Source: Acidobacteriota bacterium
GTDB taxonomy: Bacteria > Acidobacteriota > Thermoanaerobaculia > Multivoradales > Multivoraceae
Direction of reading: 5' to 3'
DNA: 64,000 nucleotides
Assembly: GCA_029263415.1 (NCBI GenBank)
Contig: JAJCXN010000026.1
Coordinates: 1-64,000 of the forward strand
In this document: piece by piece, positions 1-64,000 of the stretch
Layout of the letters: the number at the start of each line of letters is the position of its first letter
How positions within the stretch are numbered: position 1 is the stretch's first letter
Translations under genes and position numbers: made by a program
The notes under the pieces: generated by a model
What the model saw: the letters and a program-made list of their open reading frames with translations, nothing else
Told to the model about the DNA's origin: nothing
Databases searched by the model: none

Positions 1-16
1 TCGAAAGATCTGCGCC

Positions 17-334
17 GTGGTAGCACGGGGCGATCTCTATTGGATGGAGCTCGACAAGCGGCGACCATGCGTTGTTGTTTCAGCGGAAGAGGTCCTCGGC
101 GTTGAAGTTTGGCAAACACATGTCGTTCCCTTGACATCAAATGTCGATAGAGCCGGCATGGCAGGCAACGTGCTTCTGCACTCCGCGGCGACAGGTCTGC
201 CGAAGGACTCCGTTGCCGTGCCACTCGGTCTCGAGCTGGTTGATCGCTCCTGGCTAAGCGAGAGAATAGGTCAACTGCCCCAAGTTCTTCTAGACGACGT
301 CGATCACGGCCTCCGTCTGGTCTTGGGTCTCTGA
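17..334 (+). CDS. MazF/PemK-like mRNA interferase toxin
   Basis: This is a 105-residue protein of normal MazF length. It opens with RGDLYW, followed by RRPCVVVS and the VVPLTSNV strand. Its second half has TGLPKDSVA and a DRSWLSERIG-LP stretch and ends in a GLRLVLGL tail. This order matches MazF/PemK/Kid toxins, which cleave mRNA in the cytoplasm and are neutralised by a small antitoxin encoded just upstream. The start is GTG at 17. A frame ending in TAG at 21-23 (E-R-S-A-P-W-stop) overlaps this start by 7 bases, the usual antitoxin-toxin overlap, but the antitoxin itself lies off the left edge. The toxin family is well supported. The presence of a partner is inferred. Confidence 0.85.
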   Translation: MVARGDLYWMELDKRRPCVVVSAEEVLGVEVWQTHVVPLTSNVDRAGMAGNVLLHSAATGLPKDSVAVPLGLELVDRSWLSERIGQLPQVLLDDVDHGLRLVLGL

Positions 335-708
335 ACCGCGTCTCGGAAGCGCCGGCGCGCCAAAATCTGATGTGGAGGGGGTCCGGACGCCTTGTAGGGA
401 GTGCCGCTTCCCGTGATCCGTTCGCCTCTCACGGAGGCTATGAAGGCGGAACCAGAGAAGTCCCAATCTTCAGGCACGGTCGCGTGCATGTAAACACTTG
501 CTCCGGTGGCATCAGGGCCGGCGAGCTCACTGAGTCGGAACTCGTACTCCAAACGAACGATCCCGTCTCCACGGTCGGGTGGTCCTGCTAGCAGCTCGAG
601 AACACACCCGTTGAGCAGGAGCAGGAGCCGCGTTGCGATTCGTTCATTGATTTCTGATGACCGGTGCTGGGCGCCTACGGGGCGGGCCGCCCGGCGGGCT
701 CTGCAGAC
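304..708 (-). pseudogene. Probable gene remnant, stop-free but without a good start
   Basis: On the minus strand one frame stays open for 135 codons, from just after a TAG at 709-711 down to a stop at 304. It reads like a real protein: INERIATRLLLLLNG, then VRLEYEFRLSELAG, then VPEDWDFSGSAFIASV. There is no ATG, and the first usable start is a TTG at 552, in the middle of the coherent stretch. It lies on the same strand just downstream of the vWA gene, and its tail overlaps the mazF end by about 30 bases. I do not recognise the family. It is either a decayed gene that lost its 5' end or chance open frame in GC-rich DNA. Confidence 0.35.
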
Positions 709-750
709 CTAGTCTGAAGAGCACCGCCTCCGAGCGCTGGGGCTGGGAGG

Positions 751-3603
751 TCACCGCGCCAACATCAGATCGCGCGCCTTGCCGATCAAATCCGCTAACT
801 CCACGACGCGTCGATCGCCAGGGAACTCTGGGATCAGTTGCTGTGCTTCGAGGAAGAGCGAACTCAAGTCGCCCTCGACGTGGGGTGAGACTCGCAAAAG
901 TTCGGCAAAGCGTGCGGTCAAGGTCGCGAGTCGGAGTGAGGGAGTAGTGCTGGCGAACGTGTCAGTGACTGTGTCGACCTGTACCGTCTCCTGGATCTCG
1001 ACTAGCTCCTGGCTGTCGCTCGGTCGGTAGACCAGGGCGATGGTCGCGAGATCGGCACGGCGTCGTGCCGAAGGATAGAGATCAAGTTCGTAGAGCGCCG
1101 TAACCGCGTGGTCTGCACCGATTTCGCCGCCGTCGGTGTTTTTGTTGCGGAATGCAGCGTCCGGGATATCGCGATTTTCGTAACCCACCAGACGGTACTG
1201 GCGCACTACTGCAGGATCGAAGGTGACTTGCACCCGTGCATCCTTGCCAACAGTTTGCAGCGTGCCGGTGAGGTTCTCGACGAACAAGCGACGCGCTTCT
1301 TCCAACCGGTCGACATAGGCGTAGCGTCCGTCGCCACGGTCGGCCAATCGTTCGAGTAGCTCGTCGTTGTAGTTGCCCATGCCAACACCGACTGCGGTCA
1401 GTTCGATGCCGCGAGCGGCCCAGTGGGCAACGTTGCGGAGTAGGGCTTCAGCGTCGGTGAGGCCAACGTTGGCGACACCGTCTGAAAGTAGAAGGACGCG
1501 ATGGTTCCTGGGGATGCGCTTCCAGTCGTCGTTCGCCAAGAGGTTCTCTGACGCCAGTCGGTAGGCGTGTTCCATGCCCTCTTGCAGGTTGGTTGACCCT
1601 TGCGGAAACAGCCGGTCGATGGTGGAGAGGATCGCTGCCTTCTCGGAGCTGTGCTCGAGCAGGACCTGACCTCGTGAGCCGTAGGTAACGATGGCGACGG
1701 TGTCCCTGGGCGTGAGTTCATCCACCAGCAGCCGCAGCGACTGCTTGACGATCTCGATTCGATTCTCTTGTGCCATTGAGCCTGAAGTGTCGACTAAGAA
1801 GGTCAACGCTGTGGGCTTGCGCTGCTGAGCTGTGATCGACTTTGCTTTGACACCAACCCGTAGCCAGGCGCGACGAGTGTCTCCACTGATGTCTCGGCTG
1901 ACGTCACCGTTGCGGTCCGGCCGTTGGGCAGTTGAGTTGCTGTCAACACTGGGCACGGGGTAGGGCGAGAGAGCGCCCTCAGCCGTGATTGCGAAGTCGC
2001 CGCGACGTGGACCTTCGTCCTTGAAGTCGAGCGCGTTCAGAAACTCTTCGACCCGCACCGACTCTGGCGGCGGTAGCGCCCCCCGATTGAGGTAGCTGCG
2101 AGCGATGGTGTAGGAGCCTGTGTCGACGTCGAGACCGAAGGTGGATTCGGCGTCCTCCTTGGGATCGACGAACGGCGAGATGCCGAAGTCACGGAAGTTC
2201 ATTGCGTCGAACTCGGCCAGGGGACGGCGGGGCTGTCCGACGGCATGCCTTGGGTTGACATCGCTGGCGGCGGCATCGGCAACGAAGATCTTTTCGTGGT
2301 CGCCGGAGGCGGCTTCTTTGAGCGATTTGCGCAGGTTCGCCCGACTGGAAATGGGCTCTCCTGGCGCTGGAGGCCGCTTGAATCGAAGCGCGGGCGCGTT
2401 CTTCGTCTCGCTCGGCTTGACGCTGACCGGGCGGGGAGCTGCCGGAGGTGGCGCTGGAGCCGCTGATGCCGCGGCTCCACTTGGCTCCCGAAAGACTGCT
2501 TGTTGACCGCTTTCGCTACCTCCGACATTGACACGATCTACCGGCACCCCGGGCGTCTGGTTGAGTACCGCCCAGGAGTCACGTTTGGTTGGGATCTTGT
2601 CGAGTTCGGCCTGCGTGATCTGAGCTCCTTGCGTGAGCTTTTTCTCGTCCAGGAGTGGGGCTTCGGAGGTGACACTGAGGGACTCCTTCGCAGGAGCGTC
2701 GTGAGGAGCCGGTGGTTCCCGTTCGGGAGAAGGCGTTGTCCCTCTCCTGCCGGGCTCGCTTGCGGCCCCTTTGCTTTTCACCGCGGAGAGGTATCCGAGT
2801 GCACGGAGGTTGCGGACCTCTTCGGCCTTGAGGCCGCTGGGATCTGCGGGCAGTTGACTGGTTGGAGCGATTCCTGCGCTCTCTTCCACGAGGGCGCTCT
2901 TGTCACCAGCGGTTTTTGCCGTCCTGGGCGAATCTGGCTTTGTCTCGGTGGCGGGACGGAGGCCGCGTGGAAGCCGTTGTTGCCGCTGGCGCATTTCTTC
3001 GGCGCCCTCCGAGGGCGTTTCAGAATCGCCAGGCACTTCAGCGAACTGGTCGAAGTCGTAGAAGTTCGGAGACGCGCCAGTGGCGCGCATGTCGGTGATC
3101 GAAACACCGTCGACGAAGAAGTCGCTCTGGTCGCCCCCAGCCGGGGTGAGCATCTCGTCATCGGTCGGCGCGCCCTCCTCGCGGGCGGTCTCCGCCTGTA
3201 GAACCGAAGTGCCTCGATCACTTGTCTCAAGGTCAGAATTCATGAGTTTGACGTTCTGGACCTGTGCCGTTGCATCTGCCAGAACCCCACTCGACGGCTC
3301 TTGCGCTACCGGCCCGTCCGGCAAGCCCATCCGCGACAAGAACCAGCCGGCGCCGACGACCGTCAAGATCGCTGCTGCCGCTCGCAAAGATGGTGACTGC
3401 CACCAGTTCGGCCGCGCTCGTTCGAAGGGAGCGATTGCTGGTTCTTGATCCCAGACCTCTTCATCAACTGCGTTGGCAAGATCGTCCTGGAGTCTGTCCA
3501 GCAGATCGGCAGGTGGCGAGAACGCTTGAACTGCATGCAGCTCGCGTTCGACCGCGTCATTGCGTTGCTTATCGTGATCCTGAGGGGTACTGGTGCTATT
3601 CAT
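751..3603 (-). CDS. Membrane anti-sigma-like protein with von Willebrand A (YfbK-type) domain
   Basis: This 950-residue protein has several parts. Residues 1-70 are a cytoplasmic segment resembling the sigma-binding end of an anti-sigma factor, with one membrane helix at about 71-90. A long Pro/Ala-rich linker runs from 95 to 460. A YfbK-type region (STFGLDVDTGSYTIARSYL, VRVEEFLNALDF) starts near 465. The vWA domain has an intact MIDAS motif DTSGS at 605-609 plus STNLQEG and LLLSDGVANVG. A YfbK/DUF3520-like C-terminus follows. It overlaps the upstream sigma gene as ATGA, so the two are translationally coupled. I infer that it tethers or senses for that sigma factor. The linker carries TonB-plug-like pieces at 162-190 and 308-371 and an LRALGYLS motif near 266, none of which belongs to known vWA proteins. 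Confidence 0.85.
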   Translation of the reverse strand: MNSTSTPQDHDKQRNDAVERELHAVQAFSPPADLLDRLQDDLANAVDEEVWDQEPAIAPFERARPNWWQSPSLRAAAAILTVVGAGWFLSRMGLPDGPVAQEPSSGVLADATAQVQNVKLMNSDLETSDRGTSVLQAETAREEGAPTDDEMLTPAGGDQSDFFVDGVSITDMRATGASPNFYDFDQFAEVPGDSETPSEGAEEMRQRQQRLPRGLRPATETKPDSPRTAKTAGDKSALVEESAGIAPTSQLPADPSGLKAEEVRNLRALGYLSAVKSKGAASEPGRRGTTPSPEREPPAPHDAPAKESLSVTSEAPLLDEKKLTQGAQITQAELDKIPTKRDSWAVLNQTPGVPVDRVNVGGSESGQQAVFREPSGAAASAAPAPPPAAPRPVSVKPSETKNAPALRFKRPPAPGEPISSRANLRKSLKEAASGDHEKIFVADAAASDVNPRHAVGQPRRPLAEFDAMNFRDFGISPFVDPKEDAESTFGLDVDTGSYTIARSYLNRGALPPPESVRVEEFLNALDFKDEGPRRGDFAITAEGALSPYPVPSVDSNSTAQRPDRNGDVSRDISGDTRRAWLRVGVKAKSITAQQRKPTALTFLVDTSGSMAQENRIEIVKQSLRLLVDELTPRDTVAIVTYGSRGQVLLEHSSEKAAILSTIDRLFPQGSTNLQEGMEHAYRLASENLLANDDWKRIPRNHRVLLLSDGVANVGLTDAEALLRNVAHWAARGIELTAVGVGMGNYNDELLERLADRGDGRYAYVDRLEEARRLFVENLTGTLQTVGKDARVQVTFDPAVVRQYRLVGYENRDIPDAAFRNKNTDGGEIGADHAVTALYELDLYPSARRRADLATIALVYRPSDSQELVEIQETVQVDTVTDTFASTTPSLRLATLTARFAELLRVSPHVEGDLSSLFLEAQQLIPEFPGDRRVVELADLIGKARDLMLAR

Positions 3604-4208
3604 GATGCTGTGCCTCCGACGCAGGAGATGGACTTAAGCGAATTCGGTTCGATATCGAGGGCCTTGCCGAGCGTTGAAAGGGCGTTGCGGATCCGTTTTC
3701 GGATGGCGACCGCGCTGACTTGCTCTAGGTTGGCGATCTCGGAGGTGGATAGTTCGCCCCAGAACTTGGCGGTGACTGCGAGCCGTTGTCGGTCGGGCAG
3801 GGCGACCACCGCGCTGCGAAGGCGATCCTCCGACTCGTGTCGACTGATTCGGTGAAGGGCGCCTTCGGCCACTTCCTGTTGCGACTCGAGCTCAGCGGTG
3901 TCCACCGAATAGACGAGGTGTGGGCGACGGATGTGATTGAGGAATGTGGTGTAGGCGATGCGGTACATCCAACTCGAGAACGATGACTCGGCCCGAAAGC
4001 TCCGTAACGAGGTCCAAGCGCGCTTGAATGCGTCTTGGGTCAGGTCGGCGGCAAGGTCGTCGTTGCCGGTGAGCTTGACCAGTGTGCGATAGACCTGGGT
4101 GTAGTTACGTTCGATCAGGCGGTTGCCCGCCGCGCGATCGCCGTCGAGAAGAGCTAGGACCAGATCGCGGTCCGACGGCTCAGTAGATGGATTTGCGTCC
4201 GGCGTCAT
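3600..4208 (-). CDS. ECF RNA polymerase sigma factor
   Basis: This sigma-70 family protein of about 202 residues redirects RNA polymerase to a stress or envelope regulon. Region 2 is visible as LAADLTQDAFKRAW, followed by FSSWMYRIAYTTFLNHIRR. Region 4 is LPDRQRLAVTAKFWGELSTSEIA with the DNA-reading helix VSAVAIRKRIRNAL. ATG at 4208 is chosen because GGAG stands nine bases upstream and the DRDLVLALLDGD core begins shortly after. A GTG at 4262 would add 18 residues but lies inside its own AGGAGGTG. The gene ends inside the start of the vWA protein (ATGA, 3600-3603), the arrangement expected for a sigma and anti-sigma pair. The target promoters are not identifiable from the sequence. Confidence 0.9.
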   Translation of the reverse strand: MTPDANPSTEPSDRDLVLALLDGDRAAGNRLIERNYTQVYRTLVKLTGNDDLAADLTQDAFKRAWTSLRSFRAESSFSSWMYRIAYTTFLNHIRRPHLVYSVDTAELESQQEVAEGALHRISRHESEDRLRSAVVALPDRQRLAVTAKFWGELSTSEIANLEQVSAVAIRKRIRNALSTLGKALDIEPNSLKSISCVGGTAS

Positions 4209-4379
4209 GGTTGGAAACTCCAACAGCGCCGTTGCGTCCGATGTTTCGCCTTCACTGCCCACCTCCTAAGTTGCGGACTAGCTCCAAGGCGCTGGTGCAC
4301 TCCTTGACTGCTAAGTCCGTTTCCCAGTTAGACACTCAACCGTGCGAAGCCGAAACCCTGCTCCAGAAGATTTTTGAAA

Positions 4380-5687
4380 CTAGTTCGCTGGTGCGCTACG
4401 CAACCACGTGAAGCCAGCCGTTTCGTCGAGCAAGAGCGGGGTGACTGCGACCACGCTGCCGTCGGTGAGTACGGCGATGGGGAAGTATTCGCCGCCGGTA
4501 TCGCGTACGGACACCATCTCTTCACCGTTCATGCGCTGGGCAAACAGGTCGAGCTTGAGTGGTTCGCTCAGCTGGGCGCTAGGTGGGCCTGCCGCCGGCA
4601 TCGCGATGCGCGCCACCCTCGCGACCAAAGCGTCTCCACTGTTCTCGAACCAGCTCGCGGCCAGCACGCTGGGCGTACCGCTGCTGACGGCCAAGAAGGG
4701 GAAGAAGACGCGTTCTTGAGCTTCGGTGATCGTCCAGCGCTCCCAAGTGGCACCCAGGTCCTTGGAGCGGGCCAGAAACGCAGTGGTTCCCTCACCCCAG
4801 AAGTGGAACAAAGCACCATTGGTGTCGAAAGCGAGCGGCTCGACCCAGCGTTGGTAGACACTGAACTCCTCTGGCTTGGTCGGCCAGCGCGGCGCTCCCG
4901 GTAGTGGGCGCTGTTGCCAGCTGGCGCCGCCGTCGCTGCTGGTGACGATCAGATCGACGCCCTCGTCGTAGCGATTAGCGGAGGCCGACATCGGCGAGAT
5001 GCGCACCGCCAGTTCCCCATTGGGACCTGTCGCCAGGTGGCTCGAACCGCCAGCGGGGTGAATTCGCGGCTGCTCCTGCCAAGTGACGCCACGGTCTTCG
5101 CTACGTGCATATGACACACCCGCGCCGTCGTTCCAGACGGCGTGTGCGGTTGCATCTGGAGTGATCGCCACCCACGGCCGATCGTCAAACTCGGTTTCGG
5201 AGAGCAAGGTCCATTGCCAGCTCTCGCCGATGTCGTGACTCACGCCCATGGCGATGTGAGTACCTTTGAAGGTGGTCCGGCTAAATCCCATGGTGGCGAA
5301 GTAGAGCGTCCCGTTGGGACCAACTGCCAGATCGACATCGGAATTGCCGATGGCTCCATCTTCAGCCGTGCCCAGGTTGACTGGGTCCCAACTAGCTCCC
5401 TCATCGGTGCTCTTGTAAAGCTGGGGAACCTGCAAGGGGTGGCTTTGATCTGCTGTTTGCGAGCCGTAGCCGGAAACGAACAGGGTGCCGCTGGGGTGCT
5501 CAACGAGAGCCGGTTCGCGCACGACGCCGACCGTGTGGTGTGTTGGTGGTGCGAGCAGGAGCTGAGTGGATCCCGCCTCTGAAACGGGCGTGATCTCTGG
5601 TTCATCAGCGGCGCAAGCAATGTTCAGGACTGACATCGCGGCTACCAGGGTGAAGGAGGCCATGCATCTGCGGTGTGGAATCTTCAT
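4380..5687 (-). CDS. Asp-box (BNR, sialidase-like) beta-propeller lipoprotein
   Basis: The protein has 435 residues from ATG 5687. That start gives a clean lipoprotein signal ending LNIAC, whereas the longer open frame adds 28 residues with no signal character. At least five Asp-box motifs of the S-x-D-x-G-x-S/T-W form are visible (STDEGASW, SHDIGESW, SEDRGVTW, SSDGGASW, SKDLGATW), which build a six- or seven-bladed propeller as in sialidases and photosystem-assembly-like BNR proteins. I do not see the arginine triad needed to call a sialidase, so the substrate is unknown. It probably sits on the outer membrane or periplasmic side. Divergent from the downstream MFS gene, with 112 bases between the two starts. 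Confidence 0.75.
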   Translation of the reverse strand: MKIPHRRCMASFTLVAAMSVLNIACAADEPEITPVSEAGSTQLLLAPPTHHTVGVVREPALVEHPSGTLFVSGYGSQTADQSHPLQVPQLYKSTDEGASWDPVNLGTAEDGAIGNSDVDLAVGPNGTLYFATMGFSRTTFKGTHIAMGVSHDIGESWQWTLLSETEFDDRPWVAITPDATAHAVWNDGAGVSYARSEDRGVTWQEQPRIHPAGGSSHLATGPNGELAVRISPMSASANRYDEGVDLIVTSSDGGASWQQRPLPGAPRWPTKPEEFSVYQRWVEPLAFDTNGALFHFWGEGTTAFLARSKDLGATWERWTITEAQERVFFPFLAVSSGTPSVLAASWFENSGDALVARVARIAMPAAGPPSAQLSEPLKLDLFAQRMNGEEMVSVRDTGGEYFPIAVLTDGSVVAVTPLLLDETAGFTWLRSAPAN

Positions 5688-5799
5688 CCCACCAAAATAG
5701 CAGAGCCTCGCTTCAAACCAAGCATACAGACCTCGGAGACGAGGAACTGGTAGCTTCAACCGGTACTCCAAACGAAATTCTGCAAAGAGGCCGCCGACG

Positions 5800-7071
5800 A
5801 TGAAACCGCCCTTCCGACGTTTGTCGATGATGATGCTCCTGCAATACGCCGTCTGGGGTGTGTGGCTGCCGATCTTGACGCGCTATCTACAAGCACCGCT
5901 CGAATCGGGAGGCCTCGGTTTCACACCGTCTCAGGTCGGTTGGATAGCCGGGCTGGGTGGCTCGATTGGCGCGCTGACCGCTCCATGGATCGCGGGCCAG
6001 TTCGCTGATCGCTATTTTCCGACGCAGAAGTTCCTCGCCTGTTTGCTCTTGATCGGTGGAGTCGCCAAGATCATCACCGCTTACCAGACGAGTTTCGGCG
6101 CCTGGCTGGTGTTGTCCGCTGTGTACAGCGTTGCCTACATGCCGACCCTCGCGTTGTCCAATTCGATGGCCTTTGCGCACCTCGATGACGCCAACCGTCA
6201 GTTTCCCTTCGTTCGGGTCTGGGGGACCATCGGCTGGATCTTGGCGAGCTGGCTGTTCCCGCTGTTTTGGCTGTTGACCGACATCCGCTTGCAGGCAATG
6301 CCGCCGTTCTACACTGGGACCGAGGTCGCAGGTGTCACAGGGCGGCTGGGCGACGCCTTGATCGTCTCCGGCGTGCTGTCGATCCTCTATGCGCTCTATT
6401 GCTTGACTTTGCCGCACACGCCGCCAAAGCGCGACGCGGTGCAAGCGCTCGCTTTCAAGAAGGCTTTCGGTTTGCTGCGTCGCCGCTCCTTCTTGGTGCT
6501 GGTTCTCGCTAGCCTGCCGATCGCGATCATTCATCAGATCTACTTTATTCAGACCGGACCGTTCTTCGGTGATGTGCTCGGGCTTCAGGACAGCCAGATC
6601 GGCCCTGCAATGACCATTGGCCAGTTCGCTGAGATCGCGGTGATGATGCTGACCGGATGGATGCTCTCCAAGCTCGGCTTCCGCTGGGTGATCACGCTGG
6701 GCGCGTTGGCCTACTGTGTTCGCTACGCGATCTTCGCTAGCGCTGCGGAGCTACCCACAGGGTTTGTGGTCAGTAGCCAGTTGTTGCACGGACTCTGCTA
6801 TGCCTGCTTCTTTGCAGCAGCCTTCATCTACGTCGACCGCATCGCCGATGCAGACATCAGGAACTCTGCGCAGACGGTCTTCGGCATCATTATTCTTGGG
6901 CTCGGTCCTGTGCTGTCGAGCACCTTCCTCAGTTGGTTGTCGGGTGTGCTCCCGGAATCCCAATACGCGATTGACTACTCGGGGCTGTGGTGGGTGTGCT
7001 CGCTGGTGGGTCTCGGGACCGCGGTGTTCGTTGCTCTCTTCTTCCGTGATGAGACGATGGAGCAGGCGTGA
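5800..7071 (+). CDS. MFS transporter of the NupG-like nucleoside:H+ symporter family
   Basis: This is a 423-residue inner-membrane protein with about 12 hydrophobic segments. The opening (RLSMMMLLQYAVWGVWLPILTRYL), the GFTPSQVGWI loop, the FADRYFPTQKFLA loop and FPFVRVWGTIGWI are typical of the NupG/XapB branch of the major facilitator superfamily, which imports nucleosides with protons. Homologues of this branch in soil and marine bacteria may carry other substrates, so nucleoside uptake is an inference from family. The stop overlaps the GTG start of the next gene (GTGA), so the two are probably co-translated. No purine or pyrimidine salvage gene is adjacent. Confidence 0.85.
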   Translation: MKPPFRRLSMMMLLQYAVWGVWLPILTRYLQAPLESGGLGFTPSQVGWIAGLGGSIGALTAPWIAGQFADRYFPTQKFLACLLLIGGVAKIITAYQTSFGAWLVLSAVYSVAYMPTLALSNSMAFAHLDDANRQFPFVRVWGTIGWILASWLFPLFWLLTDIRLQAMPPFYTGTEVAGVTGRLGDALIVSGVLSILYALYCLTLPHTPPKRDAVQALAFKKAFGLLRRRSFLVLVLASLPIAIIHQIYFIQTGPFFGDVLGLQDSQIGPAMTIGQFAEIAVMMLTGWMLSKLGFRWVITLGALAYCVRYAIFASAAELPTGFVVSSQLLHGLCYACFFAAAFIYVDRIADADIRNSAQTVFGIIILGLGPVLSSTFLSWLSGVLPESQYAIDYSGLWWVCSLVGLGTAVFVALFFRDETMEQA

Positions 7072-7481
7072 ACTCGGAATCGCAGCGCCGCTGTGGAACT
7101 TGCCTGTGCGGTGAAAACCGATTCGAGGTTGCCGGGCACATCAAGGGGATCGGCCAATGTCACTGCTCGAAGTGTCGGAAGGTGTCGGGCACGGGTGGCA
7201 ACGCAGTCTTCTTGGTGCCAGTGCCACGGTTCAGATGGTTGAGCGAGGACGTCAAGAGGAAGCAGTTTCAGCTGCAGTCAGGGTGGCGTACGTGTCGCTG
7301 CACGGAGTGCGGCAGTCCGCTGCCCGAGAGTCACGATGGCAAGCGGTTCTGGGTTCAGGCGGGTTTGATGGATGAACCGTTGAACACGAAGATCAAGACT
7401 CACATCTTCTGTGGATCTCGGGCGGATTGGGATCAAGAGGCCAACGACGCTCGGCACTTTGACGAGATGATGCTCTCGTGA
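7068..7481 (+). CDS. GFA-family zinc protein (CENP-V/formaldehyde-activating fold)
   Basis: This 137-residue protein carries the full cysteine pattern of the GFA fold: CGTCLCG, then CHCSKCRKVSG, then CRCTECGSPL. In this family one zinc is structural and a second sits at a possible catalytic site. The founding member speeds the reaction of glutathione with formaldehyde, but most homologues have no proven reaction, so I keep the call at family level. The gene begins with GTG inside the TGA of the upstream transporter gene, implying translational coupling. The length is normal for the family and all cysteines are present. Confidence 0.88.
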   Translation: MNSESQRRCGTCLCGENRFEVAGHIKGIGQCHCSKCRKVSGTGGNAVFLVPVPRFRWLSEDVKRKQFQLQSGWRTCRCTECGSPLPESHDGKRFWVQAGLMDEPLNTKIKTHIFCGSRADWDQEANDARHFDEMMLS

Positions 7482-7515
7482 TCTTTGCGTCACTGCTAGT
7501 GAGGAGTCCCGGGTT

Positions 7516-7764
7516 ATGGCGCGGGAGAACTCTGTGATCTGGGCCGCCGTCGCTGGTCTGGTCGTTGTGGTGCTGATTCTGCTGGAAGGTAGGCGCCAGA
7601 CCAAGAAGTACGGCCCGCCGTCCGGATCTGTATCAGGAATCGGCTCCGCGATGCTGGAGCTTCAGAAGGTGCTAGAGCCAGACAAGAAGACAGAGATCTT
7701 GCTCGCCGTTGAGGAGGAATCTGAGACCGCAGAGGCGGGCGAGCCGCCTACACCGCAACCTTAG
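7516..7764 (+). CDS. Small single-pass membrane protein, unknown function
   Basis: This 82-residue protein has an N-terminal hydrophobic helix (IWAAVAGLVVVVLILLEG) followed by a basic RRQTKK stretch, which predicts N-out, C-in topology, and then an acidic, soluble tail rich in Glu and Pro. A good ribosome site (GAGGAG at 7501-7506) stands nine bases before ATG 7516, which argues that it is real. It lies 34 bases after the GFA gene and may belong to the same transcript. The 3' end nearly meets the convergent msrA-like gene. I do not recognise a family. Confidence 0.65.
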   Translation: MARENSVIWAAVAGLVVVVLILLEGRRQTKKYGPPSGSVSGIGSAMLELQKVLEPDKKTEILLAVEEESETAEAGEPPTPQP

Positions 7765-7767
7765 GTA

Positions 7768-8445
7768 CTAGTGGCCGCCGCTCTCCTTGAGCAGGTCGGG
7801 TCGCTTGGCTTGAAAGCGCTTGAAACGGGGTACCGAGACCCCTCGGATGTAGGGTTGGTTCGGATTCTTGTGCTCGTAGTCTTGGTGATATTCCTCGCCG
7901 CGCCAGAACTTCTCGAACTCGGTGATTTCGGCCGCGATGGGATCCTGGTACTGACCGGACGTCTCAAGTGCTGCCTTTGCTTGCTCTGCGACGGTCTTCT
8001 CTTCGGCCGAGCTGTAGAAGATGATGGAACGGTACTGGGGCCCGCGATCGGGACCCTGGCCGTTCACTTGAGTCGGGTTCTGGGAGGCAAAGAACACATC
8101 GACCAGCTGGGCGAACGAAACCACGCTTGCGTCATAGTAGACCTGGACGGCTTCTGAGTGCGAGGTGGCACCGCGAGCAACGTCGTTGTAAGTCGGATTC
8201 TGCTCGGTGCCGCCCGCGTATCCCGAGACTGCCTCATAGACACCTTTGACACTCTCGTAGATCGACTCAACGCACCAGAAGCAGCCAGAGGCGAAGGTGG
8301 CGACACTTGCGTTCTTGGGAATGTCCTTTTCAGCGGGAACTGAGTTGCCGGCCGAAGCAGGGACGCAGCTGACCGCCAAGCCCACCAGAAGGATCGCGGT
8401 GAGGAACTGGCGCGGTACCGAGCGCGAGGAAGTGGAACTGGTCAT
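7768..8445 (-). CDS. msrA: Exported peptide methionine sulfoxide reductase A
   Basis: The enzyme reduces methionine-S-sulfoxide in proteins. It has 225 residues, with an N-terminal export signal (FLTAILLVGLAVSC) and the mature MsrA core from about residue 47. The catalytic motif GCFWC (54-58) is intact, followed by VSGYAGG, HSEAVQVYYD, the GPQYRSIIFY strand and EEYHQDY, all hallmark MsrA elements. The marginal lipobox around Cys27 means it could be a lipoprotein or be cleaved by signal peptidase I. Either way it acts outside the cytoplasm, unlike E. coli MsrA. No MsrB domain is fused or adjacent. Confidence 0.95.
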   Translation of the reverse strand: MTSSTSSRSVPRQFLTAILLVGLAVSCVPASAGNSVPAEKDIPKNASVATFASGCFWCVESIYESVKGVYEAVSGYAGGTEQNPTYNDVARGATSHSEAVQVYYDASVVSFAQLVDVFFASQNPTQVNGQGPDRGPQYRSIIFYSSAEEKTVAEQAKAALETSGQYQDPIAAEITEFEKFWRGEEYHQDYEHKNPNQPYIRGVSVPRFKRFQAKRPDLLKESGGH

Positions 8446-8850
8446 GGATGGCGAGCCTCTTGAAGAGAGTATGGGATCTGGAGAAGGGTGGGCGCGGCGT
8501 GTTCTCGCAGCGACTGCGACGACTGTCTCGGTGTGTACGATGGGGCGTCGGGGTTGGCCTTACGGAAGCTGAACCCAGGCCACAACGTGTGACTTCCCCT
8601 TCGGTCTGATGGTAGCAACCCAGGTCCAGCAAGCTCCCTGAGCGGTGCGAACGGCGGTCGGCAGTAGATGTGTTTGGCCCTGTCTGCTCGCTACAATGTG
8701 TTGTCGCGGGCTGCTTGCTCGATACTGTGGCGTCTACGGAAGTTGCCGCTAGGCTCCCTCAACGAACCAAACTAACGGATTCCTGGGTCCTCGAATAGAT
8801 CGCGACCCAAACGCTCAAGCAATCAAAGCTCCTGAAAGGTGTTGACTCCA
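8446..8850. other. 405-base intergenic region between divergent genes
   Basis: This gap separates the divergent msrA (minus) and metallo-beta-lactamase-fold (plus) genes and should hold both promoters. A TACAAT box at 8692-8697 is a candidate -10 element, but no convincing -35 hexamer sits at the right distance. I see no credible open frame, RNA gene, hairpin terminator or repeat here. Confidence 0.4.
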
Positions 8851-9762
8851 ATGACTGCAATCTCCACTCCAAGTGGGATCGTTCGATCCCTTCGCCCGGT
8901 ACAGCTCGCCCTTGCGATCAGCGCATGCCTCTCGGTGGCGTCAGTTGGGGTGGCCCAACGCGATATGTCGTCAGTTGAAATGAAGGCAGAGCATGTCGCT
9001 GGCAAGGTTCACATGATCACCGGTGCGGGCGGCAACATTGGGGTCTCAGCTGGCGACGACGGCATCTTGTTCATCGACGATCAGTTTGCACCGCTTGCCG
9101 ACAAGATTCGCGCAGCCATCAAGGGTATCCACGCTGGCGATCTCGAATACCTCATCAACACCCACTTTCACGGTGATCACACCGGATCGAATGCGATCTT
9201 TGGTGAGGACGCGACCATCGTTGCACACGAGAATGTTCGGGTTCGGTTGTCCAGCCCCGACAACCGCGGGGGCGCGGCGCCAGCCAGTGCCTTGCCAGTC
9301 ATTACCTTCGACGACGGGCTCTCGATCTTCTTCAATGGCGAACGCGTGCGTGTCACCCATTTGCCCACCGGGCACACCGACGGTGATAGCTACATCTACT
9401 TCGAAGACTCGAAAGTGGCGCACCTAGGCGACCATTTCTTCGTCGGTCGTTTCCCGTATGTTGATGTTGGTAACGGAGGCAACGCAGAGGGCTTGAGGAG
9501 CAATATCGAAATGCTGTTGAAGAGCCTGCCGGCGGGAACCAAGATCATTCCGGGGCACGGGCCGCTAGCCGATCTGGGTGACCTCAAGGAGTACTTCTCT
9601 ATGCTCAACGACACCATCGGCATGGTCAAGCAAGCGAAGAGCGCCGGCAAATCCCTGGCTGATGTGCAAAAGCAGGGGTTTGGCGAGAAGTACAAAGAGT
9701 GGGGCTCAGGCTTCATCAACTCGGATGCGTGGACGGAGATCATCTTCTCGAGCCTCAACTAA
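8851..9762 (+). CDS. Secreted metallo-beta-lactamase-fold hydrolase
   Basis: The protein has 303 residues from ATG 8851, chosen because AAAGG stands about eleven bases upstream. An in-frame GTG at 8839 sits on that ribosome site. A signal peptide (VQLALAISACLSVASVGVAQ) predicts export. The zinc signature NTHFHGDHTGSN lies at about 103-114, with further ligands in PTGHTDGD, AHLGDHFF and the final PGHG. The closest themes are exported MBL-fold enzymes such as B3/QuinolinaseB-like or SoxH-like proteins. I cannot assign the substrate. It is followed after 54 bases by a PQQ-propeller gene on the same strand. Confidence 0.85.
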   Translation: MTAISTPSGIVRSLRPVQLALAISACLSVASVGVAQRDMSSVEMKAEHVAGKVHMITGAGGNIGVSAGDDGILFIDDQFAPLADKIRAAIKGIHAGDLEYLINTHFHGDHTGSNAIFGEDATIVAHENVRVRLSSPDNRGGAAPASALPVITFDDGLSIFFNGERVRVTHLPTGHTDGDSYIYFEDSKVAHLGDHFFVGRFPYVDVGNGGNAEGLRSNIEMLLKSLPAGTKIIPGHGPLADLGDLKEYFSMLNDTIGMVKQAKSAGKSLADVQKQGFGEKYKEWGSGFINSDAWTEIIFSSLN

Positions 9763-9816
9763 GACTGAATGCATCGCTGAATACCACAGAACACATCACC
9801 CTCAAGGAGACCAGTT

Positions 9817-11193
9817 TTGAACTTGCTACATGCGAGAAATCGGGCACAGAGCAGGAGCCGACGACTTAGTTGGCTGTTTGCGTCCACAGTTCTACTAGCA
9901 GTGCCGCTGGCAGCAGTCGCGGCCGAGTCGAATGAGTCGAATGACAACTGGCCCCAATGGCGGGGCGCGAATGGGCAGGGTGTTGCCGAAGGGTCACCGC
10001 CGGTGACTTGGAGCGAAGACACGAACATCAAGTGGAAGGTCGACCTGCCTGGATTGGGGACCTCGACGCCCATCACCTGGGGCGACAAGATCTTTGTCAC
10101 CACCGCGATAGACACCGGAGTACTTGGCCCAAACAAGGTTGAGCCGCCAAAGGAAGGGGGCCGGGGGCGCAAAGTGTTTCCGCCCAACGTTTTCGAGTGG
10201 CGCTTGATCGCGCTCAACCGTGCGGATGGTTCGGTGGCGTGGAGCGCATTAGCGAGCAAAGCTCAACCGCACGAGGGCACGCATCCAGATGGGACCCATG
10301 CGTCGAACTCCCCAGTCACCGACGGCAAGATGGTGTACGCATTCTTTGGTTCGCAGGGGATCCACGCCTACGACCTAGATGGCAACCGCAAGTGGCACAA
10401 GGACCTAGGCGATATGACCACTCGCAATGGTTTCGGCGAAGGTGCTTCGCCAGCACTGCACGGTGACACGTTGGTTGTGAACTGGGATCACGAGGGCGAC
10501 TCGTTTGTGGTCGCTCTTGACAAGAACACGGGTGACGAACTCTGGCGCCGGGACCGGGAGGCAGAGAGGACGTCGTGGTCGACTCCGGTGATTGCCGAAG
10601 TAGGCGATGGCGTTCAGGTGATCGTCAGTGCAACCAACCGCGTGACCAGCTACGACCTTGCCACCGGGAAGACGATCTGGGAGACCGGAGGCATGACGAT
10701 GAACGTCATTCCAACGCCCATGTTGGCCGACGGTGTGGTCTACGTGACCTCTGGCTTCCGCGGTAACGCGACCATGGCCATTGGTCTGGAAGGCGCTGCC
10801 GGTGATCTAACCGGCAGCGAGAACATCCGCTGGAGCTACAACCAGGACACCCCATACGTGCCCACTCCGGTGCTCTACGACGGGCTGATCTACATGCTCA
10901 AGAGCAACAAGGGGCTGCTGTCGGTGTTGGACGCGAAGACCGGCGAACTGGTCTACGGGATCGAACGACTTGGCAACGTACCCAATGTGTACGCGTCAGC
11001 TTTCGCGGCCAACGGTCATGTCTATTTCCTAGGCCGCGACGGTGGCGGCACGGTGATCAAGGCCGGTCGCGAGTTTAAGGTGGTTGCCGAGAACCAACTG
11101 GACGACCGTTTCGATGCGTCGCCTGCGGCTGTCGGAGATGAACTCTACGTGCGGGGCCGAAAGTCGCTGTATTGCCTGAAGGCAGCTCAGTAG
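9817..11193 (+). CDS. Secreted PQQ-like (BamB-type) beta-propeller protein
   Basis: This 458-residue exported protein starts with TTG at 9817. The choice is made by a perfect AAGGAG at 9804-9809, seven bases upstream, and it gives a complete signal peptide ending near AAVAAES. The mature part begins NWPQWRGANGQGVAEG, the usual opening of PQQ_2 propellers in this bacterial group. Repeated blade motifs follow (IYMLKSNKGLLSVLDAKTGEL, DKNTGDELWRRD, VTSYDLATGKTIWETGG). Such proteins may bind PQQ as alcohol dehydrogenases or act as scaffolds like BamB. I see no cytochrome domain or PQQ disulfide ring. A terminator follows at 11267. Confidence 0.85.
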   Translation: MNLLHARNRAQSRSRRLSWLFASTVLLAVPLAAVAAESNESNDNWPQWRGANGQGVAEGSPPVTWSEDTNIKWKVDLPGLGTSTPITWGDKIFVTTAIDTGVLGPNKVEPPKEGGRGRKVFPPNVFEWRLIALNRADGSVAWSALASKAQPHEGTHPDGTHASNSPVTDGKMVYAFFGSQGIHAYDLDGNRKWHKDLGDMTTRNGFGEGASPALHGDTLVVNWDHEGDSFVVALDKNTGDELWRRDREAERTSWSTPVIAEVGDGVQVIVSATNRVTSYDLATGKTIWETGGMTMNVIPTPMLADGVVYVTSGFRGNATMAIGLEGAAGDLTGSENIRWSYNQDTPYVPTPVLYDGLIYMLKSNKGLLSVLDAKTGELVYGIERLGNVPNVYASAFAANGHVYFLGRDGGGTVIKAGREFKVVAENQLDDRFDASPAAVGDELYVRGRKSLYCLKAAQ

Positions 11194-11266
11194 CGAATCC
11201 GCCCGGCGAGGGAAAAGGGTAGAAGGACGCGACTGCCAACTTGGGAGCGCGCATAGAACCCATAGA

Positions 11267-11294
11267 AAAGGCCGGCTCATTCGAGCCGGCCTTT
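11267..11294. terminator. Bidirectional intrinsic terminator
   Basis: A perfect 12-bp stem AAAGGCCGGCTC / GAGCCGGCCTTT encloses an ATTC loop. T-rich bases follow on the plus strand (CTTTGTTT) and TTTTC follows on the minus strand. It lies between the convergent PQQ-propeller and NTF2-like lipoprotein genes and can serve both. Confidence 0.85.
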
Positions 11295-11321
11295 GTTTGC
11301 GAATCGGTCTGTCGCTCGTTC

Positions 11322-11768
11322 TTACTGCTGCGACTGCTTGGTGACCATCCACTTGCCGTCACGCTTGGCGGCCTCGAAGCTGAGATCGAGGAGGCCGAAG
11401 GCACCCTCAATGCTGATGCCGGATGCGGTGGCAGTGTCGCCGTCGACAGTGATGGTGAGGCCTTCAACGTCAGCGGTGACGCCATCAAGAAAGCCTCCGT
11501 CTGCGGCGCCTTGCATGAAGGCTTCCATTGAAGCGCGATCACCTTGGTCCCAGGTGAAGTCTTCGGTGTAAGCGGCCATCATCCCAGGAACATCGCCCGC
11601 CTTGAGGCTGTCGAGAAGACCCATCAAGAGTGCTTCGACTTGCTCTTCCGGCGGTGGGCCGGCAGGAGCCGAAGAGCCGCCGCCGGTGCTGGCGCAGCCG
11701 CCCAGGAGGCTTACTGCTAAGAGAATGGCGAGGGCCAAGGTGGTGGATTTGTTGAATCGTAGTTTCAT
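11322..11768 (-). CDS. NTF2-like (SnoaL/DUF4440-type) lipoprotein
   Basis: This 148-residue protein has a classic lipoprotein signal (TLALAILLAVSLLGGC, lipobox LLGGC) and a Gly/Ser/Pro spacer. A small alpha/beta domain begins EEQVEALLMGLLDSLKAGD, then MMAAYTEDFTW and a C-terminal strand pair ending KRDGKWMVTKQ. That helix-then-sheet pattern, with the Y-T/S-x-D-F/V motif, is the NTF2-like fold. No catalytic residues can be assigned. It is probably anchored in a membrane facing the periplasm. The start ATG at 11768 has AAGGAG a few bases upstream (CTCCTT on the plus strand at 11775-11780). Confidence 0.75.
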   Translation of the reverse strand: MKLRFNKSTTLALAILLAVSLLGGCASTGGGSSAPAGPPPEEQVEALLMGLLDSLKAGDVPGMMAAYTEDFTWDQGDRASMEAFMQGAADGGFLDGVTADVEGLTITVDGDTATASGISIEGAFGLLDLSFEAAKRDGKWMVTKQSQQ

Positions 11769-11991
11769 TGAGAACTCCTTGAGGAGGTTATAGCGCAGGG
11801 CCCAAAAGGGAGACGGAACTCAAGATTGGGTCCGCGCGGTGAGTGCACAGTCAAAAAGAGGGAACGCATAACTCCAGAGAGTACGCATTCCGCAAAGGAG
11901 AAGTTGCCGTGGAGAGATCCTACAGGAGAAGAGAACCGCGCGGTGCTGCCAGTACTGGCTCCACTGAGCCAATACTGTGTTGCCCGGCCCG

Positions 11992-13230
11992 TCACTGTGC
12001 ATGGCCAGGATCCTGCGGCGCCTTGAGCACCCACGCGAGGCTTGCGCCCAAGGTAGTGAGTGCGAACAGGATCACGAAGGGCATGACGTAGGTGCCGAAC
12101 TCATCGAATGCCCATCCGGCGAAGGGCGGCATGGCGGCGTTGATCACGCCGGTGAACGCCATGCGGGTCCCAGCAGTGACGGAGAATGCGCGACGGCCGA
12201 AGAATGCACCGAAGGTTGCTGAGACGCTGACGTAGGCGGATCCGAATCCAAGCCCCAAGAGTGCTGCGCTGACCAGCGAAATAGTGGGCGAGGGCGACCA
12301 CAAGAAACCAACCGTACCGATGGCCTCGGCCACCAGCGCCAGCGACAGCGCTCGCTGGGGTGGCATCCAATCACCAGCGATCGCGGTCAACCGTCCAACG
12401 ATTGACATCAGGATCATCCAGCCCATGATTTGCGCAGCAGTTGTCCCAGAGAAGCCAAGGTCGCGCAAATGAAGAGTACCGTGGGCGACGGCTACACCCC
12501 ATGGAGTTGCGAATGCGGCGCCGCAGAAGATCAGTACAGCGAAGTGTTTGGTGCGCAGGGCCTTACCCGGATCCCAGTCGGGGTCGATGCCGGTCTTAGC
12601 GGATCCAGGCGGCGCTGGCTCGAAACGACAGTCCGGCTCAAGTCCAATGCTCTCGGGAGTATTGCGGACGAACAGGAAGGACAGGAATGCTACGAACAAG
12701 GAGCAGCCTGCGATCACCAGCCACACCTGACGCCAACCTGCATCCTCGGCCATCGCCGCATCAAACTTCGGCACGACCTTGCCGACGATACCGCCTGCCG
12801 TCATCAAGACAGCGATCGCGGTCGCTCGGTAGCGAACAAACCAATTGCTTGCGAGGGTTTGAGAGGGCAGCAGCACGCCCAAGCCGATGCCAAGGCCACC
12901 CAGGATCGAGAAGCCCAGAATCGCGCCGGTCAAACTCTCTGCGCGGCTCATGACCAGGAAGCCTGAGCTTGCAACCAGGCCTCCGAGGACCATGAGTGAG
13001 CGCACTCCGAAGCGTTGGATCAGAACCCCAGACAGAGGTGCAGCAGACGAGTAGAGGAAGGTAAAGATCCCGAAGACCAAACCCGCGCGGGCGCGGTTGA
13101 GGCCGAGATCGTCCATTGCGAACGGCAGCAGTTGTCCCCAACTGTAGTAGCCCGGCGCAATCCCGAAGCCATAGATCAACCAACCGAAGATGAGGATCAA
13201 CCAGCCGTAGTGGAAGCGCTTGGTTTGCAT
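11992..13230 (-). CDS. MFS transporter, OFA/monocarboxylate-type
   Basis: The protein has about 412 residues from ATG 13230. The frame is open for 96 more codons upstream, but the transmembrane protein clearly begins MQTKRFHYGWLILIFGWLIYG, the usual start of this MFS branch. The YSWGQLLPFAMDDLGLNRARAGLVFGIFTF segment, the RFGVRSLMVLGG loop and GGLGIGLGVLLPSQTLASNWF match transporters annotated as oxalate/formate antiporter-like or monocarboxylate carriers. There are about 12 hydrophobic segments. The substrate is unknown. It is divergent from the Xaa-Pro peptidase gene, with 254 bases between the starts. Confidence 0.85.
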   Translation of the reverse strand: MQTKRFHYGWLILIFGWLIYGFGIAPGYYSWGQLLPFAMDDLGLNRARAGLVFGIFTFLYSSAAPLSGVLIQRFGVRSLMVLGGLVASSGFLVMSRAESLTGAILGFSILGGLGIGLGVLLPSQTLASNWFVRYRATAIAVLMTAGGIVGKVVPKFDAAMAEDAGWRQVWLVIAGCSLFVAFLSFLFVRNTPESIGLEPDCRFEPAPPGSAKTGIDPDWDPGKALRTKHFAVLIFCGAAFATPWGVAVAHGTLHLRDLGFSGTTAAQIMGWMILMSIVGRLTAIAGDWMPPQRALSLALVAEAIGTVGFLWSPSPTISLVSAALLGLGFGSAYVSVSATFGAFFGRRAFSVTAGTRMAFTGVINAAMPPFAGWAFDEFGTYVMPFVILFALTTLGASLAWVLKAPQDPGHAQ

Positions 13231-13484
13231 GCGGTGACGTTTCCTTGGCCAGATGCGGCGAGGATGAGCGGGTTCTGGAACCCGGAGCTCTTGAACCCTC
13301 TCGGGCCATGGTGACCGTCGAGTCACGAGGCCTTGAATTTGAGGGATAGGAAGAAGAGAGCATAGCCAATGGTGAGGGCTTCCAAGCCTGATGCTGGCTC
13401 CAGAGCCCTTGATATCGTGTCCGCCGATCCGTATGTACATCACACGTCGCCCAAACGGCGACTGGCAACTGACAAGAGAGCACC

Positions 13485-14588
13485 ATGAGCGACCGCATCG
13501 AACAATTGCAGGCGGCAATGGCAGACAGGGACATCGACCTGTTCGTGATCAACCCAGGTTCCACCCTTCTGTATCTGACCGAGCACCAATTCTCAGGCCA
13601 CGAGCGTCTGTTCTTGCTGCTAGTGCCCAAGGAGGGTGCGCCCACTGCGGTGGTGCCTGCTCTCGAAGTCGATAACTGGAGTCACGCTGTCCCGACCGTC
13701 ACGCAGTTTCATCTCTGGGATGACGCCGATGGCCCCGAAGACGCGGCCAGCAAAGCGTTTGATCCCTTCAGAAGTGCCAAGAAGATCGCGGTTGAGTCGC
13801 TGGGCTGTCGCTTCATGGAGTACCAACACGTAACGCGGGAGATGCCGCAGGCTGAGATCGTCACCGGTGACACGGTGGTCAGTGCACTTCGGTTGTACAA
13901 GTCCGCCGCTGAAGCGGCCAAGCTGCGCAAAGCGGCGCGGATCGCCGAGTCGGCCCTCGAAGCGTTGCTCAAGACGGTCAAAGTTGGCTCGCGGGAAGCC
14001 GAGATCGCGGGTCGATTGGCGAGCGAGCTCTTAGGACGCGGCGGCGAGGGGATCTCATTTCCGATCATCGCTCTCAGTGGCCCCAAGAGCGCTCTACCGC
14101 ACGGCATCCCCGATGATCGTGAGTTACAAAAGGGCGAGCTGCTGTTGCTCGACTTCGGGACCAGCTACTGCGGCTACCACAGCGATATGACCCGTACCTT
14201 TGCCGTTGGCGGGGAACCGAGCGATGCCGTACGCGAGATGTATGAGGCGGTGCGCGACGCCAACGAGCGAGGCAAGGCTGCGGCCAAGCCTGGAGCCACG
14301 AGCCACGAGATTCACACGCAGTGTCAGGTCGAACTCGAGTCTGAGCGCTGGAGCGACTTTGCCACTCATCGCACCGGCCATGGGCTTGGGCTTGAAGTCC
14401 ACGAACCCCCTTCGATCATGCGGGGAGATCAGACCGTGCTGAAGCCGGGAATGGTGTTCACCGTTGAACCGGGGCTCTACAAGGATGGCTTCGGCGGTGT
14501 CCGTATTGAGGACGACCTGTGGATCACCGACGACGGGCACGAGAGCCTGACAGTGTTCCCGCGCGATCTTCAGATCATTGGTGTCTAG
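13485..14588 (+). CDS. M24-family Xaa-Pro aminopeptidase/dipeptidase
   Basis: This 367-residue cytosolic metallopeptidase removes or cleaves residues before proline. A creatinase-type N-domain (DLFVINPGSTLLYLTEHQFSG) precedes the pita-bread catalytic domain. All five metal ligands are visible: Asp in LLDFGTSYCGYHSD (two), His in HGLGLEVHEPP, Glu in FTVEPGLY and Glu in VRIEDDLW. Whether it is PepP-like or PepQ-like cannot be decided from sequence alone. The stop is followed two bases later by the HIT-family gene, so they are probably one operon. Confidence 0.9.
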   Translation: MSDRIEQLQAAMADRDIDLFVINPGSTLLYLTEHQFSGHERLFLLLVPKEGAPTAVVPALEVDNWSHAVPTVTQFHLWDDADGPEDAASKAFDPFRSAKKIAVESLGCRFMEYQHVTREMPQAEIVTGDTVVSALRLYKSAAEAAKLRKAARIAESALEALLKTVKVGSREAEIAGRLASELLGRGGEGISFPIIALSGPKSALPHGIPDDRELQKGELLLLDFGTSYCGYHSDMTRTFAVGGEPSDAVREMYEAVRDANERGKAAAKPGATSHEIHTQCQVELESERWSDFATHRTGHGLGLEVHEPPSIMRGDQTVLKPGMVFTVEPGLYKDGFGGVRIEDDLWITDDGHESLTVFPRDLQIIGV

Positions 14589-14590
14589 CG

Positions 14591-14971
14591 ATGGCTGAGG
14601 TCTATGACACGGAGAACATCTTCGCGAAGATCCTGCGCGGGGAACTGCCCTGCGACAAGGTGTATGAGGATGAGCATGTACTGGCGTTTAAGGATCTTTA
14701 CCCGAAGGCGCCGGTGCACGTGTTGATTCTGCCGAAGCGACCTTACGTTTCGGTGACCGATTTCTCGCAGAGCGCTTCGGATGCAGAGATTGCAGCGTGG
14801 ATCAGGGCCGCTGGCAACGTGGCGCGGGAGCTTGGGGTGGCTGAAGGTGGGTATCGGGTGCTTTGTAACGTTGGCAGGGATGGGCATCAGGAGGTGGCGC
14901 ATCTACATATGCATTTGGTAGGCGGGCGTGATCTTGGGGGCATGATTCGGCGCGAGGAGCGGCAACCCTGA
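14591..14971 (+). CDS. HIT-family (HINT/histidine triad) nucleotide-binding protein
   Basis: This 126-residue protein has the FAKILRGELPCDKVYEDEHVLAFKDLYPKAPVH opening of the HINT branch and the histidine triad HLHMHLVGG near the end. The catalytic histidine is the middle one of that triad. HINT proteins hydrolyse adenosine phosphoramidates and lysyl-AMP. ATG 14591 is two bases after the M24 peptidase stop. An upstream in-frame start inside the peptidase gene was not used because the HINT homology begins at MAEVYDTENIFAKI. The length is normal for the family. Confidence 0.92.
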   Translation: MAEVYDTENIFAKILRGELPCDKVYEDEHVLAFKDLYPKAPVHVLILPKRPYVSVTDFSQSASDAEIAAWIRAAGNVARELGVAEGGYRVLCNVGRDGHQEVAHLHMHLVGGRDLGGMIRREERQP

Positions 14972-15203
14972 GCCTTGTGGACGGTCACCGATTTCGAAGG
15001 CACTTTCGCTCCCTTCGCTCATTTGGCGCCAATCGGCGGATCGGGACTGCTCTGTGAGGGACGTCTGCGGCCGTTCCATGAGCGGCACAAGACCCTTTAG
15101 GGTTATGGGGTGCATTTGAAGAGAACTTGGACTACCGACGACTAGGGGTCTGCAGCTCGGGGCCAGCCCGAGGAAGCTAGAGTCCCACGGCCCAGCAATC
15201 ATC

Positions 15204-15830
15204 ATGATGAACAGCAAAGCAAGCGACGGCAACGGCGAAAGAGACTTTGGCGAACTGGTCAGCGGCGGGGTCAACGAAGATCTCATTCCCGCGGTCTACG
15301 GTGAACTCCGGCGCATCGCAAGGCAGCAGCGAAGTCGGGGCATGAAATCGCCGACTCTGAACACCACCGCCCTGGTCCACGAAGCCTACGTGTCGCTTGC
15401 CAAAGCGACATCTCCACAGTTCAAGGATGCCCAACATTTCTTCGCGGTCGCGGCAATCGCGATGCGCCGTTTGTTGATTCACGAAGCTAGGCGGTATGCC
15501 ACATCGAAACGTGGTGATGGTGAGCGACCTCTAAGCCTGGAGGACCGCGACATCGCCGTGCAGGAGCAGTCCGCGTTTCTGCTGGATCTTGATCAAGCGC
15601 TGTCGCGCCTTGGTGAGTTCAACCCGCGCTTGCAGCAGGTGATCGAATGCCGGTTCTTCGGAGGACTTACCGAAGAGGAGACTGCGACCGCTCTTGGGGT
15701 GACATCCCGTACCGTCCGTCGAGATTGGATCAAGGCCCGCGGCTGGCTTCATATGGAACTAGGGGCACCTGCAGCAGGAGAGCAAACAGCAGGCGAGCTG
15801 ACGGCCGGCGAGCAAAGTTCCGAACCTTGA
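15204..15830 (+). CDS. ECF sigma factor of the kinase-associated (TIGR02999-like) type
   Basis: This 208-residue sigma factor has region 2 LVHEAYVSLAKA...FKDAQHFFAVAAIAMRRLL and region 4 FNPRLQQVIECRFFGGLTEEETA with the recognition helix GVTSRTVRRDWIKARGWL. ELRRIARQQRSR near the N-terminus and ALVHEAYV are hallmarks of the sigma group common in Acidobacteriota and Planctomycetes. In those genomes the gene usually sits beside a Ser/Thr kinase with TPR or WD40 repeats, and such a kinase lies convergently 250 bases away here. I infer that the two form one signalling pair. The C-terminal tail is a short Gln/Glu/Gly-rich repeat (GEQTAGELTAGEQ) with no known function. Confidence 0.92.
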   Translation: MMNSKASDGNGERDFGELVSGGVNEDLIPAVYGELRRIARQQRSRGMKSPTLNTTALVHEAYVSLAKATSPQFKDAQHFFAVAAIAMRRLLIHEARRYATSKRGDGERPLSLEDRDIAVQEQSAFLLDLDQALSRLGEFNPRLQQVIECRFFGGLTEEETATALGVTSRTVRRDWIKARGWLHMELGAPAAGEQTAGELTAGEQSSEP

Positions 15831-16083
15831 AGCCGACTCTGTCCACGTTTGCTCTCGATGCACGGACTCTTCTGAGTTCAGTAGCGAGACCCTCGTAGTG
15901 AGACTCCGTAGCAAGACTGAAGAAGCGTTCGCCTGATTGGCACATCAAGGGCGGCAAGTGCGAGGCCGACGGTGCCTAGGCGGCGACTCCTAGGTCGTGG
16001 GTGGGCAATAGGATCCCTTCAAGCACAGGGCACTCAAGTAAGCGATCTTCGATCGCAGCAGGTGTGTCGTGCTTGAGGCCGGG

Positions 16084-18681
16084 CTAGAGCGAGCTCGCCT
16101 GCGGCGCGATGAGTTTGCCGAAACGCGCACTCACTTCCGTTAGGCCGAGCTTCTCGGCGTTCCTGACGATTTGTTCGATGCCAGAGTCCTGACCACGGAC
16201 GTTCTCAACGCCAGCATGCCCGTAGCCAGTCGCTGAGCGGTCGAGCCATTCTAGTCCTGTCTGTCGCTCGCCTAATGCGACAGAAGCAAGGCCGATCAAC
16301 GCGCCAGGAAGCACCAACCAGTCGTGATCAGCACCGAGCGTGGAGACATAACCCTCGTAGGCTTCCTTGGCAGTCTCTGCCGCTTCCTGATGCCTACCCT
16401 GTTTGAGAAGGACCCAGGCCAGGTCCTCGAGAGCACTCGCCAGGCGCCAGTGATTGGGGAAGGACTCGCGGGTGACGTCAACCAGTTCTTGGTGTCGATC
16501 GAGCTCTAGGTCGAACTGGCCCGCTGCTGAGTGCGCACGACCGAGGTTACGAAGCGTGGTCAAAGTCCTTGGGTGCCCGGGACCTAGCAGCTGTCTGAGA
16601 ATGTCCGTCGAACGCTCGTAGGATTCAATTGCTGCATCGGGGTCACCGTTCTCCTGGCGCGCACAAGCAAGGCTGTTCAAGGTTGCGGCGAGATCGAGCG
16701 ATCCGGGGCTCTCCTTTTCTTGGACTTGCAAGAGCTCTTCGTTGATGCGGATTGCGGGTCCGAAGTCAGCAAACTTTCGGTAGGCCATTGTGAGTTCGGC
16801 GTCGTGCACCCAGTTTTGATCCAGTTGTTCCTTGACCCGTTCGAGGGTCTCAAGGTGCGCTCGATTCGGAGTTTGCGAGGCCATGATCGAGCTAAACGAT
16901 CGAATGATCGTTGCTCTGGCAACTTCCTCGGGAGGGGGGCTGTCCAAAGCCTCGAACGCGGCTTGAGCCTGGAGAGATTGAGCCGCTGCTTCGGTGTAGT
17001 TGAATTGGTCGCTTTCTAGCTCAGCAAGCCGCGAAAGGTCGATCGCGACTCCGAGTCGCCCGTCCTCGCCCTGACTCTGGTCAAGCTCGAGAGCCTCGGC
17101 GAGCAAATCTTCTGCTTGATCATAGCGGCCAAGGCGAACGTTGCTCCTGGCGAGCGCTCGAAACATCTCTGCGAGCAGTTGAGGTCGTTCTTGCCCGAAT
17201 CGTTCTCGAAGTCTAGTTGCGCCGCGATCGAGAACCTCCACGGCGGTGACCCCATCGGTTAGGTCTGCGCGCTGTCTTGGGCTTGCGGCTTCGAAGAGCT
17301 CGGTCATCAACTGGCTGGTTTCGCGGGCTAGGTCACGTTCACCTTCGAGTTCGATCGATTGCCGTTGGGTGCTGCGGGCGAACGCGAGGCTCAGCACAAC
17401 CGTTGCGAGGATGGACAGCACGCCGAGTGCAGAGACCATGGTCAGCGCAGGGTTGCGCGCCGTCCACTTGCGAAACTTGTAGCCAGCGCTGTCCGGCTGG
17501 GCTGAGACCGGTTCTCCGTTGAGCCAGGCCTCAAGATCCTGGCCGAGTTCGTCCGCGGTTTGGTATCGATGCTCCGGTTGCTTGTGTAGAGCCATCTGAA
17601 CAATGGCATCCAAGTCACCCTGGAGAAGTCCAGCGAGTTTCCCGGGAGGCAGGACCTGTCCGCCGTCGATTGGTTGCTGTTGGCTTCCAGTTTGAGACGT
17701 GTATCGCCTGAGCGCAGCGCTAGGGGCGGGCGCGCGCGACTCTGTAATGACCTCGTAGAGATTGTCGCTGGAGGTCTCTAAGCGATGAGGATGAAGGCCG
17801 CTCAGCAATTCGTACAAGAGCAAGCCGAGCTGGTAGATATCGGAGGTAGTTCCGACCGGCTGTCGGGTCATCTGTTCCGGACTGGCGCTCAGTGGCGTGA
17901 ACGCAGGGATCTGTGTGACAAGTTCGTCTTGCTTGGCCTGCGGGCCGATCGGCTTGGCGATTCCGAAGTCAACCAACATCACACGCCCCTCGTCATTCAC
18001 CAGGACGTTGCTCGGTTTCAGATCGCGGTGGATGATGAGATTTCGATGTGCTGCGTGCACAGCGTCGCAAACATCGAGAAAGAGCCGGACGCGACTCGAT
18101 GTATCGAGCTGGGTTTGGTCGCAGTAGTCGGTGATCGACTCAGCGCCCTCCACCAGATCGAGCACAAAGTAGGGCAGCCCTTCTGCGGTTGAACCTCCAT
18201 CGAGCAGCTTGGCGATGTGAGGGTGGTCCAGGCTGGCCAGGATTTCTCTCTCTCGCGCAAAACGATCCGCGAGCACAGAACCTGCCATTTCCTTACGAAG
18301 GATCTTGACCGCTACTTGATGCTCGAAATCGCCTTCGACGCGGCGAGCGCGGAAGACGCTGCCCATCCCGCCCTCGCCTAGAAGCTCGGTGACTTGGTAG
18401 GAACCGAGGCGCTCTCCGGGCAGCAATGCCGAGATGTCGTCCAACACTCTATGGACTAGGTCGATTGCGCAGTCGTCGAGCGAACCCTCAAGAGGGGAGT
18501 CCGCTTCCATGGCCGCCAGCCACGCTCTTACGCGCTTGCTTCGGTTGGGAGCTAGTCCGTCGAGGAAGTCTTGTCGAGCCGAGCCCCCGAGTGCCAACGC
18601 CTGATCGACGAGCTGGTCGATCAGACGCCAACGCTTGGTGTCCGCGCTAGCAACTGTAGGCAACTCGGCTACGGAGACCAT
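16084..18681 (-). CDS. Transmembrane Ser/Thr protein kinase with TPR domain
   Basis: This 865-residue PknB-type kinase has a Gly-rich loop GEGGMGSVF (102-110), the VAVK lysine at about 126, catalytic HRDLKPSN (218-225) and DFG (238-240), all intact. One membrane helix (LTMVSALGVLSILATVVLSLAF, about 415-436) separates it from a C-terminal array of TPR units such as ATLNSLACARQENGDPDAAIESYERS and TLRNLGRAHSAAGQ, which would bind partners outside. The N-terminal 90 residues resemble the small helical domain common before these kinases. Its ATG at 18681 lies 13 bases inside the end of the upstream beta-lactamase-like gene, so translation is likely coupled. Confidence 0.95.
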   Translation of the reverse strand: MVSVAELPTVASADTKRWRLIDQLVDQALALGGSARQDFLDGLAPNRSKRVRAWLAAMEADSPLEGSLDDCAIDLVHRVLDDISALLPGERLGSYQVTELLGEGGMGSVFRARRVEGDFEHQVAVKILRKEMAGSVLADRFAREREILASLDHPHIAKLLDGGSTAEGLPYFVLDLVEGAESITDYCDQTQLDTSSRVRLFLDVCDAVHAAHRNLIIHRDLKPSNVLVNDEGRVMLVDFGIAKPIGPQAKQDELVTQIPAFTPLSASPEQMTRQPVGTTSDIYQLGLLLYELLSGLHPHRLETSSDNLYEVITESRAPAPSAALRRYTSQTGSQQQPIDGGQVLPPGKLAGLLQGDLDAIVQMALHKQPEHRYQTADELGQDLEAWLNGEPVSAQPDSAGYKFRKWTARNPALTMVSALGVLSILATVVLSLAFARSTQRQSIELEGERDLARETSQLMTELFEAASPRQRADLTDGVTAVEVLDRGATRLRERFGQERPQLLAEMFRALARSNVRLGRYDQAEDLLAEALELDQSQGEDGRLGVAIDLSRLAELESDQFNYTEAAAQSLQAQAAFEALDSPPPEEVARATIIRSFSSIMASQTPNRAHLETLERVKEQLDQNWVHDAELTMAYRKFADFGPAIRINEELLQVQEKESPGSLDLAATLNSLACARQENGDPDAAIESYERSTDILRQLLGPGHPRTLTTLRNLGRAHSAAGQFDLELDRHQELVDVTRESFPNHWRLASALEDLAWVLLKQGRHQEAAETAKEAYEGYVSTLGADHDWLVLPGALIGLASVALGERQTGLEWLDRSATGYGHAGVENVRGQDSGIEQIVRNAEKLGLTEVSARFGKLIAPQASSL

Positions 18682-21233
18682 GCACCCGTGTCGCCTGATT
18701 CGAAACCGTCCGAGAAGATCGCGCCAGCGTTCTCCACAACCACTAGTTGGGGCGAGGCGATGAAGCCTCTGTTGCTGGGCCCACTTTCATCGAATTCGTC
18801 AACATCGTTGACAGGATCAATCAACCATCCAAAGGTGTAGGTGCCTGCGGGAACCCCGGCTGGGAAGTTGATGCTGATGTCGACCGTCTGGCTGGCGTTG
18901 GCGGCGATGCTGGGGATGGTGCCAATCCCCAAGGGGTGGTCAAACACGGAGATGATGTCGTTGTCGGACGCATACAGTTCTACATCGAAGGCGCCAGCGG
19001 GCGCTCCACCAACGTTCTCGATCGTGACACTCGCGTCCAACTGCTGCCCGGCGGTGACAGTGGTCGGCGAGAAAGTGTCCGCAGCACCAGCTGTGACTAA
19101 GTCGGTGCCGAGCTGTTGCAACAGCTCCCAACCGATCGGTGCCATGAAGGTCCTCACGTCGGCTGCATTCGCAAAGATGCCGCCCGTGTCTTTGGTGAAC
19201 ACTGTCATGGCAATCGAAGTCGATCCCATCTGAATGATCGCGCTGTCGCTGACCGGTCGGCTGTCACCACCTTTAACGCCGCCTTTGGCTCTGACTGAGA
19301 CCGTCTGTTGTACAGCAGCCGGGAAGTCGTTATCCAAGGGAGTGGGTTCGGTCATCGATTGAAGAGCCTGCTGAGTGTGCGATTGATCCAACAACTCACC
19401 ATTGGCAAGAGCTTGAAGAAGGAGACCGAAGGCCTTTGGTGAGGCGCTGTTGAGGCCCATATTGTAGTAACGATCGTAGCCCTCTGTGACGTCGGAATTT
19501 GGGTAGTCTGCCGCCGCGCAATCGTCTTCCGGTGTAGCCGGGCAATCATCTCCCAGTTCACAAGCAAGGTCGCAGTAGGTGTCCGCCCCTGCCCTGAAGA
19601 GCGGTTCGAAGGCCCACGGAGCGATTAGAAAGTAGGAGGTCTCTTCAGGCCACGCTTGGACTTGTCCTTGCCACAGGATGGTGCGGTCGACATCGTGAAT
19701 GCTAGTGACTGGGAACATGCCTTGTCCGACGCCAGGCAATCCGCCGAGCCAGTCGTTGACAGATTCCTCACCGATGGAAACGCCGATCGTCGGGTGATCA
19801 ACCAATAGGCTGGTCGCCGCGTTGTCACTCACCGACATCATTTTCTGGTCGTACTCAGTGACAGAGAATGAGTCACCGAAGTCGTCGCTATTGAGTCCTG
19901 GAGCGGCCCGGTTCTCCACGAACCAGAGATCACGGCGGTCGGCACCGAGGGTGAAGGGAGCGGTGGTGAGGGGATCGAGGCCTCCTAGTCCGTTGTCGAA
20001 GTCTTGGATTTCCTTCCACAATTTGACATGGATTGGCACCTTGGCGGTACTGGCGAGATAGAACGGCTGATTTGCGTTCCAAGAAACCGTCTGTCCGGTG
20101 CTCAGGTTCTTTGCCCAAATGCCCATTGCGGGCCCGAGCGCTTCGAAGGTGTCGACATAGCTCTGCGCAGCCTCCAGGGGCTCGACATTCGTGTCAGCAG
20201 GCAAAGCGGTCGTTTCGTAGAGAGACTTGAAATTGTTGCCCCACACGCCGTAGAACCTAGGCGGGTCAAAATCAGTGCGAGGCTCGAGGTCGATCAAGAA
20301 GGTGTCGCTATCGGAGTAGACGGCGTCACTTGATAACACGGTTGCCTCAGTTAGAACGTTCTCGAAGAATTGCTCGCCGCCGTTCTGCATTTCGAAGATC
20401 GCAGCGTACCGCGTGCTGCCGAGATCCGAGTTTGTGTAGCGCTCGAAGTCGATCAGGCGACCGGCGCTTGGGTTTAGGAGATCTTGGAACTCGCCAAAGC
20501 TGAGGTCGTAGTAAAGAACAGTCCGCGGTTGGTTTGGGTCAGAGACCCAGGCACCGGCGTATCGCATGCCGACGCCTGGCACTTCATATGCCTCGAAGTC
20601 GATGAGAGCGTGTCCGTCCTCCAGGTATTGTTTGAGAAGGCCCTGAAAGGCCGTGTCTGAATTGGTTGTGTGGAGAAGGTTGTTGTAGTCGTCTCCGTTC
20701 TCGTAGAACAGTCCTGAATACAGTTTGGTGCCACCGTAGTAGTCAACTTCAACGTCCAGGAATCGGCCGTCGAGCGGCCCGACCGTGCTAAGGAACGTGC
20801 TCCACGCGCTGGGCGATTCCTGAATCAAAGTGTGCACGGTTCCTGACACTGAAGCCCAGATGCCGGAGTAGCGTTGCTCACCGCCCAACCAAACGGTCTC
20901 GATGTCGACCAGTTTACGGCCGAGCCCTGAGTGGACGGCGTGCTCGCTGTCGAACTGGCTCCGACTCAGGTCGGTTTCGATGTAGGTGCCGAGGATCGGG
21001 ATGCCGCGGTCGGTCACGGGGTTGGCTGGGTCGATGGCTGGGGCGCGCTTGTTGTCGGTTTCGGTGGGCCCAGCGATCGATGGGCTCGACAGAAGCATCA
21101 ATGCCGTGGTGATTAGGAGGATCGAGGCGAAGAGCGTTCTCGGGCTGCCAACGGTTTCGTAGTGAGTGCTCTTCCACAGAGGGCGGGGTCCGATATGGGA
21201 ATCGATGAAGCGGGTTTTGACGGGCGGTTGCAT
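18669..21233 (-). CDS. Secreted serine beta-lactamase-like hydrolase with BTRD1-type repeats, CARDB domain and FESGDT tail
   Basis: This 854-residue exported protein has a long n-region and signal helix ending near SIAG (about 54). Residues 100-335 hold about five repeats of an F/I-D-x-E...YAG-W type (GRKLVDIE..RYSGIWA, GRFLDVEVDYYGG), like the BTRD1 repeats of polyglycine-hydrolase relatives. A class A-like beta-lactamase domain follows, with STAK at 395-398, SDN at 469-471 and a KGG at 650-652, plus a four-Cys insertion near 553-572. A CARDB adhesion domain (about 715-830) and the tail IFSDGFESGDTGAWSP end the protein. GGAG eight bases before ATG 21233 supports the start. The substrate could be a peptide, peptidoglycan or a beta-lactam. 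Confidence 0.85.
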   Translation of the reverse strand: MQPPVKTRFIDSHIGPRPLWKSTHYETVGSPRTLFASILLITTALMLLSSPSIAGPTETDNKRAPAIDPANPVTDRGIPILGTYIETDLSRSQFDSEHAVHSGLGRKLVDIETVWLGGEQRYSGIWASVSGTVHTLIQESPSAWSTFLSTVGPLDGRFLDVEVDYYGGTKLYSGLFYENGDDYNNLLHTTNSDTAFQGLLKQYLEDGHALIDFEAYEVPGVGMRYAGAWVSDPNQPRTVLYYDLSFGEFQDLLNPSAGRLIDFERYTNSDLGSTRYAAIFEMQNGGEQFFENVLTEATVLSSDAVYSDSDTFLIDLEPRTDFDPPRFYGVWGNNFKSLYETTALPADTNVEPLEAAQSYVDTFEALGPAMGIWAKNLSTGQTVSWNANQPFYLASTAKVPIHVKLWKEIQDFDNGLGGLDPLTTAPFTLGADRRDLWFVENRAAPGLNSDDFGDSFSVTEYDQKMMSVSDNAATSLLVDHPTIGVSIGEESVNDWLGGLPGVGQGMFPVTSIHDVDRTILWQGQVQAWPEETSYFLIAPWAFEPLFRAGADTYCDLACELGDDCPATPEDDCAAADYPNSDVTEGYDRYYNMGLNSASPKAFGLLLQALANGELLDQSHTQQALQSMTEPTPLDNDFPAAVQQTVSVRAKGGVKGGDSRPVSDSAIIQMGSTSIAMTVFTKDTGGIFANAADVRTFMAPIGWELLQQLGTDLVTAGAADTFSPTTVTAGQQLDASVTIENVGGAPAGAFDVELYASDNDIISVFDHPLGIGTIPSIAANASQTVDISINFPAGVPAGTYTFGWLIDPVNDVDEFDESGPSNRGFIASPQLVVVENAGAIFSDGFESGDTGAWSP

Positions 21234-21839
21234 CTACGGGTCTCCAGTTGCGATCCACCTGGTGGGGATCTGTTGTCTGAGATGTAGATGGCGATTCGGT
21301 TCGAGAACCGGACATTGCTGATGTTGGTAACGCAGGTGTCACCAGTAGCCATTGGCGTGATTCGCGCGTGCGGCGAGTGCGGCGGCGGTGTGGATCGACG
21401 TTGCGGATGTGAGTGGCGAAACTGCGTCCGTGCCGCCAAGGTGTGGCGAGAACGAGCGGTCCTGATCGCCGTGGTTCGAGTGGCGCCTTGCTCCTTTCGG
21501 CGGTTCGGGATCCCGCTTCTAAACACCGGCTGCAGCCTTCCCATGAGTGGGTAGGCGCCGCGCGGGCGTCGTCTGGGCCGCACGACCAACGCCATCAGGT
21601 GTGAGACCCCGTGCACCGAGCCCAGGCCGATGGTTCCTGGCACCGCTCGGCGGCTCGGCGCTATGCATCGTCGGGCGATGCTCGTTTGGGGCCAGGCGAG
21701 TGATGGTCGTTGGTCGCAGGGGCGGGGGCGTCGGCCCCTGGCTGGTTCGCCCTGAGACGAATGAGGGGCGCTGGGATGGCCTGCTTGTCAACGACCGATG
21801 GAGAAGAAGTGGTGGACTCTCTCCTGCTGGGATCGGCCG
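21234..21839. other. 606-base intergenic region
   Basis: This gap lies between two minus-strand genes. Just upstream of the downstream start are a GGAG ribosome site and a short perfect palindrome CCACC-T-GGTGG at 21255-21265, about 22 bases before the ATG, which could be an operator or a leader hairpin. Open frames exist on both strands but have biased, low-complexity products and no family likeness, so I do not call a gene. No RNA gene is visible. Confidence 0.4.
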
Positions 21840-22658
21840 CTACGGAATCGTTACTGCGTTGGTGACATTTGCCAAGACCGTGGCGGTGCCGATCCTATTG
21901 ACGCTTCCATCCTGGGTGAAGAGTCGGACTGTGTAGGTGCCGACGGGCACCGCGAACAGTATGGCGGTTCCCTGACTTAGAGTTTGCGCTCGGAGGTGCG
22001 GGGAGCGTGCCGAGGTGTAGGTATGGCCCTCAGCGGTTAGGAGAGTGACCGAGACGGCTGCTCGTGAGTCAGCCAGGGACGGCGCTTCGATGCGCAAGTT
22101 CCCGCTGGAGGGGAGTTGGATGTGGGGCACAACACTGGAGTCGGCGTCGGCGGATTCGGGAACACGAAGAGTTCTGCGGATGGTGGCGGTAGACGATCCC
22201 GAGAACAGGAAGGTCCAGAGACCGGGTTCAACGTCGTTGATCGCCAGACGACCTCCTTCTCGTGTGCTGAACTGCGTGCTCAGAATCGTCCGGTCGCCAG
22301 GGCCCAGGATGGACATAGAACCGTCGTGCACCGGAGCCCCTAGCGCATCGGTGATGACGACCTCAAGACGGGCTGCAGCACGAAGCCGAAGCTCTAGTTC
22401 GGGTGGGTCGTTAGCGGCGTCGATGACGATGTTGGCCGATGCGGCACCGTAGCCCTCAAGCTGAGCCTGAATGGTGACCTCGCCGCCTCCGAGACCGGTG
22501 AAACTGCCTTGGCCGTTGTCGTCGGTCAACGGTCTGATCGAGGAGCGAGAGCCAAAGTACTGGCCGCGTGCCGACAGTGACAGCCGTGCACCAACGAGGG
22601 CAATAGCCGGTCTCATCATCGACCACCCGAACAGCGACGGTCCGCTCGGTGAGCTCAA
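21840..22658 (-). CDS. 3' part of frameshifted carboxypeptidase-regulatory-repeat protein
   Basis: This frame continues the large upstream protein in another register. From IALVGARLSLSARGQYFGSR it carries two or three further beta-sandwich repeats (LEVVITDALGAPVHDG, DVEPGLWTFLFSGSS, VSVTLLTAEGHTY) and a final PVGTYTVRLFTQDGSV strand. The upstream frame reads normally to DDETGY and then turns into Arg/Trp/Cys-rich nonsense. Joining the two at about 22604 restores the D-x-x-G-x-P-I-A-G-A pattern of a repeat boundary. No ribosome site stands at its first methionine, so it is probably not a separate gene. One extra base near 22604, or two missing, explains the break. Confidence 0.7.
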   Translation of the reverse strand: MSSPSGPSLFGWSMMRPAIALVGARLSLSARGQYFGSRSSIRPLTDDNGQGSFTGLGGGEVTIQAQLEGYGAASANIVIDAANDPPELELRLRAAARLEVVITDALGAPVHDGSMSILGPGDRTILSTQFSTREGGRLAINDVEPGLWTFLFSGSSTATIRRTLRVPESADADSSVVPHIQLPSSGNLRIEAPSLADSRAAVSVTLLTAEGHTYTSARSPHLRAQTLSQGTAILFAVPVGTYTVRLFTQDGSVNRIGTATVLANVTNAVTIP

Positions 22659-25600
22659 TGGTGAATTCGCGATCCGCGTTGAGTTGGACGGTGTCCTCGA
22701 AACCTGGCGGGGTGCCGTTGCCTGCTACCAGCGTGTATTGGCCTGGTGAAAGATCTAGTATCTCGAAGCGGCCGTCTTGATTGGTGGTGGCCGAGCCTCC
22801 GCTGCTGGGATCGCTGCCGCGCAGGGCTATTCTGATTTGACTCGCCGGCAGTTGGTTGCCGCTCGAGCCGGTCCGCAACACTTGCCCGCTGGCGGTGAAA
22901 CCTTGGTTGAACTCGATATTCACTAGCACTTCGCCACCGCCTTCAGGTATCTCGATGGTTTGACTCTTGTTGCGGCGCGAGGAACGCAGGTTTGCTGAAA
23001 TTTGCCAAGTCCCTGGGGTCGCGTTGTCTAGGCGAAAGTTCCCCTCGAAGTCCGCCTTGCCGAGGATGGGTGATCCACTTCGATCGTTAGCCATCGCGAA
23101 CAGTTCGACCTGAGCAAGTTCGTCGAAGGAAAGCCCACTTACCGTGCCGACGATGCTTGCTCCCTCGGCAAACCGAAGTTGGACGCCTGAGTAGTCCGCC
23201 TGCAGGACGATCGGTGTATCGAGGGATGCCGGTGGAAGCCCTTCTTTGGTTGCGACCACTTGGTATGTGCCAGGGTTTTGGCCGTCGAGCGAGAACGCGC
23301 CATCCGCCGCAGAAACAACACCATCTCGGGAAGATCTCACCATGAAGCTACCGCCGCTGGAGAGGTGCACGTTGACTCGTGCTCCGGCAAGGGGTTCACC
23401 ATCGGTTCCGAAGACTTGGCCTGAAACAACAAACCCCGTTTCGAGGGCAACGTCGAGCTGGTTCTTGCCAGGCCTGATTTCCAAGTCGCGAACGGCTGCT
23501 TGAAAACCTTTGGCCTGGATTGCAAAAGTCCTCGGACCGACTTTGAGGCCTTCGAGGGTGTAGCGACCTTCACCGTCGCTTGCGCTGCCGGGCACGCTCC
23601 GTCGGATGCGAGGGTCGGTCGGCTGTCTTTCGCCGACTCTTGCCCGGGCCAGAGGTTCGCCGTCCGGCCCCGTCACCCTGCCTTCGAGGGTCGCCCCCTT
23701 CTCTAGGCGGATGGTCTGGCCTGGTGGGGTCTTGGTTGGGTCAATCTCTAGTGGACCGTGGTCCGCAGTGATGTAGCCGGAGGCGGTCACGGCAAGACTC
23801 CACGTGCCTTGCTTGAGGTTCTCCAAGACGAACTTGCCATCGCTGTCGGTTGACTCGGAGCGCATCGCGGATCGGAAGGATGCCTGCGTCATCGGCGCGC
23901 CGGTGTCGGTGGGTTCGCGCTGTGCACGGATCCGGGCGCGCTCCAAAGGTTTACCTTCTTCGTTGATCACCCGGCCGGTCAGATCGACCGCTCGCTCGAG
24001 GACCATCTCTACCGGCTCGTCGGTGGGCGCCAAGACGTTGCTCTGGCCTGCCTCTGCGAAGCCGTCCTTCTTCGCTTGCAGCTGGTGGCCTACGCCCTCT
24101 TGCAGGCTGTCGAATTCGAACCGCCCGCCAGAGTCAGTCGCGACAACCGTGCCTTCGTTTCTACCGCTCCTGATCGAGAAGGTCCCGTCGTTGGCCTCCA
24201 GCGTCACTTCGACGCCCTCAACCGTCCGCCCGGCGCTGTCTCTGATGACTCCTTGCAGGATGGCACCGGGCGAAAGAACCACCACTCCAAGCTCAAAGTG
24301 GGGTGGCGGGCCGTCGTCGGCAGCGGGATCTGCTGGGGCTTCGGGCGCGGAGATCTCGACGGTGCGGATCTGAGCTGGGGCAAACGTGGGAGCACTGACG
24401 CTAACGTCGTAGTGACCGGCGGAGAAGTCGACGAACTCGAAGTGGCCTTCGATGTCTGTCGCTGCGGTCAGGGTTTCTTGGGAACGGCTCATTTGAGATT
24501 GAATGAGTTGACCGAGCTGCTGGCCCCCCTTGTTGGCTCGACTGAGAGCGACCGTGGCGCCGGGAATCCCAAGATTGCCCTCATCGACGATCTGCCCACT
24601 GACGAGCAGGCCTCGCACAAGGCGAATCTCGATGGCGCTTGAGTCATCGGATTCCAGTGGATCGGTTGCTACGCTGGCTGTTGCGAAACCGCTCGCTCGT
24701 ACATCGATCCGCGCTCCCACCCCAGGGATGATGGGGGTGAGTGCGAATGCGCCATCGCGTTGGCTGAGTGCCGCCGGCTCGGCAGCGCTTAGAGTGCTGG
24801 TGCCGAAGGCGCCTCGTCCATTGAGCGCTACCGCATTCAGCGCGACTCCCGCTATCGGCCTACCTCGATGGTCGACCACCTTGCCGGTGATGCGGGCGAA
24901 GCGTTTAAGGTTCAGGGTGCCGCCCTTGTCGTTGCCGAAGTCCGTGTCGCTGGTTGACGATTGTCCGCCGAAGTAGCCCGGTGCAGAGGCAGCAAGGTAG
25001 TGCGATTGTCGGGCTTGGCCCCGGTGGTAGGTATCGATCAGGATCGCCGGGGTCTCGAGAGTGTAAGACCCGGCTTTGATCTCATCTGAAGCACTCTTGG
25101 TTTGGGTGGGGTGGCTGCGCCACTCCCACACCCATGCTTTCGGGATCCCTTTGTTGGTATCAGCGTCGAGAACCAAGCCCCGGACCTGAGTGGGCGGCAA
25201 CAAGGTCAGCGGCTTCTGAGTGGCCCCCAACGAGAGCTCCATCTCGAGCGATGCCTGGCTCTCATGCAAGACCTTGATCGTATGACTTCCGGTCTTAGGT
25301 ACTGGTATGGATGCCTGGCCCTCGCGGTCGGCTGTGGCGACGGCGATACCGTTAACGAAGACCACGGCCTTGCCAGCCGGCTTGGCCTCGGGACCGGGTA
25401 GGCGAAGGTCAACACTCACTTGACTTGCCTTCTCGAGCACCGCCGTTGCGGACTCAGCGCGCTTGTCGACTTCTACTCTGGCCGGTAGGAAGCCTGAGGC
25501 GCGAACCACGATGTGGGCGTTCGCTCGGATTGCCTCGACGACAGCGATTCCGTCTGGATTCGTTTGGTCGGTGGATTCAGCACCGCGCACTCGGACCGAG

Positions 25601-26172
25601 CGGTTGGCCTTGTTGAACAGGTCGAGGTAGCCCGGTGGGTAAATCTGTACCGTCGCCCCAGCAATCGGTTGGTCGGTTTCATCGCTAACCGCAACCTCGA
25701 TCTGTCGACTCGGCCCCAGTTCGATCGGAGCAAACCGTGTGTCCTCGAAGAACGCCGTGTAAGGCAGGATGCGAGCGTTGCCGAATCCGACCTTGATGAA
25801 GTGAACGTTCCAGAATCCGGGACCCGGGGCACGTAAGGAGAACTCGCCCGTAGCGCTGCTCCGGCCCTCCGCGACCGTGCCGAGTCGCTCCCCGGTGAGA
25901 AAAAAGCGGGCCTCGTCGTACGGCGATTCAGTGGGTCGCAAGAGGACAACCGCTCCAGCAATCGGCCTGCCGTCCGCCTCCACCAAGCGGCCACTGATGT
26001 GCAACGCATCACCCGTCCCTTGTACACCCTGCGCCTGTACACCCTGCGCCTGTACACCCTGCGTCCACACTGTTCCCGGTGCCGTGAAACTGAGCAGGAG
26101 GACGAGGCCAACAGCCGTTGTCCCGAAGAACCGAAAACCCTGATTGAGTGGCGTGCGATACGTACAAGTCAT
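22456..26172 (-). CDS. Giant secreted carboxypeptidase-regulatory-like repeat protein (5' part, frameshifted near 22604)
   Basis: From ATG 26172, with AAAGGGG upstream, the protein has a signal sequence (GFRFFGTTAVGLVLLLSFTAPG) followed by ten or more beta-sandwich repeats of the CarboxypepD_reg type. Their boundaries repeat G-x-V-x-D-x-x-G-x-P-L-x-x-A-x-V, as in GRVTGPDGEPLARARV, GQVFGTDGEPLAGARV and GKVVDHRGRPIAGVAL. The last 50 residues (after DDETGY) are out of frame, and the true C-terminus continues in the frame ending at 21840, giving about 1,500 residues in total. Such proteins are extracellular or outer-membrane scaffolds, and no catalytic domain is seen. The start codon is 13 bases after the Rieske gene stop. 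Confidence 0.85.
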   Translation of the reverse strand: MTCTYRTPLNQGFRFFGTTAVGLVLLLSFTAPGTVWTQGVQAQGVQAQGVQGTGDALHISGRLVEADGRPIAGAVVLLRPTESPYDEARFFLTGERLGTVAEGRSSATGEFSLRAPGPGFWNVHFIKVGFGNARILPYTAFFEDTRFAPIELGPSRQIEVAVSDETDQPIAGATVQIYPPGYLDLFNKANRSVRVRGAESTDQTNPDGIAVVEAIRANAHIVVRASGFLPARVEVDKRAESATAVLEKASQVSVDLRLPGPEAKPAGKAVVFVNGIAVATADREGQASIPVPKTGSHTIKVLHESQASLEMELSLGATQKPLTLLPPTQVRGLVLDADTNKGIPKAWVWEWRSHPTQTKSASDEIKAGSYTLETPAILIDTYHRGQARQSHYLAASAPGYFGGQSSTSDTDFGNDKGGTLNLKRFARITGKVVDHRGRPIAGVALNAVALNGRGAFGTSTLSAAEPAALSQRDGAFALTPIIPGVGARIDVRASGFATASVATDPLESDDSSAIEIRLVRGLLVSGQIVDEGNLGIPGATVALSRANKGGQQLGQLIQSQMSRSQETLTAATDIEGHFEFVDFSAGHYDVSVSAPTFAPAQIRTVEISAPEAPADPAADDGPPPHFELGVVVLSPGAILQGVIRDSAGRTVEGVEVTLEANDGTFSIRSGRNEGTVVATDSGGRFEFDSLQEGVGHQLQAKKDGFAEAGQSNVLAPTDEPVEMVLERAVDLTGRVINEEGKPLERARIRAQREPTDTGAPMTQASFRSAMRSESTDSDGKFVLENLKQGTWSLAVTASGYITADHGPLEIDPTKTPPGQTIRLEKGATLEGRVTGPDGEPLARARVGERQPTDPRIRRSVPGSASDGEGRYTLEGLKVGPRTFAIQAKGFQAAVRDLEIRPGKNQLDVALETGFVVSGQVFGTDGEPLAGARVNVHLSSGGSFMVRSSRDGVVSAADGAFSLDGQNPGTYQVVATKEGLPPASLDTPIVLQADYSGVQLRFAEGASIVGTVSGLSFDELAQVELFAMANDRSGSPILGKADFEGNFRLDNATPGTWQISANLRSSRRNKSQTIEIPEGGGEVLVNIEFNQGFTASGQVLRTGSSGNQLPASQIRIALRGSDPSSGGSATTNQDGRFEILDLSPGQYTLVAGNGTPPGFEDTVQLNADREFTIELTERTVAVRVVDDETGYCPRWCTAVTVGTRPVLWLSLLDQTVDRRQRPRQFHRSRRRRGHHSGSA
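22600..22612 (-). other. Frameshift point
   Basis: On the minus strand the codons GAT GAG ACC GGC TAT TGC leave the good frame, while GGC-(T)-ATT GCC CTC GTT continues it. A single extra T, or two missing bases, separates the two coding registers. It could be a real inactivation, a recent indel, or a sequencing or assembly error. Confidence 0.6.
26021..26064. repeat. Three tandem copies of a 15-bp unit
   Basis: The unit TGTACACCCTGCGCC occurs at 26021-26035 and 26036-26050 and, with one change, at 26051-26064/65. It lies just after the signal-peptide region of the carboxypeptidase-regulatory protein and encodes VQAQG repeats, so copy-number changes stay in frame. Confidence 0.9.
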
Positions 26173-26185
26173 GAGGGCCCCTTTG

Positions 26186-27364
26186 TCATGCTGAACACTT
26201 CTCGATTTGTAAGGTATCAGCACTCAGCACTCCACTGTCCCCCATAGCCCCCAAGTACCATCGATCAAACTCCGCCAAACAACCCTCGCCCTCCTGATAC
26301 ATCACCGGCCGATACCCCCTCGACCTCGCCCCCAACTGGGTCTGCTCACAGATCGCCCAATCCTGCTGGTTCGTAACATGCCAAAACTCAACTTCTGAAC
26401 TGTCGTCAAAGTCGCTTTGTTTGGCTTCGTCCCGGTGGAACAACCAGTCACAAACGATGGTGGTGGTCTCAGGACCGGTCGGCCAGAGCACATGGCTGAT
26501 GACGTAGTCCCGGTGCAGGCTCAAGAGGAAGTTCGGATAGACGTTGTAAAACAGAACATCGCGCTCGTCTGCCTCTTCGACTCCCGGCAAGCTCGGCCGG
26601 TCCGTCAGACCGGTCATATTCATCGTGTTGTAGCCCTCGTTGAGAGTCATTGGCCCACCGACGAAGCAATCCCCTTGTTTTTGATCACCTCCTGAAAGGT
26701 AGTTGCTGATCTCGTTCAGTTGGGGGTGCACCAAGGCGCAGTGGTAGCACTCGCCGTAGTTCTGACACAGGACCTTCCAATTGGCTTTGACCTCGTAGCG
26801 TTTGCGGGAAGTCGAGACCAAGTCTTCACAACCGTATGCAGAGATGTCGGGGAAGTCGAGCATCTGCTCTGCTACCGATCCGGGCTCCGCGTCGCTTTCG
26901 AGTGGGGTAGCCAGTCGATAGAAGATGAAGCCGTTCCATTCTTCGGTTGGTATCGGCAAGAGGCCAAGCTTGGCGGGATCGAAGCCCTCGACACCGCGCA
27001 TCCGAGGTGCGCCTATCAAGGTGCCGTCGAGGCCGTAGGTCCAGGCGTGGTACGGGCATTGGAAGTTCTTGGCGCCGTGACCACACTCGGCTTCAACCAA
27101 GCGAGTGCCGCGGTGGCGACAGACATTGTAAAAGCCCTGGACTCCCGCTTCAGATCTAGAGAAGAGCAAGGGCTCGTGCCCTAAGTAGCGGGTGAAGTAG
27201 TCACCCACTTCCTCGAGTTCGCTTGAGTGGCCAGCGCAGAGCCAGGCTCCAGTGAACAGGCTTTTCTGTTCCTGTTGGAACACGTCTTGGTTGTGAAAGT
27301 AGCGACCGGAGAGCGGTCGCCCGGGGCCTGCTGGCGGAGTTTGCTTCAAGGTTGGATCAGCCAT
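26186..27364 (-). CDS. Rieske-type ring-hydroxylating/demethylating oxygenase, alpha subunit
   Basis: The protein has 392 residues from ATG 27364; the homology begins there, so the 72 codons upstream are not used. The Rieske 2Fe-2S ligands are CRHRG (C82, H84) and CPYH (C103, H106). The catalytic iron site is NYGECYHCALVHP (H208, H213). The YHAWTYGLDGTLIGAPRM stretch is like glycine-betaine and carnitine-type monooxygenases (GbcA, choline monooxygenase branch) rather than aromatic dioxygenases. It is divergent from the IclR-GcvT fusion and belongs with it and the two FAD enzymes. No ferredoxin or reductase gene is adjacent, so electrons must come from elsewhere. The substrate is inferred to be an N-methyl compound. 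Confidence 0.9.
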   Translation of the reverse strand: MADPTLKQTPPAGPGRPLSGRYFHNQDVFQQEQKSLFTGAWLCAGHSSELEEVGDYFTRYLGHEPLLFSRSEAGVQGFYNVCRHRGTRLVEAECGHGAKNFQCPYHAWTYGLDGTLIGAPRMRGVEGFDPAKLGLLPIPTEEWNGFIFYRLATPLESDAEPGSVAEQMLDFPDISAYGCEDLVSTSRKRYEVKANWKVLCQNYGECYHCALVHPQLNEISNYLSGGDQKQGDCFVGGPMTLNEGYNTMNMTGLTDRPSLPGVEEADERDVLFYNVYPNFLLSLHRDYVISHVLWPTGPETTTIVCDWLFHRDEAKQSDFDDSSEVEFWHVTNQQDWAICEQTQLGARSRGYRPVMYQEGEGCLAEFDRWYLGAMGDSGVLSADTLQIEKCSA

Positions 27365-27396
27365 GGGACCTCTTGGGGCGCTTACCGGTTGGCGGC

Positions 27397-27416
27397 GTTT
27401 CGGGAAACTTGATTTC
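27397..27416. promoter_or_regulatory. Candidate operator for the IclR-type fusion protein
   Basis: GTTTC-GG-GAAAC (27397-27408) is a perfect inverted repeat. It overlaps GAAA-N5-TTTC (27404-27416), so three GAAA/TTTC half-sites stand in a row. IclR-family operators are often GAAA-N-TTTC palindromes such as TGGAAAT-n-ATTTCCA. It lies 33 bases before the Rieske start and about 100 before the fusion start, in the shared divergent gap. Binding is inferred. Confidence 0.45.
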
Positions 27417-27517
27417 GAGATAGTGTCGGCGTCCCCAAGCATATGCAAGACGGTTCTAGCGGTTCGCAGGACCGTGAGATTCAACCCGCTGCGCTCCTTC
27501 ACCCCATTCAGCCATTT

Positions 27518-29122
27518 ATGCCGGACCACTCCAAGATCACGCTCGACCCCCAGGCACCTGAAGGGACCCGATCCGTTCAACGGACGATGGGGCTGCTCAA
27601 CGCTTTTCGCTACGGAGAGAGTTGGTTACCGCTCAAGGAGATCGCCGCCCGAGTTGGGCTGCCCAAGCCAACAGCGCATCGCATTCTCAATGCGCTCGCG
27701 TCGACGCGCTTGATCGAGGGCAGTGCGGATGGCAGATATCGACTGGGCAGCGCAGCGACCGAACTGGGGTTCAGGGCCAGCATAGCGCGGCTCGAGTCGC
27801 CACCTCGCCCGACGCCATTTACCGCCTCGACTGTTGCTCGATCGAACTCGTTCGACTATCGCGCGTGGAACGGAGCGGTGGGAGCGACCTCCTACGATGC
27901 GACCTTTGAGCGCGAGTACTTTGCGGTCAGAGGGGGAGCCGGAGTGCTCGATGTGTCGCCGCTGTTCTTGTACGAGTTTGTTGGGCCGGAGGCCGAGCAA
28001 GCTGTACAGAGAATCCTCACGCGAGATGTCAGACGCTGCGCGGTCAACCAGGTCATGTACTCGGCATGGTGCGATGACGACGGTTATCTGCTTCAAGACG
28101 GCAACCTGATCCGACTAGCCCCAGATCGGTTCCGGCTGTCCACCGCGGAGCCATCGCTACGCTGGTTTTCCGACTGTTCCTTTGGCCTCGACGTTGTGGT
28201 GCATGACATCGGTGACCATGTGGCCAAGCTCGCAGTGCAGGGGCCACTTTCTCGTTCGCTCTTGCAACGCGTCTTAGACCCAGGCTCAGCGAGCGCTGAT
28301 GCAGTCGCGGAGCTTGGCTACTTTCGCGGGTGTGCCGCCGAATTTGAAGGACGACCGCTCTATGTGACACGCACCGGCTTTACCGGTGATCTCGGCTACG
28401 AGTTGTGGATGGAACTCGACTGCGTCGAAAGCGGAGTCGAAAGCGGAGTCGAAAGTGGATGCGGAAGCGGAGAGGCCAATCATGCTCCCGCCGCTAGTCT
28501 GTGGGAGGCTTTGCTCAATAGCGATCTTGGACCAGCCGTGATGCCCATGGGCCTAGAGGCACTCGACGCGGTGCGCATTGAGGCGGGCCTGATCTTGATT
28601 GATATCGACTATTTTTCGTCTAGCCACGCGCTGCTCGAAAAGCGGCATTCGACTCCGGATCAAGCAGGCTTAGGGTGGGCCGCAAAGATGGTGGCAGGCA
28701 ACGACTTCGTTGGTCGCGCAAAGATGAGTCAAGAGCGCAAGCGAGGGGTAACGTCCCAGTTCGTTGGATTGGAGATCGATTGGCCGGAGCTCGAACGGGC
28801 CTACGCGCCGCACGGTCTTAGACCGCAAACCGTGGGCCGACCGCCCAGCCGGGAGCCGATGCCGATTCGAGCGGCCGGCCACGACGCTTCCGGCCCTCAG
28901 ATTGGGCAGGTGACATCGAGCTTCTTTTCACCGCGTCTCAAAAAGCAGCTTTGTTTGGCCACGGTGCCCAGCGAGCACGCCAAGATCGGTTCAACCGTGC
29001 AGGTGGGGATGCGAGTCGAGATGCAACGTTCATTGCTCAGCGCGACGGTGGTGAAACTGCCGTTCTACGAGCCGCCTCAGAAGAAGGCAAAGTTCAGGCT
29101 CGGTTCAGGAGGAGAAGCGTGA
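27518..29122 (+). CDS. IclR-type HTH fused to GcvT-like aminomethyltransferase
   Basis: The protein has 534 residues from ATG 27518. Residues 17-84 are an IclR DNA-binding domain: SVQRTMGLLNAFRYG, then LPLKEIAARVGLPKPTAHRI, then LIEGSADGRYRLG. The usual IclR effector domain is absent. In its place, from about residue 98, stands a complete GcvT/aminomethyl-transferase-family enzyme (TPFTASTVARSN, FEREYFAVRGGAGVLDVSPL, RTGFTGDLGYELWM, MGLEALDAVRIEAGL). Such enzymes move one-carbon units to tetrahydrofolate. An acidic repeat near residue 305 is inserted. An earlier in-frame ATG at 27443 is possible; neither start has a strong ribosome site. The stop overlaps the next GTG start. I infer an enzyme that also controls its cluster. 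Confidence 0.85.
   Translation: MPDHSKITLDPQAPEGTRSVQRTMGLLNAFRYGESWLPLKEIAARVGLPKPTAHRILNALASTRLIEGSADGRYRLGSAATELGFRASIARLESPPRPTPFTASTVARSNSFDYRAWNGAVGATSYDATFEREYFAVRGGAGVLDVSPLFLYEFVGPEAEQAVQRILTRDVRRCAVNQVMYSAWCDDDGYLLQDGNLIRLAPDRFRLSTAEPSLRWFSDCSFGLDVVVHDIGDHVAKLAVQGPLSRSLLQRVLDPGSASADAVAELGYFRGCAAEFEGRPLYVTRTGFTGDLGYELWMELDCVESGVESGVESGCGSGEANHAPAASLWEALLNSDLGPAVMPMGLEALDAVRIEAGLILIDIDYFSSSHALLEKRHSTPDQAGLGWAAKMVAGNDFVGRAKMSQERKRGVTSQFVGLEIDWPELERAYAPHGLRPQTVGRPPSREPMPIRAAGHDASGPQIGQVTSSFFSPRLKKQLCLATVPSEHAKIGSTVQVGMRVEMQRSLLSATVVKLPFYEPPQKKAKFRLGSGGEA
28424..28459. repeat. Three tandem copies of a 12-bp unit inside the IclR-GcvT gene
   Basis: GTCGAAAGCGGA is repeated at 28424, 28436 and 28448 (the last with one change), encoding VESG three times in a surface loop of the GcvT domain. 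Confidence 0.9.
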
Positions 29123-30759
29123 GTCGCTACGATGCGGTAGTGATCGGTGCCGGACACAACGGCCTGATCAATGCGGCCTATCTTTCGCGCGGCGGCCTGC
29201 GCGTAGCAGTGGTCGAGCGCAACGATCGAGTGGGTGGGGCGACGCGCTCAGAAGAGGTCTTTCCGGGTTTCCACTTCAGCGTGTTCTCCTACCTGGTGAG
29301 CTTGCTGCGTCCAGAAGTGATCCATGACCTCGAGCTGGTACGCCACGGTCTAGACCTTGTGCCGTTGGAGAGCACGCTCAATCCGCTTGGTGGAGGCGAT
29401 GAGCTGTATCGCGAAGCAGACCCCATGCGCACGTTTTGGAATGTTGCGCGCCATTCTCGTCGCGATGCCGAAGCATTGCTTGAGTACAAGACTGAGATGA
29501 CGGCGCTGGGGCGCCTCGCTCATCGTCTTCAAGATCTGGTTGCTGCGGATGTAACGAGCACTGCGCTCGATGGAGCCGACGAGGCTGCATCTGCAGATGT
29601 GGCGGCGACCCTGGCGGACATTGCGCGTTACTACGCTGGCACTCCAGAACACCAACTTTCACTGCTGTATGAGATGTTCACGTCGAGCGCAGACCATTTC
29701 TTGCGGCGCTGGTTCGAGACCGATGCGTTACGCGCCGCGCTCGCGACCAGCAGCATCATCGGATCGTGGACCTCGCCTCGGACTCCCGGGTCAGCCTACG
29801 TCCTTCTGCATCACTACATTGGCGAAGTTGATGGGGTCTATCGGGGCTGGGGATTTCAACGGGGCGGCACCGGTGAAGTGGCCGAGATTTTGGCGCGCGC
29901 GGCTCGAGCCCACGGCGCCGAGATTCTGCTTGAAGCCTCGGTTGAGAAGGTCGCGGTCAAGCGCTCTGAATCGGGTAGCACGGTGACTGGCGTGGTGCTG
30001 TCTGATGGTCGCGAGATTGAAGCCCCGGTGGTGGTGTCGTCGCTTGCGCCGCAGCTCACGTTCTCCCGCTTCTTGAGCGAAGGGGATGCTCCGGCTGAGG
30101 TCTTTACGGCTGCTAGCCAATGGAACAGTCGAGGTTCGAGTGGCAAGGTCAACTTGGCTTTGGATGAGTTGCCGAGCTTTGCGTGTCGCCCCGAGCCCGG
30201 CGCCCATTTGGCGGGCGGCTTCAGCATTGCTCCGAGTGTCGACTACGTTGAGAGTGCCTACGATGAGGCCAAGTTTGGCAGCTACTCTCGGACCCCGTTT
30301 GTGGACGGGATCATTCCTTCTGTGATCGATCCCCAGATGGCCCCAACGGGCAAGCACGTCCTGTCTTGCTTCGTTCAGTACGCCGACTACGAGCTCAAGA
30401 ACGGTGACTGGGACCAAAGTCGTGAGGCCTTCGGCGATGCGGTGATGAAGGTGCTGATAGAGCACATTCCCAACCTCGAGCACTGTGTGGTTGGTAAGCA
30501 GGTGCTAACTCCTTTGGACATCGAACGTATTGCGGGAATCCCGGGCGGCAACATCTTTCACGGAGAACTGCGCTTGTCCCAGATCTTCGCCAACCGACCT
30601 GCGCCATGGGCGTCGGACTACGCTACACCGATCGCCGGCTACTACGTCTGTGGATCTAGTTGTCACCCGGGAGGCGGAATCTCAGGTGGCCCCGGGCGTC
30701 TGGCAGCGTTGAGGATCCTGGGCGAAAAGGCCGGTTCGTTTGTAGGAGCGGTTTCGTAG
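29119..30759 (+). CDS. CrtI-like NAD(P)/FAD-dependent oxidoreductase
   Basis: The protein has 546 residues from GTG 29119, chosen because AGGAGGAG stands at 29107-29114 and the protein begins with the FAD-binding strand RYDAVVIGAGHNGLINAAYL. The start overlaps the TGA of the IclR-GcvT gene. ERNDRVGGATRSEEVFPGF and the C-terminal GSSCHPGGGISGGPGR are typical of phytoene-desaturase/amine-oxidase-like flavoproteins. No carotenoid genes are nearby, so desaturation of carotenoids is unlikely. I infer oxidation of an intermediate of the same pathway as the Rieske and GcvT enzymes. It is paralogous to the next gene. Confidence 0.88.
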   Translation: MSRYDAVVIGAGHNGLINAAYLSRGGLRVAVVERNDRVGGATRSEEVFPGFHFSVFSYLVSLLRPEVIHDLELVRHGLDLVPLESTLNPLGGGDELYREADPMRTFWNVARHSRRDAEALLEYKTEMTALGRLAHRLQDLVAADVTSTALDGADEAASADVAATLADIARYYAGTPEHQLSLLYEMFTSSADHFLRRWFETDALRAALATSSIIGSWTSPRTPGSAYVLLHHYIGEVDGVYRGWGFQRGGTGEVAEILARAARAHGAEILLEASVEKVAVKRSESGSTVTGVVLSDGREIEAPVVVSSLAPQLTFSRFLSEGDAPAEVFTAASQWNSRGSSGKVNLALDELPSFACRPEPGAHLAGGFSIAPSVDYVESAYDEAKFGSYSRTPFVDGIIPSVIDPQMAPTGKHVLSCFVQYADYELKNGDWDQSREAFGDAVMKVLIEHIPNLEHCVVGKQVLTPLDIERIAGIPGGNIFHGELRLSQIFANRPAPWASDYATPIAGYYVCGSSCHPGGGISGGPGRLAALRILGEKAGSFVGAVS

Positions 30760-32240
30760 TGAAGCAACCTGACGTCATCGTCCTAGGGGCTGGCCACAAC
30801 GGGCTGGTAGCGGCCGGCCTGCTTGCCAAAGCCGGCGTCTCGGTCACGATCTACGAGCGCCGGGCTGAACTCGGCGGATTGGCCGGAACGATTGACTCGG
30901 GAAGCGAGAAGGCGTCATTCGCAGCGACCGACTTTGGACTATTCAGAAGTGATCTAGCTGAAACGCTCGAACTCGCAAGGCACGGCTGGGATGTCGAAGC
31001 CAGGCGCGCCGCGGCTTCAGAACTCATCGGTTGGCGTTCCAACAGTGGTCCCAAGATGGGACGTCAACACGAGCTGCGCCTGTTTTGCGATGTGGCTCGG
31101 CTCATCGACGCGGTGGCTCAGCACTCACGCCACGATGCCGCCCAGATGCCGCGCTTTCTGGAAACGGTCGACCGGCTCAGTAGTCGGTTCGAAGAACTTC
31201 TGCGGACGCCACCCTCTTTTTCGGGCGCGGCCAGCATCGCTCGGGAGCCGGAGTTGATGCGGTTTGTCTCGGCGTCGCTGGAGGATCTGCTTGGGTGGTG
31301 GTTCGAGTCGCACGCACTCAAAGCCGCGTTGGCGGGGCTCGCTCTTCAGAACACCGGCCTTGGTCCCCGGCATGAAGGCACGGGCTGGCTGTTGCTCTAT
31401 CAGTTGAGCGGGACTCGCGAAGGCTTATTGCGGCCGGCTCTTTTGGAGAAGAGCGGTGAGAGCGGCCAGTTCATTGGCGCGTTGGCCGCAGCCGCGCGGT
31501 CAGCCGGTGCGGTCATCCACAATCGCCTCGGGGCTAAGGCGATCAAGACTCGATCTTCCCGGCAACGGGGCGTGGTCTTGGACGACGGTAGTGTGGTCGA
31601 GTCGCCATGGGTGATCTCAACCCTCGATGCTCCTGCTACCTTGCTCGGTTTGGTCGGCGCGCCCCACCTGCCGGTGCGTTCAGTTCGGATCTTGCGTCGG
31701 CTTCGGATGGAGGGAAGCACGGTGCGGTTGCTCGGTGTTGGGGGCGGCGACCAGGAGACTGGGCGTTCGGTGATCGCTAGTGACCTTGACGAGATGCAGC
31801 GCGCCCAGGACTGGGCCAAACGCGGCAAGGCCTCGGTCAACCCTTGGCTCATCTCAGCCAATGGATCAGCAAACGCTCACTATTTGCCTCACTCGGTCTG
31901 TGATGACCGAGGTGCGGTCGTGGAGTTCCAGAAAACGGTTAGGCGAACCCTAGAGCGCGCTTGGGGCACCTCGACTGACGACAGCTCAGGAGAACAGTGG
32001 CTCTCCCCACAGGACTGGCGCGCCCACGTAGGTGCGACCGACGGTGCTGAGACCGGCGGTTGGATGACTCTTGACCAAAGCCTGGTTCTACGGCCTCTGT
32101 CGGGCTACAGCGGCACTGCCACACCGATCAAAGGCCTCCTGCTGGGTGGTGCCGCGGCTCATCCAGGCGGCGGCGTGACCGGGTTGCCAGGGGCCGCAGC
32201 GGCCACCGCGGCTCTGGGTCGGATCGAACGCCAAGAATAG
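30759..32240 (+). CDS. Second CrtI-like FAD-dependent oxidoreductase
   Basis: The protein has 493 residues from GTG 30759, which shares one base with the TAG of the previous gene; GGAG stands twelve bases upstream. The dinucleotide motif VIVLGAGHNGLVAAGLLAKAG opens the protein, followed by YERRAELGGLAG, and HPGGGVTGLPGAAAA closes it. Its layout parallels the preceding enzyme but the sequences have diverged, which suggests an old duplication with two subunits or two consecutive oxidation steps. The lone cluster position and tight coupling argue for a shared complex with the upstream enzyme. The substrate is unknown. Confidence 0.85.
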   Translation: MKQPDVIVLGAGHNGLVAAGLLAKAGVSVTIYERRAELGGLAGTIDSGSEKASFAATDFGLFRSDLAETLELARHGWDVEARRAAASELIGWRSNSGPKMGRQHELRLFCDVARLIDAVAQHSRHDAAQMPRFLETVDRLSSRFEELLRTPPSFSGAASIAREPELMRFVSASLEDLLGWWFESHALKAALAGLALQNTGLGPRHEGTGWLLLYQLSGTREGLLRPALLEKSGESGQFIGALAAAARSAGAVIHNRLGAKAIKTRSSRQRGVVLDDGSVVESPWVISTLDAPATLLGLVGAPHLPVRSVRILRRLRMEGSTVRLLGVGGGDQETGRSVIASDLDEMQRAQDWAKRGKASVNPWLISANGSANAHYLPHSVCDDRGAVVEFQKTVRRTLERAWGTSTDDSSGEQWLSPQDWRAHVGATDGAETGGWMTLDQSLVLRPLSGYSGTATPIKGLLLGGAAAHPGGGVTGLPGAAAATAALGRIERQE

Positions 32241-32323
32241 TCCGACTTCATAGTTGTTGACCTACCTAGACGACTCGGCTAGTTTCGGGTCTCGTCAGCC
32301 GCTTGATGCCCGTTTGAGGTCCT

Positions 32324-33100
32324 ATGTCAGATTCCAGCACGCCACTTCACCTGTTTGTCCGCGAGAGCGGCGATCACACTCATCCACCACTCGTGATTCT
32401 GCATGGGTTCCTCGGCTCGTCCCGCAACTGGGGCAGCGTGGCGCGAAAGCTTGCTGAGAAGTACTGGGTACTGGCGACAGACCTGCGTAACCACGGCCGC
32501 TCGCCTCAGAGCGACTCCATGACGTTCGCTGACTGTGTAGACGACGTGAAGCTGTTGTTTGATGAACTCAAACTTGAGAAGGCGATCCTGATTGGCCATA
32601 GCCTCGGTGGCAAAGTGGCCATGCGTTTTGCTTGTGAGCATCCGGAACGGGTGGAAGAGTTGTTTGTGCTGGATATCGCACCGCGTGAGTACCAACCCGA
32701 CATGGGATACATCGATGCGCTAAATCAGCTCGACCTAGGGATCATGGATCGTCGTTCTGACGTCGATGAGGCCTTGTCAGACATCGTCGCAGACGATGCG
32801 ACGCGTGCCTTCTTGCTGACCAACCTGCGTCGCAACGAAAACCATGAGTTTTATTGGCTGCCAAACCTGAGCGTTCTCAAGCGCGAACGTAAGACGATTG
32901 GCGGTGTGCCTTTGACCAAAGACCATACGTTCGATGGACCGACCAAGTGGGTTGTCGGCGGTCAGAGCGACTACGTCAAGAAGAGCGACACCGCGCTGAT
33001 GAAGAAGCACTTCACCGATCTCGAGCAGCACGTTTTCAAGAAGGCGGGACACAACGTGCATATCGACGGCGGCCAGGACTTCATCGACCTGGTCTTGTAG
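32324..33100 (+). CDS. Alpha/beta-hydrolase, YbfF-like esterase
   Basis: This 258-residue cytosolic enzyme has the oxyanion-hole strand VILHGFLGSSRNW and the DLRNHGRSPQS loop. The nucleophile elbow GHSLGGKVAM supplies Ser, the acid is probably the Asp of VVGGQSDYV, and His is in KKAGHNVHID. The set matches YbfF-type short-chain thioesterases and esterases, about 255 residues long. It starts 83 bases after the second flavoprotein on the same strand and may or may not belong to that island. Its 3' end is convergent with the RND transporter gene. Confidence 0.88.
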   Translation: MSDSSTPLHLFVRESGDHTHPPLVILHGFLGSSRNWGSVARKLAEKYWVLATDLRNHGRSPQSDSMTFADCVDDVKLLFDELKLEKAILIGHSLGGKVAMRFACEHPERVEELFVLDIAPREYQPDMGYIDALNQLDLGIMDRRSDVDEALSDIVADDATRAFLLTNLRRNENHEFYWLPNLSVLKRERKTIGGVPLTKDHTFDGPTKWVVGGQSDYVKKSDTALMKKHFTDLEQHVFKKAGHNVHIDGGQDFIDLVL

Positions 33101-33133
33101 TCGCCCGTCTCGTTTGGTTGGAGAGGTTGCGGC

Positions 33134-36100
33134 CTAGGTGGGCGTTGCAGAGGGCTCGCCTGAGCCGGCCTGGAGTAGTGCTTGGTCTGGCTGTGGATCC
33201 TGGGAACCTTGATCTTGAGCGGTGTGAAACGGGTCATCGCCAATGTCGACCGAGGGCGGGATCATGTTTAGCCCGATCTTGTTGCCCAGTCGCACGATGA
33301 AGATGTGAATCACGGGAATGATCAACAGAGTGAAAGCGGTGGAGAAGATCAGCCCTCCGACCACCGCAGCACCGATTGGTCGCCGGCTCTCAGCGCCTGC
33401 GCCGACTGCTAGGGCCAAGGGAAGAGCACCCAAGACCGAGGTTAGGCTAGTCATCAAGATGGGCCTAAACCGCGTGCGACCGGCTGCTAGCACGCTCTGG
33501 ACCACGCCCGCGCCGCGCGCCATCTCTTGGTTGGCGTAGTCCACAAGAAGGATCGAGTTCTTGGTCACCAGGCCGACCAGCAGGATGAGACCGATTGCGC
33601 TGTAGATGTTGAGCGTATGCCCGAGCATCGAGAGGGTGGCGAGGGCGCCTAGGCTTGCTAGCGGAACTGCCAGCAAGACCGTCACCGGATGCAAGAAGCT
33701 CTCGAACTGTGCTGCTAGCACCAAGTAGATGATCAGCAGCGCCAAGCCGAAGGTGATGTAAATCGCTCCTGCCGACTCGATGAACTCACGCGACAGTCCG
33801 CCGAGGCTGGTGCTGTACCCGGCAGGAAGGGTCTCCTCCGCGATGCCGAGTACCTGCGGCAAGGCGTCACCAAGTGTCAAGGTAGGTGCGAGGTTGGCGG
33901 TGATTGTGGCCGAACGCACCAGATCAAAATGGCTCAGAGTGGCCGGTGCCACCGAGGTGCGGGAGGTCGCCACGGTGGACATGGGCACCATGGTGCCGCT
34001 GGCGGTGCGCAGGTGGATCTCGTCGAGCTGTTCAGGGAAACTCTTGTAGCGTGGTGCGAGCGACATGACGATGTCGTATTGCTTGTTGCGCAGAATGAAC
34101 TCATCGGCCGGACCTTCGGAGACCAGCAATCGAAGGGAGTCGGCAACCGAAGCAGCGGATAGCCCTAGGTCGGCTGCGTACTCCCGATCGATGTCGACGT
34201 CGAGCTGCGGATTCTCAAACAAGAGATCCGTATCAACGTTGATCAGTCCAGGCACCTGCTTGATCTGTTCGAGCGTCGACTGGACCACGCCCTGGAAGTC
34301 GTCGAGGTTGGCGGTTGGGCTTTTGATGATCAGTTCAAGGTCCGCGTTTCGGAAACTCTGGCCCAGCGACGACGGGTTGATGGGGAAGACCATGGCCTCA
34401 GGAATCGCCATGTACTTTGGGAAGAGACTGGCGACGATCTCCTGCTGGCTACGCTCGCGCTCGTCCCAGTTCTTGAGGCGGGTGAAGATGATGCCGCTCG
34501 AGGTGTCCCCGGGACCGCCGAAGCCCATCGCCACTGCTGCGAAGTTGCCATGAAGCTCAGGCAACGCTAGGACGTGCTCCTCGGCCTGGCGCAAAGCGCG
34601 ATCGGTGTAGGCACCAGTTGATCCTTGAGGCGCCTTCAAGAAGGTCATGAAAGTTCCACGGTCCTCGGTGGGGACCAGAGTCCTGGGCAACGCGCTGCCG
34701 AGGAAGGCGACACCGCCAATGGTCAGGATCAAGACTGCGACCATTAGCAGGCGGTGTCCTAGTGACCACACCAGTGCTTTCTTGTAGCCGCTATTGAGTG
34801 CAACGAAGAAGCGTTCGATGGTGTTGTAGATAACGCCGTGTTTGGTCGAGACGCGCAGGTAGAGTGCACACGCCATGGGCACCATGGTCAAGGCGACAAA
34901 GGTCGAGATGCTGACTGCGGCGGCCATGGTCCAAGCGAACTCGCGAAACAGACGGCCGGTATTCCCGGCGATGGCGGCAAGCGGAACTAGCACTGCGACC
35001 ACAGCGGCGGTGGTCGCGAGTACCGGGAACGCCACCTCGCGGGCTCCGCGGAACGCTGCGATGCGAGGCGCCTCGCCCAGCTCTTGGCGTCGATAGATGT
35101 TCTCGAGCACCACGATCGAGTCATCAACCAGCATGCCGATCGCTAAGATCAGGCTGAGCACGGTCAGCACGTTGATCGAGAATCCCATCAGGAACATCGC
35201 CGCCATGGTGCCGATCAGTGAGATGGGAATTGCAATGCTGCAGATCAGGGTAGTGGTGATCGAACGCAGGAAGAGCAGATTCACCAAGATCACCAATGCA
35301 AAGACGATCAGCAACGTGGACCCAGCTTGTTTTAGGGATTGGTCAACGAACACCGTGTCATCGGGCCCGATAAAGAGGCTCATGCCCTTGGGTAGGGTTG
35401 CCTCGATCTCTGGCAGAGCGTCCCGAACTGCCTTGGCAACCGCGACTGCGTTCGCTGTTGATTGGGTGACGATGCCGAGGCCGATGATGCTGCGACCAAA
35501 AGAGCGGGTCTGCGTGTCGTAGTTGGAGGAGCCGAGCTCTACCCAGCCGACGTCTTCGATGCGCACTACCTGATCGCCGTTGCGACGGATGACGAGGCGC
35601 TCGAACACGGGAGCCTGGTCGATTTGTGCGTCGACGTTGACCGTGAACTTGCGGCCCTGGCCCTGGATCTGCCCTGCTGGGACCTGAAGGTTGTTGGCGC
35701 GTACGGCGGCACGAACATCGGATGCCTCGACTCCACGCGCAGCCATGCGTGCCGGGTCGAGCCAGATACGCATGGCGTAGCGGCGTTCGCCTGCGAGCAT
35801 CACTTGGGCGATGCCGGGGATCAGCTGCAAAGGCGTCTTGACCAGTCGGTCGGCAATGTCGGTCTTGTCTTCCGGCGAGATGCCTTCGCCGAAGAGGCTG
35901 ATCCACATGATCGCGCCTGAGCCGGAGGCGGAGCTCTTGGAGACCATTGGTTGGTCCGCTTCAAGCGGAAGCTCGCCAACAGCTCGTTGGACTGCGTTGC
36001 TGACGTCTGTGGAGGCTAGGTCGAGATCGCGGCCGGCGACGAACTCAATGTTGATGCGGCTCACGCTCGAGGAGCTCGACGACGAGATCGACCGGATGCC

Positions 36101-36325
36101 TTCGATGCCCCCGAGGGTTTGCTCCATGGGCTCGGTGATCGTGGCTTCGATGGTCTCAGGCGAGGCGCCGAAGTAGGTGGTGGTGATCGACACGATCGGA
36201 ACGTCAACGTCGGGATACTCGCGCACCGGTAGGGCCTTGAGCGCTGCCAGGCCTAAGACCACGATCAGGAGGTTGACGACCGTGGCCAAGACTGGCCGCC
36301 GGATGCTGATGCCTGGCAGACTCAT
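33134..36325 (-). CDS. RND efflux pump inner-membrane permease (AcrB/MexB-like)
   Basis: The protein has 1,063 residues from ATG 36325, where the permease begins MSLPGISIRRPVLATVVNLL. It has the standard RND duplication: two membrane-bundle halves and two large periplasmic loops (VREYPDVDVPIVSITTTYFGASPETIE and related). Proton-relay aspartates sit in TM4 (LAIGMLVDDSIVVLENIYR). Such pumps export hydrophobic toxins out of the cell with an adaptor and an outer-membrane channel. The start overlaps the stop of the adaptor gene (ATGA), so the pair is co-translated. No TolC-type channel is encoded nearby. The C-terminal tail is longer and Gln/Asp-rich. Confidence 0.95.
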   Translation of the reverse strand: MSLPGISIRRPVLATVVNLLIVVLGLAALKALPVREYPDVDVPIVSITTTYFGASPETIEATITEPMEQTLGGIEGIRSISSSSSSSVSRINIEFVAGRDLDLASTDVSNAVQRAVGELPLEADQPMVSKSSASGSGAIMWISLFGEGISPEDKTDIADRLVKTPLQLIPGIAQVMLAGERRYAMRIWLDPARMAARGVEASDVRAAVRANNLQVPAGQIQGQGRKFTVNVDAQIDQAPVFERLVIRRNGDQVVRIEDVGWVELGSSNYDTQTRSFGRSIIGLGIVTQSTANAVAVAKAVRDALPEIEATLPKGMSLFIGPDDTVFVDQSLKQAGSTLLIVFALVILVNLLFLRSITTTLICSIAIPISLIGTMAAMFLMGFSINVLTVLSLILAIGMLVDDSIVVLENIYRRQELGEAPRIAAFRGAREVAFPVLATTAAVVAVLVPLAAIAGNTGRLFREFAWTMAAAVSISTFVALTMVPMACALYLRVSTKHGVIYNTIERFFVALNSGYKKALVWSLGHRLLMVAVLILTIGGVAFLGSALPRTLVPTEDRGTFMTFLKAPQGSTGAYTDRALRQAEEHVLALPELHGNFAAVAMGFGGPGDTSSGIIFTRLKNWDERERSQQEIVASLFPKYMAIPEAMVFPINPSSLGQSFRNADLELIIKSPTANLDDFQGVVQSTLEQIKQVPGLINVDTDLLFENPQLDVDIDREYAADLGLSAASVADSLRLLVSEGPADEFILRNKQYDIVMSLAPRYKSFPEQLDEIHLRTASGTMVPMSTVATSRTSVAPATLSHFDLVRSATITANLAPTLTLGDALPQVLGIAEETLPAGYSTSLGGLSREFIESAGAIYITFGLALLIIYLVLAAQFESFLHPVTVLLAVPLASLGALATLSMLGHTLNIYSAIGLILLVGLVTKNSILLVDYANQEMARGAGVVQSVLAAGRTRFRPILMTSLTSVLGALPLALAVGAGAESRRPIGAAVVGGLIFSTAFTLLIIPVIHIFIVRLGNKIGLNMIPPSVDIGDDPFHTAQDQGSQDPQPDQALLQAGSGEPSATPT

Positions 36326-37488
36326 CGCACCGCCACGCAGTCGTCGACCCCGCGGGTTCCGAGATCGAGGTCGGGATTGTTGGTCGGTATCCAATCTTCA
36401 GGCGCCACCGTTGCTCCGGGGCTCAGCTTCTGGTGGCCTGCAGCCACCACGCGATCGCCAGCGGCGAGCCCGTCGAGGATCTGAACCACATCAGGAAAGA
36501 AGCGGCCGGCGGTGACCGGTTGTGGCGACACCGCGTTCTCTGCTGAGACCGTCCACACCATGTAGCCTTTGTTGGTGGCCACCATCGCCTCACGCGGAAT
36601 CACCACTTCCTCAAAGGCTTCGCCGACCGTCAAGCGAACTCGGGCGGACATGCCGGGGATCAGTTCACGCTTTGGATTGCTGACTCGGGCCTGCACTGCC
36701 AACGTCCTTGCTTGGCTGTCGATCTGAGGGTCGAGCGCCTGCACGACGCCCTCAAACTCAACACCACAGCGCCCAACCCGGGCTTTGATGCTTTGGCCGA
36801 CTCGAACCGACGACGCTTGTTCTTCGGGAACGCCGAACACCAGCTCTAGGGGGTCGAGCTGGGTCAGCTGGATGATCGCGTCACCCGAAGATACATACTG
36901 GCCGAGTTGGGCTGTTTGGATGCCAACCAGGCCACCGAACGGGGCGAGCACCCGAGTCTTGCCTTGCCGAGTTCGTGCCTCCTCTAGCAGGCCCTCGGCA
37001 GTTGCCATCTCAGCTTCTGCATCGTCGAGGGTCTGCTGAGGTACCACCCCGTCGCGCACCAGGGGGCGGGCCCGTTCGAGCGCTGAGTGAGCGTTGCGTT
37101 GACGGGCTTCAGCGACTTGCAGCGCTGCCAGGGTGGCCGCGTCGTCGAGCCGTGCGATCTCGTGCCCAACACCGATCCGACGGCCCGCAGGGGCGTTCAG
37201 CGAGACGATGATGCCCGAAACATCCGCAGCGACGGTAGTGGTCTCAGGCGAGCGCAGCGAACCTACGGTCGAGATCTCGGATTGCACAGCGCGGAGTTCC
37301 GCGGTCGCAACCAGAGTGACCACCGGTGGGCGACTAGGACGTCCCCCTCCTGCTGCGCCGGGACCAGCTTCGCCAGGGCCAGCTGCGCCAAGGTCAGCGT
37401 CGCTACAGGCTACGGTGAGGCTCAGGAGGCAGAGCAGTCCAAGGAGACCGAGGAGTGGTGTCTGAACGATCGTTCGATGCATCGGCAT
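36322..37488 (-). CDS. RND efflux periplasmic adaptor (membrane fusion) lipoprotein
   Basis: The protein has 388 residues from ATG 37488, giving a signal with lipobox LTVAC; an ATG six bases later is equally possible. The barrel-sandwich half-motifs are visible as VAADVSGIIVSLNAPAGRRIGVGHEIARLD and KTRVLAPFGGLVGIQTAQLGQYVSSGDAI, separated by a short coiled coil rich in Ala/Glu. The beta-barrel part VGQSIKARVG and the MPD strand VVAAGHQKLSPGATV follow. It bridges the permease to an outer-membrane channel. An Ala/Gly/Pro-rich linker follows the lipid anchor. Confidence 0.93.
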   Translation of the reverse strand: MPMHRTIVQTPLLGLLGLLCLLSLTVACSDADLGAAGPGEAGPGAAGGGRPSRPPVVTLVATAELRAVQSEISTVGSLRSPETTTVAADVSGIIVSLNAPAGRRIGVGHEIARLDDAATLAALQVAEARQRNAHSALERARPLVRDGVVPQQTLDDAEAEMATAEGLLEEARTRQGKTRVLAPFGGLVGIQTAQLGQYVSSGDAIIQLTQLDPLELVFGVPEEQASSVRVGQSIKARVGRCGVEFEGVVQALDPQIDSQARTLAVQARVSNPKRELIPGMSARVRLTVGEAFEEVVIPREAMVATNKGYMVWTVSAENAVSPQPVTAGRFFPDVVQILDGLAAGDRVVAAGHQKLSPGATVAPEDWIPTNNPDLDLGTRGVDDCVAVR

Positions 37489-37621
37489 GAGATGAGGTGT
37501 CCTGTGAGAGCTAAGCAAGCAGTGTCTGCAGGGAGGGCCCAGTTGTCTTGCCGTCAAGACGAGGGCCTGAAGTGGCCTGTTTCTGGAGGAAGTCGCTGTT
37601 TTTGGTGTCGAGCGAGACAAG

Positions 37622-38836
37622 CTAGGAACCACTCGAGCGTGATGAGGTCAGGGGCTGAGTCGCCAGCCAGTAGCCAAGGAGTCCGAGCGGCGCCAGCATA
37701 GGCGGCAGCAGCAAGGCGATTTGTTGGGCGGGATGAATCTGTGAGAAGCCGCCGCTGTGAAAAAAGAGCACAACGGCCGCTGCCCCTAGAACGCAGACCA
37801 CTTCCAGGCGCTCAGACGGATCTGAAGGGAGTTTGAATCTCGCTTTGAACTGCGGATGTGCAGTGGCGCCACAGCGTCGATCAACCAATCGCCTGAGCGC
37901 GATCGCCACCACTGGCAGGAAGAGTACTCGGGTGTGACTCCAAACCGCCAGCGTGGTGAGCGGAACCATCGCCAAAGCCGCGGCGAGGAGGTGATTGCGA
38001 GAGCGGAGCCGGCCCCACAAGACGACACAAAGCGCGGCTGTTATGACTCCGAAGATCGGTAGCCGCAGCTCACCGAAGCCAAGCACGCGTGAGATGCGGT
38101 ACAACGAGAGGCTGCGGTCCTGAGCCATCGACGTCATTTCGGTGTTGAGCATGCGTGGTAGCTCGTCGCGTAGGAACCACAGGACCAGGAGACTGCCAAA
38201 ACCCGCGATCGCAGCCGTGGCCCAACGCCTGGGGTGGATCAACCTACGAGCTCTGGGGCTCAAGAGTAGTAGCGGTAACGATCCCGCCACCAACGGCTTG
38301 ATCAACAACGACACCCCCAACAGCGCGCCGGCAACCGCAGGGGTACGACCCGCCACCCAGAAGCCAGCGACAATGAGTGCGCCAATCAAGAACGAGATAT
38401 TGCCGACCAAGAGACCGAGCTTCACTCCCGGAATTGCCATCAATGCGATCGCGAGCCCGGGGAGCCACCAGCCGTGAGGGCGATAGGCGGCGGGACCCCC
38501 TCCAGTGGAGTCGCCACTTTCCGAGATGCTTGAGTACCAATAGACCGAGAACCAGAGGAGGAAGACCAGGCATGCAAAGTTGAGCCAACGGACCGCTTGT
38601 CTGAGTCGCTCGACACCCAAGATCTCTTGCAACCACACGCCTCCGGCAGCAAACGAGGGCGGGTACATGAAGCCCTCGGCGTCATAGGAGGAGCCGCCAG
38701 CAGCCAGTGCGGCGAATCCCGATTCGTAGAACCCCTCATCGATGAGTGCTGAGGTCTCGAACATGACCGACCAGTGGAGTCCGACGCCTGAGACGATCAG
38801 GCACAGGACAAGACTTAGGTGCTCGCGGCGCGACAT
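37622..38836 (-). CDS. GT87-type polyprenol-phosphate sugar transferase (DUF2029)
   Basis: This 404-residue integral membrane protein has about ten hydrophobic helices. The first periplasmic loop holds FYESGFAALAAGGSSYDAEGFMYPPSFAAG, which is like the acidic loop and YPP motif of GT-C fold GT87 enzymes (mannosyl- and arabinosyl-transferases using polyprenyl phosphate sugars). The donor and acceptor cannot be told. Its start is 30 bases after the DUF885 stop, and the efflux adaptor follows 133 bases later, all on the same strand. Confidence 0.75.
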   Translation of the reverse strand: MSRREHLSLVLCLIVSGVGLHWSVMFETSALIDEGFYESGFAALAAGGSSYDAEGFMYPPSFAAGGVWLQEILGVERLRQAVRWLNFACLVFLLWFSVYWYSSISESGDSTGGGPAAYRPHGWWLPGLAIALMAIPGVKLGLLVGNISFLIGALIVAGFWVAGRTPAVAGALLGVSLLIKPLVAGSLPLLLLSPRARRLIHPRRWATAAIAGFGSLLVLWFLRDELPRMLNTEMTSMAQDRSLSLYRISRVLGFGELRLPIFGVITAALCVVLWGRLRSRNHLLAAALAMVPLTTLAVWSHTRVLFLPVVAIALRRLVDRRCGATAHPQFKARFKLPSDPSERLEVVCVLGAAAVVLFFHSGGFSQIHPAQQIALLLPPMLAPLGLLGYWLATQPLTSSRSSGS

Positions 38837-38866
38837 GAGAGGTTCTACTGACGCAGATCTACGGAG

Positions 38867-40615
38867 CTAGAGGTCGCCAAACATCAGCTGGCGCACCATT
38901 GGTAGCGGCAGGTTGCCGTAGCGCAGCAAGGCCTCGTGGAAGCCCTTGAGTGTGGCGTGCTCGCCCATGCGTCGCTGATACTCGTCGCGCATTCCGAGGA
39001 TGATCCGTTCGCCGATGATCTCGCGGCCGGGTGGCGACGGGCTTTGTGAATCGCGCTGCACCTCAATGTAGGCATTGGTCGGTTCCATGCCAATCTCGGT
39101 GATGTAGGCCTCGACTGCTTGATCGAAGGTCATTGAGCCCTTGGCCATGCGCAGTTTTGTGAGAATGCGTTGCACTCGCCACATGCGCATCTGCAGTCTG
39201 GCCATGCTGGTCTTGAGAGCCTCGGCGTGGGGCAGGGTGTCGTAGTAACCCTCGTCTTCGAGCAGCTTCTCGAGATAGAAAGACCAAGCCTGGCTGAGGT
39301 AGATCGACGAGAACTGACGTTTCACTGTGCCCTCGGCGAACTCGTGAGCAACCGCCCGCTGGACGTTGTGCCCGAGCCACTCGTGATACGAGATGACATG
39401 CGTCCAGTAGGGATTGTAGGAGCGCAGCCTACTGGCACGCTCGGCAGCGCTGAGCCATGGTTCGAGGGGGGTGAGGACGTAGTAGCCCGAGATCCGACCG
39501 CCCATGGTCGGCCCGTAGGACGCGCCGCCAAACGACAGCACGCGGCGGCTCATCGGCGCGGTGATCTCAACTCCGTAGTCGAAACGCTCAGGGATCTCGA
39601 CCAGGTCGGCACCCTCGTGCTTTAGCCAATCAGCTGCCAGGCGGACGTAGCGAGCTGCCATCGCCTCGATCTCGCTCCACGGGGGAGTCTCGTCTTTCAT
39701 CAACTCCCAGACGACCGCGAGATCGCCCGATGGGTGAATCCGTTTGGCGAGTGTCTTCATCGCTTGGCGGGTGGCGTGCTCGTCCTCCTCGGCGATGCGC
39801 AGCATCTCGTCGACCGAGAAGCCGGTTAAGAACTCATGCTCGAACTGATAGACCTCGATCTCCTCCGGGGTCCAGGTCGGCGACCGAGTGGACCGAGGTG
39901 CCAGGCTAGTACTCAGCCAGTCACGAAAGCTCGCTACGCTATCTGCGGCGCCTTCTGAGGCGCTGTGCAGCTTTTGCTTGAGGACCGCCGAATCGACACA
40001 GACAGAGTCGATCAATTCAGTCAGCATCAAGGTCGCATAGCGGCTGGTTGCGATGGCATTGTCGGTCCAGATGCGGGCTGGACGTTTGAGGTTGTTGCGC
40101 GCGTTGTCGAGAACGACGGGAAGCGCCTCTAGTTCATCGACTGCCTTTTGCACCGCGCTGTCAGGCTGCGCACAGGGGCGGGTGAACAGTCCGTTGGTGG
40201 CGCTAAGGTTGAGGTAGCGCACGGGAACGAGTTCGTGCAGCCGCAGGTCGCGCATCTCGAAGAGGCGTCGCTTGGTCTGAGCCCGCACCAGCTCAATGTC
40301 GAGGCGTTCTCCGGGTGAAAGGGCATCGTCGCCCTCCTGCGCCAGAGTGTGGTCGAGCCGCGCGAGCAGCGGTTCCAGGCTCTTGATCGCGGCCCGGTAT
40401 TCACTCTCAGAATGGGTCTCAGTACGAGCCTCCCGCAACGTCTTGAGCGCTTCAGGTGCATCGACGGTTACCAGGTCTTGGGCGCTCAGGTTGCTGTTAG
40501 TCGGCAGCAGGCTGAGAGAGCAGAGCATAGCTGCCACTGCGATAGGGGAACGCCGGCGTCTGGACCGGCAGACGTCGGGGTTCTGAGTGAGTGAAGGCTG
40601 GTCGACCATGCTCAT
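38867..40615 (-). CDS. Secreted DUF885-family metallopeptidase-like protein
   Basis: The protein has 582 residues from ATG 40615 (or ATG 40609), with a basic n-region and signal helix (IAVAAMLCSLSLLPTNSNLSAQ). The DUF885 core has a helix-rich first half and the zinc motif YHEWLGHNVQ (HExxGH), then YLSQAWSFYLEKLLEDEGYY, where a downstream Glu could be the third ligand, and the ending GFHEALLRYGNLPLPMVRQLM typical of the family. These are probably gluzincin-like peptidases outside the cytoplasm. No peptide substrate is known for this branch. Confidence 0.88.
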   Translation of the reverse strand: MSMVDQPSLTQNPDVCRSRRRRSPIAVAAMLCSLSLLPTNSNLSAQDLVTVDAPEALKTLREARTETHSESEYRAAIKSLEPLLARLDHTLAQEGDDALSPGERLDIELVRAQTKRRLFEMRDLRLHELVPVRYLNLSATNGLFTRPCAQPDSAVQKAVDELEALPVVLDNARNNLKRPARIWTDNAIATSRYATLMLTELIDSVCVDSAVLKQKLHSASEGAADSVASFRDWLSTSLAPRSTRSPTWTPEEIEVYQFEHEFLTGFSVDEMLRIAEEDEHATRQAMKTLAKRIHPSGDLAVVWELMKDETPPWSEIEAMAARYVRLAADWLKHEGADLVEIPERFDYGVEITAPMSRRVLSFGGASYGPTMGGRISGYYVLTPLEPWLSAAERASRLRSYNPYWTHVISYHEWLGHNVQRAVAHEFAEGTVKRQFSSIYLSQAWSFYLEKLLEDEGYYDTLPHAEALKTSMARLQMRMWRVQRILTKLRMAKGSMTFDQAVEAYITEIGMEPTNAYIEVQRDSQSPSPPGREIIGERIILGMRDEYQRRMGEHATLKGFHEALLRYGNLPLPMVRQLMFGDL

Positions 40616-40700
40616 GTTGAACCGTCCGAGTGGTAGGTGATGGAGTGCCTGCACCATAGCTCAGTTGCTCTCAGAACCCAGCCGTCGAAGATGGTCGAAG

Positions 40701-41606
40701 CTAGGTGAGTTCCTTAAGGCGGCGTCTCAGGTCACTGGCGACCGGGCCGGTCTTAAGGAGAGGCGCGAAAGACAGCCGCCGACCAACGATCTCGCGATCG
40801 ACCATCTTCCACAGGTCCTTGTTCTTGACCTCGTCGCCCGCAGCGGTGGTCCAGCCGCGCGATTTCCACCCGTTGAGCCACTCCGCGCAACCTTTGGCGA
40901 AGTAGTCGCCGCAGCGAAAGCCGAGGGCGATGTCGTGGTCAGTGGCCCGCAGCACTTCAAGGCCTGCCCGGAGCTCCGCACGATTGGCGTTGCCCGGCTC
41001 GCGGCCATCGATCTGATGCTGCTCGTCGCCCTCTACGACCAGGGCTAGCCAATGTGAAGCACCCTTGGCAGCGCGAACCTTCAGGATCACCTGACGTGTG
41101 GCCGCACCGAACGCGGTTTCCCGCTCCTGGGCCAGAGTCTTACCGTCGCTACCGCCGTGATCGAGGATCGCAGCACTGGCGAGTTCGTCGGCGCGCTCGT
41201 TGAAGGTGTGGCCTGCATGGCCTTTGAGCCAGCGCCAGTCGACCGATCGTTCGCTATCGAGCCGATGAAGCTCTTTCCAGAGGTCGGCGTTCTTGACTGG
41301 TTCGTCGGCCTTTGGGCCTCGCATCCAGTTCTTGCGGATCCAGCCGGCGATCCACTTGGTGATGCCATTGCGCACGTACGTGGAATCTGTGTAGATCACC
41401 ACCGAAGAACCGGCGGGCTGGCTCTTAAGACCGGCGATCGCCGCACTCAACTCCATGCGGTTGTTTGTCGAATCGTTCTCGCCGCCAGAGAACTCGCGCT
41501 CGATGGAACCGTTTGCGTCGAGAATGACCACACCCCAACCGCCCGGGCCCGGATTGGGTGAGGCGCCACCGTCGGTGTAGATGGTGACCGGTTCTTGTGG
41601 GCTCAC
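40701..41606 (-). CDS. rnhA: Tandem RNase HI with degenerate second RNase H domain
   Basis: The first 145 residues are a normal RNase HI, which cuts RNA in RNA-DNA hybrids: TDGGASPNPGPGGWG (first Asp), NNRMELSAAI (Glu), YTDSTYV (Asp) and LKGHAGHTFNERAD (His, final Asp). From about residue 165 a second copy is recognisable by GNANRAELRAGLEVL and CAEWLNGWKSRGW..KNKDLWKMVD, which match NNRMELSAAIAGL and ITKWIAGWIRKNW..KNADLWKELH of the first. In the copy the first and last Asp and the His segment are missing, so it is probably a binding domain. The GTG start overlaps the RF3 stop (GTGA). 301 residues is double the usual length. Confidence 0.88.
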   Translation of the reverse strand: MSPQEPVTIYTDGGASPNPGPGGWGVVILDANGSIEREFSGGENDSTNNRMELSAAIAGLKSQPAGSSVVIYTDSTYVRNGITKWIAGWIRKNWMRGPKADEPVKNADLWKELHRLDSERSVDWRWLKGHAGHTFNERADELASAAILDHGGSDGKTLAQERETAFGAATRQVILKVRAAKGASHWLALVVEGDEQHQIDGREPGNANRAELRAGLEVLRATDHDIALGFRCGDYFAKGCAEWLNGWKSRGWTTAAGDEVKNKDLWKMVDREIVGRRLSFAPLLKTGPVASDLRRRLKELT

Positions 41607-43192
41607 GATACCTGCTCCATGGTGGTGTGAAACTCAATGCTTGGCCAGTCTTCACGAGCTCGGTCCAGGTAGTAACCGCTGGCGGCCATGAACACCGGGC
41701 GATCGTTGTGGTCCTCAGCGATCTTGAGCTCATTGCGATCGACGAACTCCTTGAGTTCGCGCTCAGTGGGTGCCGAGACCCAGCGGGCAAGTTTCAGGTT
41801 AGTTGTCTCGAAGCGTGCGGCGATGTCGTACTCCTCACGAATGCGTTCTGCCAAGACCTCGAACTGCAGTGCTCCAGCGACGCCGACGATCCACTCGGAG
41901 CCGATGCGCGACCTGAACGATTGCGCGGCGCCCTCTTCCGCCAGTTGGCGTAGCGCCTTCGATAAGTGCTTGGAGCGCATGGGGTCTTCTGGACGAACCT
42001 TGCGCAAGAGTTCTGGCGCGAAGCTCGGAATGCCGGTGAAATGCAGCTCTTCGCCTTCGGTAAGACCGTCGCCGATCCGTAGGTTGCCGTGGTTAGGGAT
42101 GCCGAGGATGTCGCCAGGGAAGGCCTCTTCAGCAAGTTCACGCTCGCGCGCCATGAAGATCATCGGGTTGTGCACGCTCATGGTCTTGCCGCTGCGAATG
42201 TGCTTCATCTTGATACCGCGATAGAAGCGACCCGACGAAACGCGGAAGAACGCAACACGATCGCGATGCTTGGGATCCATGTTCGCTTGAATCTTGAAGA
42301 CGAAGCCAGTGACCTTCTCTTCGGTGGGCTCGATGATCCGCTGCTCGGTGGGCTGAGCGCGTGGGTGGGGGGCGTACTGGCCCAAGCCTGCGAGCAAGTC
42401 TTGGACGCCGAAGCTGTTGATGGCGCTGCCAAAGAAAACCGGCGTCAGGTTACCGTCGCGGAACGCTTCCAAGTCGAATGGTGGACAGAGTTCACGCACC
42501 ATCGCTACTTCTTCACGCAGAGTCGCCAAAGCTTGAGCTGGAAGTCGCTCTTCGAGGAGAGGGTCATCAAGACCGGTCATGATCTCGGCCTTCTGTTTGA
42601 TGTTGCGGTGTTCACGATCGAACATCAAGAGCCGGTCTTGGAGAAGGTCGTAGCAGCCCAAGAAGCGTTGCCCCATGCCGATTGGCCAGGTGGCGGGACT
42701 GACATCGAGTTGCAAGGTGGTTTCGATCTCGTCTAAGAGCTCAAATGGGTCGCGGCCTTCGCGGTCCATCTTGTTGACGAAGGTGGTGATCGGCATATCG
42801 CGGAGGCGACAGACTTCGAACAGTTTGCGGGTCTGAGCTTCAATGCCCTTGGCGGCGTCGAGCACCATGACCGCCGAATCGACTGCAGTCAGCGTGCGAT
42901 AGGTGTCTTCGCTGAAGTCCTCATGACCCGGCGTGTCGAGCAGATTGAATTGCTGGCCTTCGTGCTCGAACGTCATCACCGAGGCGCTCACCGAGATTCC
43001 GCGATCGCGCTCTACCTTCATCCAGTCTGAATGCGCCCGGCGCATTTCGCCACGTGCCTTAACCTGCCCAGCCAGTTGGATGGCGCCGCCGAATAACAGC
43101 AGCTTCTCGGTCAGGGTGGTCTTGCCCGCATCGGGATGGGAGATGATCGCAAACGTCCGGCGCCGCTCAATCTCGCGTTGAAGAGAACTCAT
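41603..43192 (-). CDS. prfC: Peptide chain release factor 3 (RF3)
   Basis: This 529-residue translational GTPase recycles RF1/RF2 from the ribosome after termination. G1 is SHPDAGKTTLTEKLL, the switch region is ERDRGISVSASVMTF, G3 is DTPGHEDFSEDTYRTL and G4 is NKMDREGRDP. The length equals that of E. coli RF3, and the C-terminal domains are complete. Its stop overlaps the start of the RNase HI gene by GTGA. Between the upstream secreted-protein gene and this start lies a 6-bp GC hairpin (43233-43251) that could end the upstream transcript. Confidence 0.97.
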   Translation of the reverse strand: MSSLQREIERRRTFAIISHPDAGKTTLTEKLLLFGGAIQLAGQVKARGEMRRAHSDWMKVERDRGISVSASVMTFEHEGQQFNLLDTPGHEDFSEDTYRTLTAVDSAVMVLDAAKGIEAQTRKLFEVCRLRDMPITTFVNKMDREGRDPFELLDEIETTLQLDVSPATWPIGMGQRFLGCYDLLQDRLLMFDREHRNIKQKAEIMTGLDDPLLEERLPAQALATLREEVAMVRELCPPFDLEAFRDGNLTPVFFGSAINSFGVQDLLAGLGQYAPHPRAQPTEQRIIEPTEEKVTGFVFKIQANMDPKHRDRVAFFRVSSGRFYRGIKMKHIRSGKTMSVHNPMIFMARERELAEEAFPGDILGIPNHGNLRIGDGLTEGEELHFTGIPSFAPELLRKVRPEDPMRSKHLSKALRQLAEEGAAQSFRSRIGSEWIVGVAGALQFEVLAERIREEYDIAARFETTNLKLARWVSAPTERELKEFVDRNELKIAEDHNDRPVFMAASGYYLDRAREDWPSIEFHTTMEQVS

Positions 43193-43232
43193 GGGAATGG
43201 AATACGCCTAAGGGTCAGGAAATGCAAAGGGT

Positions 43233-43251
43233 GCGCGGGTATAGACCGCGC
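43233..43251 (-). terminator. Weak candidate hairpin terminator
   Basis: GCGCGG-GTATAGA-CCGCGC is a perfect 6-bp stem. On the minus strand ACCCTTT follows. It is 70-90 bases downstream of the secreted-protein gene and about 40 bases before the prfC start. The T-run is short, so the role is uncertain. Confidence 0.3.
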
Positions 43252-43319
43252 GGCAGCTAGCGAGCCAGATGAGGCTCTTTTGGCAATGGGAGCAGACGGG
43301 AGGGCCGGTTGGCCGAAGC

Positions 43320-43802
43320 TCAGTCCTTGACTATCTGTCCCCACATGTGGCCGCCGAGCGTGCCGTTGTCCCAAGTCCCCGCATACCAATCCTTGTAGAT
43401 CAACACGCGCACGCTGAAGGTACCGATACCATCGACCTCCTGATCGGTCATGGTGAGGACGGGGGTGTCGCCAGCCCACTCAACGACCACCGGAATTGGC
43501 ACCGTGATCTTTGGGCCGTCAGGGCCTTGGCCATAAGACATTGTGTACTTGAAGATCCACGTGTCGCCCTCGCCCTTCTCGAGCTCGGAGACTGCATAGT
43601 TGTCGGCCTGAGCGGCGCTTGTGCCGCTTCCTGAACTGACGTTGAACTTGCCCTCGAGCCGGGCTCCCACGAGCTTTTCGGCGAAAGCCTTGTCGCGCTC
43701 TTCAGGAGACATCTGAGAAAGCGTTGTCGCTGGCAGGGCTAGCGCGAGAAGCAAGAGCAAAGATGTGAACAGGATGGGTCTTGGACGCTGATTGTTCGAC
43801 AT
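43320..43802 (-). CDS. Secreted protein of unknown function
   Basis: The protein has 160 residues from ATG 43802, chosen because GAGGA stands six bases upstream and a signal peptide (ILFTSLLLLLALALPATTLSQ) follows directly; the open frame extends 26 codons further without sense. The mature part is a beta-rich domain (DNYAVSELEKGEGDTWIF, VPIPVVVEWAGDTPVLTMTD, GTFSVRVLIYKDWYAGTW, GGHMWGQI). I recall relatives as hypothetical secreted proteins in Planctomycetes and Acidobacteriota but know no function. It lies between prfC and the diguanylate cyclase, all on the minus strand. Confidence 0.7.
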   Translation of the reverse strand: MSNNQRPRPILFTSLLLLLALALPATTLSQMSPEERDKAFAEKLVGARLEGKFNVSSGSGTSAAQADNYAVSELEKGEGDTWIFKYTMSYGQGPDGPKITVPIPVVVEWAGDTPVLTMTDQEVDGIGTFSVRVLIYKDWYAGTWDNGTLGGHMWGQIVKD

Positions 43803-43813
43803 GCGATTCCTCT

Positions 43814-43908
43814 GAGTTTGAAGAGTTTGAAGAGTTTGCGGAGTGAAGGTGGAGCGAGGCGAGCAGAGAGCAGAGAGCAAAGAGCCAGGAGCAAAGGGCA
43901 GGGAGCAG
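43814..43908. repeat. 9-bp tandem repeat and purine-rich tract
   Basis: GAGTTTGAA occurs at 43814 and 43823 and, as GAGTTTGCG, at 43832. From 43861 to 43908 follows an almost pure AG tract built on GAGAGCA units (43863-43880) that degenerates rightward. The block lies directly upstream of the secreted-protein start and could form an unusual DNA structure or a slippage hotspot. Confidence 0.75.
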
Positions 43909-44029
43909 ACTTCGGAGTCCGACAGCGATCGGACTGCACGACCGGAGGAGGAGTTACTGAGACTTGGTTGTCATGCCTTCTGCCAGTGGCCACCCTGGAG
44001 CAGAGGGGGGCAGGGGTTGCGCAGCCTAT

Positions 44030-45007
44030 CTAGGAGGGCTTCGGTGCGCGGATGGCTTGCTGACCGGTGGTGTCAAGGCCGATATTGATCGGCTCATGCG
44101 GAGTCGCGACAGTAGGCAGGTTGGGCCGCGCAGCGACTGCCCTGTTGCGTCCCGCACGTTTCGCCTCGTACAACGCTTGGTCGGCGATTGCGATGAATTC
44201 CTCCGGCTCGAGTGGATTGACACCGAGCTGAGCGATGCCGAGGCTCAAACTGGTCGAGACCTCCTCTGCCTCAGGCCCGGTGATGATCGTGGCCTCAACC
44301 GCTTCACGCAAGCGCTCGGCAAACTGGAAGCCTCCATCGACGTCGGTATCGGTCAGAACCACGGCGAACTCGTCGCCGCCGTAGCGCGCGATCAGCTGCT
44401 CGCGGCGGACCAAGGGTTGGGCGAGGCGGACCACATGCTTGAGCACGCGATCGCCAAAGAGGTGCCCGTAGTTGTCGTTGAGCGACTTGAACATGTCGAC
44501 GTCAAACAACACCAGCGACAGTGGCGTCCCGGTTCTGGCGGAGCGCACCAGTTCGCGTTCGAGAAACTCGATGAAGTAGCGGCGATTGTGGATCTGGGTG
44601 AGGCCATCGATGATGGTGAGCTGGTAGATCTCTTCGTAGTAGTTCGCCTCGGCGTTGTTGCCGGCGATGAACTTGAACACCGTGCTGCCGATGGTGAGCA
44701 CGTCGCCGTGGCTCAGTTCGGTCTCGCCGTCGATGATTGCGTCGTTGAGCAGGGTTCCGTTGGTGCTGCCGAGATCCATCAGCAGGTGCTTCCTACCCCG
44801 GCGATAGCAGAGCCCATGACGTCGCGAGACGCTTTCCGCTTCCAACACAATGGTATTGGTCAGCGCGCGGCCCAGGCTGATTTCAGGATTGATCGGAAAC
44901 CGCTTACCGAGATCGTCGCCGTAGATCTGGACAAGGTACCCTTGCTCCTGTGCATCAGGATTGTCCTCCAAGGGACGGGTAATCTGGGTTGTGGCGTCCG
45001 TATCCAA
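44030..45007 (-). CDS. FHA-domain diguanylate cyclase (GGDEF)
   Basis: The protein makes cyclic di-GMP. An FHA phosphothreonine-binding domain comes first: GKRFPINPEISLGRALTNTI, then SRRHGLCYRRGRKHLLMDLGSTNGTLLND. The GGDEF domain follows, with DGLTQIHNRRYFIEFLERE, FDVDMFKSLND and the catalytic RYGGDEFAVVL. No membrane helix is present, so it is cytosolic and may be switched by a Ser/Thr kinase such as the one at 16-18.7 kb (inference). The start is unsure. TTG 45007 is chosen because FHA-GGDEF relatives begin a few residues before T-Q-I-T-R-P-L; the frame stays open to 45139, overlapping the divergent PPTase start. Confidence 0.9.
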   Translation of the reverse strand: MDTDATTQITRPLEDNPDAQEQGYLVQIYGDDLGKRFPINPEISLGRALTNTIVLEAESVSRRHGLCYRRGRKHLLMDLGSTNGTLLNDAIIDGETELSHGDVLTIGSTVFKFIAGNNAEANYYEEIYQLTIIDGLTQIHNRRYFIEFLERELVRSARTGTPLSLVLFDVDMFKSLNDNYGHLFGDRVLKHVVRLAQPLVRREQLIARYGGDEFAVVLTDTDVDGGFQFAERLREAVEATIITGPEAEEVSTSLSLGIAQLGVNPLEPEEFIAIADQALYEAKRAGRNRAVAARPNLPTVATPHEPINIGLDTTGQQAIRAPKPS

Positions 45008-45131
45008 GTGACTGATTCCAGGCGAGTTAGCTCGTATTCTTTGTGAATCTAGGTAGCGTATCCTGAAATACACCAAGAAGCGATTTGTGCCTAGCGGTAG
45101 GCAATCCACAGATTCTTCCTGAGAATATCCT

Positions 45132-46013
45132 ATGAGCACCCTATTCCGTCCTCGTCGACCGTCGGCAAAGCGCGAACCCGTCTGGTCTACAGAGTCGACG
45201 TGGACAATGAGGCATGGAACGAAAGCGGCCGCAGCGATCGATCTGTGGCGAGTTGATTTACGCCAGACAGCGGAAACCTCAGGAACAACAACGAACGAGG
45301 GCAGAACGGATCAGGCCGGACTAGATGAGGAGAGCCTCGCCTTGCTGACTAGTTCTGAGCGAAGCAGAGCAGGTCGCCTTCGGATCGAAAGCAAGCGGCG
45401 ACAGTTCGTTCGAACGCGGTCGCAGTTGCGCAGAGTGCTGGCGCGCTATCTTGAAGCGGAGCCTCTTGAGATTGAGATTGAGGCCGGAGAACACGGCAAG
45501 CTTGAGGTCATCGGTGGCCCGGCTTTCAATGTGTCGCATTCAGGCCAGCTCGCGGTCATCGCCATTGCAGCCTCTGGGCTCTGCGAGGAGACCCAGTTGG
45601 GAGTTGATATCGAACGGCAGCGTTCGGGCCGCCCGTTGGATCGGATGGCCCAGCGGTTCTTTGCAGATCGAGAGTCCGCCGTCTATAGTGCGCTTGAAGA
45701 AGGTGAGCGAGAGACTGACTTCTACCGCCGCTGGGCGCTGAAGGAAGCGTACGTTAAGGCCCTTGGCACTGGGCTCACATACTCCTCGCGTGCGTTTGTG
45801 CTTGCGGACGATCCGGTGTCGTGGCAAGCACGATCTCTCTTGGAGTCGTGCGAACGTCATCCGAGCGATAGAGTCCGATGGCTGTTTCGCAACGGCTGGC
45901 TAGAGTTCCCTCGAGAGGAGGGTGCGGGCGAGGCTACCGAGCGGTACGCGCTGGCTGTGTGCGCCTCAGGGCCGGGAGCGGGCGCCGAGCTGAGGTTTTT
46001 CGAGGCCGGTTGA
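45132..46013 (+). CDS. Sfp-type 4'-phosphopantetheinyl transferase
   Basis: This 293-residue enzyme attaches the phosphopantetheine arm of CoA to carrier proteins. The family motifs are FNVSHSGQLAVIA, LGVDIERQR and FYRRWALKEAYVKALGTGL, with the Asp and Glu magnesium ligands intact. The core begins at IDLWRVDL; the 35 residues before it are basic and poorly ordered, and ATG 45207 is an alternative start that fits the family length of about 225-250 better. No polyketide or peptide synthetase is in the window, so the partner is elsewhere. It is divergent from the diguanylate cyclase gene. Confidence 0.92.
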   Translation: MSTLFRPRRPSAKREPVWSTESTWTMRHGTKAAAAIDLWRVDLRQTAETSGTTTNEGRTDQAGLDEESLALLTSSERSRAGRLRIESKRRQFVRTRSQLRRVLARYLEAEPLEIEIEAGEHGKLEVIGGPAFNVSHSGQLAVIAIAASGLCEETQLGVDIERQRSGRPLDRMAQRFFADRESAVYSALEEGERETDFYRRWALKEAYVKALGTGLTYSSRAFVLADDPVSWQARSLLESCERHPSDRVRWLFRNGWLEFPREEGAGEATERYALAVCASGPGAGAELRFFEAG

Positions 46014-46083
46014 TCCAAGCCTTGGGAGTCCTGCCGCCGCTAGGTCCAACGGTGCACATCAAATTGCGAGCCTCGACGCCTGG

Positions 46084-47763
46084 CTACGGCAGCACACGAA
46101 TTCGTCCGTCGACTGTCGGCGCCAACGGAGAGTTGCGCTTGATGTAGTCGATCATCACGTCTGAGATCACCTGACCTTGATCGTAGGCATCGATGGCGCG
46201 CTCGGCCAGGATCGCGAATCCATCCCCGCCGTTGCGATTGAACGCGTTGAATAGGATCGAGTATTCGCGATCAACATCGATTTCCTCTTCGCTACCGTCC
46301 GCGTTGACCAACTTGATCTCCTCGAGGCGTTGGCCCGGCGCCTGGTTGGGCGTGTAGGCATAGCGCAGGCCAGCCACCTGAAGGAAGCGGCCGGTGCCGT
46401 CATTGTCCGGGTCGTCGGCCCGGCTGACGCCATGTTCCAAGGTCTCGATCAGGTCGGAACCTTTGAGTTTGAACGTGCTCGCGGTGTTGCCGAAGGGCAT
46501 GACCTCTAGGAACTGACCGATGGTGATGGTGCCTTGGGACAGGCTAGAGCGGATTCCGCCGCCGTTCTGCAAAGCGATCTCGACGCCTTGGGGGCGGCCG
46601 TGTTCGAGTAGAGCGTTGGCGATCATGGTGCCCAGGTTGCATTCATTGAAGCGGCATGTTTGTTCGCGACCATCAAGGTCAACAGAGCTCTCGCCGATCA
46701 CTTCGGCTGAGAACTCCTCCACCTCCGCTGCCATCGGAGCAATCAGGTCAACCATCGCTGGACTCTCCGCCACGCTCGAGTCGAGCAAGATCGGTTCGCC
46801 GCTCCACTCGGTGAGTTTGCCGTCAACCAACGTTGCCTCGAGCCGGCCTAGGTACTTGCCCCAGGCGTAAGACGTGACCACTGCAACTGGGTCGCCGGTG
46901 GGCCCCGTCTCTATCGTCGGGTAGGGACCGGCAGCGGTTTCATCGTCGTTGAGTAGCAGGGTGTTGGTGTGTCCGCCGACAATGATGTCGATGCCTGCGA
47001 CGGTTCGGGCCACTGCGCGATCACGCTGATAGCCGGAGTGACTGAGTGCGATGATGGTGTCGACGCCGTCCTGCTCGAGAGCGTCGACGGCGATCCTCAG
47101 CGCGTCTTCGATGGTGTTGAACACGAGGGTGGGGCCGGGGCTTGACAGTTGCGGGGTTTCCTCGGTGATGAAGCCGACAACGCCGATGCGCTTGCCGTCC
47201 CGTTCGAGAATCGTGCTTGAGGCGAGTTGATCCGCGAGAGCTGGTTCGTTGCTGGCGTCGACGTTTGTCCCCAGGAGCGGAAAGTCGATCGCTTCAGCGA
47301 ACTGACCCAGCGTCTGCGGGCCGTCGTCAAACTCGTGGTTGCCGACTACCATCGCGTCGTACGAGAGCGTGTTCATCACTGTGGCAGCGGCCAAGCCGCG
47401 GTACTTGCCGTAGAACAAGGTGCCTTGAAACTGATCGCCGGCGTCGAGCAGCAGCACCGTTTGTCCGGTCGATGAGGCTGCCAGTCGCTCACTCTCGACC
47501 GCCGTGGCTCGCCGGGCGGCGCCTCCGTAGCACTCTCCAGCTTGTGCCTGATCGGGCCGACAGCGCCCACCTCGCCCGTTGATCTCTAGGAAGCGGGCGT
47601 GAATGTCGTTGGTGTGCAGGACCACCAGATCAACTGTCTCGGGCTCTGAACTGCAGGCAAGAACACCGCACGCGATCGAGATGAGGACTGCTAGGCACAA
47701 GGTCCGAGAGGTGGTCTTGTGCGCTGATCTGATGGTTGGCGCGACGGTGGTGCGGTGGTTCAT
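46084..47763 (-). CDS. 5'-nucleotidase/2',3'-cyclic phosphodiesterase lipoprotein (UshA-like)
   Basis: This 559-residue extracytoplasmic enzyme hydrolyses nucleotides to nucleosides. The signal has lipobox ending GVLAC. The calcineurin-type metal site shows HTNDIHARF, DAGDQFQG, GNHEFDDG, LSHSGYQ and GGHTNTLL. The C-terminal substrate domain has QNGGGIRSSL and FNAFNRNGGDGF. All two-metal ligands are present. Its ATG overlaps a small upstream open frame by four bases (47760-47763). A nucleoside transporter of the NupG type lies elsewhere in the window but is not in the same operon. Confidence 0.93.
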   Translation of the reverse strand: MNHRTTVAPTIRSAHKTTSRTLCLAVLISIACGVLACSSEPETVDLVVLHTNDIHARFLEINGRGGRCRPDQAQAGECYGGAARRATAVESERLAASSTGQTVLLLDAGDQFQGTLFYGKYRGLAAATVMNTLSYDAMVVGNHEFDDGPQTLGQFAEAIDFPLLGTNVDASNEPALADQLASSTILERDGKRIGVVGFITEETPQLSSPGPTLVFNTIEDALRIAVDALEQDGVDTIIALSHSGYQRDRAVARTVAGIDIIVGGHTNTLLLNDDETAAGPYPTIETGPTGDPVAVVTSYAWGKYLGRLEATLVDGKLTEWSGEPILLDSSVAESPAMVDLIAPMAAEVEEFSAEVIGESSVDLDGREQTCRFNECNLGTMIANALLEHGRPQGVEIALQNGGGIRSSLSQGTITIGQFLEVMPFGNTASTFKLKGSDLIETLEHGVSRADDPDNDGTGRFLQVAGLRYAYTPNQAPGQRLEEIKLVNADGSEEEIDVDREYSILFNAFNRNGGDGFAILAERAIDAYDQGQVISDVMIDYIKRNSPLAPTVDGRIRVLP

Positions 47764-48023
47764 GGCGGTGCTCTTTCGCTGTGGGGTCTACTGGGCTGAA
47801 TCTGAACGTTGAGTACTGAACGAGAGTTTGGCAGACCATCGACGAGGGTTGCGTCTTCTACTGTGAGGGAGTTCGCATTCACGACCGCAATGGCACCGTG
47901 ACATGTTCTGGATGCCGCCAGGGATGTTGGCATGGATGCAGTCACAGATGCAGTCACAGATGCAGTCACGGATGCGGGCACGGATGCAGTAGGGTGCGAT
48001 TCAGCACCGGATTGCGAGATCAT
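47760..48023 (-). CDS. Possible small protein upstream of the 5'-nucleotidase
   Basis: This 87-residue frame ends in TGA overlapping the nucleotidase ATG (ATGA), which is suggestive of coupling. Its N-terminal third is a low-complexity VTAS repeat that comes from the 12-bp DNA repeat at 47935-47994, and the remainder (VVNANSLTVEDATLVDG, SVLNVQIQPS) reads like beta strands. There is no known family, signal peptide or clear ribosome site. It may be a chance frame over the leader. Confidence 0.25.
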   Translation of the reverse strand: MISQSGAESHPTASVPASVTASVTASVTASMPTSLAASRTCHGAIAVVNANSLTVEDATLVDGLPNSRSVLNVQIQPSRPHSERAPP

Positions 48024-48080
48024 TCGTCAGTGAATTGAAGGGCCTTCAGTGGAGCAGATCAGTCGATTGAGCAGGCAGCG
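47764..48080. other. 317-base gap between divergent genes
   Basis: This region separates the nucleotidase (minus) and the topoisomerase-helicase (plus) and must hold both promoters. It contains the 12-bp tandem repeats at 47935-47994 and a possible small minus-strand frame. I see no RNA gene or convincing promoter boxes. Confidence 0.5.
47935..47994. repeat. Five tandem 12-bp units
   Basis: GATGCAGTCACA occurs at 47935 and 47947, GATGCAGTCACG at 47959, GATGCGGGCACG at 47971 and GATGCAGTAGGG at 47983. The copies decay rightward. They lie in the divergent gap, about 85 bases before the topoisomerase-RecQ start. Confidence 0.9.
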
Positions 48081-51000
48081 ATGAGCCGCGCAGTGGTGGC
48101 GGAAAAGCCGTCGGTTGCGCGCGACATCGCGAGTGCGTTGGGCGCGTCGCGGCGGGGAGACGGTTTCCTCTATGGCAACGGTTGGGTGGTCACATGGGCT
48201 ATTGGGCACTTGGTGCGTTTGGCCGAACCTCAGGAGATCAACCCGGCTTGGAAGAAGTGGAAGGCGGAAGCACTGCCCATGTTGCCCGATGAGTGGCCGC
48301 TTGAGGTGGTTGATCGCACCGCGCAGCAGTACAAACTGGTGAGCAAGATCTTGAGGTCGCAGAAGGTCACCGAGGTCATCTGCGCCACGGATGCGGGGCG
48401 TGAAGGCGAGCTGATCTTTAGATCGATTTACGAGAAGTGCGGCTGCAAGAAGCCGATCAAGCGGCTTTGGGTGTCGTCTTTGACACGAGATGCGATCGTC
48501 CGCGGCTTTGATGCTTTGCGACCGGGCGCTGATTTTGAGCCGTTGGCGCATGCCGCTCGATGTCGTAGTCGAGCGGACTGGCTTGTGGGCATGAACCTAT
48601 CCCGCGCTTGCACTGTGCAGTACAACGAGTTGTACACGGTTGGCCGGGTGCAGACGCCGACGCTTGCCTTGGTGGTCAAGCGCGATATTGAGATCGAGAC
48701 CTTCGTCCCTGAGGCCTACCTCGAAGTGCAGGCGACGTTTGGTGCGCTGCCGCAGAATGACAAACCGACATCGGAATCAGGGCAACGTGGCAAGCAGCTC
48801 AGCGAGTCGACCTACGATGGTCGTTTGGTCAGAGCGGGCAAGTTGGTTGCAGCAGCACCAACTGCGACAGCGTCCAGCGCCCGTGGCTCAGCTACCAGCG
48901 CGTCAGCAGCGGATGACCCATCAAAGAAGCCAAGTCAGCGAGTGCCCTATCTTCGCTTCCATGACGAGGAAGGCAAAGAACCGAAGGCTGAGGTTGCGCT
49001 GTTGATCGCTGCGGAGCTTGAAGCAATGTCAGCGAACCGAGGTGCTGGTGCTGGCACGGGGACTGTTACTCGGGTCGAGCACAAGCCTCGTAATATGCCG
49101 TCGCCGCGTCTGTATGACCTGACCGAGCTCCAGCGTCATGCCAATCGACTGCTGGGCTGGAGTGCGAAGAAGACGCTTGGCATCGCCCAGGATCTCTATG
49201 AGAAGCGCAAGGCGATCTCCTATCCGAGAACCGACAGTCGCTACTTGAGTACCGACCTTGTGCCTACGCTGCCGAGCATTGTCGAGGCGGTTGCGCCGCG
49301 CTACCCAGGGAGACTCGAAGCCGCCCGAAGGTTAGGCAATTCTCCCGGCGGTCGTTTTGTCGCCGATGGCAAGGTCACCGATCATCACGCCATCGTGCCG
49401 ACGCCCAGGTCGCAGAGTTCCTTGTCGCAGGACGAAGAAAGACTCTACGATTTGGTGTGCCGCAGGTTCCTCTCGATGTGGCTGCCCGATCATCAGTGGT
49501 CTCAGACCGAGGTCATCACTACGGTCGAGCCGGTGAGTGCCGCCCTGCAAGAGATTGGTGATCTCGACTTTTTGTCCAAAGGCAAGACCATCACCCAAGA
49601 CGGCTGGAAGGTGCTCGATGTCGGTTATGGCGACGACCGAACCAAGGGTGGCAGCCGACGCAAGTCGCGCCCGAAGAAGGGCGATGGCGAATCCAACGCC
49701 TTGCCGGCGTTCCTCGAAGAGGGAACGGTAGCCGAGTTGCGCGGCTCAGAAGCTCAAAAGAAAGCGACCAAGCCTCCTAAGCCCTATACCGAAGCAACGC
49801 TGCTCACCGCGATGGAGACTGCGGGCAAGTTGATCGATGACGAAGAGTTGTCGGCGGCAATGCGCGAGCGTGGCCTGGGGACACCCGCAACCCGCGCAGA
49901 CATGATTGAGACGCTGTTGCGCAGAGAGTACCTGGAACGGCTCGGCAAGGCTCTACGATCGACGCCCAAGGGCCGGACTCTGATTGCGTTGGTACCAGCG
50001 ACGGTTAAGAGTCCGGAGTTGACTGGTCAGTGGGAGGCCCAACTGCGCGCGATTGAGAACGGCACCGGTGACTGGAAGACCTTCGATCGCGAGATCAGAA
50101 CCACAGTCGAGCAAACAGTCGCCGAAGTGCTGGATGGACGCGCCGGACGCGCCGGACGCGCTGGGCAAGCCGGGCAAGCCGACCCGAACAGCCCAGCCGC
50201 CCGCAACGGTCTGGCAAGACGGAACAGCCGAGCTCCTGCTGCCAAACCGGGTGCAGCCTCGAAGCGGTCCATGGGTTCAGCAGCCCCTCCCGAAGATGCG
50301 CCGACACCGGACATGCTGTGGGACGGCCCGATGCAAGAACCACAAGAAGCCGCTTCGCAGGATGCGCCAGATCTCCACTGGCTTGATGATCCGTCGATGC
50401 AGGGCGCGGCGAATGAGCAGGTGGCCGTTGCAGTTGGCCAACCTCGCGCTGCCGCGCCGGTACCGAAGAAAGCACCCTTGAGATCTTCGAAAAAGAAGTC
50501 GGTCAAGCGAGCTAAAGCTGGGAAATGGTCGGGCCGGAGCGCCACCGAGGTTCTCGAGTCGGTGTTCGGTCATAGGGAGTTTCGTCCCTTTCAAGAAGAC
50601 GTCTGCCGCGGTGTCATCGACGGTCGTGACTCGCTGTTGGTGATGCCCACCGGTGCCGGTAAGTCGCTTTGCTTCCAGCTTCCAGCGATCGCGCGCGGAG
50701 GTACGGCGTTGGTGATCTCGCCGTTGATCGCGCTGATGGAAGATCAGGTCCCGAAGCTGCAAGAACTGGGATTGAACGCAGAACGCATCCACTCCGGCCG
50801 CCAGCGCGCAGAGCAACAAGAAACGCTGGCGTTGCTCGCGGCTGGCGAGCTCGACTTCTTGTTCATTGCTCCTGAACGACTGGGTGTTCCAGGCTTCATC
50901 AACCGCCTCCGCGACGCGCAACTGAGCCTGGTCGCGGTGGATGAAGCGCACTGTATTTCCCAGTGGGGTCATGACTTCAGGCCCGACTACCGACTACTCA

Positions 51001-52592
51001 AGGACCGTTTGCCGCAGTTGCGAGAGGCCCACAATGCGGCGACTCCGGTGATCGCGCTCACCGCCACTGCGACCACTCGCGTGCAGGACGACATCGTGAC
51101 TCAGCTCGGCCTAGACGATGCTGCGCGACACATCTATGGGTTCAGGCGCGACAACATCGGTATCGAAGTCGCCGAAATGTTGCCGTCGGCCCGACGCGAC
51201 ACGTTGGCCGACCTACTCGAAAGTGCAGATCGCCGGCCGGCGATTGTCTACGCATCTAAGCGCGCCGATGCTGAAACCCTGGCCGACGACTTGAGCCAAT
51301 CGATGTCGGCGGCCCCTTACCACGCGGGACTTTCGGTGACTCGACGCGATCGTGTGCAAGAACAGTTTCTGCGCGGAGACTTAGACGTCATCGTCGCCAC
51401 CATCGCGTTTGGCATGGGCATCGACAAGCCTGACGTGCGCACGGTTGTGCACGCGGCACTGCCGTCAACCCTCGAGGGCTACTACCAGGAAATCGGTCGT
51501 GCTGGACGTGATGGCCAGCCGTCCCGTGCGGTGTTGCTCTACTCCTGGGCCGACCGCAAACTGCACGAGTTTTTCTTAGAGCGCGACTATCCAGAAACCC
51601 ACGTGCTCAAGTCCGTCGTTCGCAAGCTCGCCGAGGATCCAACGCCTGCGGCACTAGTGCGTGATCAACTGCGCTTCGATGACGATCTCTTCAATACCGC
51701 CGTCGATCGTTTGATGCTCTACGGCGGGATCGAGATCGTGCGTCGCGATGGCGACGACTGGTTGATCAAGGGCAAGAAGGCCTGGCAGAAGCTATATGAG
51801 GCGCAACGTGAACACCGGGTGCAGCAGCTCGACGAGATTCTGCGTTTCGCCCGCGGCCGGGATTGCCGGATGCTGTCCTTGGTCGGGCACTTCGGGGACC
51901 AGCGCGATTCTGGCGAAGCTTGTGGGCACTGCGATCAGTGTCAGCCGGGCGGGACGCTGGCGACATCGACCCGCGGTGTCACTAACGACGAAGTTGCTGC
52001 GATGGAGTCGATCCTGTCACTGATGGCAAAGATCGGCGACACTGGAACGGGCAGGCTCTTTAAGGAGACCAGCGGCCTGCATGGCTGGCTAGACCGCGAT
52101 ACCTTCGAGGAGCTGCTCGGCGGTCTGACGCGTGTCAGATTGGTGGCGATCAGTGAAGCCTCGTTTGAAAAGAACGGTAAGACGATTCACTTTCAACGGG
52201 CTGGCCTCACGACCAACGGTCGCCGGGCTGTTCGCGGCGGCACAGAGGCGCTCAACGACATTGAGCTGGTCGACAAGCCGAAGCGGAAGCGGTCCAGTAA
52301 GACCAGAAGAACGTCTGGATCAAAAGCAAAGTCAGGGCGAGGGAACGAGGCGCCACGGCCTGCCTTGGGACCCGCCGAGACTAGGTTGTTCGAGCGGCTT
52401 AAGGCGTGGCGCACCGAGGTGAGTCGCCGCAAGAAGAAGCCGGCGTACACGGTGCTGGCCAATCGAAGTCTCGAGGATCTTGCACTGTTGCGTCCCAAGA
52501 GCCGATCAGCGCTACAACAGGCCCATGGGGTGGGACCAAAAAAGGTTGAGCAATACGGCGACGATCTGCTTGAGATCCTGGCGCGTGAGTGA
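48081..52592 (+). CDS. DNA topoisomerase III-RecQ helicase fusion
   Basis: This is one 1,503-residue protein. Residues 1-690 are a type IA topoisomerase of the TopB branch, with the TOPRIM start [20 protein letters not shown] at 104-110, [19 protein letters not shown] and active Tyr381 in [11 protein letters not shown] poorly ordered insert (about 225-325) interrupts it. A Gly/Ala/Pro/Lys-rich linker spans 690-815. Residues 815-1500 are a full RecQ: Walker A MPTGAGKS (855-862), DEAH (954-957), aromatic loop [37 protein letters not shown], four Cys for zinc ([19 protein letters not shown]), a winged helix and a C-terminal HRDC. Normally the two enzymes act together to resolve double Holliday junctions as separate proteins. 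All catalytic motifs are intact. Confidence 0.95.
50136..50180. repeat. Five 9-bp units in the topoisomerase-helicase linker
   Basis: GGACGCGCC occurs at 50136 and 50145, GGACGCGCT at 50154, and GGGCAAGCC at 50163 and 50172. They encode the [15 protein letters not shown] start of the linker between the two enzymes, so copy changes would alter linker length in frame. Confidence 0.9.
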
Positions 52593-53577
52593 ACCTAGTG
52601 GGGCGGTGCCGGGCAAAAAGATCGTGGTCACGCGCCCGTTCGAGGCCTCGACTCTAGAAACACTCACTAAAACCTCAGGGCTTGATGTAGTGGTCTTGCC
52701 GGAAGGCGCCGCTGCTGATCGCTCGAAACTCCTTGCCGCAGTCGGTGACGCACAGGGACTCTTCAGCATGATCAGCGAGTCGATCGACGAGGAACTGTTC
52801 GCTGCCGCCCGCCGTCTCGAGATCGTGTCGAACATGGCAGTCGGCTACGACAACATCGACATCGCGGCCGCTAGTCAACGCGGCGTCGTGGTGTGCAATA
52901 CCCCAGATGTACTGACCGAGACCACCGCTGAGCTGACGATCGCGCTCATGTTTGCGGCATCCCGACGGATCGCGGAGGCGGATCGCTTTGTGAGAGCTGG
53001 GCAGTGGAGCGCGTGGGGGCCCCAGATGCTCCTAGGTCTTGATCTTGCCGGCAGCACCCTAGGAATTGTTGGTGCGGGGCGAATCGGCCGGGCGGTTGCT
53101 CGTCGCGCCAACGCGTTGGGTATAGGTGTTGTCTACGCCAGCCGTTCAGCCTCTAGGGTGATGGAGGAGGAACTCTCGGCACAGCGGTTGGAGCTCGATC
53201 AGCTGATGGCCGAGGCCGACGTGGTCTCCTTGCACGTGCCGTTGACTCCGGACACCCGGCGTTTGATTGACCGCAGACGCCTGGGGTTGATGAAGAATAG
53301 TGCCATTCTGCTCAATACGTCGCGTGGACAGGTCGTCGACGAGCGAGCGCTAGCTGCCGCGCTTGCCTCGGGAGACTTGTTTGCGGCAGGTTTAGACGTG
53401 TTCGAAGATGAACCCAGTGTTTGCGGTGAACTGCTGGAGTTGGAGAACGTGGTCCTGCTGCCACACATTGGAAGTGCCACCGTTGCGACTCGGAGGCGAA
53501 TGGCCGCGGCCGCAGTAGAGAACCTGGTCCGCTTCTTCAGTGGCCGTGAACCGTTGAGTGTTGTCAAATCAGGGTAG
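52585..53577 (+). CDS. D-2-hydroxyacid dehydrogenase (glyoxylate/hydroxypyruvate reductase-like)
   Basis: The protein has 330 residues from GTG 52585, which overlaps the end of the topoisomerase-RecQ gene by eight bases; the family homology begins at [12 protein letters not shown]. The NAD(P) motif is [15 protein letters not shown]. Catalytic Arg is in [12 protein letters not shown], Glu in LDVFEDEP and His in [10 protein letters not shown]. The set is that of NAD(P)-dependent reductases of glyoxylate, hydroxypyruvate or similar 2-keto acids; the exact substrate is not readable. It is probably co-transcribed with the fusion gene by position, although the functions are unrelated. Confidence 0.92.
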
Positions 53578-53688
53578 CCGCTCCTCCTCTTGGTTCCCGG
53601 AGGCTTAGCCCGAAGCGTTCGATGTGGCTTCACCGATCGCTATCCGGAGTGCTAAATTGTCCAACCCGCCCCCTGAAGAAAACTCACG

Positions 53689-56343
53689 TTGAGGATCCTA
53701 AACCCCGTGCGACGAACTGCTACCTCCGTTCTTACCCCTGTTCTCCTGACTCTGGTCTTGCTTGTCCTTGGTGGCGCCGCCTCCGGTTGTGTTTCGACGG
53801 GCGCTTCTGCAATGGCAACCACTCCCACCGCGACCACCGCTTCAGCCGCTCCCAGATCCGAAGAGTCCGGAGCGTCCGGACTGGAGCAGTTCGCCGAGGG
53901 CAAAGAGCGGATGGAGGGCTTTGTCCCGCTACTCTGGGATGACAAGGCGGGTCGGGTGTTTCTAGAGATCGACCGCTTCAATGAAGAGTTGCTCTATGTG
54001 GAGTCGATGGCGGCAGGCATTGGCTCGAATGACATCGGCCTCGATCGAGGACAGCTCGGTGAGACGCAAGTGGTGGAGTTCCAGCGAGTCGGCAAGAAGG
54101 TGCTGCTCGTTGCGAAGAACAACCGATTCCGCGCCCAGACCGACGACGCTCTGGAACGCCGCTCGGTAGAGGAGGCCTTTGCCCAATCCGTTCTTTGGGG
54201 CTTTACCGTTGCCGCTGAAAACGAAGGCGAAGGCGGGAAAGTGATCGTCGACGGCACCGATTTCGTGCTCCGTGACGCTCACAATGTCATTGGTCGCTTG
54301 GCGCGCTCGGATCAAGGCAGCTATCGACTCGATGCCTCGCGCAGCGCTCTTTATCCCGATCGCATCAAGTCGTTTCCAAAGAACACTGAGCTTGAAGGCA
54401 CGCTCACCTTCACCGGTTCGCCGCGAGGTGGGTGGATTCGCTCGGTGACGCCGTCGCCTGGCTCGGTCACGGTGCGCCAGCATCATTCGTTCATTGAACT
54501 GCCGCCACTGAAAGGTGAAGGCGCGTACCAGCCACGGCGGTTCGATTCGCGCTCGGGTTTCATCCCGACCTCGTTTCTCGACTACTCGCAACCGATCTCA
54601 GAGAACATCATTCAGCGCTATGCCATACGCCATCGGTTGGAGAAGGTCGATCCCCGTGCGGCAATGAGCCCGGCTAAGGAACCGATCGTCTACTACCTCG
54701 ACTCGGGCACGCCGGAACCGATTCGGAGTGCATTGCTCGAAGGCGCGCGCTGGTGGAATCAGGCATATACAGCCGCAGGATTTCAAGACGGCTTTCGGGT
54801 TGAGATGTTGCCGGCTGATGCCGATCCGCTGGATGTGCGCTACAACGTCATTCAGTGGGTACACCGGTCGACCCGCGGTTGGTCGTACGGCAGTTCAATC
54901 GTTGATCCACGCACCGGCGAGATCCTCAAGGGGCACGTCAGTCTTGGATCGTTGCGCGTGAGGCAAGACTTCTTGATCGCTGAGGCGCTTCTTGCGCCTT
55001 ATGGCGAGAATGGAGAAGTGCCCACTGCGATGCAAGAGATGGCGTTGGCCCGGCTTCGTCAACTATCAGCCCATGAGGTAGGCCACACCATCGGCTTGAC
55101 CCACAACTTTGCGGCCAGTGGAAACGGCCGTGAATCGGTCATGGACTATCCCCATCCGCTTGCGACACTGGATACCAGTGGCAATGTGGTGCTGAGCGAT
55201 GCCTACGATGTGGGTATCGGCAATTGGGACAAGCGAGCGCTGGTGTGGGGTTACTCAGACTTTTCGCCGGACACGGACGAAGCGGCTGCTCTTGAACGCA
55301 TCCTGGTTGAGACCCGGGCACAAGGCCTTGATTTCATTAGTGATCGCGACGCGCGTCCTCGCGGCGGAGCGCATCCTTCGGCACATCTTTGGGACAACGG
55401 CGAGTCTGCACCGGCGGAGTTGGACCGGCTGCTGGAGATCCGCAAGGTTGCCCTCGGCCGCTTTGGTGAGCGCAACATCCGTCCTGGAACCTCGCTCTCG
55501 ATGTTGGAGGATGCACTGGTGCCTCTCTACTTGCTCCATCGATACCAGATTGAAGGGGCGGCAAAGGTAGTCGGCGGTCTGGACTACACCTATGCCTACC
55601 GCGGTGACGAGCAGACGCCGACCGCGTTGATCGCACCCAGCGAGCAGTTGGCGGCGTTGGATAGCTTGCTTGCCTCGATCAACCCGAGCCATCTGGTTCT
55701 GCCTGAAGCCTTGCTTGAGATCATGCCGCCCAAGGCCGAAGGGCTGGCCAAGGGCCGGGAGAATTTTCCCTCCCGTACTGGCTTGACGTTCGATCCCTTG
55801 TCGGCGGCCGAAGTGGCCTCTGGCATGGCCGTTTCGATGCTGCTAGAGCCTCAGCGTGCGAGTCGCTTGGTGGTCAATCACGCGCGCGATAGCCAACAGC
55901 CGTCGCTGTTGATGGTGCTCGATCGGATGGTCGACACCACCTGGAAACGAGAGGGCGAGGATGGAATGCACGGAGCGGTCGATCGGGTTGTGGATGATGT
56001 CGTGCTCGATCATCTTCAACAGTTGGCCGCGAGCGATCGCGCCTCAGCCCAGGCCCGGTCGCAGGCTTTGCTGGTGGTGAGCGAGTTGGGCGAATGGCTA
56101 GAGGCGAACAGCAACGTGAGTCGCGAAGAGCGTGCTCACCGCAACGCCGCGGTTCGCTCGATTCGCCAGTTCCTCGAGAATCCGAGCATTGAGCAGCCGA
56201 CTGGGCAACCCACCGCACCGGATGGCTCGCCGATTGGCTCCGGTGGCTTTGGCGATCTCTCCGGCTTCGCTTCGGACTGGTCACAACCGGCGTGGTTCTC
56301 AGCGTTTGGTCCAGAGCCGAGCTGCTCGGCGGCAGGTCTGTAG
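53689..56343 (+). CDS. Zinc-dependent metalloprotease lipoprotein (DUF5117/DUF4953-type)
   Basis: This 884-residue protein has a signal ending in lipobox GAASGC. After a Thr/Ala-rich spacer comes FVPLLWDDKAGRVFLEIDRFNEELLYVESMAAGIGSND, the characteristic opening of the DUF5117 family. The zinc motif SAHEVGHTIGLTHNFAAS (HEVGHxxGLxHN) is a metzincin-like site. EPIVYYLDSGTPEPIR and VMDYPHP fit the family. The C-terminal region is helical. The start is TTG 53689, with GAAG about ten bases upstream; a GTG at 53707 is an alternative. It acts outside the cytoplasm; the substrate is unknown. Confidence 0.9.
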   Translation: MRILNPVRRTATSVLTPVLLTLVLLVLGGAASGCVSTGASAMATTPTATTASAAPRSEESGASGLEQFAEGKERMEGFVPLLWDDKAGRVFLEIDRFNEELLYVESMAAGIGSNDIGLDRGQLGETQVVEFQRVGKKVLLVAKNNRFRAQTDDALERRSVEEAFAQSVLWGFTVAAENEGEGGKVIVDGTDFVLRDAHNVIGRLARSDQGSYRLDASRSALYPDRIKSFPKNTELEGTLTFTGSPRGGWIRSVTPSPGSVTVRQHHSFIELPPLKGEGAYQPRRFDSRSGFIPTSFLDYSQPISENIIQRYAIRHRLEKVDPRAAMSPAKEPIVYYLDSGTPEPIRSALLEGARWWNQAYTAAGFQDGFRVEMLPADADPLDVRYNVIQWVHRSTRGWSYGSSIVDPRTGEILKGHVSLGSLRVRQDFLIAEALLAPYGENGEVPTAMQEMALARLRQLSAHEVGHTIGLTHNFAASGNGRESVMDYPHPLATLDTSGNVVLSDAYDVGIGNWDKRALVWGYSDFSPDTDEAAALERILVETRAQGLDFISDRDARPRGGAHPSAHLWDNGESAPAELDRLLEIRKVALGRFGERNIRPGTSLSMLEDALVPLYLLHRYQIEGAAKVVGGLDYTYAYRGDEQTPTALIAPSEQLAALDSLLASINPSHLVLPEALLEIMPPKAEGLAKGRENFPSRTGLTFDPLSAAEVASGMAVSMLLEPQRASRLVVNHARDSQQPSLLMVLDRMVDTTWKREGEDGMHGAVDRVVDDVVLDHLQQLAASDRASAQARSQALLVVSELGEWLEANSNVSREERAHRNAAVRSIRQFLENPSIEQPTGQPTAPDGSPIGSGGFGDLSGFASDWSQPAWFSAFGPEPSCSAAGL

Positions 56344-56364
56344 ACGCATGTTTGGCGGACTGCA

Positions 56365-57222
56365 GTGACCGGCAGCGTCAAGGTGCCGGCGACCTGGGCA
56401 CGAGGGCGCCTAGGCCGGTTTGCAGTCCTAGTCGCGGTGTTGGCCGCTTTGTCGGTCGGCCTGGTTGCTGCGGTGGCTTCGCACTGGGTCTGGACTGCGG
56501 CAGAGGGTAGGCTCTACGACAACCTCGCTCTGGCACCGGCGTATCCGGTGGCCCTGGTCCTTGGGTGTCCTCCGCTGGTTGCAGGGGGCCACGCCAATGC
56601 CTACTTTGAAGCCCGGGTACGGGCCGCTGCGAGGTTGTTTCATGCTGGCAAGGTGCAGCACCTGCTGGTGAGTGGGGACAACGGAGACCTGAGCTACAAC
56701 GAGCCCAAGGCGATGATCGACGCATTGGTCGCTCGTGGGGTTCCTGAAGAGCGGATTGTTGCCGACTACGCGGGCTTCCGGACGCTGGACTCGATCGTGC
56801 GAGCAAAGCAAGTGTTTGGTCAGGACCGGCTGATCGTGGTCTCCCAGGAGTTCCACAATCGGCGAGCGCTGTTTCTGGCCGATCGGTCTGGGGTTGACGC
56901 CTCGGCCTACAACGCTGCAGATGTTGAGCGGGGTCTGACGGCCCGGTTACGTTGGCGCGAGGCTTTTGCTCGGGTGGTTGCCGTGGCCGATACCTATCTT
57001 CTCGGCACCGAACCGAAGTTTCTGGGTGAGCCGATTGAGATTGGCCCGAGTGAAGCTGGGGAACAGAGCGTGGAGACGATGACCACCGCGGCCGATCGGG
57101 CGCGCGCGGTTGGAGACGACGCGAGCGGGCTCGGCGGGTTCGCGGGTGGCGGAACAGAGACTTCCAATCGTCGCCGCAGCGAGCAGGGTAGCGATAGTCT
57201 TCTGACTAGGACAAGTCCTTAG
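56365..57222 (+). CDS. SanA/YdcF-like DUF218 membrane protein
   Basis: The protein has 285 residues from GTG 56365. One N-terminal membrane helix (FAVLVAVLAALSVGLVAAVASHWVW) precedes the DUF218 domain: ALVLGCPP, NAYFEARVRAAARLFHAGKVQHLLVSGDN, YNEPKAMIDALVARGVPEERI, DYAGFRTLDSIVRAK and VSQEFHNRRALFLA. E. coli SanA of this family affects envelope permeability to vancomycin. The last 60 residues are a disordered Thr/Gly/Arg-rich tail not found in SanA. It starts 21 bases after the metalloprotease stop and is probably in the same transcript. Confidence 0.88.
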   Translation: MTGSVKVPATWARGRLGRFAVLVAVLAALSVGLVAAVASHWVWTAAEGRLYDNLALAPAYPVALVLGCPPLVAGGHANAYFEARVRAAARLFHAGKVQHLLVSGDNGDLSYNEPKAMIDALVARGVPEERIVADYAGFRTLDSIVRAKQVFGQDRLIVVSQEFHNRRALFLADRSGVDASAYNAADVERGLTARLRWREAFARVVAVADTYLLGTEPKFLGEPIEIGPSEAGEQSVETMTTAADRARAVGDDASGLGGFAGGGTETSNRRRSEQGSDSLLTRTSP

Positions 57223-57425
57223 CCAAGACTGCGCGCGTCGAGCACGCACATGTTTGAGAAGCCTTGCCGCCTCGCAGCGCGCAAGACTCAGGTCAGTTCT
57301 TGGTGTTCAGGCCTTCGCATTTCAGGCCTTGGTACTTAGGTTTGCAGCAGACGTAAGGCCCGTCAGTTCATCCCCCGATCATAGTGAGGCGAATCATGCA
57401 GCATCCAGTTCGAACTTTGAATTCC

Positions 57426-59132
57426 ATGAAGACCGTCAGATCGACTCGCTCGACCCAATTCGATCTCGCGGTAATCTTGTTGGCGGTACTGACCGCCTGC
57501 GCGCCGCAGGTCGATGAGGAGCAGGCAGACTTGGTTCTCACCGGTGGCCGAGTGGTGACCGTCGATGAAGCGGGTACGGAAGCGGAGGCGGTCGCGGTTC
57601 GTGGTGCCGAGATTTTGGCGGTCGGAACCATTGAGGAAATCGCTGAGTACATCGGCGATGACACTGAGGTCGTAGAACTCAACGGACGTCTCGCCGTACC
57701 AGGTTTCATCGAAGGGCATGGCCACTTCTTGGGGCTTGGTAACGCTTTGTCGGTGCTGGATCTGACCACCGCAGACACCTGGCAAGACATCGTTGACCAG
57801 GTGGCAATAGCGGTGACTGAAGCAGAGCCAGGACAGTGGGTTCATGGTCGCGGTTGGCACCAAGAAAAGTGGGCCAACGTTCCTGAAGGAGCTGTCGAGG
57901 GCAACCCGATTCACGACGCGCTCTCGGCGGTGAGCCCGGAGAATCCGGTGCGCTTGGGCCATGCGAGTGGTCACGCCTCGTTCGTCAACGCGAAAGCGAT
58001 GGAAATGTCTGAGATCAACCGGAGCTCGGAGAACCCCTTTGGTGGCGAGATCGTGCGCAAGGCATCGGGCGAGCCCACAGGACTCTTGCGCGAGACAGCG
58101 CAGCGGCTGGTCAAGGTTGACAGTCAGCCCGAGGAGTCGGCGGTTGACCCGCGTCGGCGGCTGGTGGAACTGGCCGGGGCTGAGGCCTTGGAGAACGGTG
58201 TCACCAGTTTTCACGATGCCGGTGTCTCGTTCGATGACATCGCCTTCTTCCAGCAGCTCGAGCAAGAAGGTGCGCTCCCGATCAGGCTCTATCCGATGGT
58301 GCGCTACGCCAGCAACGAAGAAATGGCTGAGAAGCTTCCCAGTCTCCGTTCGGAGGCCGAAGGCAACGACTTCTTGGCGGTACGGTCGATCAAGCGCCAG
58401 ATTGATGGTGCCTTGGGAGCTCATGGAGCGTGGCTGCTTGAACCCTACGAAGACATGGACAGCAAGGGCTTGAACCTCGAGTCAACCGAAGATGTTTGGC
58501 GCACGGCAGAGATCGCTCTTGAGTTTGGCTTCCAGGTGAACACGCACGCGATCGGCGATCGCGCCAATCGGGAGGTTCTCGATATCTACGAGTCGGTCTT
58601 CGGCGATCGGCCGAGAGACATGCGTTGGCGCATCGAGCACGCTCAACATTTGCATCCGGACGATGTGCCGCGCTTCGCAGAACTCGGTGTTCTAGCCTCG
58701 ATGCAGGGTGTGCACTGCATCTCAGATGCGCCCTGGGTGTTTAAGCGCCTGGGCGCAGAGCGTGCTGAGAATGGCGCCTACCTGTGGCGTGCGTTGATCG
58801 ATGCCGGCGTCAGAATCAACAATGGCACTGACGTTCCGGTGGAGAACATCGATCCGATCCAGAGCTTCTACGCTTCGGTGGGGCGCTTCGCGAACGATGG
58901 CTCGGTGTTCTTTGGTGATCAGGCGATGACCCGTATGGAGGCACTTCGCAGCTACACGATCAACAACGCCTACGCGGCCTTCGAAGAGGACCTCAAAGGC
59001 TCGATCGAGGTTGGCAAGCTGGCTGACATCGTGGTCCTGTCCGGCGACATTCTCGAGCTGCCAGTCGAGGAGCTGCCCGCGGTCGTGGTCGATGTGACTG
59101 TCTTAGGCGGCAAGGTGGCGTTCGCGCGGTAG
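57426..59132 (+). CDS. Amidohydrolase_3 (YtcJ-like) lipoprotein
   Basis: The protein has 568 residues from ATG 57426, which places a signal with lipobox VLTAC (LAVILLAVLTAC) at the right distance; an earlier GTG at 57384 is possible. The metal-dependent hydrolase fold shows IEGHGHFLG near the first strand, then SGHASFVNAKAME, NTHAIGDRANREVLD, RIEHAQHL and NNGTDVPVENI, all typical of the YtcJ/amidohydrolase_3 group. A Lys in IKRQIDGALGAHGAW may be the metal-bridging residue. These exported enzymes have no agreed substrate. A GTCTCC microsatellite follows the stop. Confidence 0.9.
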   Translation: MKTVRSTRSTQFDLAVILLAVLTACAPQVDEEQADLVLTGGRVVTVDEAGTEAEAVAVRGAEILAVGTIEEIAEYIGDDTEVVELNGRLAVPGFIEGHGHFLGLGNALSVLDLTTADTWQDIVDQVAIAVTEAEPGQWVHGRGWHQEKWANVPEGAVEGNPIHDALSAVSPENPVRLGHASGHASFVNAKAMEMSEINRSSENPFGGEIVRKASGEPTGLLRETAQRLVKVDSQPEESAVDPRRRLVELAGAEALENGVTSFHDAGVSFDDIAFFQQLEQEGALPIRLYPMVRYASNEEMAEKLPSLRSEAEGNDFLAVRSIKRQIDGALGAHGAWLLEPYEDMDSKGLNLESTEDVWRTAEIALEFGFQVNTHAIGDRANREVLDIYESVFGDRPRDMRWRIEHAQHLHPDDVPRFAELGVLASMQGVHCISDAPWVFKRLGAERAENGAYLWRALIDAGVRINNGTDVPVENIDPIQSFYASVGRFANDGSVFFGDQAMTRMEALRSYTINNAYAAFEEDLKGSIEVGKLADIVVLSGDILELPVEELPAVVVDVTVLGGKVAFAR

Positions 59133-59134
59133 GC

Positions 59135-59158
59135 GTCTCCGTCTCCGTCTCCGTCTCC
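59135..59158. repeat. Hexanucleotide microsatellite
   Basis: Four perfect copies of GTCTCC run from 59135 to 59158, followed by decayed copies to about 59173. They sit directly after the amidohydrolase stop and before the convergent hydrolase gene. Confidence 0.9.
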
Positions 59159-59250
59159 GTCTTCCTCTTCGTCAGGATTGTCATCGAGGGCCGTCGCCAA
59201 GGGTCGCGTGAACTCGGAGATAGTCAGGCGGCGAGGGCGATTTAGGCGAT

Positions 59251-60201
59251 TTAGAGGTGCTTTCGGTACCACTCGATCGCGAGGTCGAGGGCATGCTGGC
59301 GATGGGCGCGGTAGATATCGTAGTGCTTGGCACCTTCGATCACCACGTACTTTGCAGGTACGTGATTCTTGACGATGGCGTAGACCGCCTTGCCGTGCTC
59401 TTGGATGTCGAATAGCTCTTCTGAACCCGCGTCGATGATGAGGGTGGCGGCGCGGGTTTTGTGCGCGACGTCGCGCGGGCTGTAGTTGATCATGCGTGCG
59501 AAGTTGGCGGTGCCAGTCAGCCCGGGTAGCGGAGGTTGGTCGGGGATCGGTGGAATTTCCCCGCGAGCCCGCGAGACGGCTCGTGCGTAAGCCGCTTCGC
59601 GACCTTCGGGGTAGTTGTTGTAGGAGTCCTGAGCGCCAACCTGAGACACGGTTGCTTTGATCCGGGAGTCGTGTGCGGCGACCCAAACCGCGTGCCCGCC
59701 CGAATAGCTGCTGCCCCAAAGACCGATGCGATCGGGATCTACCCCGGGTTCGCCTCGCAACCATCGCACAGCGCTCTGGATGTCCTCAGTCTGATCGAAT
59801 GGATCAACGATCTCGCGGGCAGCTTTCACGCGCACTGTTGCCTCACCGTTGGCGTCGAGTTCGGGTTGTTTGCCTTGCAGGACCAAACGACTGTCGCTGT
59901 CACCCCAACCGCGGTAGTCAATAGTCAAGGCGACGAACCCAGCTTCGGCAAGGAACGGGGCGTAGGCCTGGTTCAGATGGCCGCGAGTGCCGCCCCAGCC
60001 ATGCGCCAAGACGATTCCAGCGAGCGACGACCGATCGCTCTTGGCCTCAGGGAAGTACAGATCTCCGGAGAGTCGGGTGCCATCGCTCCAGACGTCGACG
60101 GTTCGATGGCCTACACCAGCCGGCAGTTCCTGACCGTAGGCGATTGAGCTTGAGAGTAGGAGCAGTAGCAGCAGGCCGGTTACACGGGTTGGACGCATCA
60201 T
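59251..60201 (-). CDS. Exported alpha/beta-hydrolase (dienelactone-hydrolase-like)
   Basis: The protein has 316 residues starting at ATG 60201, with GGAGGAC just upstream. The signal peptide is VTGLLLLLLLSSSIAYGQ. VLAHGWGGTRGHLN gives the oxyanion hole, GLWGSSYSGGHA the nucleophile elbow, IDAGSEELFD the acid and EGAKHYDIY the histidine. It resembles X-Pro dipeptidyl-peptidase- or dienelactone-hydrolase-type enzymes that act on esters or amides in the periplasm. The substrate is unknown. It is convergent with the amidohydrolase gene. Confidence 0.88.
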   Translation of the reverse strand: MMRPTRVTGLLLLLLLSSSIAYGQELPAGVGHRTVDVWSDGTRLSGDLYFPEAKSDRSSLAGIVLAHGWGGTRGHLNQAYAPFLAEAGFVALTIDYRGWGDSDSRLVLQGKQPELDANGEATVRVKAAREIVDPFDQTEDIQSAVRWLRGEPGVDPDRIGLWGSSYSGGHAVWVAAHDSRIKATVSQVGAQDSYNNYPEGREAAYARAVSRARGEIPPIPDQPPLPGLTGTANFARMINYSPRDVAHKTRAATLIIDAGSEELFDIQEHGKAVYAIVKNHVPAKYVVIEGAKHYDIYRAHRQHALDLAIEWYRKHL

Positions 60202-60449
60202 CTGTCCTCCAGCGAGTGGTGTAGTGAAGAGCTGATTGGTTCGAAGCGATTGGGTCTATTCCAGGGTATCGAACCCGTGCACCTGGGTAGCGCTAGAAAC
60301 CTACAGAAGGACTGTCTCGGCGCTCGCTTACAACAACGTTCGGATGTCATTCGGTGTGGCCGTTGCTGCCGGGTGCTTGCCGTTGCTGGCCTCCCTTCTC
60401 AAATGTGTCTCTCGTCGGTGACCACCCACGGGCTCAAGCGCGCGACGCA

Positions 60450-60959
60450 TCAGTCGGTGGACCGGCCCTTCCGGAATACAAGGATCGCGGTCACTATCGG
60501 GATCACAACGGTGAGCGCGATCGCTGCAAAGAATAGGCTGGTTGGCAGCGGCTCGCGCCCGAGACTGATCTGGACGATTGCGTTGACGACCAATGCGAAT
60601 GTCGTGGTGATCAGCAGTCGCATGACGCGAAGCAAGCGCACACTCCACGAATACGCCCAAGGCGCGTTGCCTTCGGTGATTTCGAATGGGAAGTTGTGGA
60701 GATGCGGGAAGCGTGCAACTAACCAGAGCACACCCGACGTGAAGAGACCGATGAGCTGGAGTATCCATAAGGTGCCGCGGCCGCCCCAGGAGTCTGGGTT
60801 ACCTGCTGCGTCGAAGTGAACCGGGATCTGCTCCGGCAGCGAAGGCCAGGCGTTGAGTGCCGGAACTACCAGCCATGCCAAGGCGGCGAGCCATAGGATC
60901 TCAAGTATCCAATCAGTGGGTTCTGTGGCGACTTTGATTCGGGGGCGTTGGGAGTACAT
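60450..60959 (-). CDS. DUF1648 membrane protein
   Basis: This 169-residue inner-membrane protein has four hydrophobic helices. The DUF1648 signature LPEQIPVHFDAAGNPDSWGGRGTLW lies in the first loop. DUF1648 is found in SdpI-type immunity proteins and in regulators of signal-peptide-like peptides, but the E-Q-I-P-V-H-F-D motif alone does not tell the role. The C-terminus ends in a basic tail. It is followed by a 250-base gap to the exported hydrolase gene and is flanked upstream by the YdjM-like gene, all on the minus strand. Confidence 0.8.
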   Translation of the reverse strand: MYSQRPRIKVATEPTDWILEILWLAALAWLVVPALNAWPSLPEQIPVHFDAAGNPDSWGGRGTLWILQLIGLFTSGVLWLVARFPHLHNFPFEITEGNAPWAYSWSVRLLRVMRLLITTTFALVVNAIVQISLGREPLPTSLFFAAIALTVVIPIVTAILVFRKGRSTD

Positions 60960-61019
60960 AGGTCACCAGCTCCGTGGGTGGTGTTGGTAGAGACCGTGGG
61001 TACGGCCGAGTTCAACCGA

Positions 61020-62198
61020 TCATTCGGCGTGAGGGTCGCCGGCGGCCAGATCCTCGAAGCTTTTGTGATTATGGGCGCGGCGCCACTGGGTGACAAGAAG
61101 GAGGCCGATGAAGCCAAGGCCCAAGAGGGTGAAGATCTCGCGGGATCTGGTGCGATGCTGGTGCCACGCTTCAACCTGAAGGACCGGTTGAGCGTCTCGC
61201 GCGTTGCCTGAGTTGGGCAAGTTGCCTGAGTTGGGCAAGAGGTGACCCCGAATCGATACCTTGCCTGGGCCCAGTTGGCTTGAGGCTTGGGCAGCAGATA
61301 CTTCAACAGGCGGCGCTTCAGCAGCCGGTAGTAGGGGACCGCTCAACCTTTGGCCGCTTGCCCCTTGGGAGGGCACACCGATAGCGGGCACACCGAGGGC
61401 GAGCACCTCCACAACAGAGGGTTCAGCTGAGGGCAGATCGCCGTCCTCGACAAAGCGGAGCTTGAGTTGGGCTTCGCTCGAGGTGCGCACCCAGAGTTCG
61501 CCCGCACGTTCGAAGACACGTGCCGTTCCGAGTTCAACGAACTGTCCCTGAGGGGCCTCGGTCAAGGCGGCGATTGAGTAGGCGTTGGTGCTTCTCAGCG
61601 CGTCAGTGAAGAGCAAGGGTAGGCCAAGCCAAAGGGCGAGGAAGGCGGCTGCAAGCCTTAGGTGTCGATGTGAGAACGGGCTGTTTTGGGGTGGGCACTT
61701 GAGCGCTCGCCACGCAAGCAGTGGGAGCAACACCAAGGACACGACCGTTAGCACGTCGGTAACCAAGCTTTCAGGCCAGACCAGGTCGAACCGTCGCAGC
61801 GTCCAGTCGAATGGAGCCAGCAGCAAGACCCCGTTGGCCCATTTGATCTGTAAGGAATCGAGCAGCAAGTGAACCAAGCTGCCCCAGGCCAGTAATGCGA
61901 AACTGCGAGCAGGGAATCGAATGCAGCAGGCTGCTGCAGCTGCGAGCAGCAGGCAAATGAAAAGGGAACCCTGTACCCCAAAATAGAGCCGCATCGCATA
62001 GAGCCAAGGGTCGCCGTCAGGGCCGAGCTCGGGGCTCACAAACTGATAGAGCTGTCGGACCGCTCGCTGGAAGATCCAGGGCACATCAGGAAGCGCGGCC
62101 CCAAGCACCACCGTTTCCAGCGCCCAAGGGCGAGCCTTACGCCAAACCGGGGGCGTAGCGGCTGTCTGAAGAACCAGATGAATGGCAGTGTTGGGCAT
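61020..62198 (-). CDS. YdjM-like inner-membrane metal-dependent hydrolase
   Basis: The protein has 392 residues from ATG 62198, where the protein begins MPNTAIHLVLQTA. HxxxQ-like residues and the WGSLVHLLLDSLQIKWANGVLLLAPFDW motif (H-x-x-x-D in a helix, then P-F-D) match the YdjM family of membrane-bound putative metal hydrolases. Four or five helices precede a soluble region of 170 residues rich in Ala/Pro, with an 18-bp DNA repeat encoding LPNSGN twice, and a final helix. The role is unknown. The upstream leader holds four 17-bp repeats. Confidence 0.72.
   Translation of the reverse strand: MPNTAIHLVLQTAATPPVWRKARPWALETVVLGAALPDVPWIFQRAVRQLYQFVSPELGPDGDPWLYAMRLYFGVQGSLFICLLLAAAAACCIRFPARSFALLAWGSLVHLLLDSLQIKWANGVLLLAPFDWTLRRFDLVWPESLVTDVLTVVSLVLLPLLAWRALKCPPQNSPFSHRHLRLAAAFLALWLGLPLLFTDALRSTNAYSIAALTEAPQGQFVELGTARVFERAGELWVRTSSEAQLKLRFVEDGDLPSAEPSVVEVLALGVPAIGVPSQGASGQRLSGPLLPAAEAPPVEVSAAQASSQLGPGKVSIRGHLLPNSGNLPNSGNARDAQPVLQVEAWHQHRTRSREIFTLLGLGFIGLLLVTQWRRAHNHKSFEDLAAGDPHAE
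61204..61239. repeat. Two tandem copies of an 18-bp unit
   Basis: TTGCCTGAGTTGGGCAAG is perfectly repeated at 61204-61221 and 61222-61239, encoding LPNSGN twice in the soluble tail of the YdjM-like protein. Confidence 0.95.
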
Positions 62199-62233
62199 GG
62201 TGCGGTCGCGGTGAGGCTGCGGACATCGTAGGT

Positions 62234-62301
62234 CCAGATTGAGCGATGGCCCAGATTGAACGCTGGCCCACACTGTGTGATGGCCCAGAAATGACCGATC
62301 C
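62234..62301. repeat. Four direct 17-bp units in the leader of the YdjM-like gene
   Basis: CCAGATTGAGCGATGGC, CCAGATTGAACGCTGGC, CCACACTGTGTGATGGC and CCAGAAATGACCGATCC follow each other at exact 17-base spacing from 62234 to 62301. The first two differ at only two positions. They lie 36-103 bases upstream of the start codon on the minus strand, where a promoter is expected. Confidence 0.75.
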
Positions 62302-62317
62302 GTCGACTCACCCATCC

Positions 62318-62352
62318 GTGACCTGTCCGATGTCGTCACCGGATCAGGTCAC
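62318..62352. promoter_or_regulatory. Inverted repeat, operator or hairpin
   Basis: GTGACCTG-TCCG and CGGA-TCAGGTCAC pair over 12 bases with one bulge, around an 11-base loop. It lies between the PQQ-propeller stop and the 17-bp repeats, without a T-run, so an operator or mRNA hairpin is as likely as a terminator. Confidence 0.45.
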
Positions 62353-62429
62353 TTCAAGGCAAAGTTCGACTCGAGGTTTACACCGAAGCTCTGGAAGGCC
62401 TACTTGGCCTTGGGACCAGTGATGGGCCG

Positions 62430-64000
62430 CTATTCCTCAGCCAGTGCAAAGACGTGATTCATACCACGCAGGTACAAGGTGCCATCTGAGATCGCCGGTG
62501 TGGTCATGACGATCTCGCCGAGCTCGTTCTCTGCGATTTTCTCGAAGACCGGCCCAGACCTCACCACAATCGTTTTTCCTTCCTCGGTAGTGAAGTAGAG
62601 CTTGCCGTCAGCAGCTACAGGAGAGCCACTGAAGCTCTCTGCTTTGCCGACGCGCGCTCGGTAGACCCGCTCGCCGGTGGCAGCGTTGTGTGCGCTCAGA
62701 CGACCATCGTTGTGGGTCATGTAGAGCAGGTCGCCATACACAGTGGGCGACGGGATGTAGGTGCCGCCTCGGTTCTGGCTCCAAGCGATGTGCTCGCTCT
62801 CACTCTCGCCTTGTGGTAACGAGATATCGCCTCGGCCGCCGGGCCGGATTGCGTAGATCGGTCGCACTGGGGGATAGCCGCCGGTGACGTAGGCGATGCC
62901 TCCATCGACTACCGGGGTACCCACAGTGACCTCGGAGTTCGGTCCCAAGGTCCAGAGTTCCTTGCCGGTCAACGCGTCGTAGCCGCGAATCGTGGTGCCG
63001 TTGGTGACAACTTCATCGCCCTTGTCGCTGGGCAAGATCGTGGGAGTGCCCCAGGTGGGAATTTCGTCACGCTCGGTGTGCCAGGCCAACTTGCCGGTGG
63101 CAACCTCGAAGGCCGCGATGTACGAGCCTTCTTGAATGTCTGTTTGCACGATCACCAGACCCTTGTGCAAAATGGGCGAGCTTGAGAATCCCCATTCGTA
63201 ACTTGCGTCGTAGAACCAGCCACTCACCAGCTTGCCTACTTCCTTCTTCCACAGCAGGTTGCCTGCGTAGTCGTAGGTGAAGATGCCCTCGGAGCCGAAG
63301 TGGGCGACCAAGTGCTTGCCGTCGGTCACCGGTGTCGGGTTTGCGTGGCTCGATTTAGTGTGGCGCTTGACCTTGGGTACCCCAACCGAAGCAACTCGCT
63401 CCCAAACGATCTTGCCGGTCGTTCGATCCAGCGCATAGACCTTCCAGGTGTGCTCTGAGTCGTCAGTCACTGCGTCCACGTCACCGTAGAGGCCGGTACG
63501 AAAGGTGGTGTCGCCAGAACTCGAAATGGCAGTGGTGATGAACACACGGTCGCCCCAGATGATCGGGCTCGATAGGCCGATGCCGGGAATCGGAGTTTTC
63601 CATTTGACGTTTTTGCCACTCTCACCGTCCCAAGTTGTGGGTGGATCTTGACCGTCGGCGATTCCCGAGGCGCCAGTGCCGCGAAACGAGGGCCACGGTT
63701 TGGCTGGTTGCCGCTCAACGGTTGGCAGCGGTGCCGCCTTGGGTGCCTCCGCCGCCGCCTCGGCGTCAGCAGCTGAGGGCCCTTCGTCGCGAGCGAAATA
63801 GTGTTGACCATTCTGGTCGAGGACAAACCCCTCGGAGACGCCGCCGCGGCCGGTGAAGCGCACGCCGATACCGCCGACTTCGATCACACTGAAGTCGGTT
63901 TCGGTCTGTGCGCCGAGGGTTACGGCCGGTTGTCCGTCGACTTGCAGTTTGAGAGCATCGCCGGCGACGAAGACCTTGATTCCGAGGCCGAGATCCTCAT
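62430..64000 (-). CDS. PQQ-like beta-propeller protein with N-terminal extension (partial at 5' end)
   Basis: The reading frame continues past the right edge, so the true start is not in the window; the last codons read EDLGLGIKVFVAGDALKLQVDG. The N-terminal portion is a beta-sandwich-like region (VIEVGGIGVRFTGRGG, GFVLDQNGQHYF) and an Ala/Pro-rich linker. Then the PQQ_2 propeller opens with KPWPSFRGTGASGIADG and repeats LDRTTGKIVWE, YDALTGKELWTLG and HNAATGERVYRA. This opening parallels the propeller at 9.8-11.2 kb, showing that the two are paralogues. It may act as a periplasmic scaffold or dehydrogenase. No PQQ ligands can be verified. Confidence 0.85.
   Translation of the reverse strand, partial: EDLGLGIKVFVAGDALKLQVDGQPAVTLGAQTETDFSVIEVGGIGVRFTGRGGVSEGFVLDQNGQHYFARDEGPSAADAEAAAEAPKAAPLPTVERQPAKPWPSFRGTGASGIADGQDPPTTWDGESGKNVKWKTPIPGIGLSSPIIWGDRVFITTAISSSGDTTFRTGLYGDVDAVTDDSEHTWKVYALDRTTGKIVWERVASVGVPKVKRHTKSSHANPTPVTDGKHLVAHFGSEGIFTYDYAGNLLWKKEVGKLVSGWFYDASYEWGFSSSPILHKGLVIVQTDIQEGSYIAAFEVATGKLAWHTERDEIPTWGTPTILPSDKGDEVVTNGTTIRGYDALTGKELWTLGPNSEVTVGTPVVDGGIAYVTGGYPPVRPIYAIRPGGRGDISLPQGESESEHIAWSQNRGGTYIPSPTVYGDLLYMTHNDGRLSAHNAATGERVYRARVGKAESFSGSPVAADGKLYFTTEEGKTIVVRSGPVFEKIAENELGEIVMTTPAISDGTLYLRGMNHVFALAEE

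Follow-up and report, generated by a model that had tools for sequence, protein, structure and literature searches.

How did two pieces of a TonB-dependent receptor come to lie, in the wrong order, inside the linker of a vWA protein, and do they do anything there? We addressed this question in a 64,000-nucleotide stretch of DNA from an Acidobacteriota bacterium (contig JAJCXN010000026.1; hereafter the window, from the genome that we call G000), where an open frame of 950 codons encodes a YfbK-type vWA protein. The features on which the argument draws are the following.

751-3603, minus strand: vWA/YfbK-type protein, 950 aa (open reading frame [ORF], Pfam matches over cut-off, AlphaFold core)
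769-2208, minus strand: vWF_A, VWA and YfbK_C core (Pfam), with the MIDAS DTSGS at residues 605-609
2224-3330, minus strand: predicted disordered periplasmic linker, residues 92-460 (pLDDT mostly under 50 in the model)
2485-2682, minus strand: segment 1, a TonB-box-like stretch plus plug start, residues 308-373 (76-79% amino acid identity to three receptors of the same genome)
2662-2685, minus strand: putative TonB box ESLSVTSE, residues 307-314 (aligns with EVLTVTSE and ETITVTSE of the receptors)
2788-2808, minus strand: LRALGYL motif, residues 266-272, between the two receptor pieces (recurs in linkers of the class)
3033-3138, minus strand: segment 2, receptor plug stretch GGxQxDFxVDGVSITDMRATGASPxxYDFDQFAEx, residues 156-190 (90% DNA identity to the receptor gene on contig C11 of G000)
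3331-3393, minus strand: transmembrane (TM) helix, residues ~71-91 (hydropathy peak; helix 71-91 in the model)
3475-3516, minus strand: cytoplasmic motif PPADLLDRLQDDLA, residues 30-43 (variant of the class motif PPxxLLxxIxxxIP)
3600-4262, minus strand: ECF sigma factor gene (Sigma70_r2 and r4_2 over the Pfam cut-off)

Both linker pieces are 76-84% identical at the amino acid level to three TonB-dependent receptors encoded in the same genome, whose type is consistent with Acidobacteriota. Joined in receptor order, the two segments made a query of 100 residues that aligned end to end with three receptor ORFs of G000 (1056, 1030 and 1011 aa) at 78-80% identity, with E values of 1e-46 to 1e-47; against the window ORF the same query gave only two separate matches, in reversed order. 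Local alignment to a receptor scored 274 for segment 1 and 157 for segment 2, while the best of 1000 shuffles reached 72 and 44, respectively. Scores so far above the shuffles exclude chance similarity, and on these alignments the receptor origin of both pieces is secure. The initial annotation had proposed two receptor-like segments with segment 2 ahead of segment 1, to be judged against shuffled sequences, and on each of these points it is borne out. It had also held that neither piece could form a plug. We agree, because no Pfam match to the Plug domain (PF07715) was found in the window protein up to an E value of 1, and because residues 92-460 are predicted to be disordered. A C-terminal beta-barrel likewise gave no Pfam match, the C terminus of the protein being vWA/YfbK_C. 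The distinctive part of the borrowed sequence is the TonB box with the start of the plug, and ESLSVTSE may act as a TonB box.

The rest of the protein places it in a known family. Pfam matches to vWF_A (PF12450; residues 466-548), VWA (600-767) and YfbK_C (PF12034; 780-910) all exceed the curated cut-offs and stand in the order of YfbK-type proteins, while residues 1-465 have no Pfam match of any kind. The AlphaFold model consists of two N-terminal helices, the helix 71-91 (the TM sequence is AAAILTVVGAGWFLSRMGL), the linker and then a confident core, with pLDDT mostly over 90 across residues 466-950. A fold search with this core returned the archaeal Sec23/24-like ArnA/ArnB, a bacterial vWA protein and the inter-alpha-inhibitor heavy chain.

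The TGA stop codon of the ECF sigma factor gene overlaps the vWA start codon by four bases (ATGA, read from the sequence). Such linkage is usual in the class: a sigma-like ORF lies upstream of the vWA gene in 65 of 72 uncut loci, these being the loci long enough to tell and including some genes fetched twice, compared with 6 of 73 loci in other phyla by the same search. The window protein has the single TM helix and the cytoplasmic part of a membrane anti-sigma factor, and it is co-encoded with an ECF sigma gene, as such factors are; in residues 1-70 Pfam recognised no anti-sigma domain. The strict form of the motif PPxxLLxxIxxxIP occurs in 36 of 77 class proteins, 16-40 residues ahead of the strongest hydrophobic stretch (the TM helix), and the motif and its window variant are a candidate sigma contact. 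The vWA protein is probably the membrane-anchored partner of the overlapping stress-type ECF sigma factor, and we infer that it acts as an anti-sigma factor.

We then dated the two pieces against the receptors. The DNA of segment 2 (window positions 3138-3033) is 90% identical to the C11 receptor gene, with abrupt edges in both directions; the codon is the same at 22 of 25 identical residues, where codon usage predicts 48%, and dS is 0.17. Segment 1 presents a very different picture. Its codon agreement with the receptors of its own genome at identical residues is 0.43-0.51 (chance, 0.41), third positions are at chance, and dS is 1.7-2.1, which is synonymously saturated, with dN/dS of 0.08-0.10. 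This saturation points to an old separation from the known receptors. Substitutions at sites invariant among the sampled receptors (PTARDPW to PTKRDSW, GGNESG to GGSESG) further show that the window piece has been outside a receptor for some time. As the receptors are equally saturated against one another (L053 to L055, dS 2.1), loss of the true donor gene could give segment 1 on the vWA side the look of constraint, and the saturated dS could also have arisen in this way. The initial annotation had taken the pieces to be borrowed from a receptor gene and then rearranged. The borrowing stands, the source being a receptor gene of the type found in the same genome, but a single rearranged block does not fit dS values of 1.7-2.1 and 0.17, which indicate that the acquisition of the two pieces, or at any rate their latest overwriting, lay far apart in time. 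The swap is therefore best read as two events. Most simply, segment 1 would have been captured early, and segment 2 would have entered later and independently, by a paste or a conversion at a site upstream of segment 1.

To see how far the pieces recur, we searched 148 genomes of the same class for the vWF_A family, which is present in 83. A profile of the receptors' box region matched 24 of 91 non-redundant class linkers, the window's left out, at p<=0.005, where about 0.5 would be expected. This profile looks only for the box. In an open comparison of 92 class linkers (window included) with 26 receptor ORFs, receptor sequence was found in 25 linkers, all of it within -126 to +121 residues of the box, and no match fell in the following 550-880 residues of receptor plug and barrel. 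About 19 of the 25 linkers also span the box; part of the matches are the CarboxypepD_reg domain, itself a common domain and present in 19 of the 91 class linkers. The remaining 67 of the 92 linkers have no detectable receptor piece, so the piece is not essential to the family.

Where the pieces do occur, they follow the genome in which they are found. Segment 1 of the window groups in a tree with the G000 receptors (87/76 with that on C11), and the vWA pieces of G087 and G088 group with receptors of their own genomes (94/98). In G015 the linker has APVVDVTSAVVGQEIT and the receptors have SPVVDVTSALVGQEIT. These comparisons indicate that the linker pieces of G000, G015 and G087/G088 resemble the receptors of their own genomes. 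Other vWA proteins with the same swapped order, an idea raised by the initial annotation, did not turn up: the window's is the only such case among the linkers sampled, and in G088 segment 1 comes first and a worn segment 2 (NWAAEGVTVTDPRAIAASPSY) after it, that is, in receptor order. In G087 the piece stops at VDRVNVGG, from which the sequence passes directly into the conserved stretch leading to the core. For the window protein we also considered, and rejected (p 0.21), a concealed remainder of segment 2 downstream of segment 1.

The linkers share at least one other short motif. LRALGYL/V is present in 10 of 91 class linkers, where shuffles predict 0.02, and a search of G000 for another source of the LRALGYL stretch found none. 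A similar ATLGYL occurs in the L234 ORF, in an upstream part that looks sulfatase-like.

Is segment 1 maintained? Orthologues for this comparison come from genera other than that of the window genome. G087 and G088, which are congeneric with each other, both carry segment 1 in the orthologous vWA gene, and between them (L189 versus L190) dN/dS is 0.21 for segment 1 and 0.54 for the rest of the linker, compared with 0.22 for the cytoplasmic and TM part and 0.13 for the core (only the part covered by G087). In three members of another genus the TonB-box stretch is kept while the linker around it, including a whole CarboxypepD_reg domain, differs. These data suggest that segment 1 likely has a selected function.

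The same piece also appears in other envelope proteins. An alpha-2-macroglobulin-like ORF of 2196 aa in G000 carries AITVTSESPMLDERRLSQGAQVTQTELEKMPTAEDPW just before the conserved ETAFWHPHLL segment; its locus is G000:C41:95278-96372 (L052, L006, L265), and the piece lies at the presumed bait region. Among 28 other alpha-2-macroglobulin orthologues examined, one has its own version of the piece (L280, G089), and L279 is weak. A VIT-domain ORF of 559 aa, on the minus strand of L056 (G016:C77), carries ITVSAEPPLHYERRISTGATVTQAELAKIPTDRDP and, further on, YYSYDVFEEM, which matches the end of receptor segment 2. The initial annotation had counted the same linker in unrelated proteins as evidence against itself. 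This objection holds in part, for segment 1 alone, in the alpha-2-macroglobulin-like and VIT-domain ORFs, and the presence of segment 1 in unrelated proteins widens the finding rather than removing it. In the literature we found no account of vWA or alpha-2-macroglobulin proteins that contain a plug or a TonB box, the nearest report being that of PMC12204202.

Among 78 vWA linkers from other phyla, 13 contain CarboxypepD_reg and 3 contain Plug. One example is a Chitinophagaceae gene pair (L112, 460-3604) in which an ECF-like sigma ORF overlaps the start of the vWA gene, and the encoded protein has a cytoplasmic stub, a TM helix, CarboxypepD_reg, a full-length Plug match, vWF_A, VWA and YfbK_C. 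Two Flavobacterium vWA proteins also exceed the Plug cut-off, and box-like stretches following the pattern LDSxxVTGxRV occur in two proteins of Xanthomonadaceae. The box profile itself gave zero matches in other phyla, but it was built from receptors of the class, so this is no evidence of absence there; by eye, boxes typical of their lineages are seen in L112, L113, L127, L135 and L145.

With these results we can place the window protein among known systems. It resembles YfbK-type proteins in its complete core and intact MIDAS and differs from them in its long N-terminal extension with a TM helix, its overlap with an ECF sigma gene and its receptor-derived pieces. The latter match the TonB-box/plug region of the Oar-like, CarboxypepD_reg-containing receptors of its own genome, but unlike those receptors the protein has no barrel, and its plug sequence is incomplete, swapped and without a Plug match. 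With the FecR/FoxR/PupR anti-sigma factors it has in common an ECF sigma neighbour, a single TM helix and a periplasmic part related to receptor N termini. In known cell-surface signalling, the anti-sigma factor and the receptor have the STN domain type in common, FoxR and PupR carrying an STN-like domain (PMC11637429). In the window protein the shared element would be the putative TonB box and plug start instead, its periplasmic part having no Pfam match to an STN-like domain, and it also differs from the FecR type in lacking a known anti-sigma domain and in having a vWA core where FecR has its C-terminal domain. A role as force transducers has been proposed for certain vWA proteins with a TM anchor (PMC12204202), and these likewise combine a TM helix, a disordered linker and a YfbK-like vWA fold. 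However, the window TM helix lacks the SHLS motif used for those proteins, and the neighbour recognised for the window gene is a sigma gene, where they have tolQ/exbB-like genes (PMC12204202); none of the latter was recognised by eye among the ORFs of window positions 1-9000, the contig starting 750 bases past the gene end. Similar in layout are the Bacteroidota proteins L112, L113 and L145, in which a receptor N-terminal module precedes the same vWA/YfbK core, L112 also having the overlapping ECF sigma gene; unlike in the window protein, the plug region is longer and keeps receptor order (in L112 it is full length), and the TonB box is of the SusC type.

We tentatively prefer a model in which the linker carries a captured and selected TonB-box docking peptide in a regulator of the overlapping ECF sigma factor, with segment 2 pasted in later. 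The N-terminal cytoplasmic stub would hold the sigma factor, and the TM helix would lead through the disordered periplasmic linker to the vWA/YfbK core. The TonB box and plug start would be an ancient capture from TonB-dependent receptors of the same cell, and selection would keep segment 1 as a docking peptide, most likely for TonB or for a reader of receptor N termini, leaving the sigma factor tuned to TonB or receptor traffic. Much later, the C11 receptor gene would have supplied segment 2, either as a fresh copy or through gene conversion over sequence already there; as it would have landed upstream of segment 1, the order would have come to be swapped. Binding of the linker box to TonB is possible given the eleven TonB_C matches in G000 (one within a 754-aa ORF), and a signal may flow from the box to the sigma factor. 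It is plausible that segment 1 is a binding peptide that mimics receptors, as the initial annotation had suggested. Against the model weigh the 67 class linkers with no receptor piece, the substitutions at receptor-invariant sites in the window piece, the alternative of a lost donor for the saturated dS of segment 1, and the failure of Pfam to recognise an anti-sigma domain. A more specific version, which we consider rather unlikely as a whole, has TonB engaging the vWA box in competition with receptors and thereby releasing or holding the sigma factor, with such boxes shared by vWA, alpha-2-macroglobulin and VIT proteins in several phyla.

The main challenge to a docking peptide comes from the possibility, somewhat unlikely in our judgment, that the pieces are neutral filler: in a permissive linker, stretches of multi-copy receptor genes would be pasted by recombination or gene conversion, without function and in no meaningful order. 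The absence of the pieces from most orthologues and their worn state in many favour this, as do the fast divergence of the linkers, the sharp edges of segment 2 as a recent 105-bp paste and the recurrence of further short motifs such as LRALGYL. However, filler drawn at random from receptors would not be expected to come entirely from around the TonB box and never from the much longer barrel; nor does it explain the constraint on segment 1 in orthologues (dN/dS 0.21 versus 0.54), where the box is the best-kept part, or the return of the same piece in other envelope proteins. Confinement to the box region, together with constraint, is what leads us to favour function.

We also weighed one ancient fusion, by which an ancestral vWA protein received a whole receptor N terminus (CarboxypepD_reg, TonB box and plug) that then decayed lineage by lineage and was refreshed by gene conversion, the window order arising by local duplication and loss. 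CarboxypepD_reg and Plug in linkers of the class and of other phyla would suit such a history, as would the receptor order in G088 and the G087 piece, which ends as though a longer plug had been cut; but the pieces follow the receptors of their own genomes and the window protein retains no segment 2 after segment 1, and we regard this history as distinctly unlikely. That one piece occurs in three kinds of envelope protein could instead mean that, through a receptor-like start, they interact with a receptor of the Oar type, or with partners of it, in order to be secreted or placed at the surface, rather than TonB signalling; in Myxococcus, secretion of the protease PopC needs an Oar TonB-dependent transporter (PMC6434023). 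Such a sorting tag is very improbable, given the TM anchor and the sigma partner of the vWA protein and with nothing to link the piece to secretion. Least credible of all is that the receptor-like stretch serves as bait for a protease directed at receptor plugs: 2 of 29 alpha-2-macroglobulin orthologues do have the piece in the variable stretch just before the conserved RxxFxETAFW, the presumed bait region, but these are two clear cases only and no such protease has been identified.

TonB boxes are known from outer-membrane receptors and from imported bacteriocins such as the group B colicins. If the docking-peptide model is true, the TonB system would gain a second class of client, and the inner membrane would be a place where TonB load can be sensed. 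For the widespread YfbK-type vWA proteins, recurrent TonB boxes in those linked to sigma genes offer a testable lead on their role. More generally, the data show that short receptor segments move between unrelated envelope genes.

Two further observations relate to the vWA gene. A partial copy of its C-terminal part (residues 788-950, 90% identity) lies at G000:C37:225085-225573 (L049), with an in-frame TAA near the start and no linker sequence found there. Adjoining the end of the vWA gene in the window is a small ORF on the plus strand (17-334), which by eye looks PemK/MazF-like.

Follow-up and report, generated by a model that had tools for sequence, protein, structure and literature searches.

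A TopB-RecQ gene fusion in Acidobacteriota as a probable single-chain form of the bacterial RecQ-topoisomerase III pair

Within the window, i.e. the whole 64,000-nucleotide stretch of acidobacterial DNA analysed here, one gene encodes a type IA topoisomerase III (TopB), a 129-residue linker and a RecQ helicase, in that order, with each half complete and both in a single polypeptide. Judging from sequence comparison, we read this gene as a natural single-chain form of the bacterial RecQ-topoisomerase III pair, with a probability of roughly 70%. The original prediction had identified the two joined enzymes from this frame and left open whether co-linear fusions occur elsewhere; they do, across Acidobacteriota, with the same architecture in 19 other assemblies. 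An assembly or sequencing artefact joining two genes, which that prediction had named as a way in which it could fail, was rejected because these independent genomes carry the same join, which also excludes chance, and its residual probability is negligible.

Architecture of the fused gene

The frame (48081..52592, +) opens with an ATG and runs for 1503 codons with zero internal stops (Table 1), in agreement with the predicted in-frame joining of TopB to RecQ, and two separate transcripts are unlikely for a single stop-free frame. Searches against solved structures linked the RecQ half to bacterial RecQ cores and the TopB half to E. coli topoisomerase III. Structure models were made for each half separately.

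Table 1 Features of the fused gene, with window coordinates and supporting evidence
Feature	Position	Strand	Evidence
Fused topB-recQ gene, 1503 aa	48081..52592	+	Single open frame; Pfam and NCBIfam match both enzymes
TOPRIM domain (Toprim), residues 4-133, with acidic metal-binding motif DAGREGE	48090..48479	+	PF01751; motif kept in alignment
Enlarged, partly disordered loop, residues ~222-325, in the position taken by the decatenation loop of E. coli topoisomerase III	48744..49055	+	Alignment to E. coli TopB; AF2 pLDDT <50 at 258-295
Topoisomerase III core (Topoisom_bac), residues 324-668	49050..50084	+	PF01131 (E 7.5e-105); AF2 model vs 1i7d
Active-site Tyr381-Pro-Arg383 (YPRTDS)	49221..49229	+	Invariant in 35 aligned TopBs
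Linker, residues 691-819, low complexity, predicted disordered	50151..50537	+	AF2 pLDDT <50 for 703-819; composition; relaxed pN/pS in relatives
RecQ helicase lobe 1 (DEAD, residues 835-1002), Walker A K861, DEAH 954-957	50583..51086	+	PF00270; invariant in alignment
RecQ helicase lobe 2 (Helicase_C, residues 1039-1145), with a 12-residue motif	51195..51515	+	PF00271; alignments
Extra winged-helix-like domain, residues 1173-1230, at the boundary of helicase core and zinc domain	51597..51770	+	AF2 elements 384-441 of the model, pLDDT >90; alignment insertion
RecQ zinc-binding domain (RecQ_Zn_bind, residues 1239-1288), Cys1262, 1281, 1284, 1287	51795..51944	+	PF16124; four Cys invariant
RQC-type winged helix, residues 1302-1376	51984..52208	+	AF2 elements 513-587 of the model
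HRDC domain, residues 1434-1500	52380..52580	+	PF00570

Over the first half of the protein, two TopB models were matched above their curated cut-offs (PRK07726, topoisomerase 3, 648 vs 597; TIGR01056, topB, 552 vs 516), and residues 1-690 can be aligned with the TopB proteins of E. coli and Listeria. The DAGREGE motif and the YPRTDS tyrosine, on which the claim of a complete TopB had been based, are present and conserved, with Y381, R383 and the TOPRIM acids D104 and E108 invariant across 35 aligned TopBs. A Gly in DAGREGE replaces the second Asp of the E. coli DPDREG, and since Listeria TopB carries the same Gly, the motif is a normal TopB variant. The AF2 model of this half matches E. coli topoisomerase III (1i7d_A) with a target-normalised TM of 0.84 and has the toroidal topo III fold; its mean pLDDT of 78 is reduced by loops and linker, and model confidence is low in the enlarged loop that the alignment places at the decatenation-loop position.

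The RecQ half was likewise found to be complete as predicted, with the Walker A and DEAH motifs, the other helicase motifs, the four zinc Cys, the RQC winged helix and HRDC all in place, and its AF2 model (mean pLDDT 90) matches the E. coli RecQ core. The family model TIGR00614 (recQ_fam) was passed at 389 vs a cut-off of 219.8, and the strict RecQ equivalog TIGR01389 was missed (501 vs 640), probably because of a divergent C-terminal half that includes the extra winged helix, a domain absent in E. coli RecQ and common to this RecQ subfamily in both its fused and stand-alone members. Because the TIGR01389 cut-off was missed, we describe this half as a RecQ-family helicase and not as an orthologue of E. 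coli RecQ. Catalytic residues, whose loss in homologues would have counted against two working enzymes, are present in the aligned homologues of both halves.

Between the two halves, the linker of the window's protein is 83% AGPSTKRDEQ, and those of relatives span 41-164 aa with a composition dominated by A, G, P, S, T and charged residues. For close pairs of fused genes, pN/pS, a ratio of proportions that is not a calibrated dN/dS and whose pS is near saturation in two pairs, was 0.12-0.39 in both intact halves vs 0.48-0.86 in linkers; both halves are thus under purifying selection while the linker drifts. A scan of the linker for a conserved internal start codon with a Shine-Dalgarno-like site found none, and a split of the product by internal initiation was rejected on that basis.

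Elsewhere in the window, a 559-aa frame (27443-29122, +) combines an N-terminal IclR-type helix-turn-helix with GcvT-type aminomethyltransferase domains, which is an unusual combination.

Distribution and evolutionary history

Both halves were found in one frame in 20 genomes (the window's and 19 other assemblies) from six families of a single phylum, a count that includes a few frames ending at a contig end inside the RecQ half; the genomes searched all belong to this phylum, and the TopB and RecQ halves served as separate queries. Fused frames come from the same order as the window (G016, G022-G026, G071), from family f18 of the same class (G135, G140-G144, G146-G148), and from the same phylum (G153, G168, G206). 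Contig ends truncate four further TopBs of the same clade (G017, G069, G070, G481); in G017 and G481 a RecQ frame starts right at the margin of a different contig, the pattern that assembly would leave on breaking up a fusion. No phage record covered 80% of the query, nor did any among the best 5000 plasmid records, and the fusion was seen in 0 of 47 viral TopB frames (521-879 aa).

The original prediction had also raised the question of separate topB and recQ genes. The window's genome (G000) amounts to 6.89 Mb in 60 contigs and is 99.2% complete. It has no TopB besides the fusion, its TopA-type enzyme being encoded separately on contig C4, and no other RecQ that exceeds the family cut-off. 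Among 18 fusion-bearing genomes checked, the fusion is the only RecQ-family helicase in 12 (E <= 1e-40), and the other six have more. In other fusion-bearing genomes, a very long helicase of the DEAD/RecQ-like type was additionally found joined to a UvrD/REP helicase (L245:2191-7500 and L246:2136-7001). Outside the window, the ADOP permease family TIGR03434, which is acidobacterial, is matched 68 times in G000, and 0 of 14 control genomes exceeded its cut-off; from these matches the phylum is taken to be Acidobacteriota.

Across 72 genomes of the order, the other TopBs at the search threshold were distant ones in G032 and G068 only, and none was detected at that threshold in 23 other sampled genomes of the window's own family, whose examined members keep RecQ alone. 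As these relatives manage with RecQ and no TopB, the window's lineage can dispense with the TopB half, and the TopB-RecQ pairing is not essential in that family. One such relative, G002, carries a stand-alone RecQ followed by a 2-hydroxyacid dehydrogenase with 48% identity to the one following the window's fusion, and given this matching downstream gene it is probable that loss (or gain) of the TopB half occurred at this very locus. No TopB remnant was seen beside the stand-alone recQ genes.

Trees of the two halves, which are quick searches with several long branches, gave different pictures. Fused, contig-end-cut and decayed-fusion TopBs form one clade (support 99, 26 rows) exclusive of every stand-alone TopB, and no stand-alone TopB falls inside it. 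The RecQ halves fall within a single long-branched subfamily, intermingled with stand-alone RecQs of TopB-less relatives, and monophyly of the fused RecQs was rejected (p-AU 0.0028). Decay of the other half was observed in G364 and G399 (L153:4615-7224 and L154:4940-7555), where the part joined to TopB is a RecQ lobe 1 remnant of ~185 residues, whose DEAH box is broken (EEAE) and whose Walker A surroundings are altered, and where an intact recQ lies elsewhere in the genome. Since pN/pS in this remnant is still 0.17, it may have retained a non-helicase role. The simplest reading suggested by these patterns is one old fusion followed by several partial losses, with TopB lost repeatedly; repeated fusion or transfer would be a less simple history.

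Proposed function and alternative readings

The domains point to a cis-acting RecQ-Topo III decatenase or "dissolvasome" as the likeliest role, and from them we infer activity, action in cis and substrate. The RecQ half would unwind duplex DNA 3'->5' and expose single strands, and the tethered TopB, which needs single-stranded DNA, would cut and re-join a strand and pass another through the break. Together, the two could unlink hemicatenanes, precatenanes at converging forks, and double Holliday junctions without crossover, with the long disordered linker keeping the enzymes together and leaving their geometry free, such that both might act on the same junction. The product may in this way be the "self-contained dissolution machine" originally proposed, for which a 1:1 stoichiometry would be useful. 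Dissolvasomes have been described as RecQ-family helicases with TopoIII (PMC8191776), and RecQ stimulates strand passage by topoisomerase III in vitro; E. coli genetics, in which topo I and not topo III emerges as the partner of RecQ, counts against the pairing (PMC4125114).

Within this reading, the substrate could differ from the one first envisaged. A working fusion may act mainly at converging replication forks or other replication entanglements and not on double Holliday junctions, a sub-case that we hold tentatively and as somewhat less probable than its converse. Resolution of converging forks in vitro has been shown for E. coli RecQ and topoisomerase III (Suski and Marians 2008, as cited in PMC4125114), and the reason for which bacteria would need to avoid crossovers has been discussed as unclear (PMC4125114), but the sequence gives evidence on substrate neither way.

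The conservation pattern also bears on whether the two enzymes are coupled at all. The fusion could be neutral, with two independent housekeeping enzymes brought together by loss of a stop codon in an operon and then acting uncoupled or being cleaved after translation. Such an origin would fit the adjoining recQ and topB genes of Listeria and a linker that is both disordered and fast-evolving, and the halves are evidently separable, as shown by the stand-alone RecQs nested between fused RecQs (p-AU 0.003) and by the two genomes with a decayed RecQ. However, 20 genomes have kept the frame unbroken although linker turnover has produced lengths of 41-164 aa, the fused TopBs form a clade without any stand-alone member, and the linker lacks a conserved internal start, all of which make neutrality an unlikely explanation.

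Relation to known systems and database labels

The single-chain RecQ-topoisomerase III reading has a close counterpart in the E. coli pair, which consists of the same two enzyme families with the same catalytic residues conserved, although in E. coli recQ and topB are two separate, unlinked genes, whereas here they form one chain whose RecQ has an extra winged helix. In Listeria, the genes are adjacent, 23 bp apart and unfused, in the order recQ then topB, and Listeria TopB has C-terminal zinc-ribbon-like Cys pairs. The eukaryotic dissolvasome (Sgs1/BLM-Top3-Rmi1) likewise physically couples a RecQ-family helicase to a type IA topoisomerase III, but does so non-covalently via Rmi1, and no Rmi1-like part was seen in the fusion. 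Judging by an entry in the reference list of PMC3905885, Bennett and Wang (2001) constructed artificial fusions of yeast Top3 and Sgs1. For natural TopB-RecQ fusions, we found no description in a full-text literature search that took in a minority of subscription papers, and a 2021 review of type IA enzymes (PMC8191776) does not contain the words "fused" or "fusion".

Like the gene described here, reverse gyrase naturally joins an SF2 helicase to a type IA topoisomerase, which raises the possibility of a reverse-gyrase-like enzyme performing helicase-driven positive supercoiling. In reverse gyrase, however, the domain order is opposite and the helicase is not a RecQ, whereas the topoisomerase is N-terminal here and of the TopB type, and its helicase partner has the zinc, RQC and HRDC domains of a full RecQ. 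The reverse gyrase model TIGR01054 scored 90 vs a cut-off of 472, and on this cut-off and the domain order we rejected this highly improbable identity.

Whether topoisomerase III and RecQ act as partners in bacteria is unsettled, with in vitro stimulation on one side and E. coli genetics favouring topo I on the other (PMC4125114), and the retention of this fusion in many genomes, with the active sites of both enzymes conserved, is independent evidence for the pairing. We lean slightly towards a broader interpretation in which a single-chain dissolvasome, coupling ATP-driven unwinding and strand passage in cis, is ancestral to a large part of Acidobacteriota, constitutes a second natural class of helicase-type IA topoisomerase beside reverse gyrase, and provides comparative evidence of a real topo III-RecQ partnership in bacteria. 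The fusion also supplies single-molecule and structural studies with an enzyme that is 1:1 by construction and needs no two-protein assembly, with relatives lacking TopB and the two genomes that have lost RecQ function as natural controls.

Finally, the PADLOC model PDLC02865, labelled "DpdF", matches the protein at 1294 bits, as would be expected were it the DpdF of a 7-deazapurine DNA-modification or defence system. This model of 1499 positions nonetheless spans the whole fusion and is itself a TopB-RecQ profile (the TopB half alone matches at 288-660, the RecQ half at 750-1342), so that its name is a label of the defence library and does not describe the architecture. The curated NCBIfam DpdF model NF041063 scored 232 vs a cut-off of 550, and the neighbouring genes examined were not dpd-like. 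With the curated cut-off missed and the PADLOC profile being one of the fusion itself, a DpdF or defence identity was rejected and is very hard to credit. Because PDLC02865 covers the fusion over its full length, public databases already contained such proteins by 2023, mislabelled as "DpdF". The same profile will mislabel TopB-RecQ genes as defence genes.
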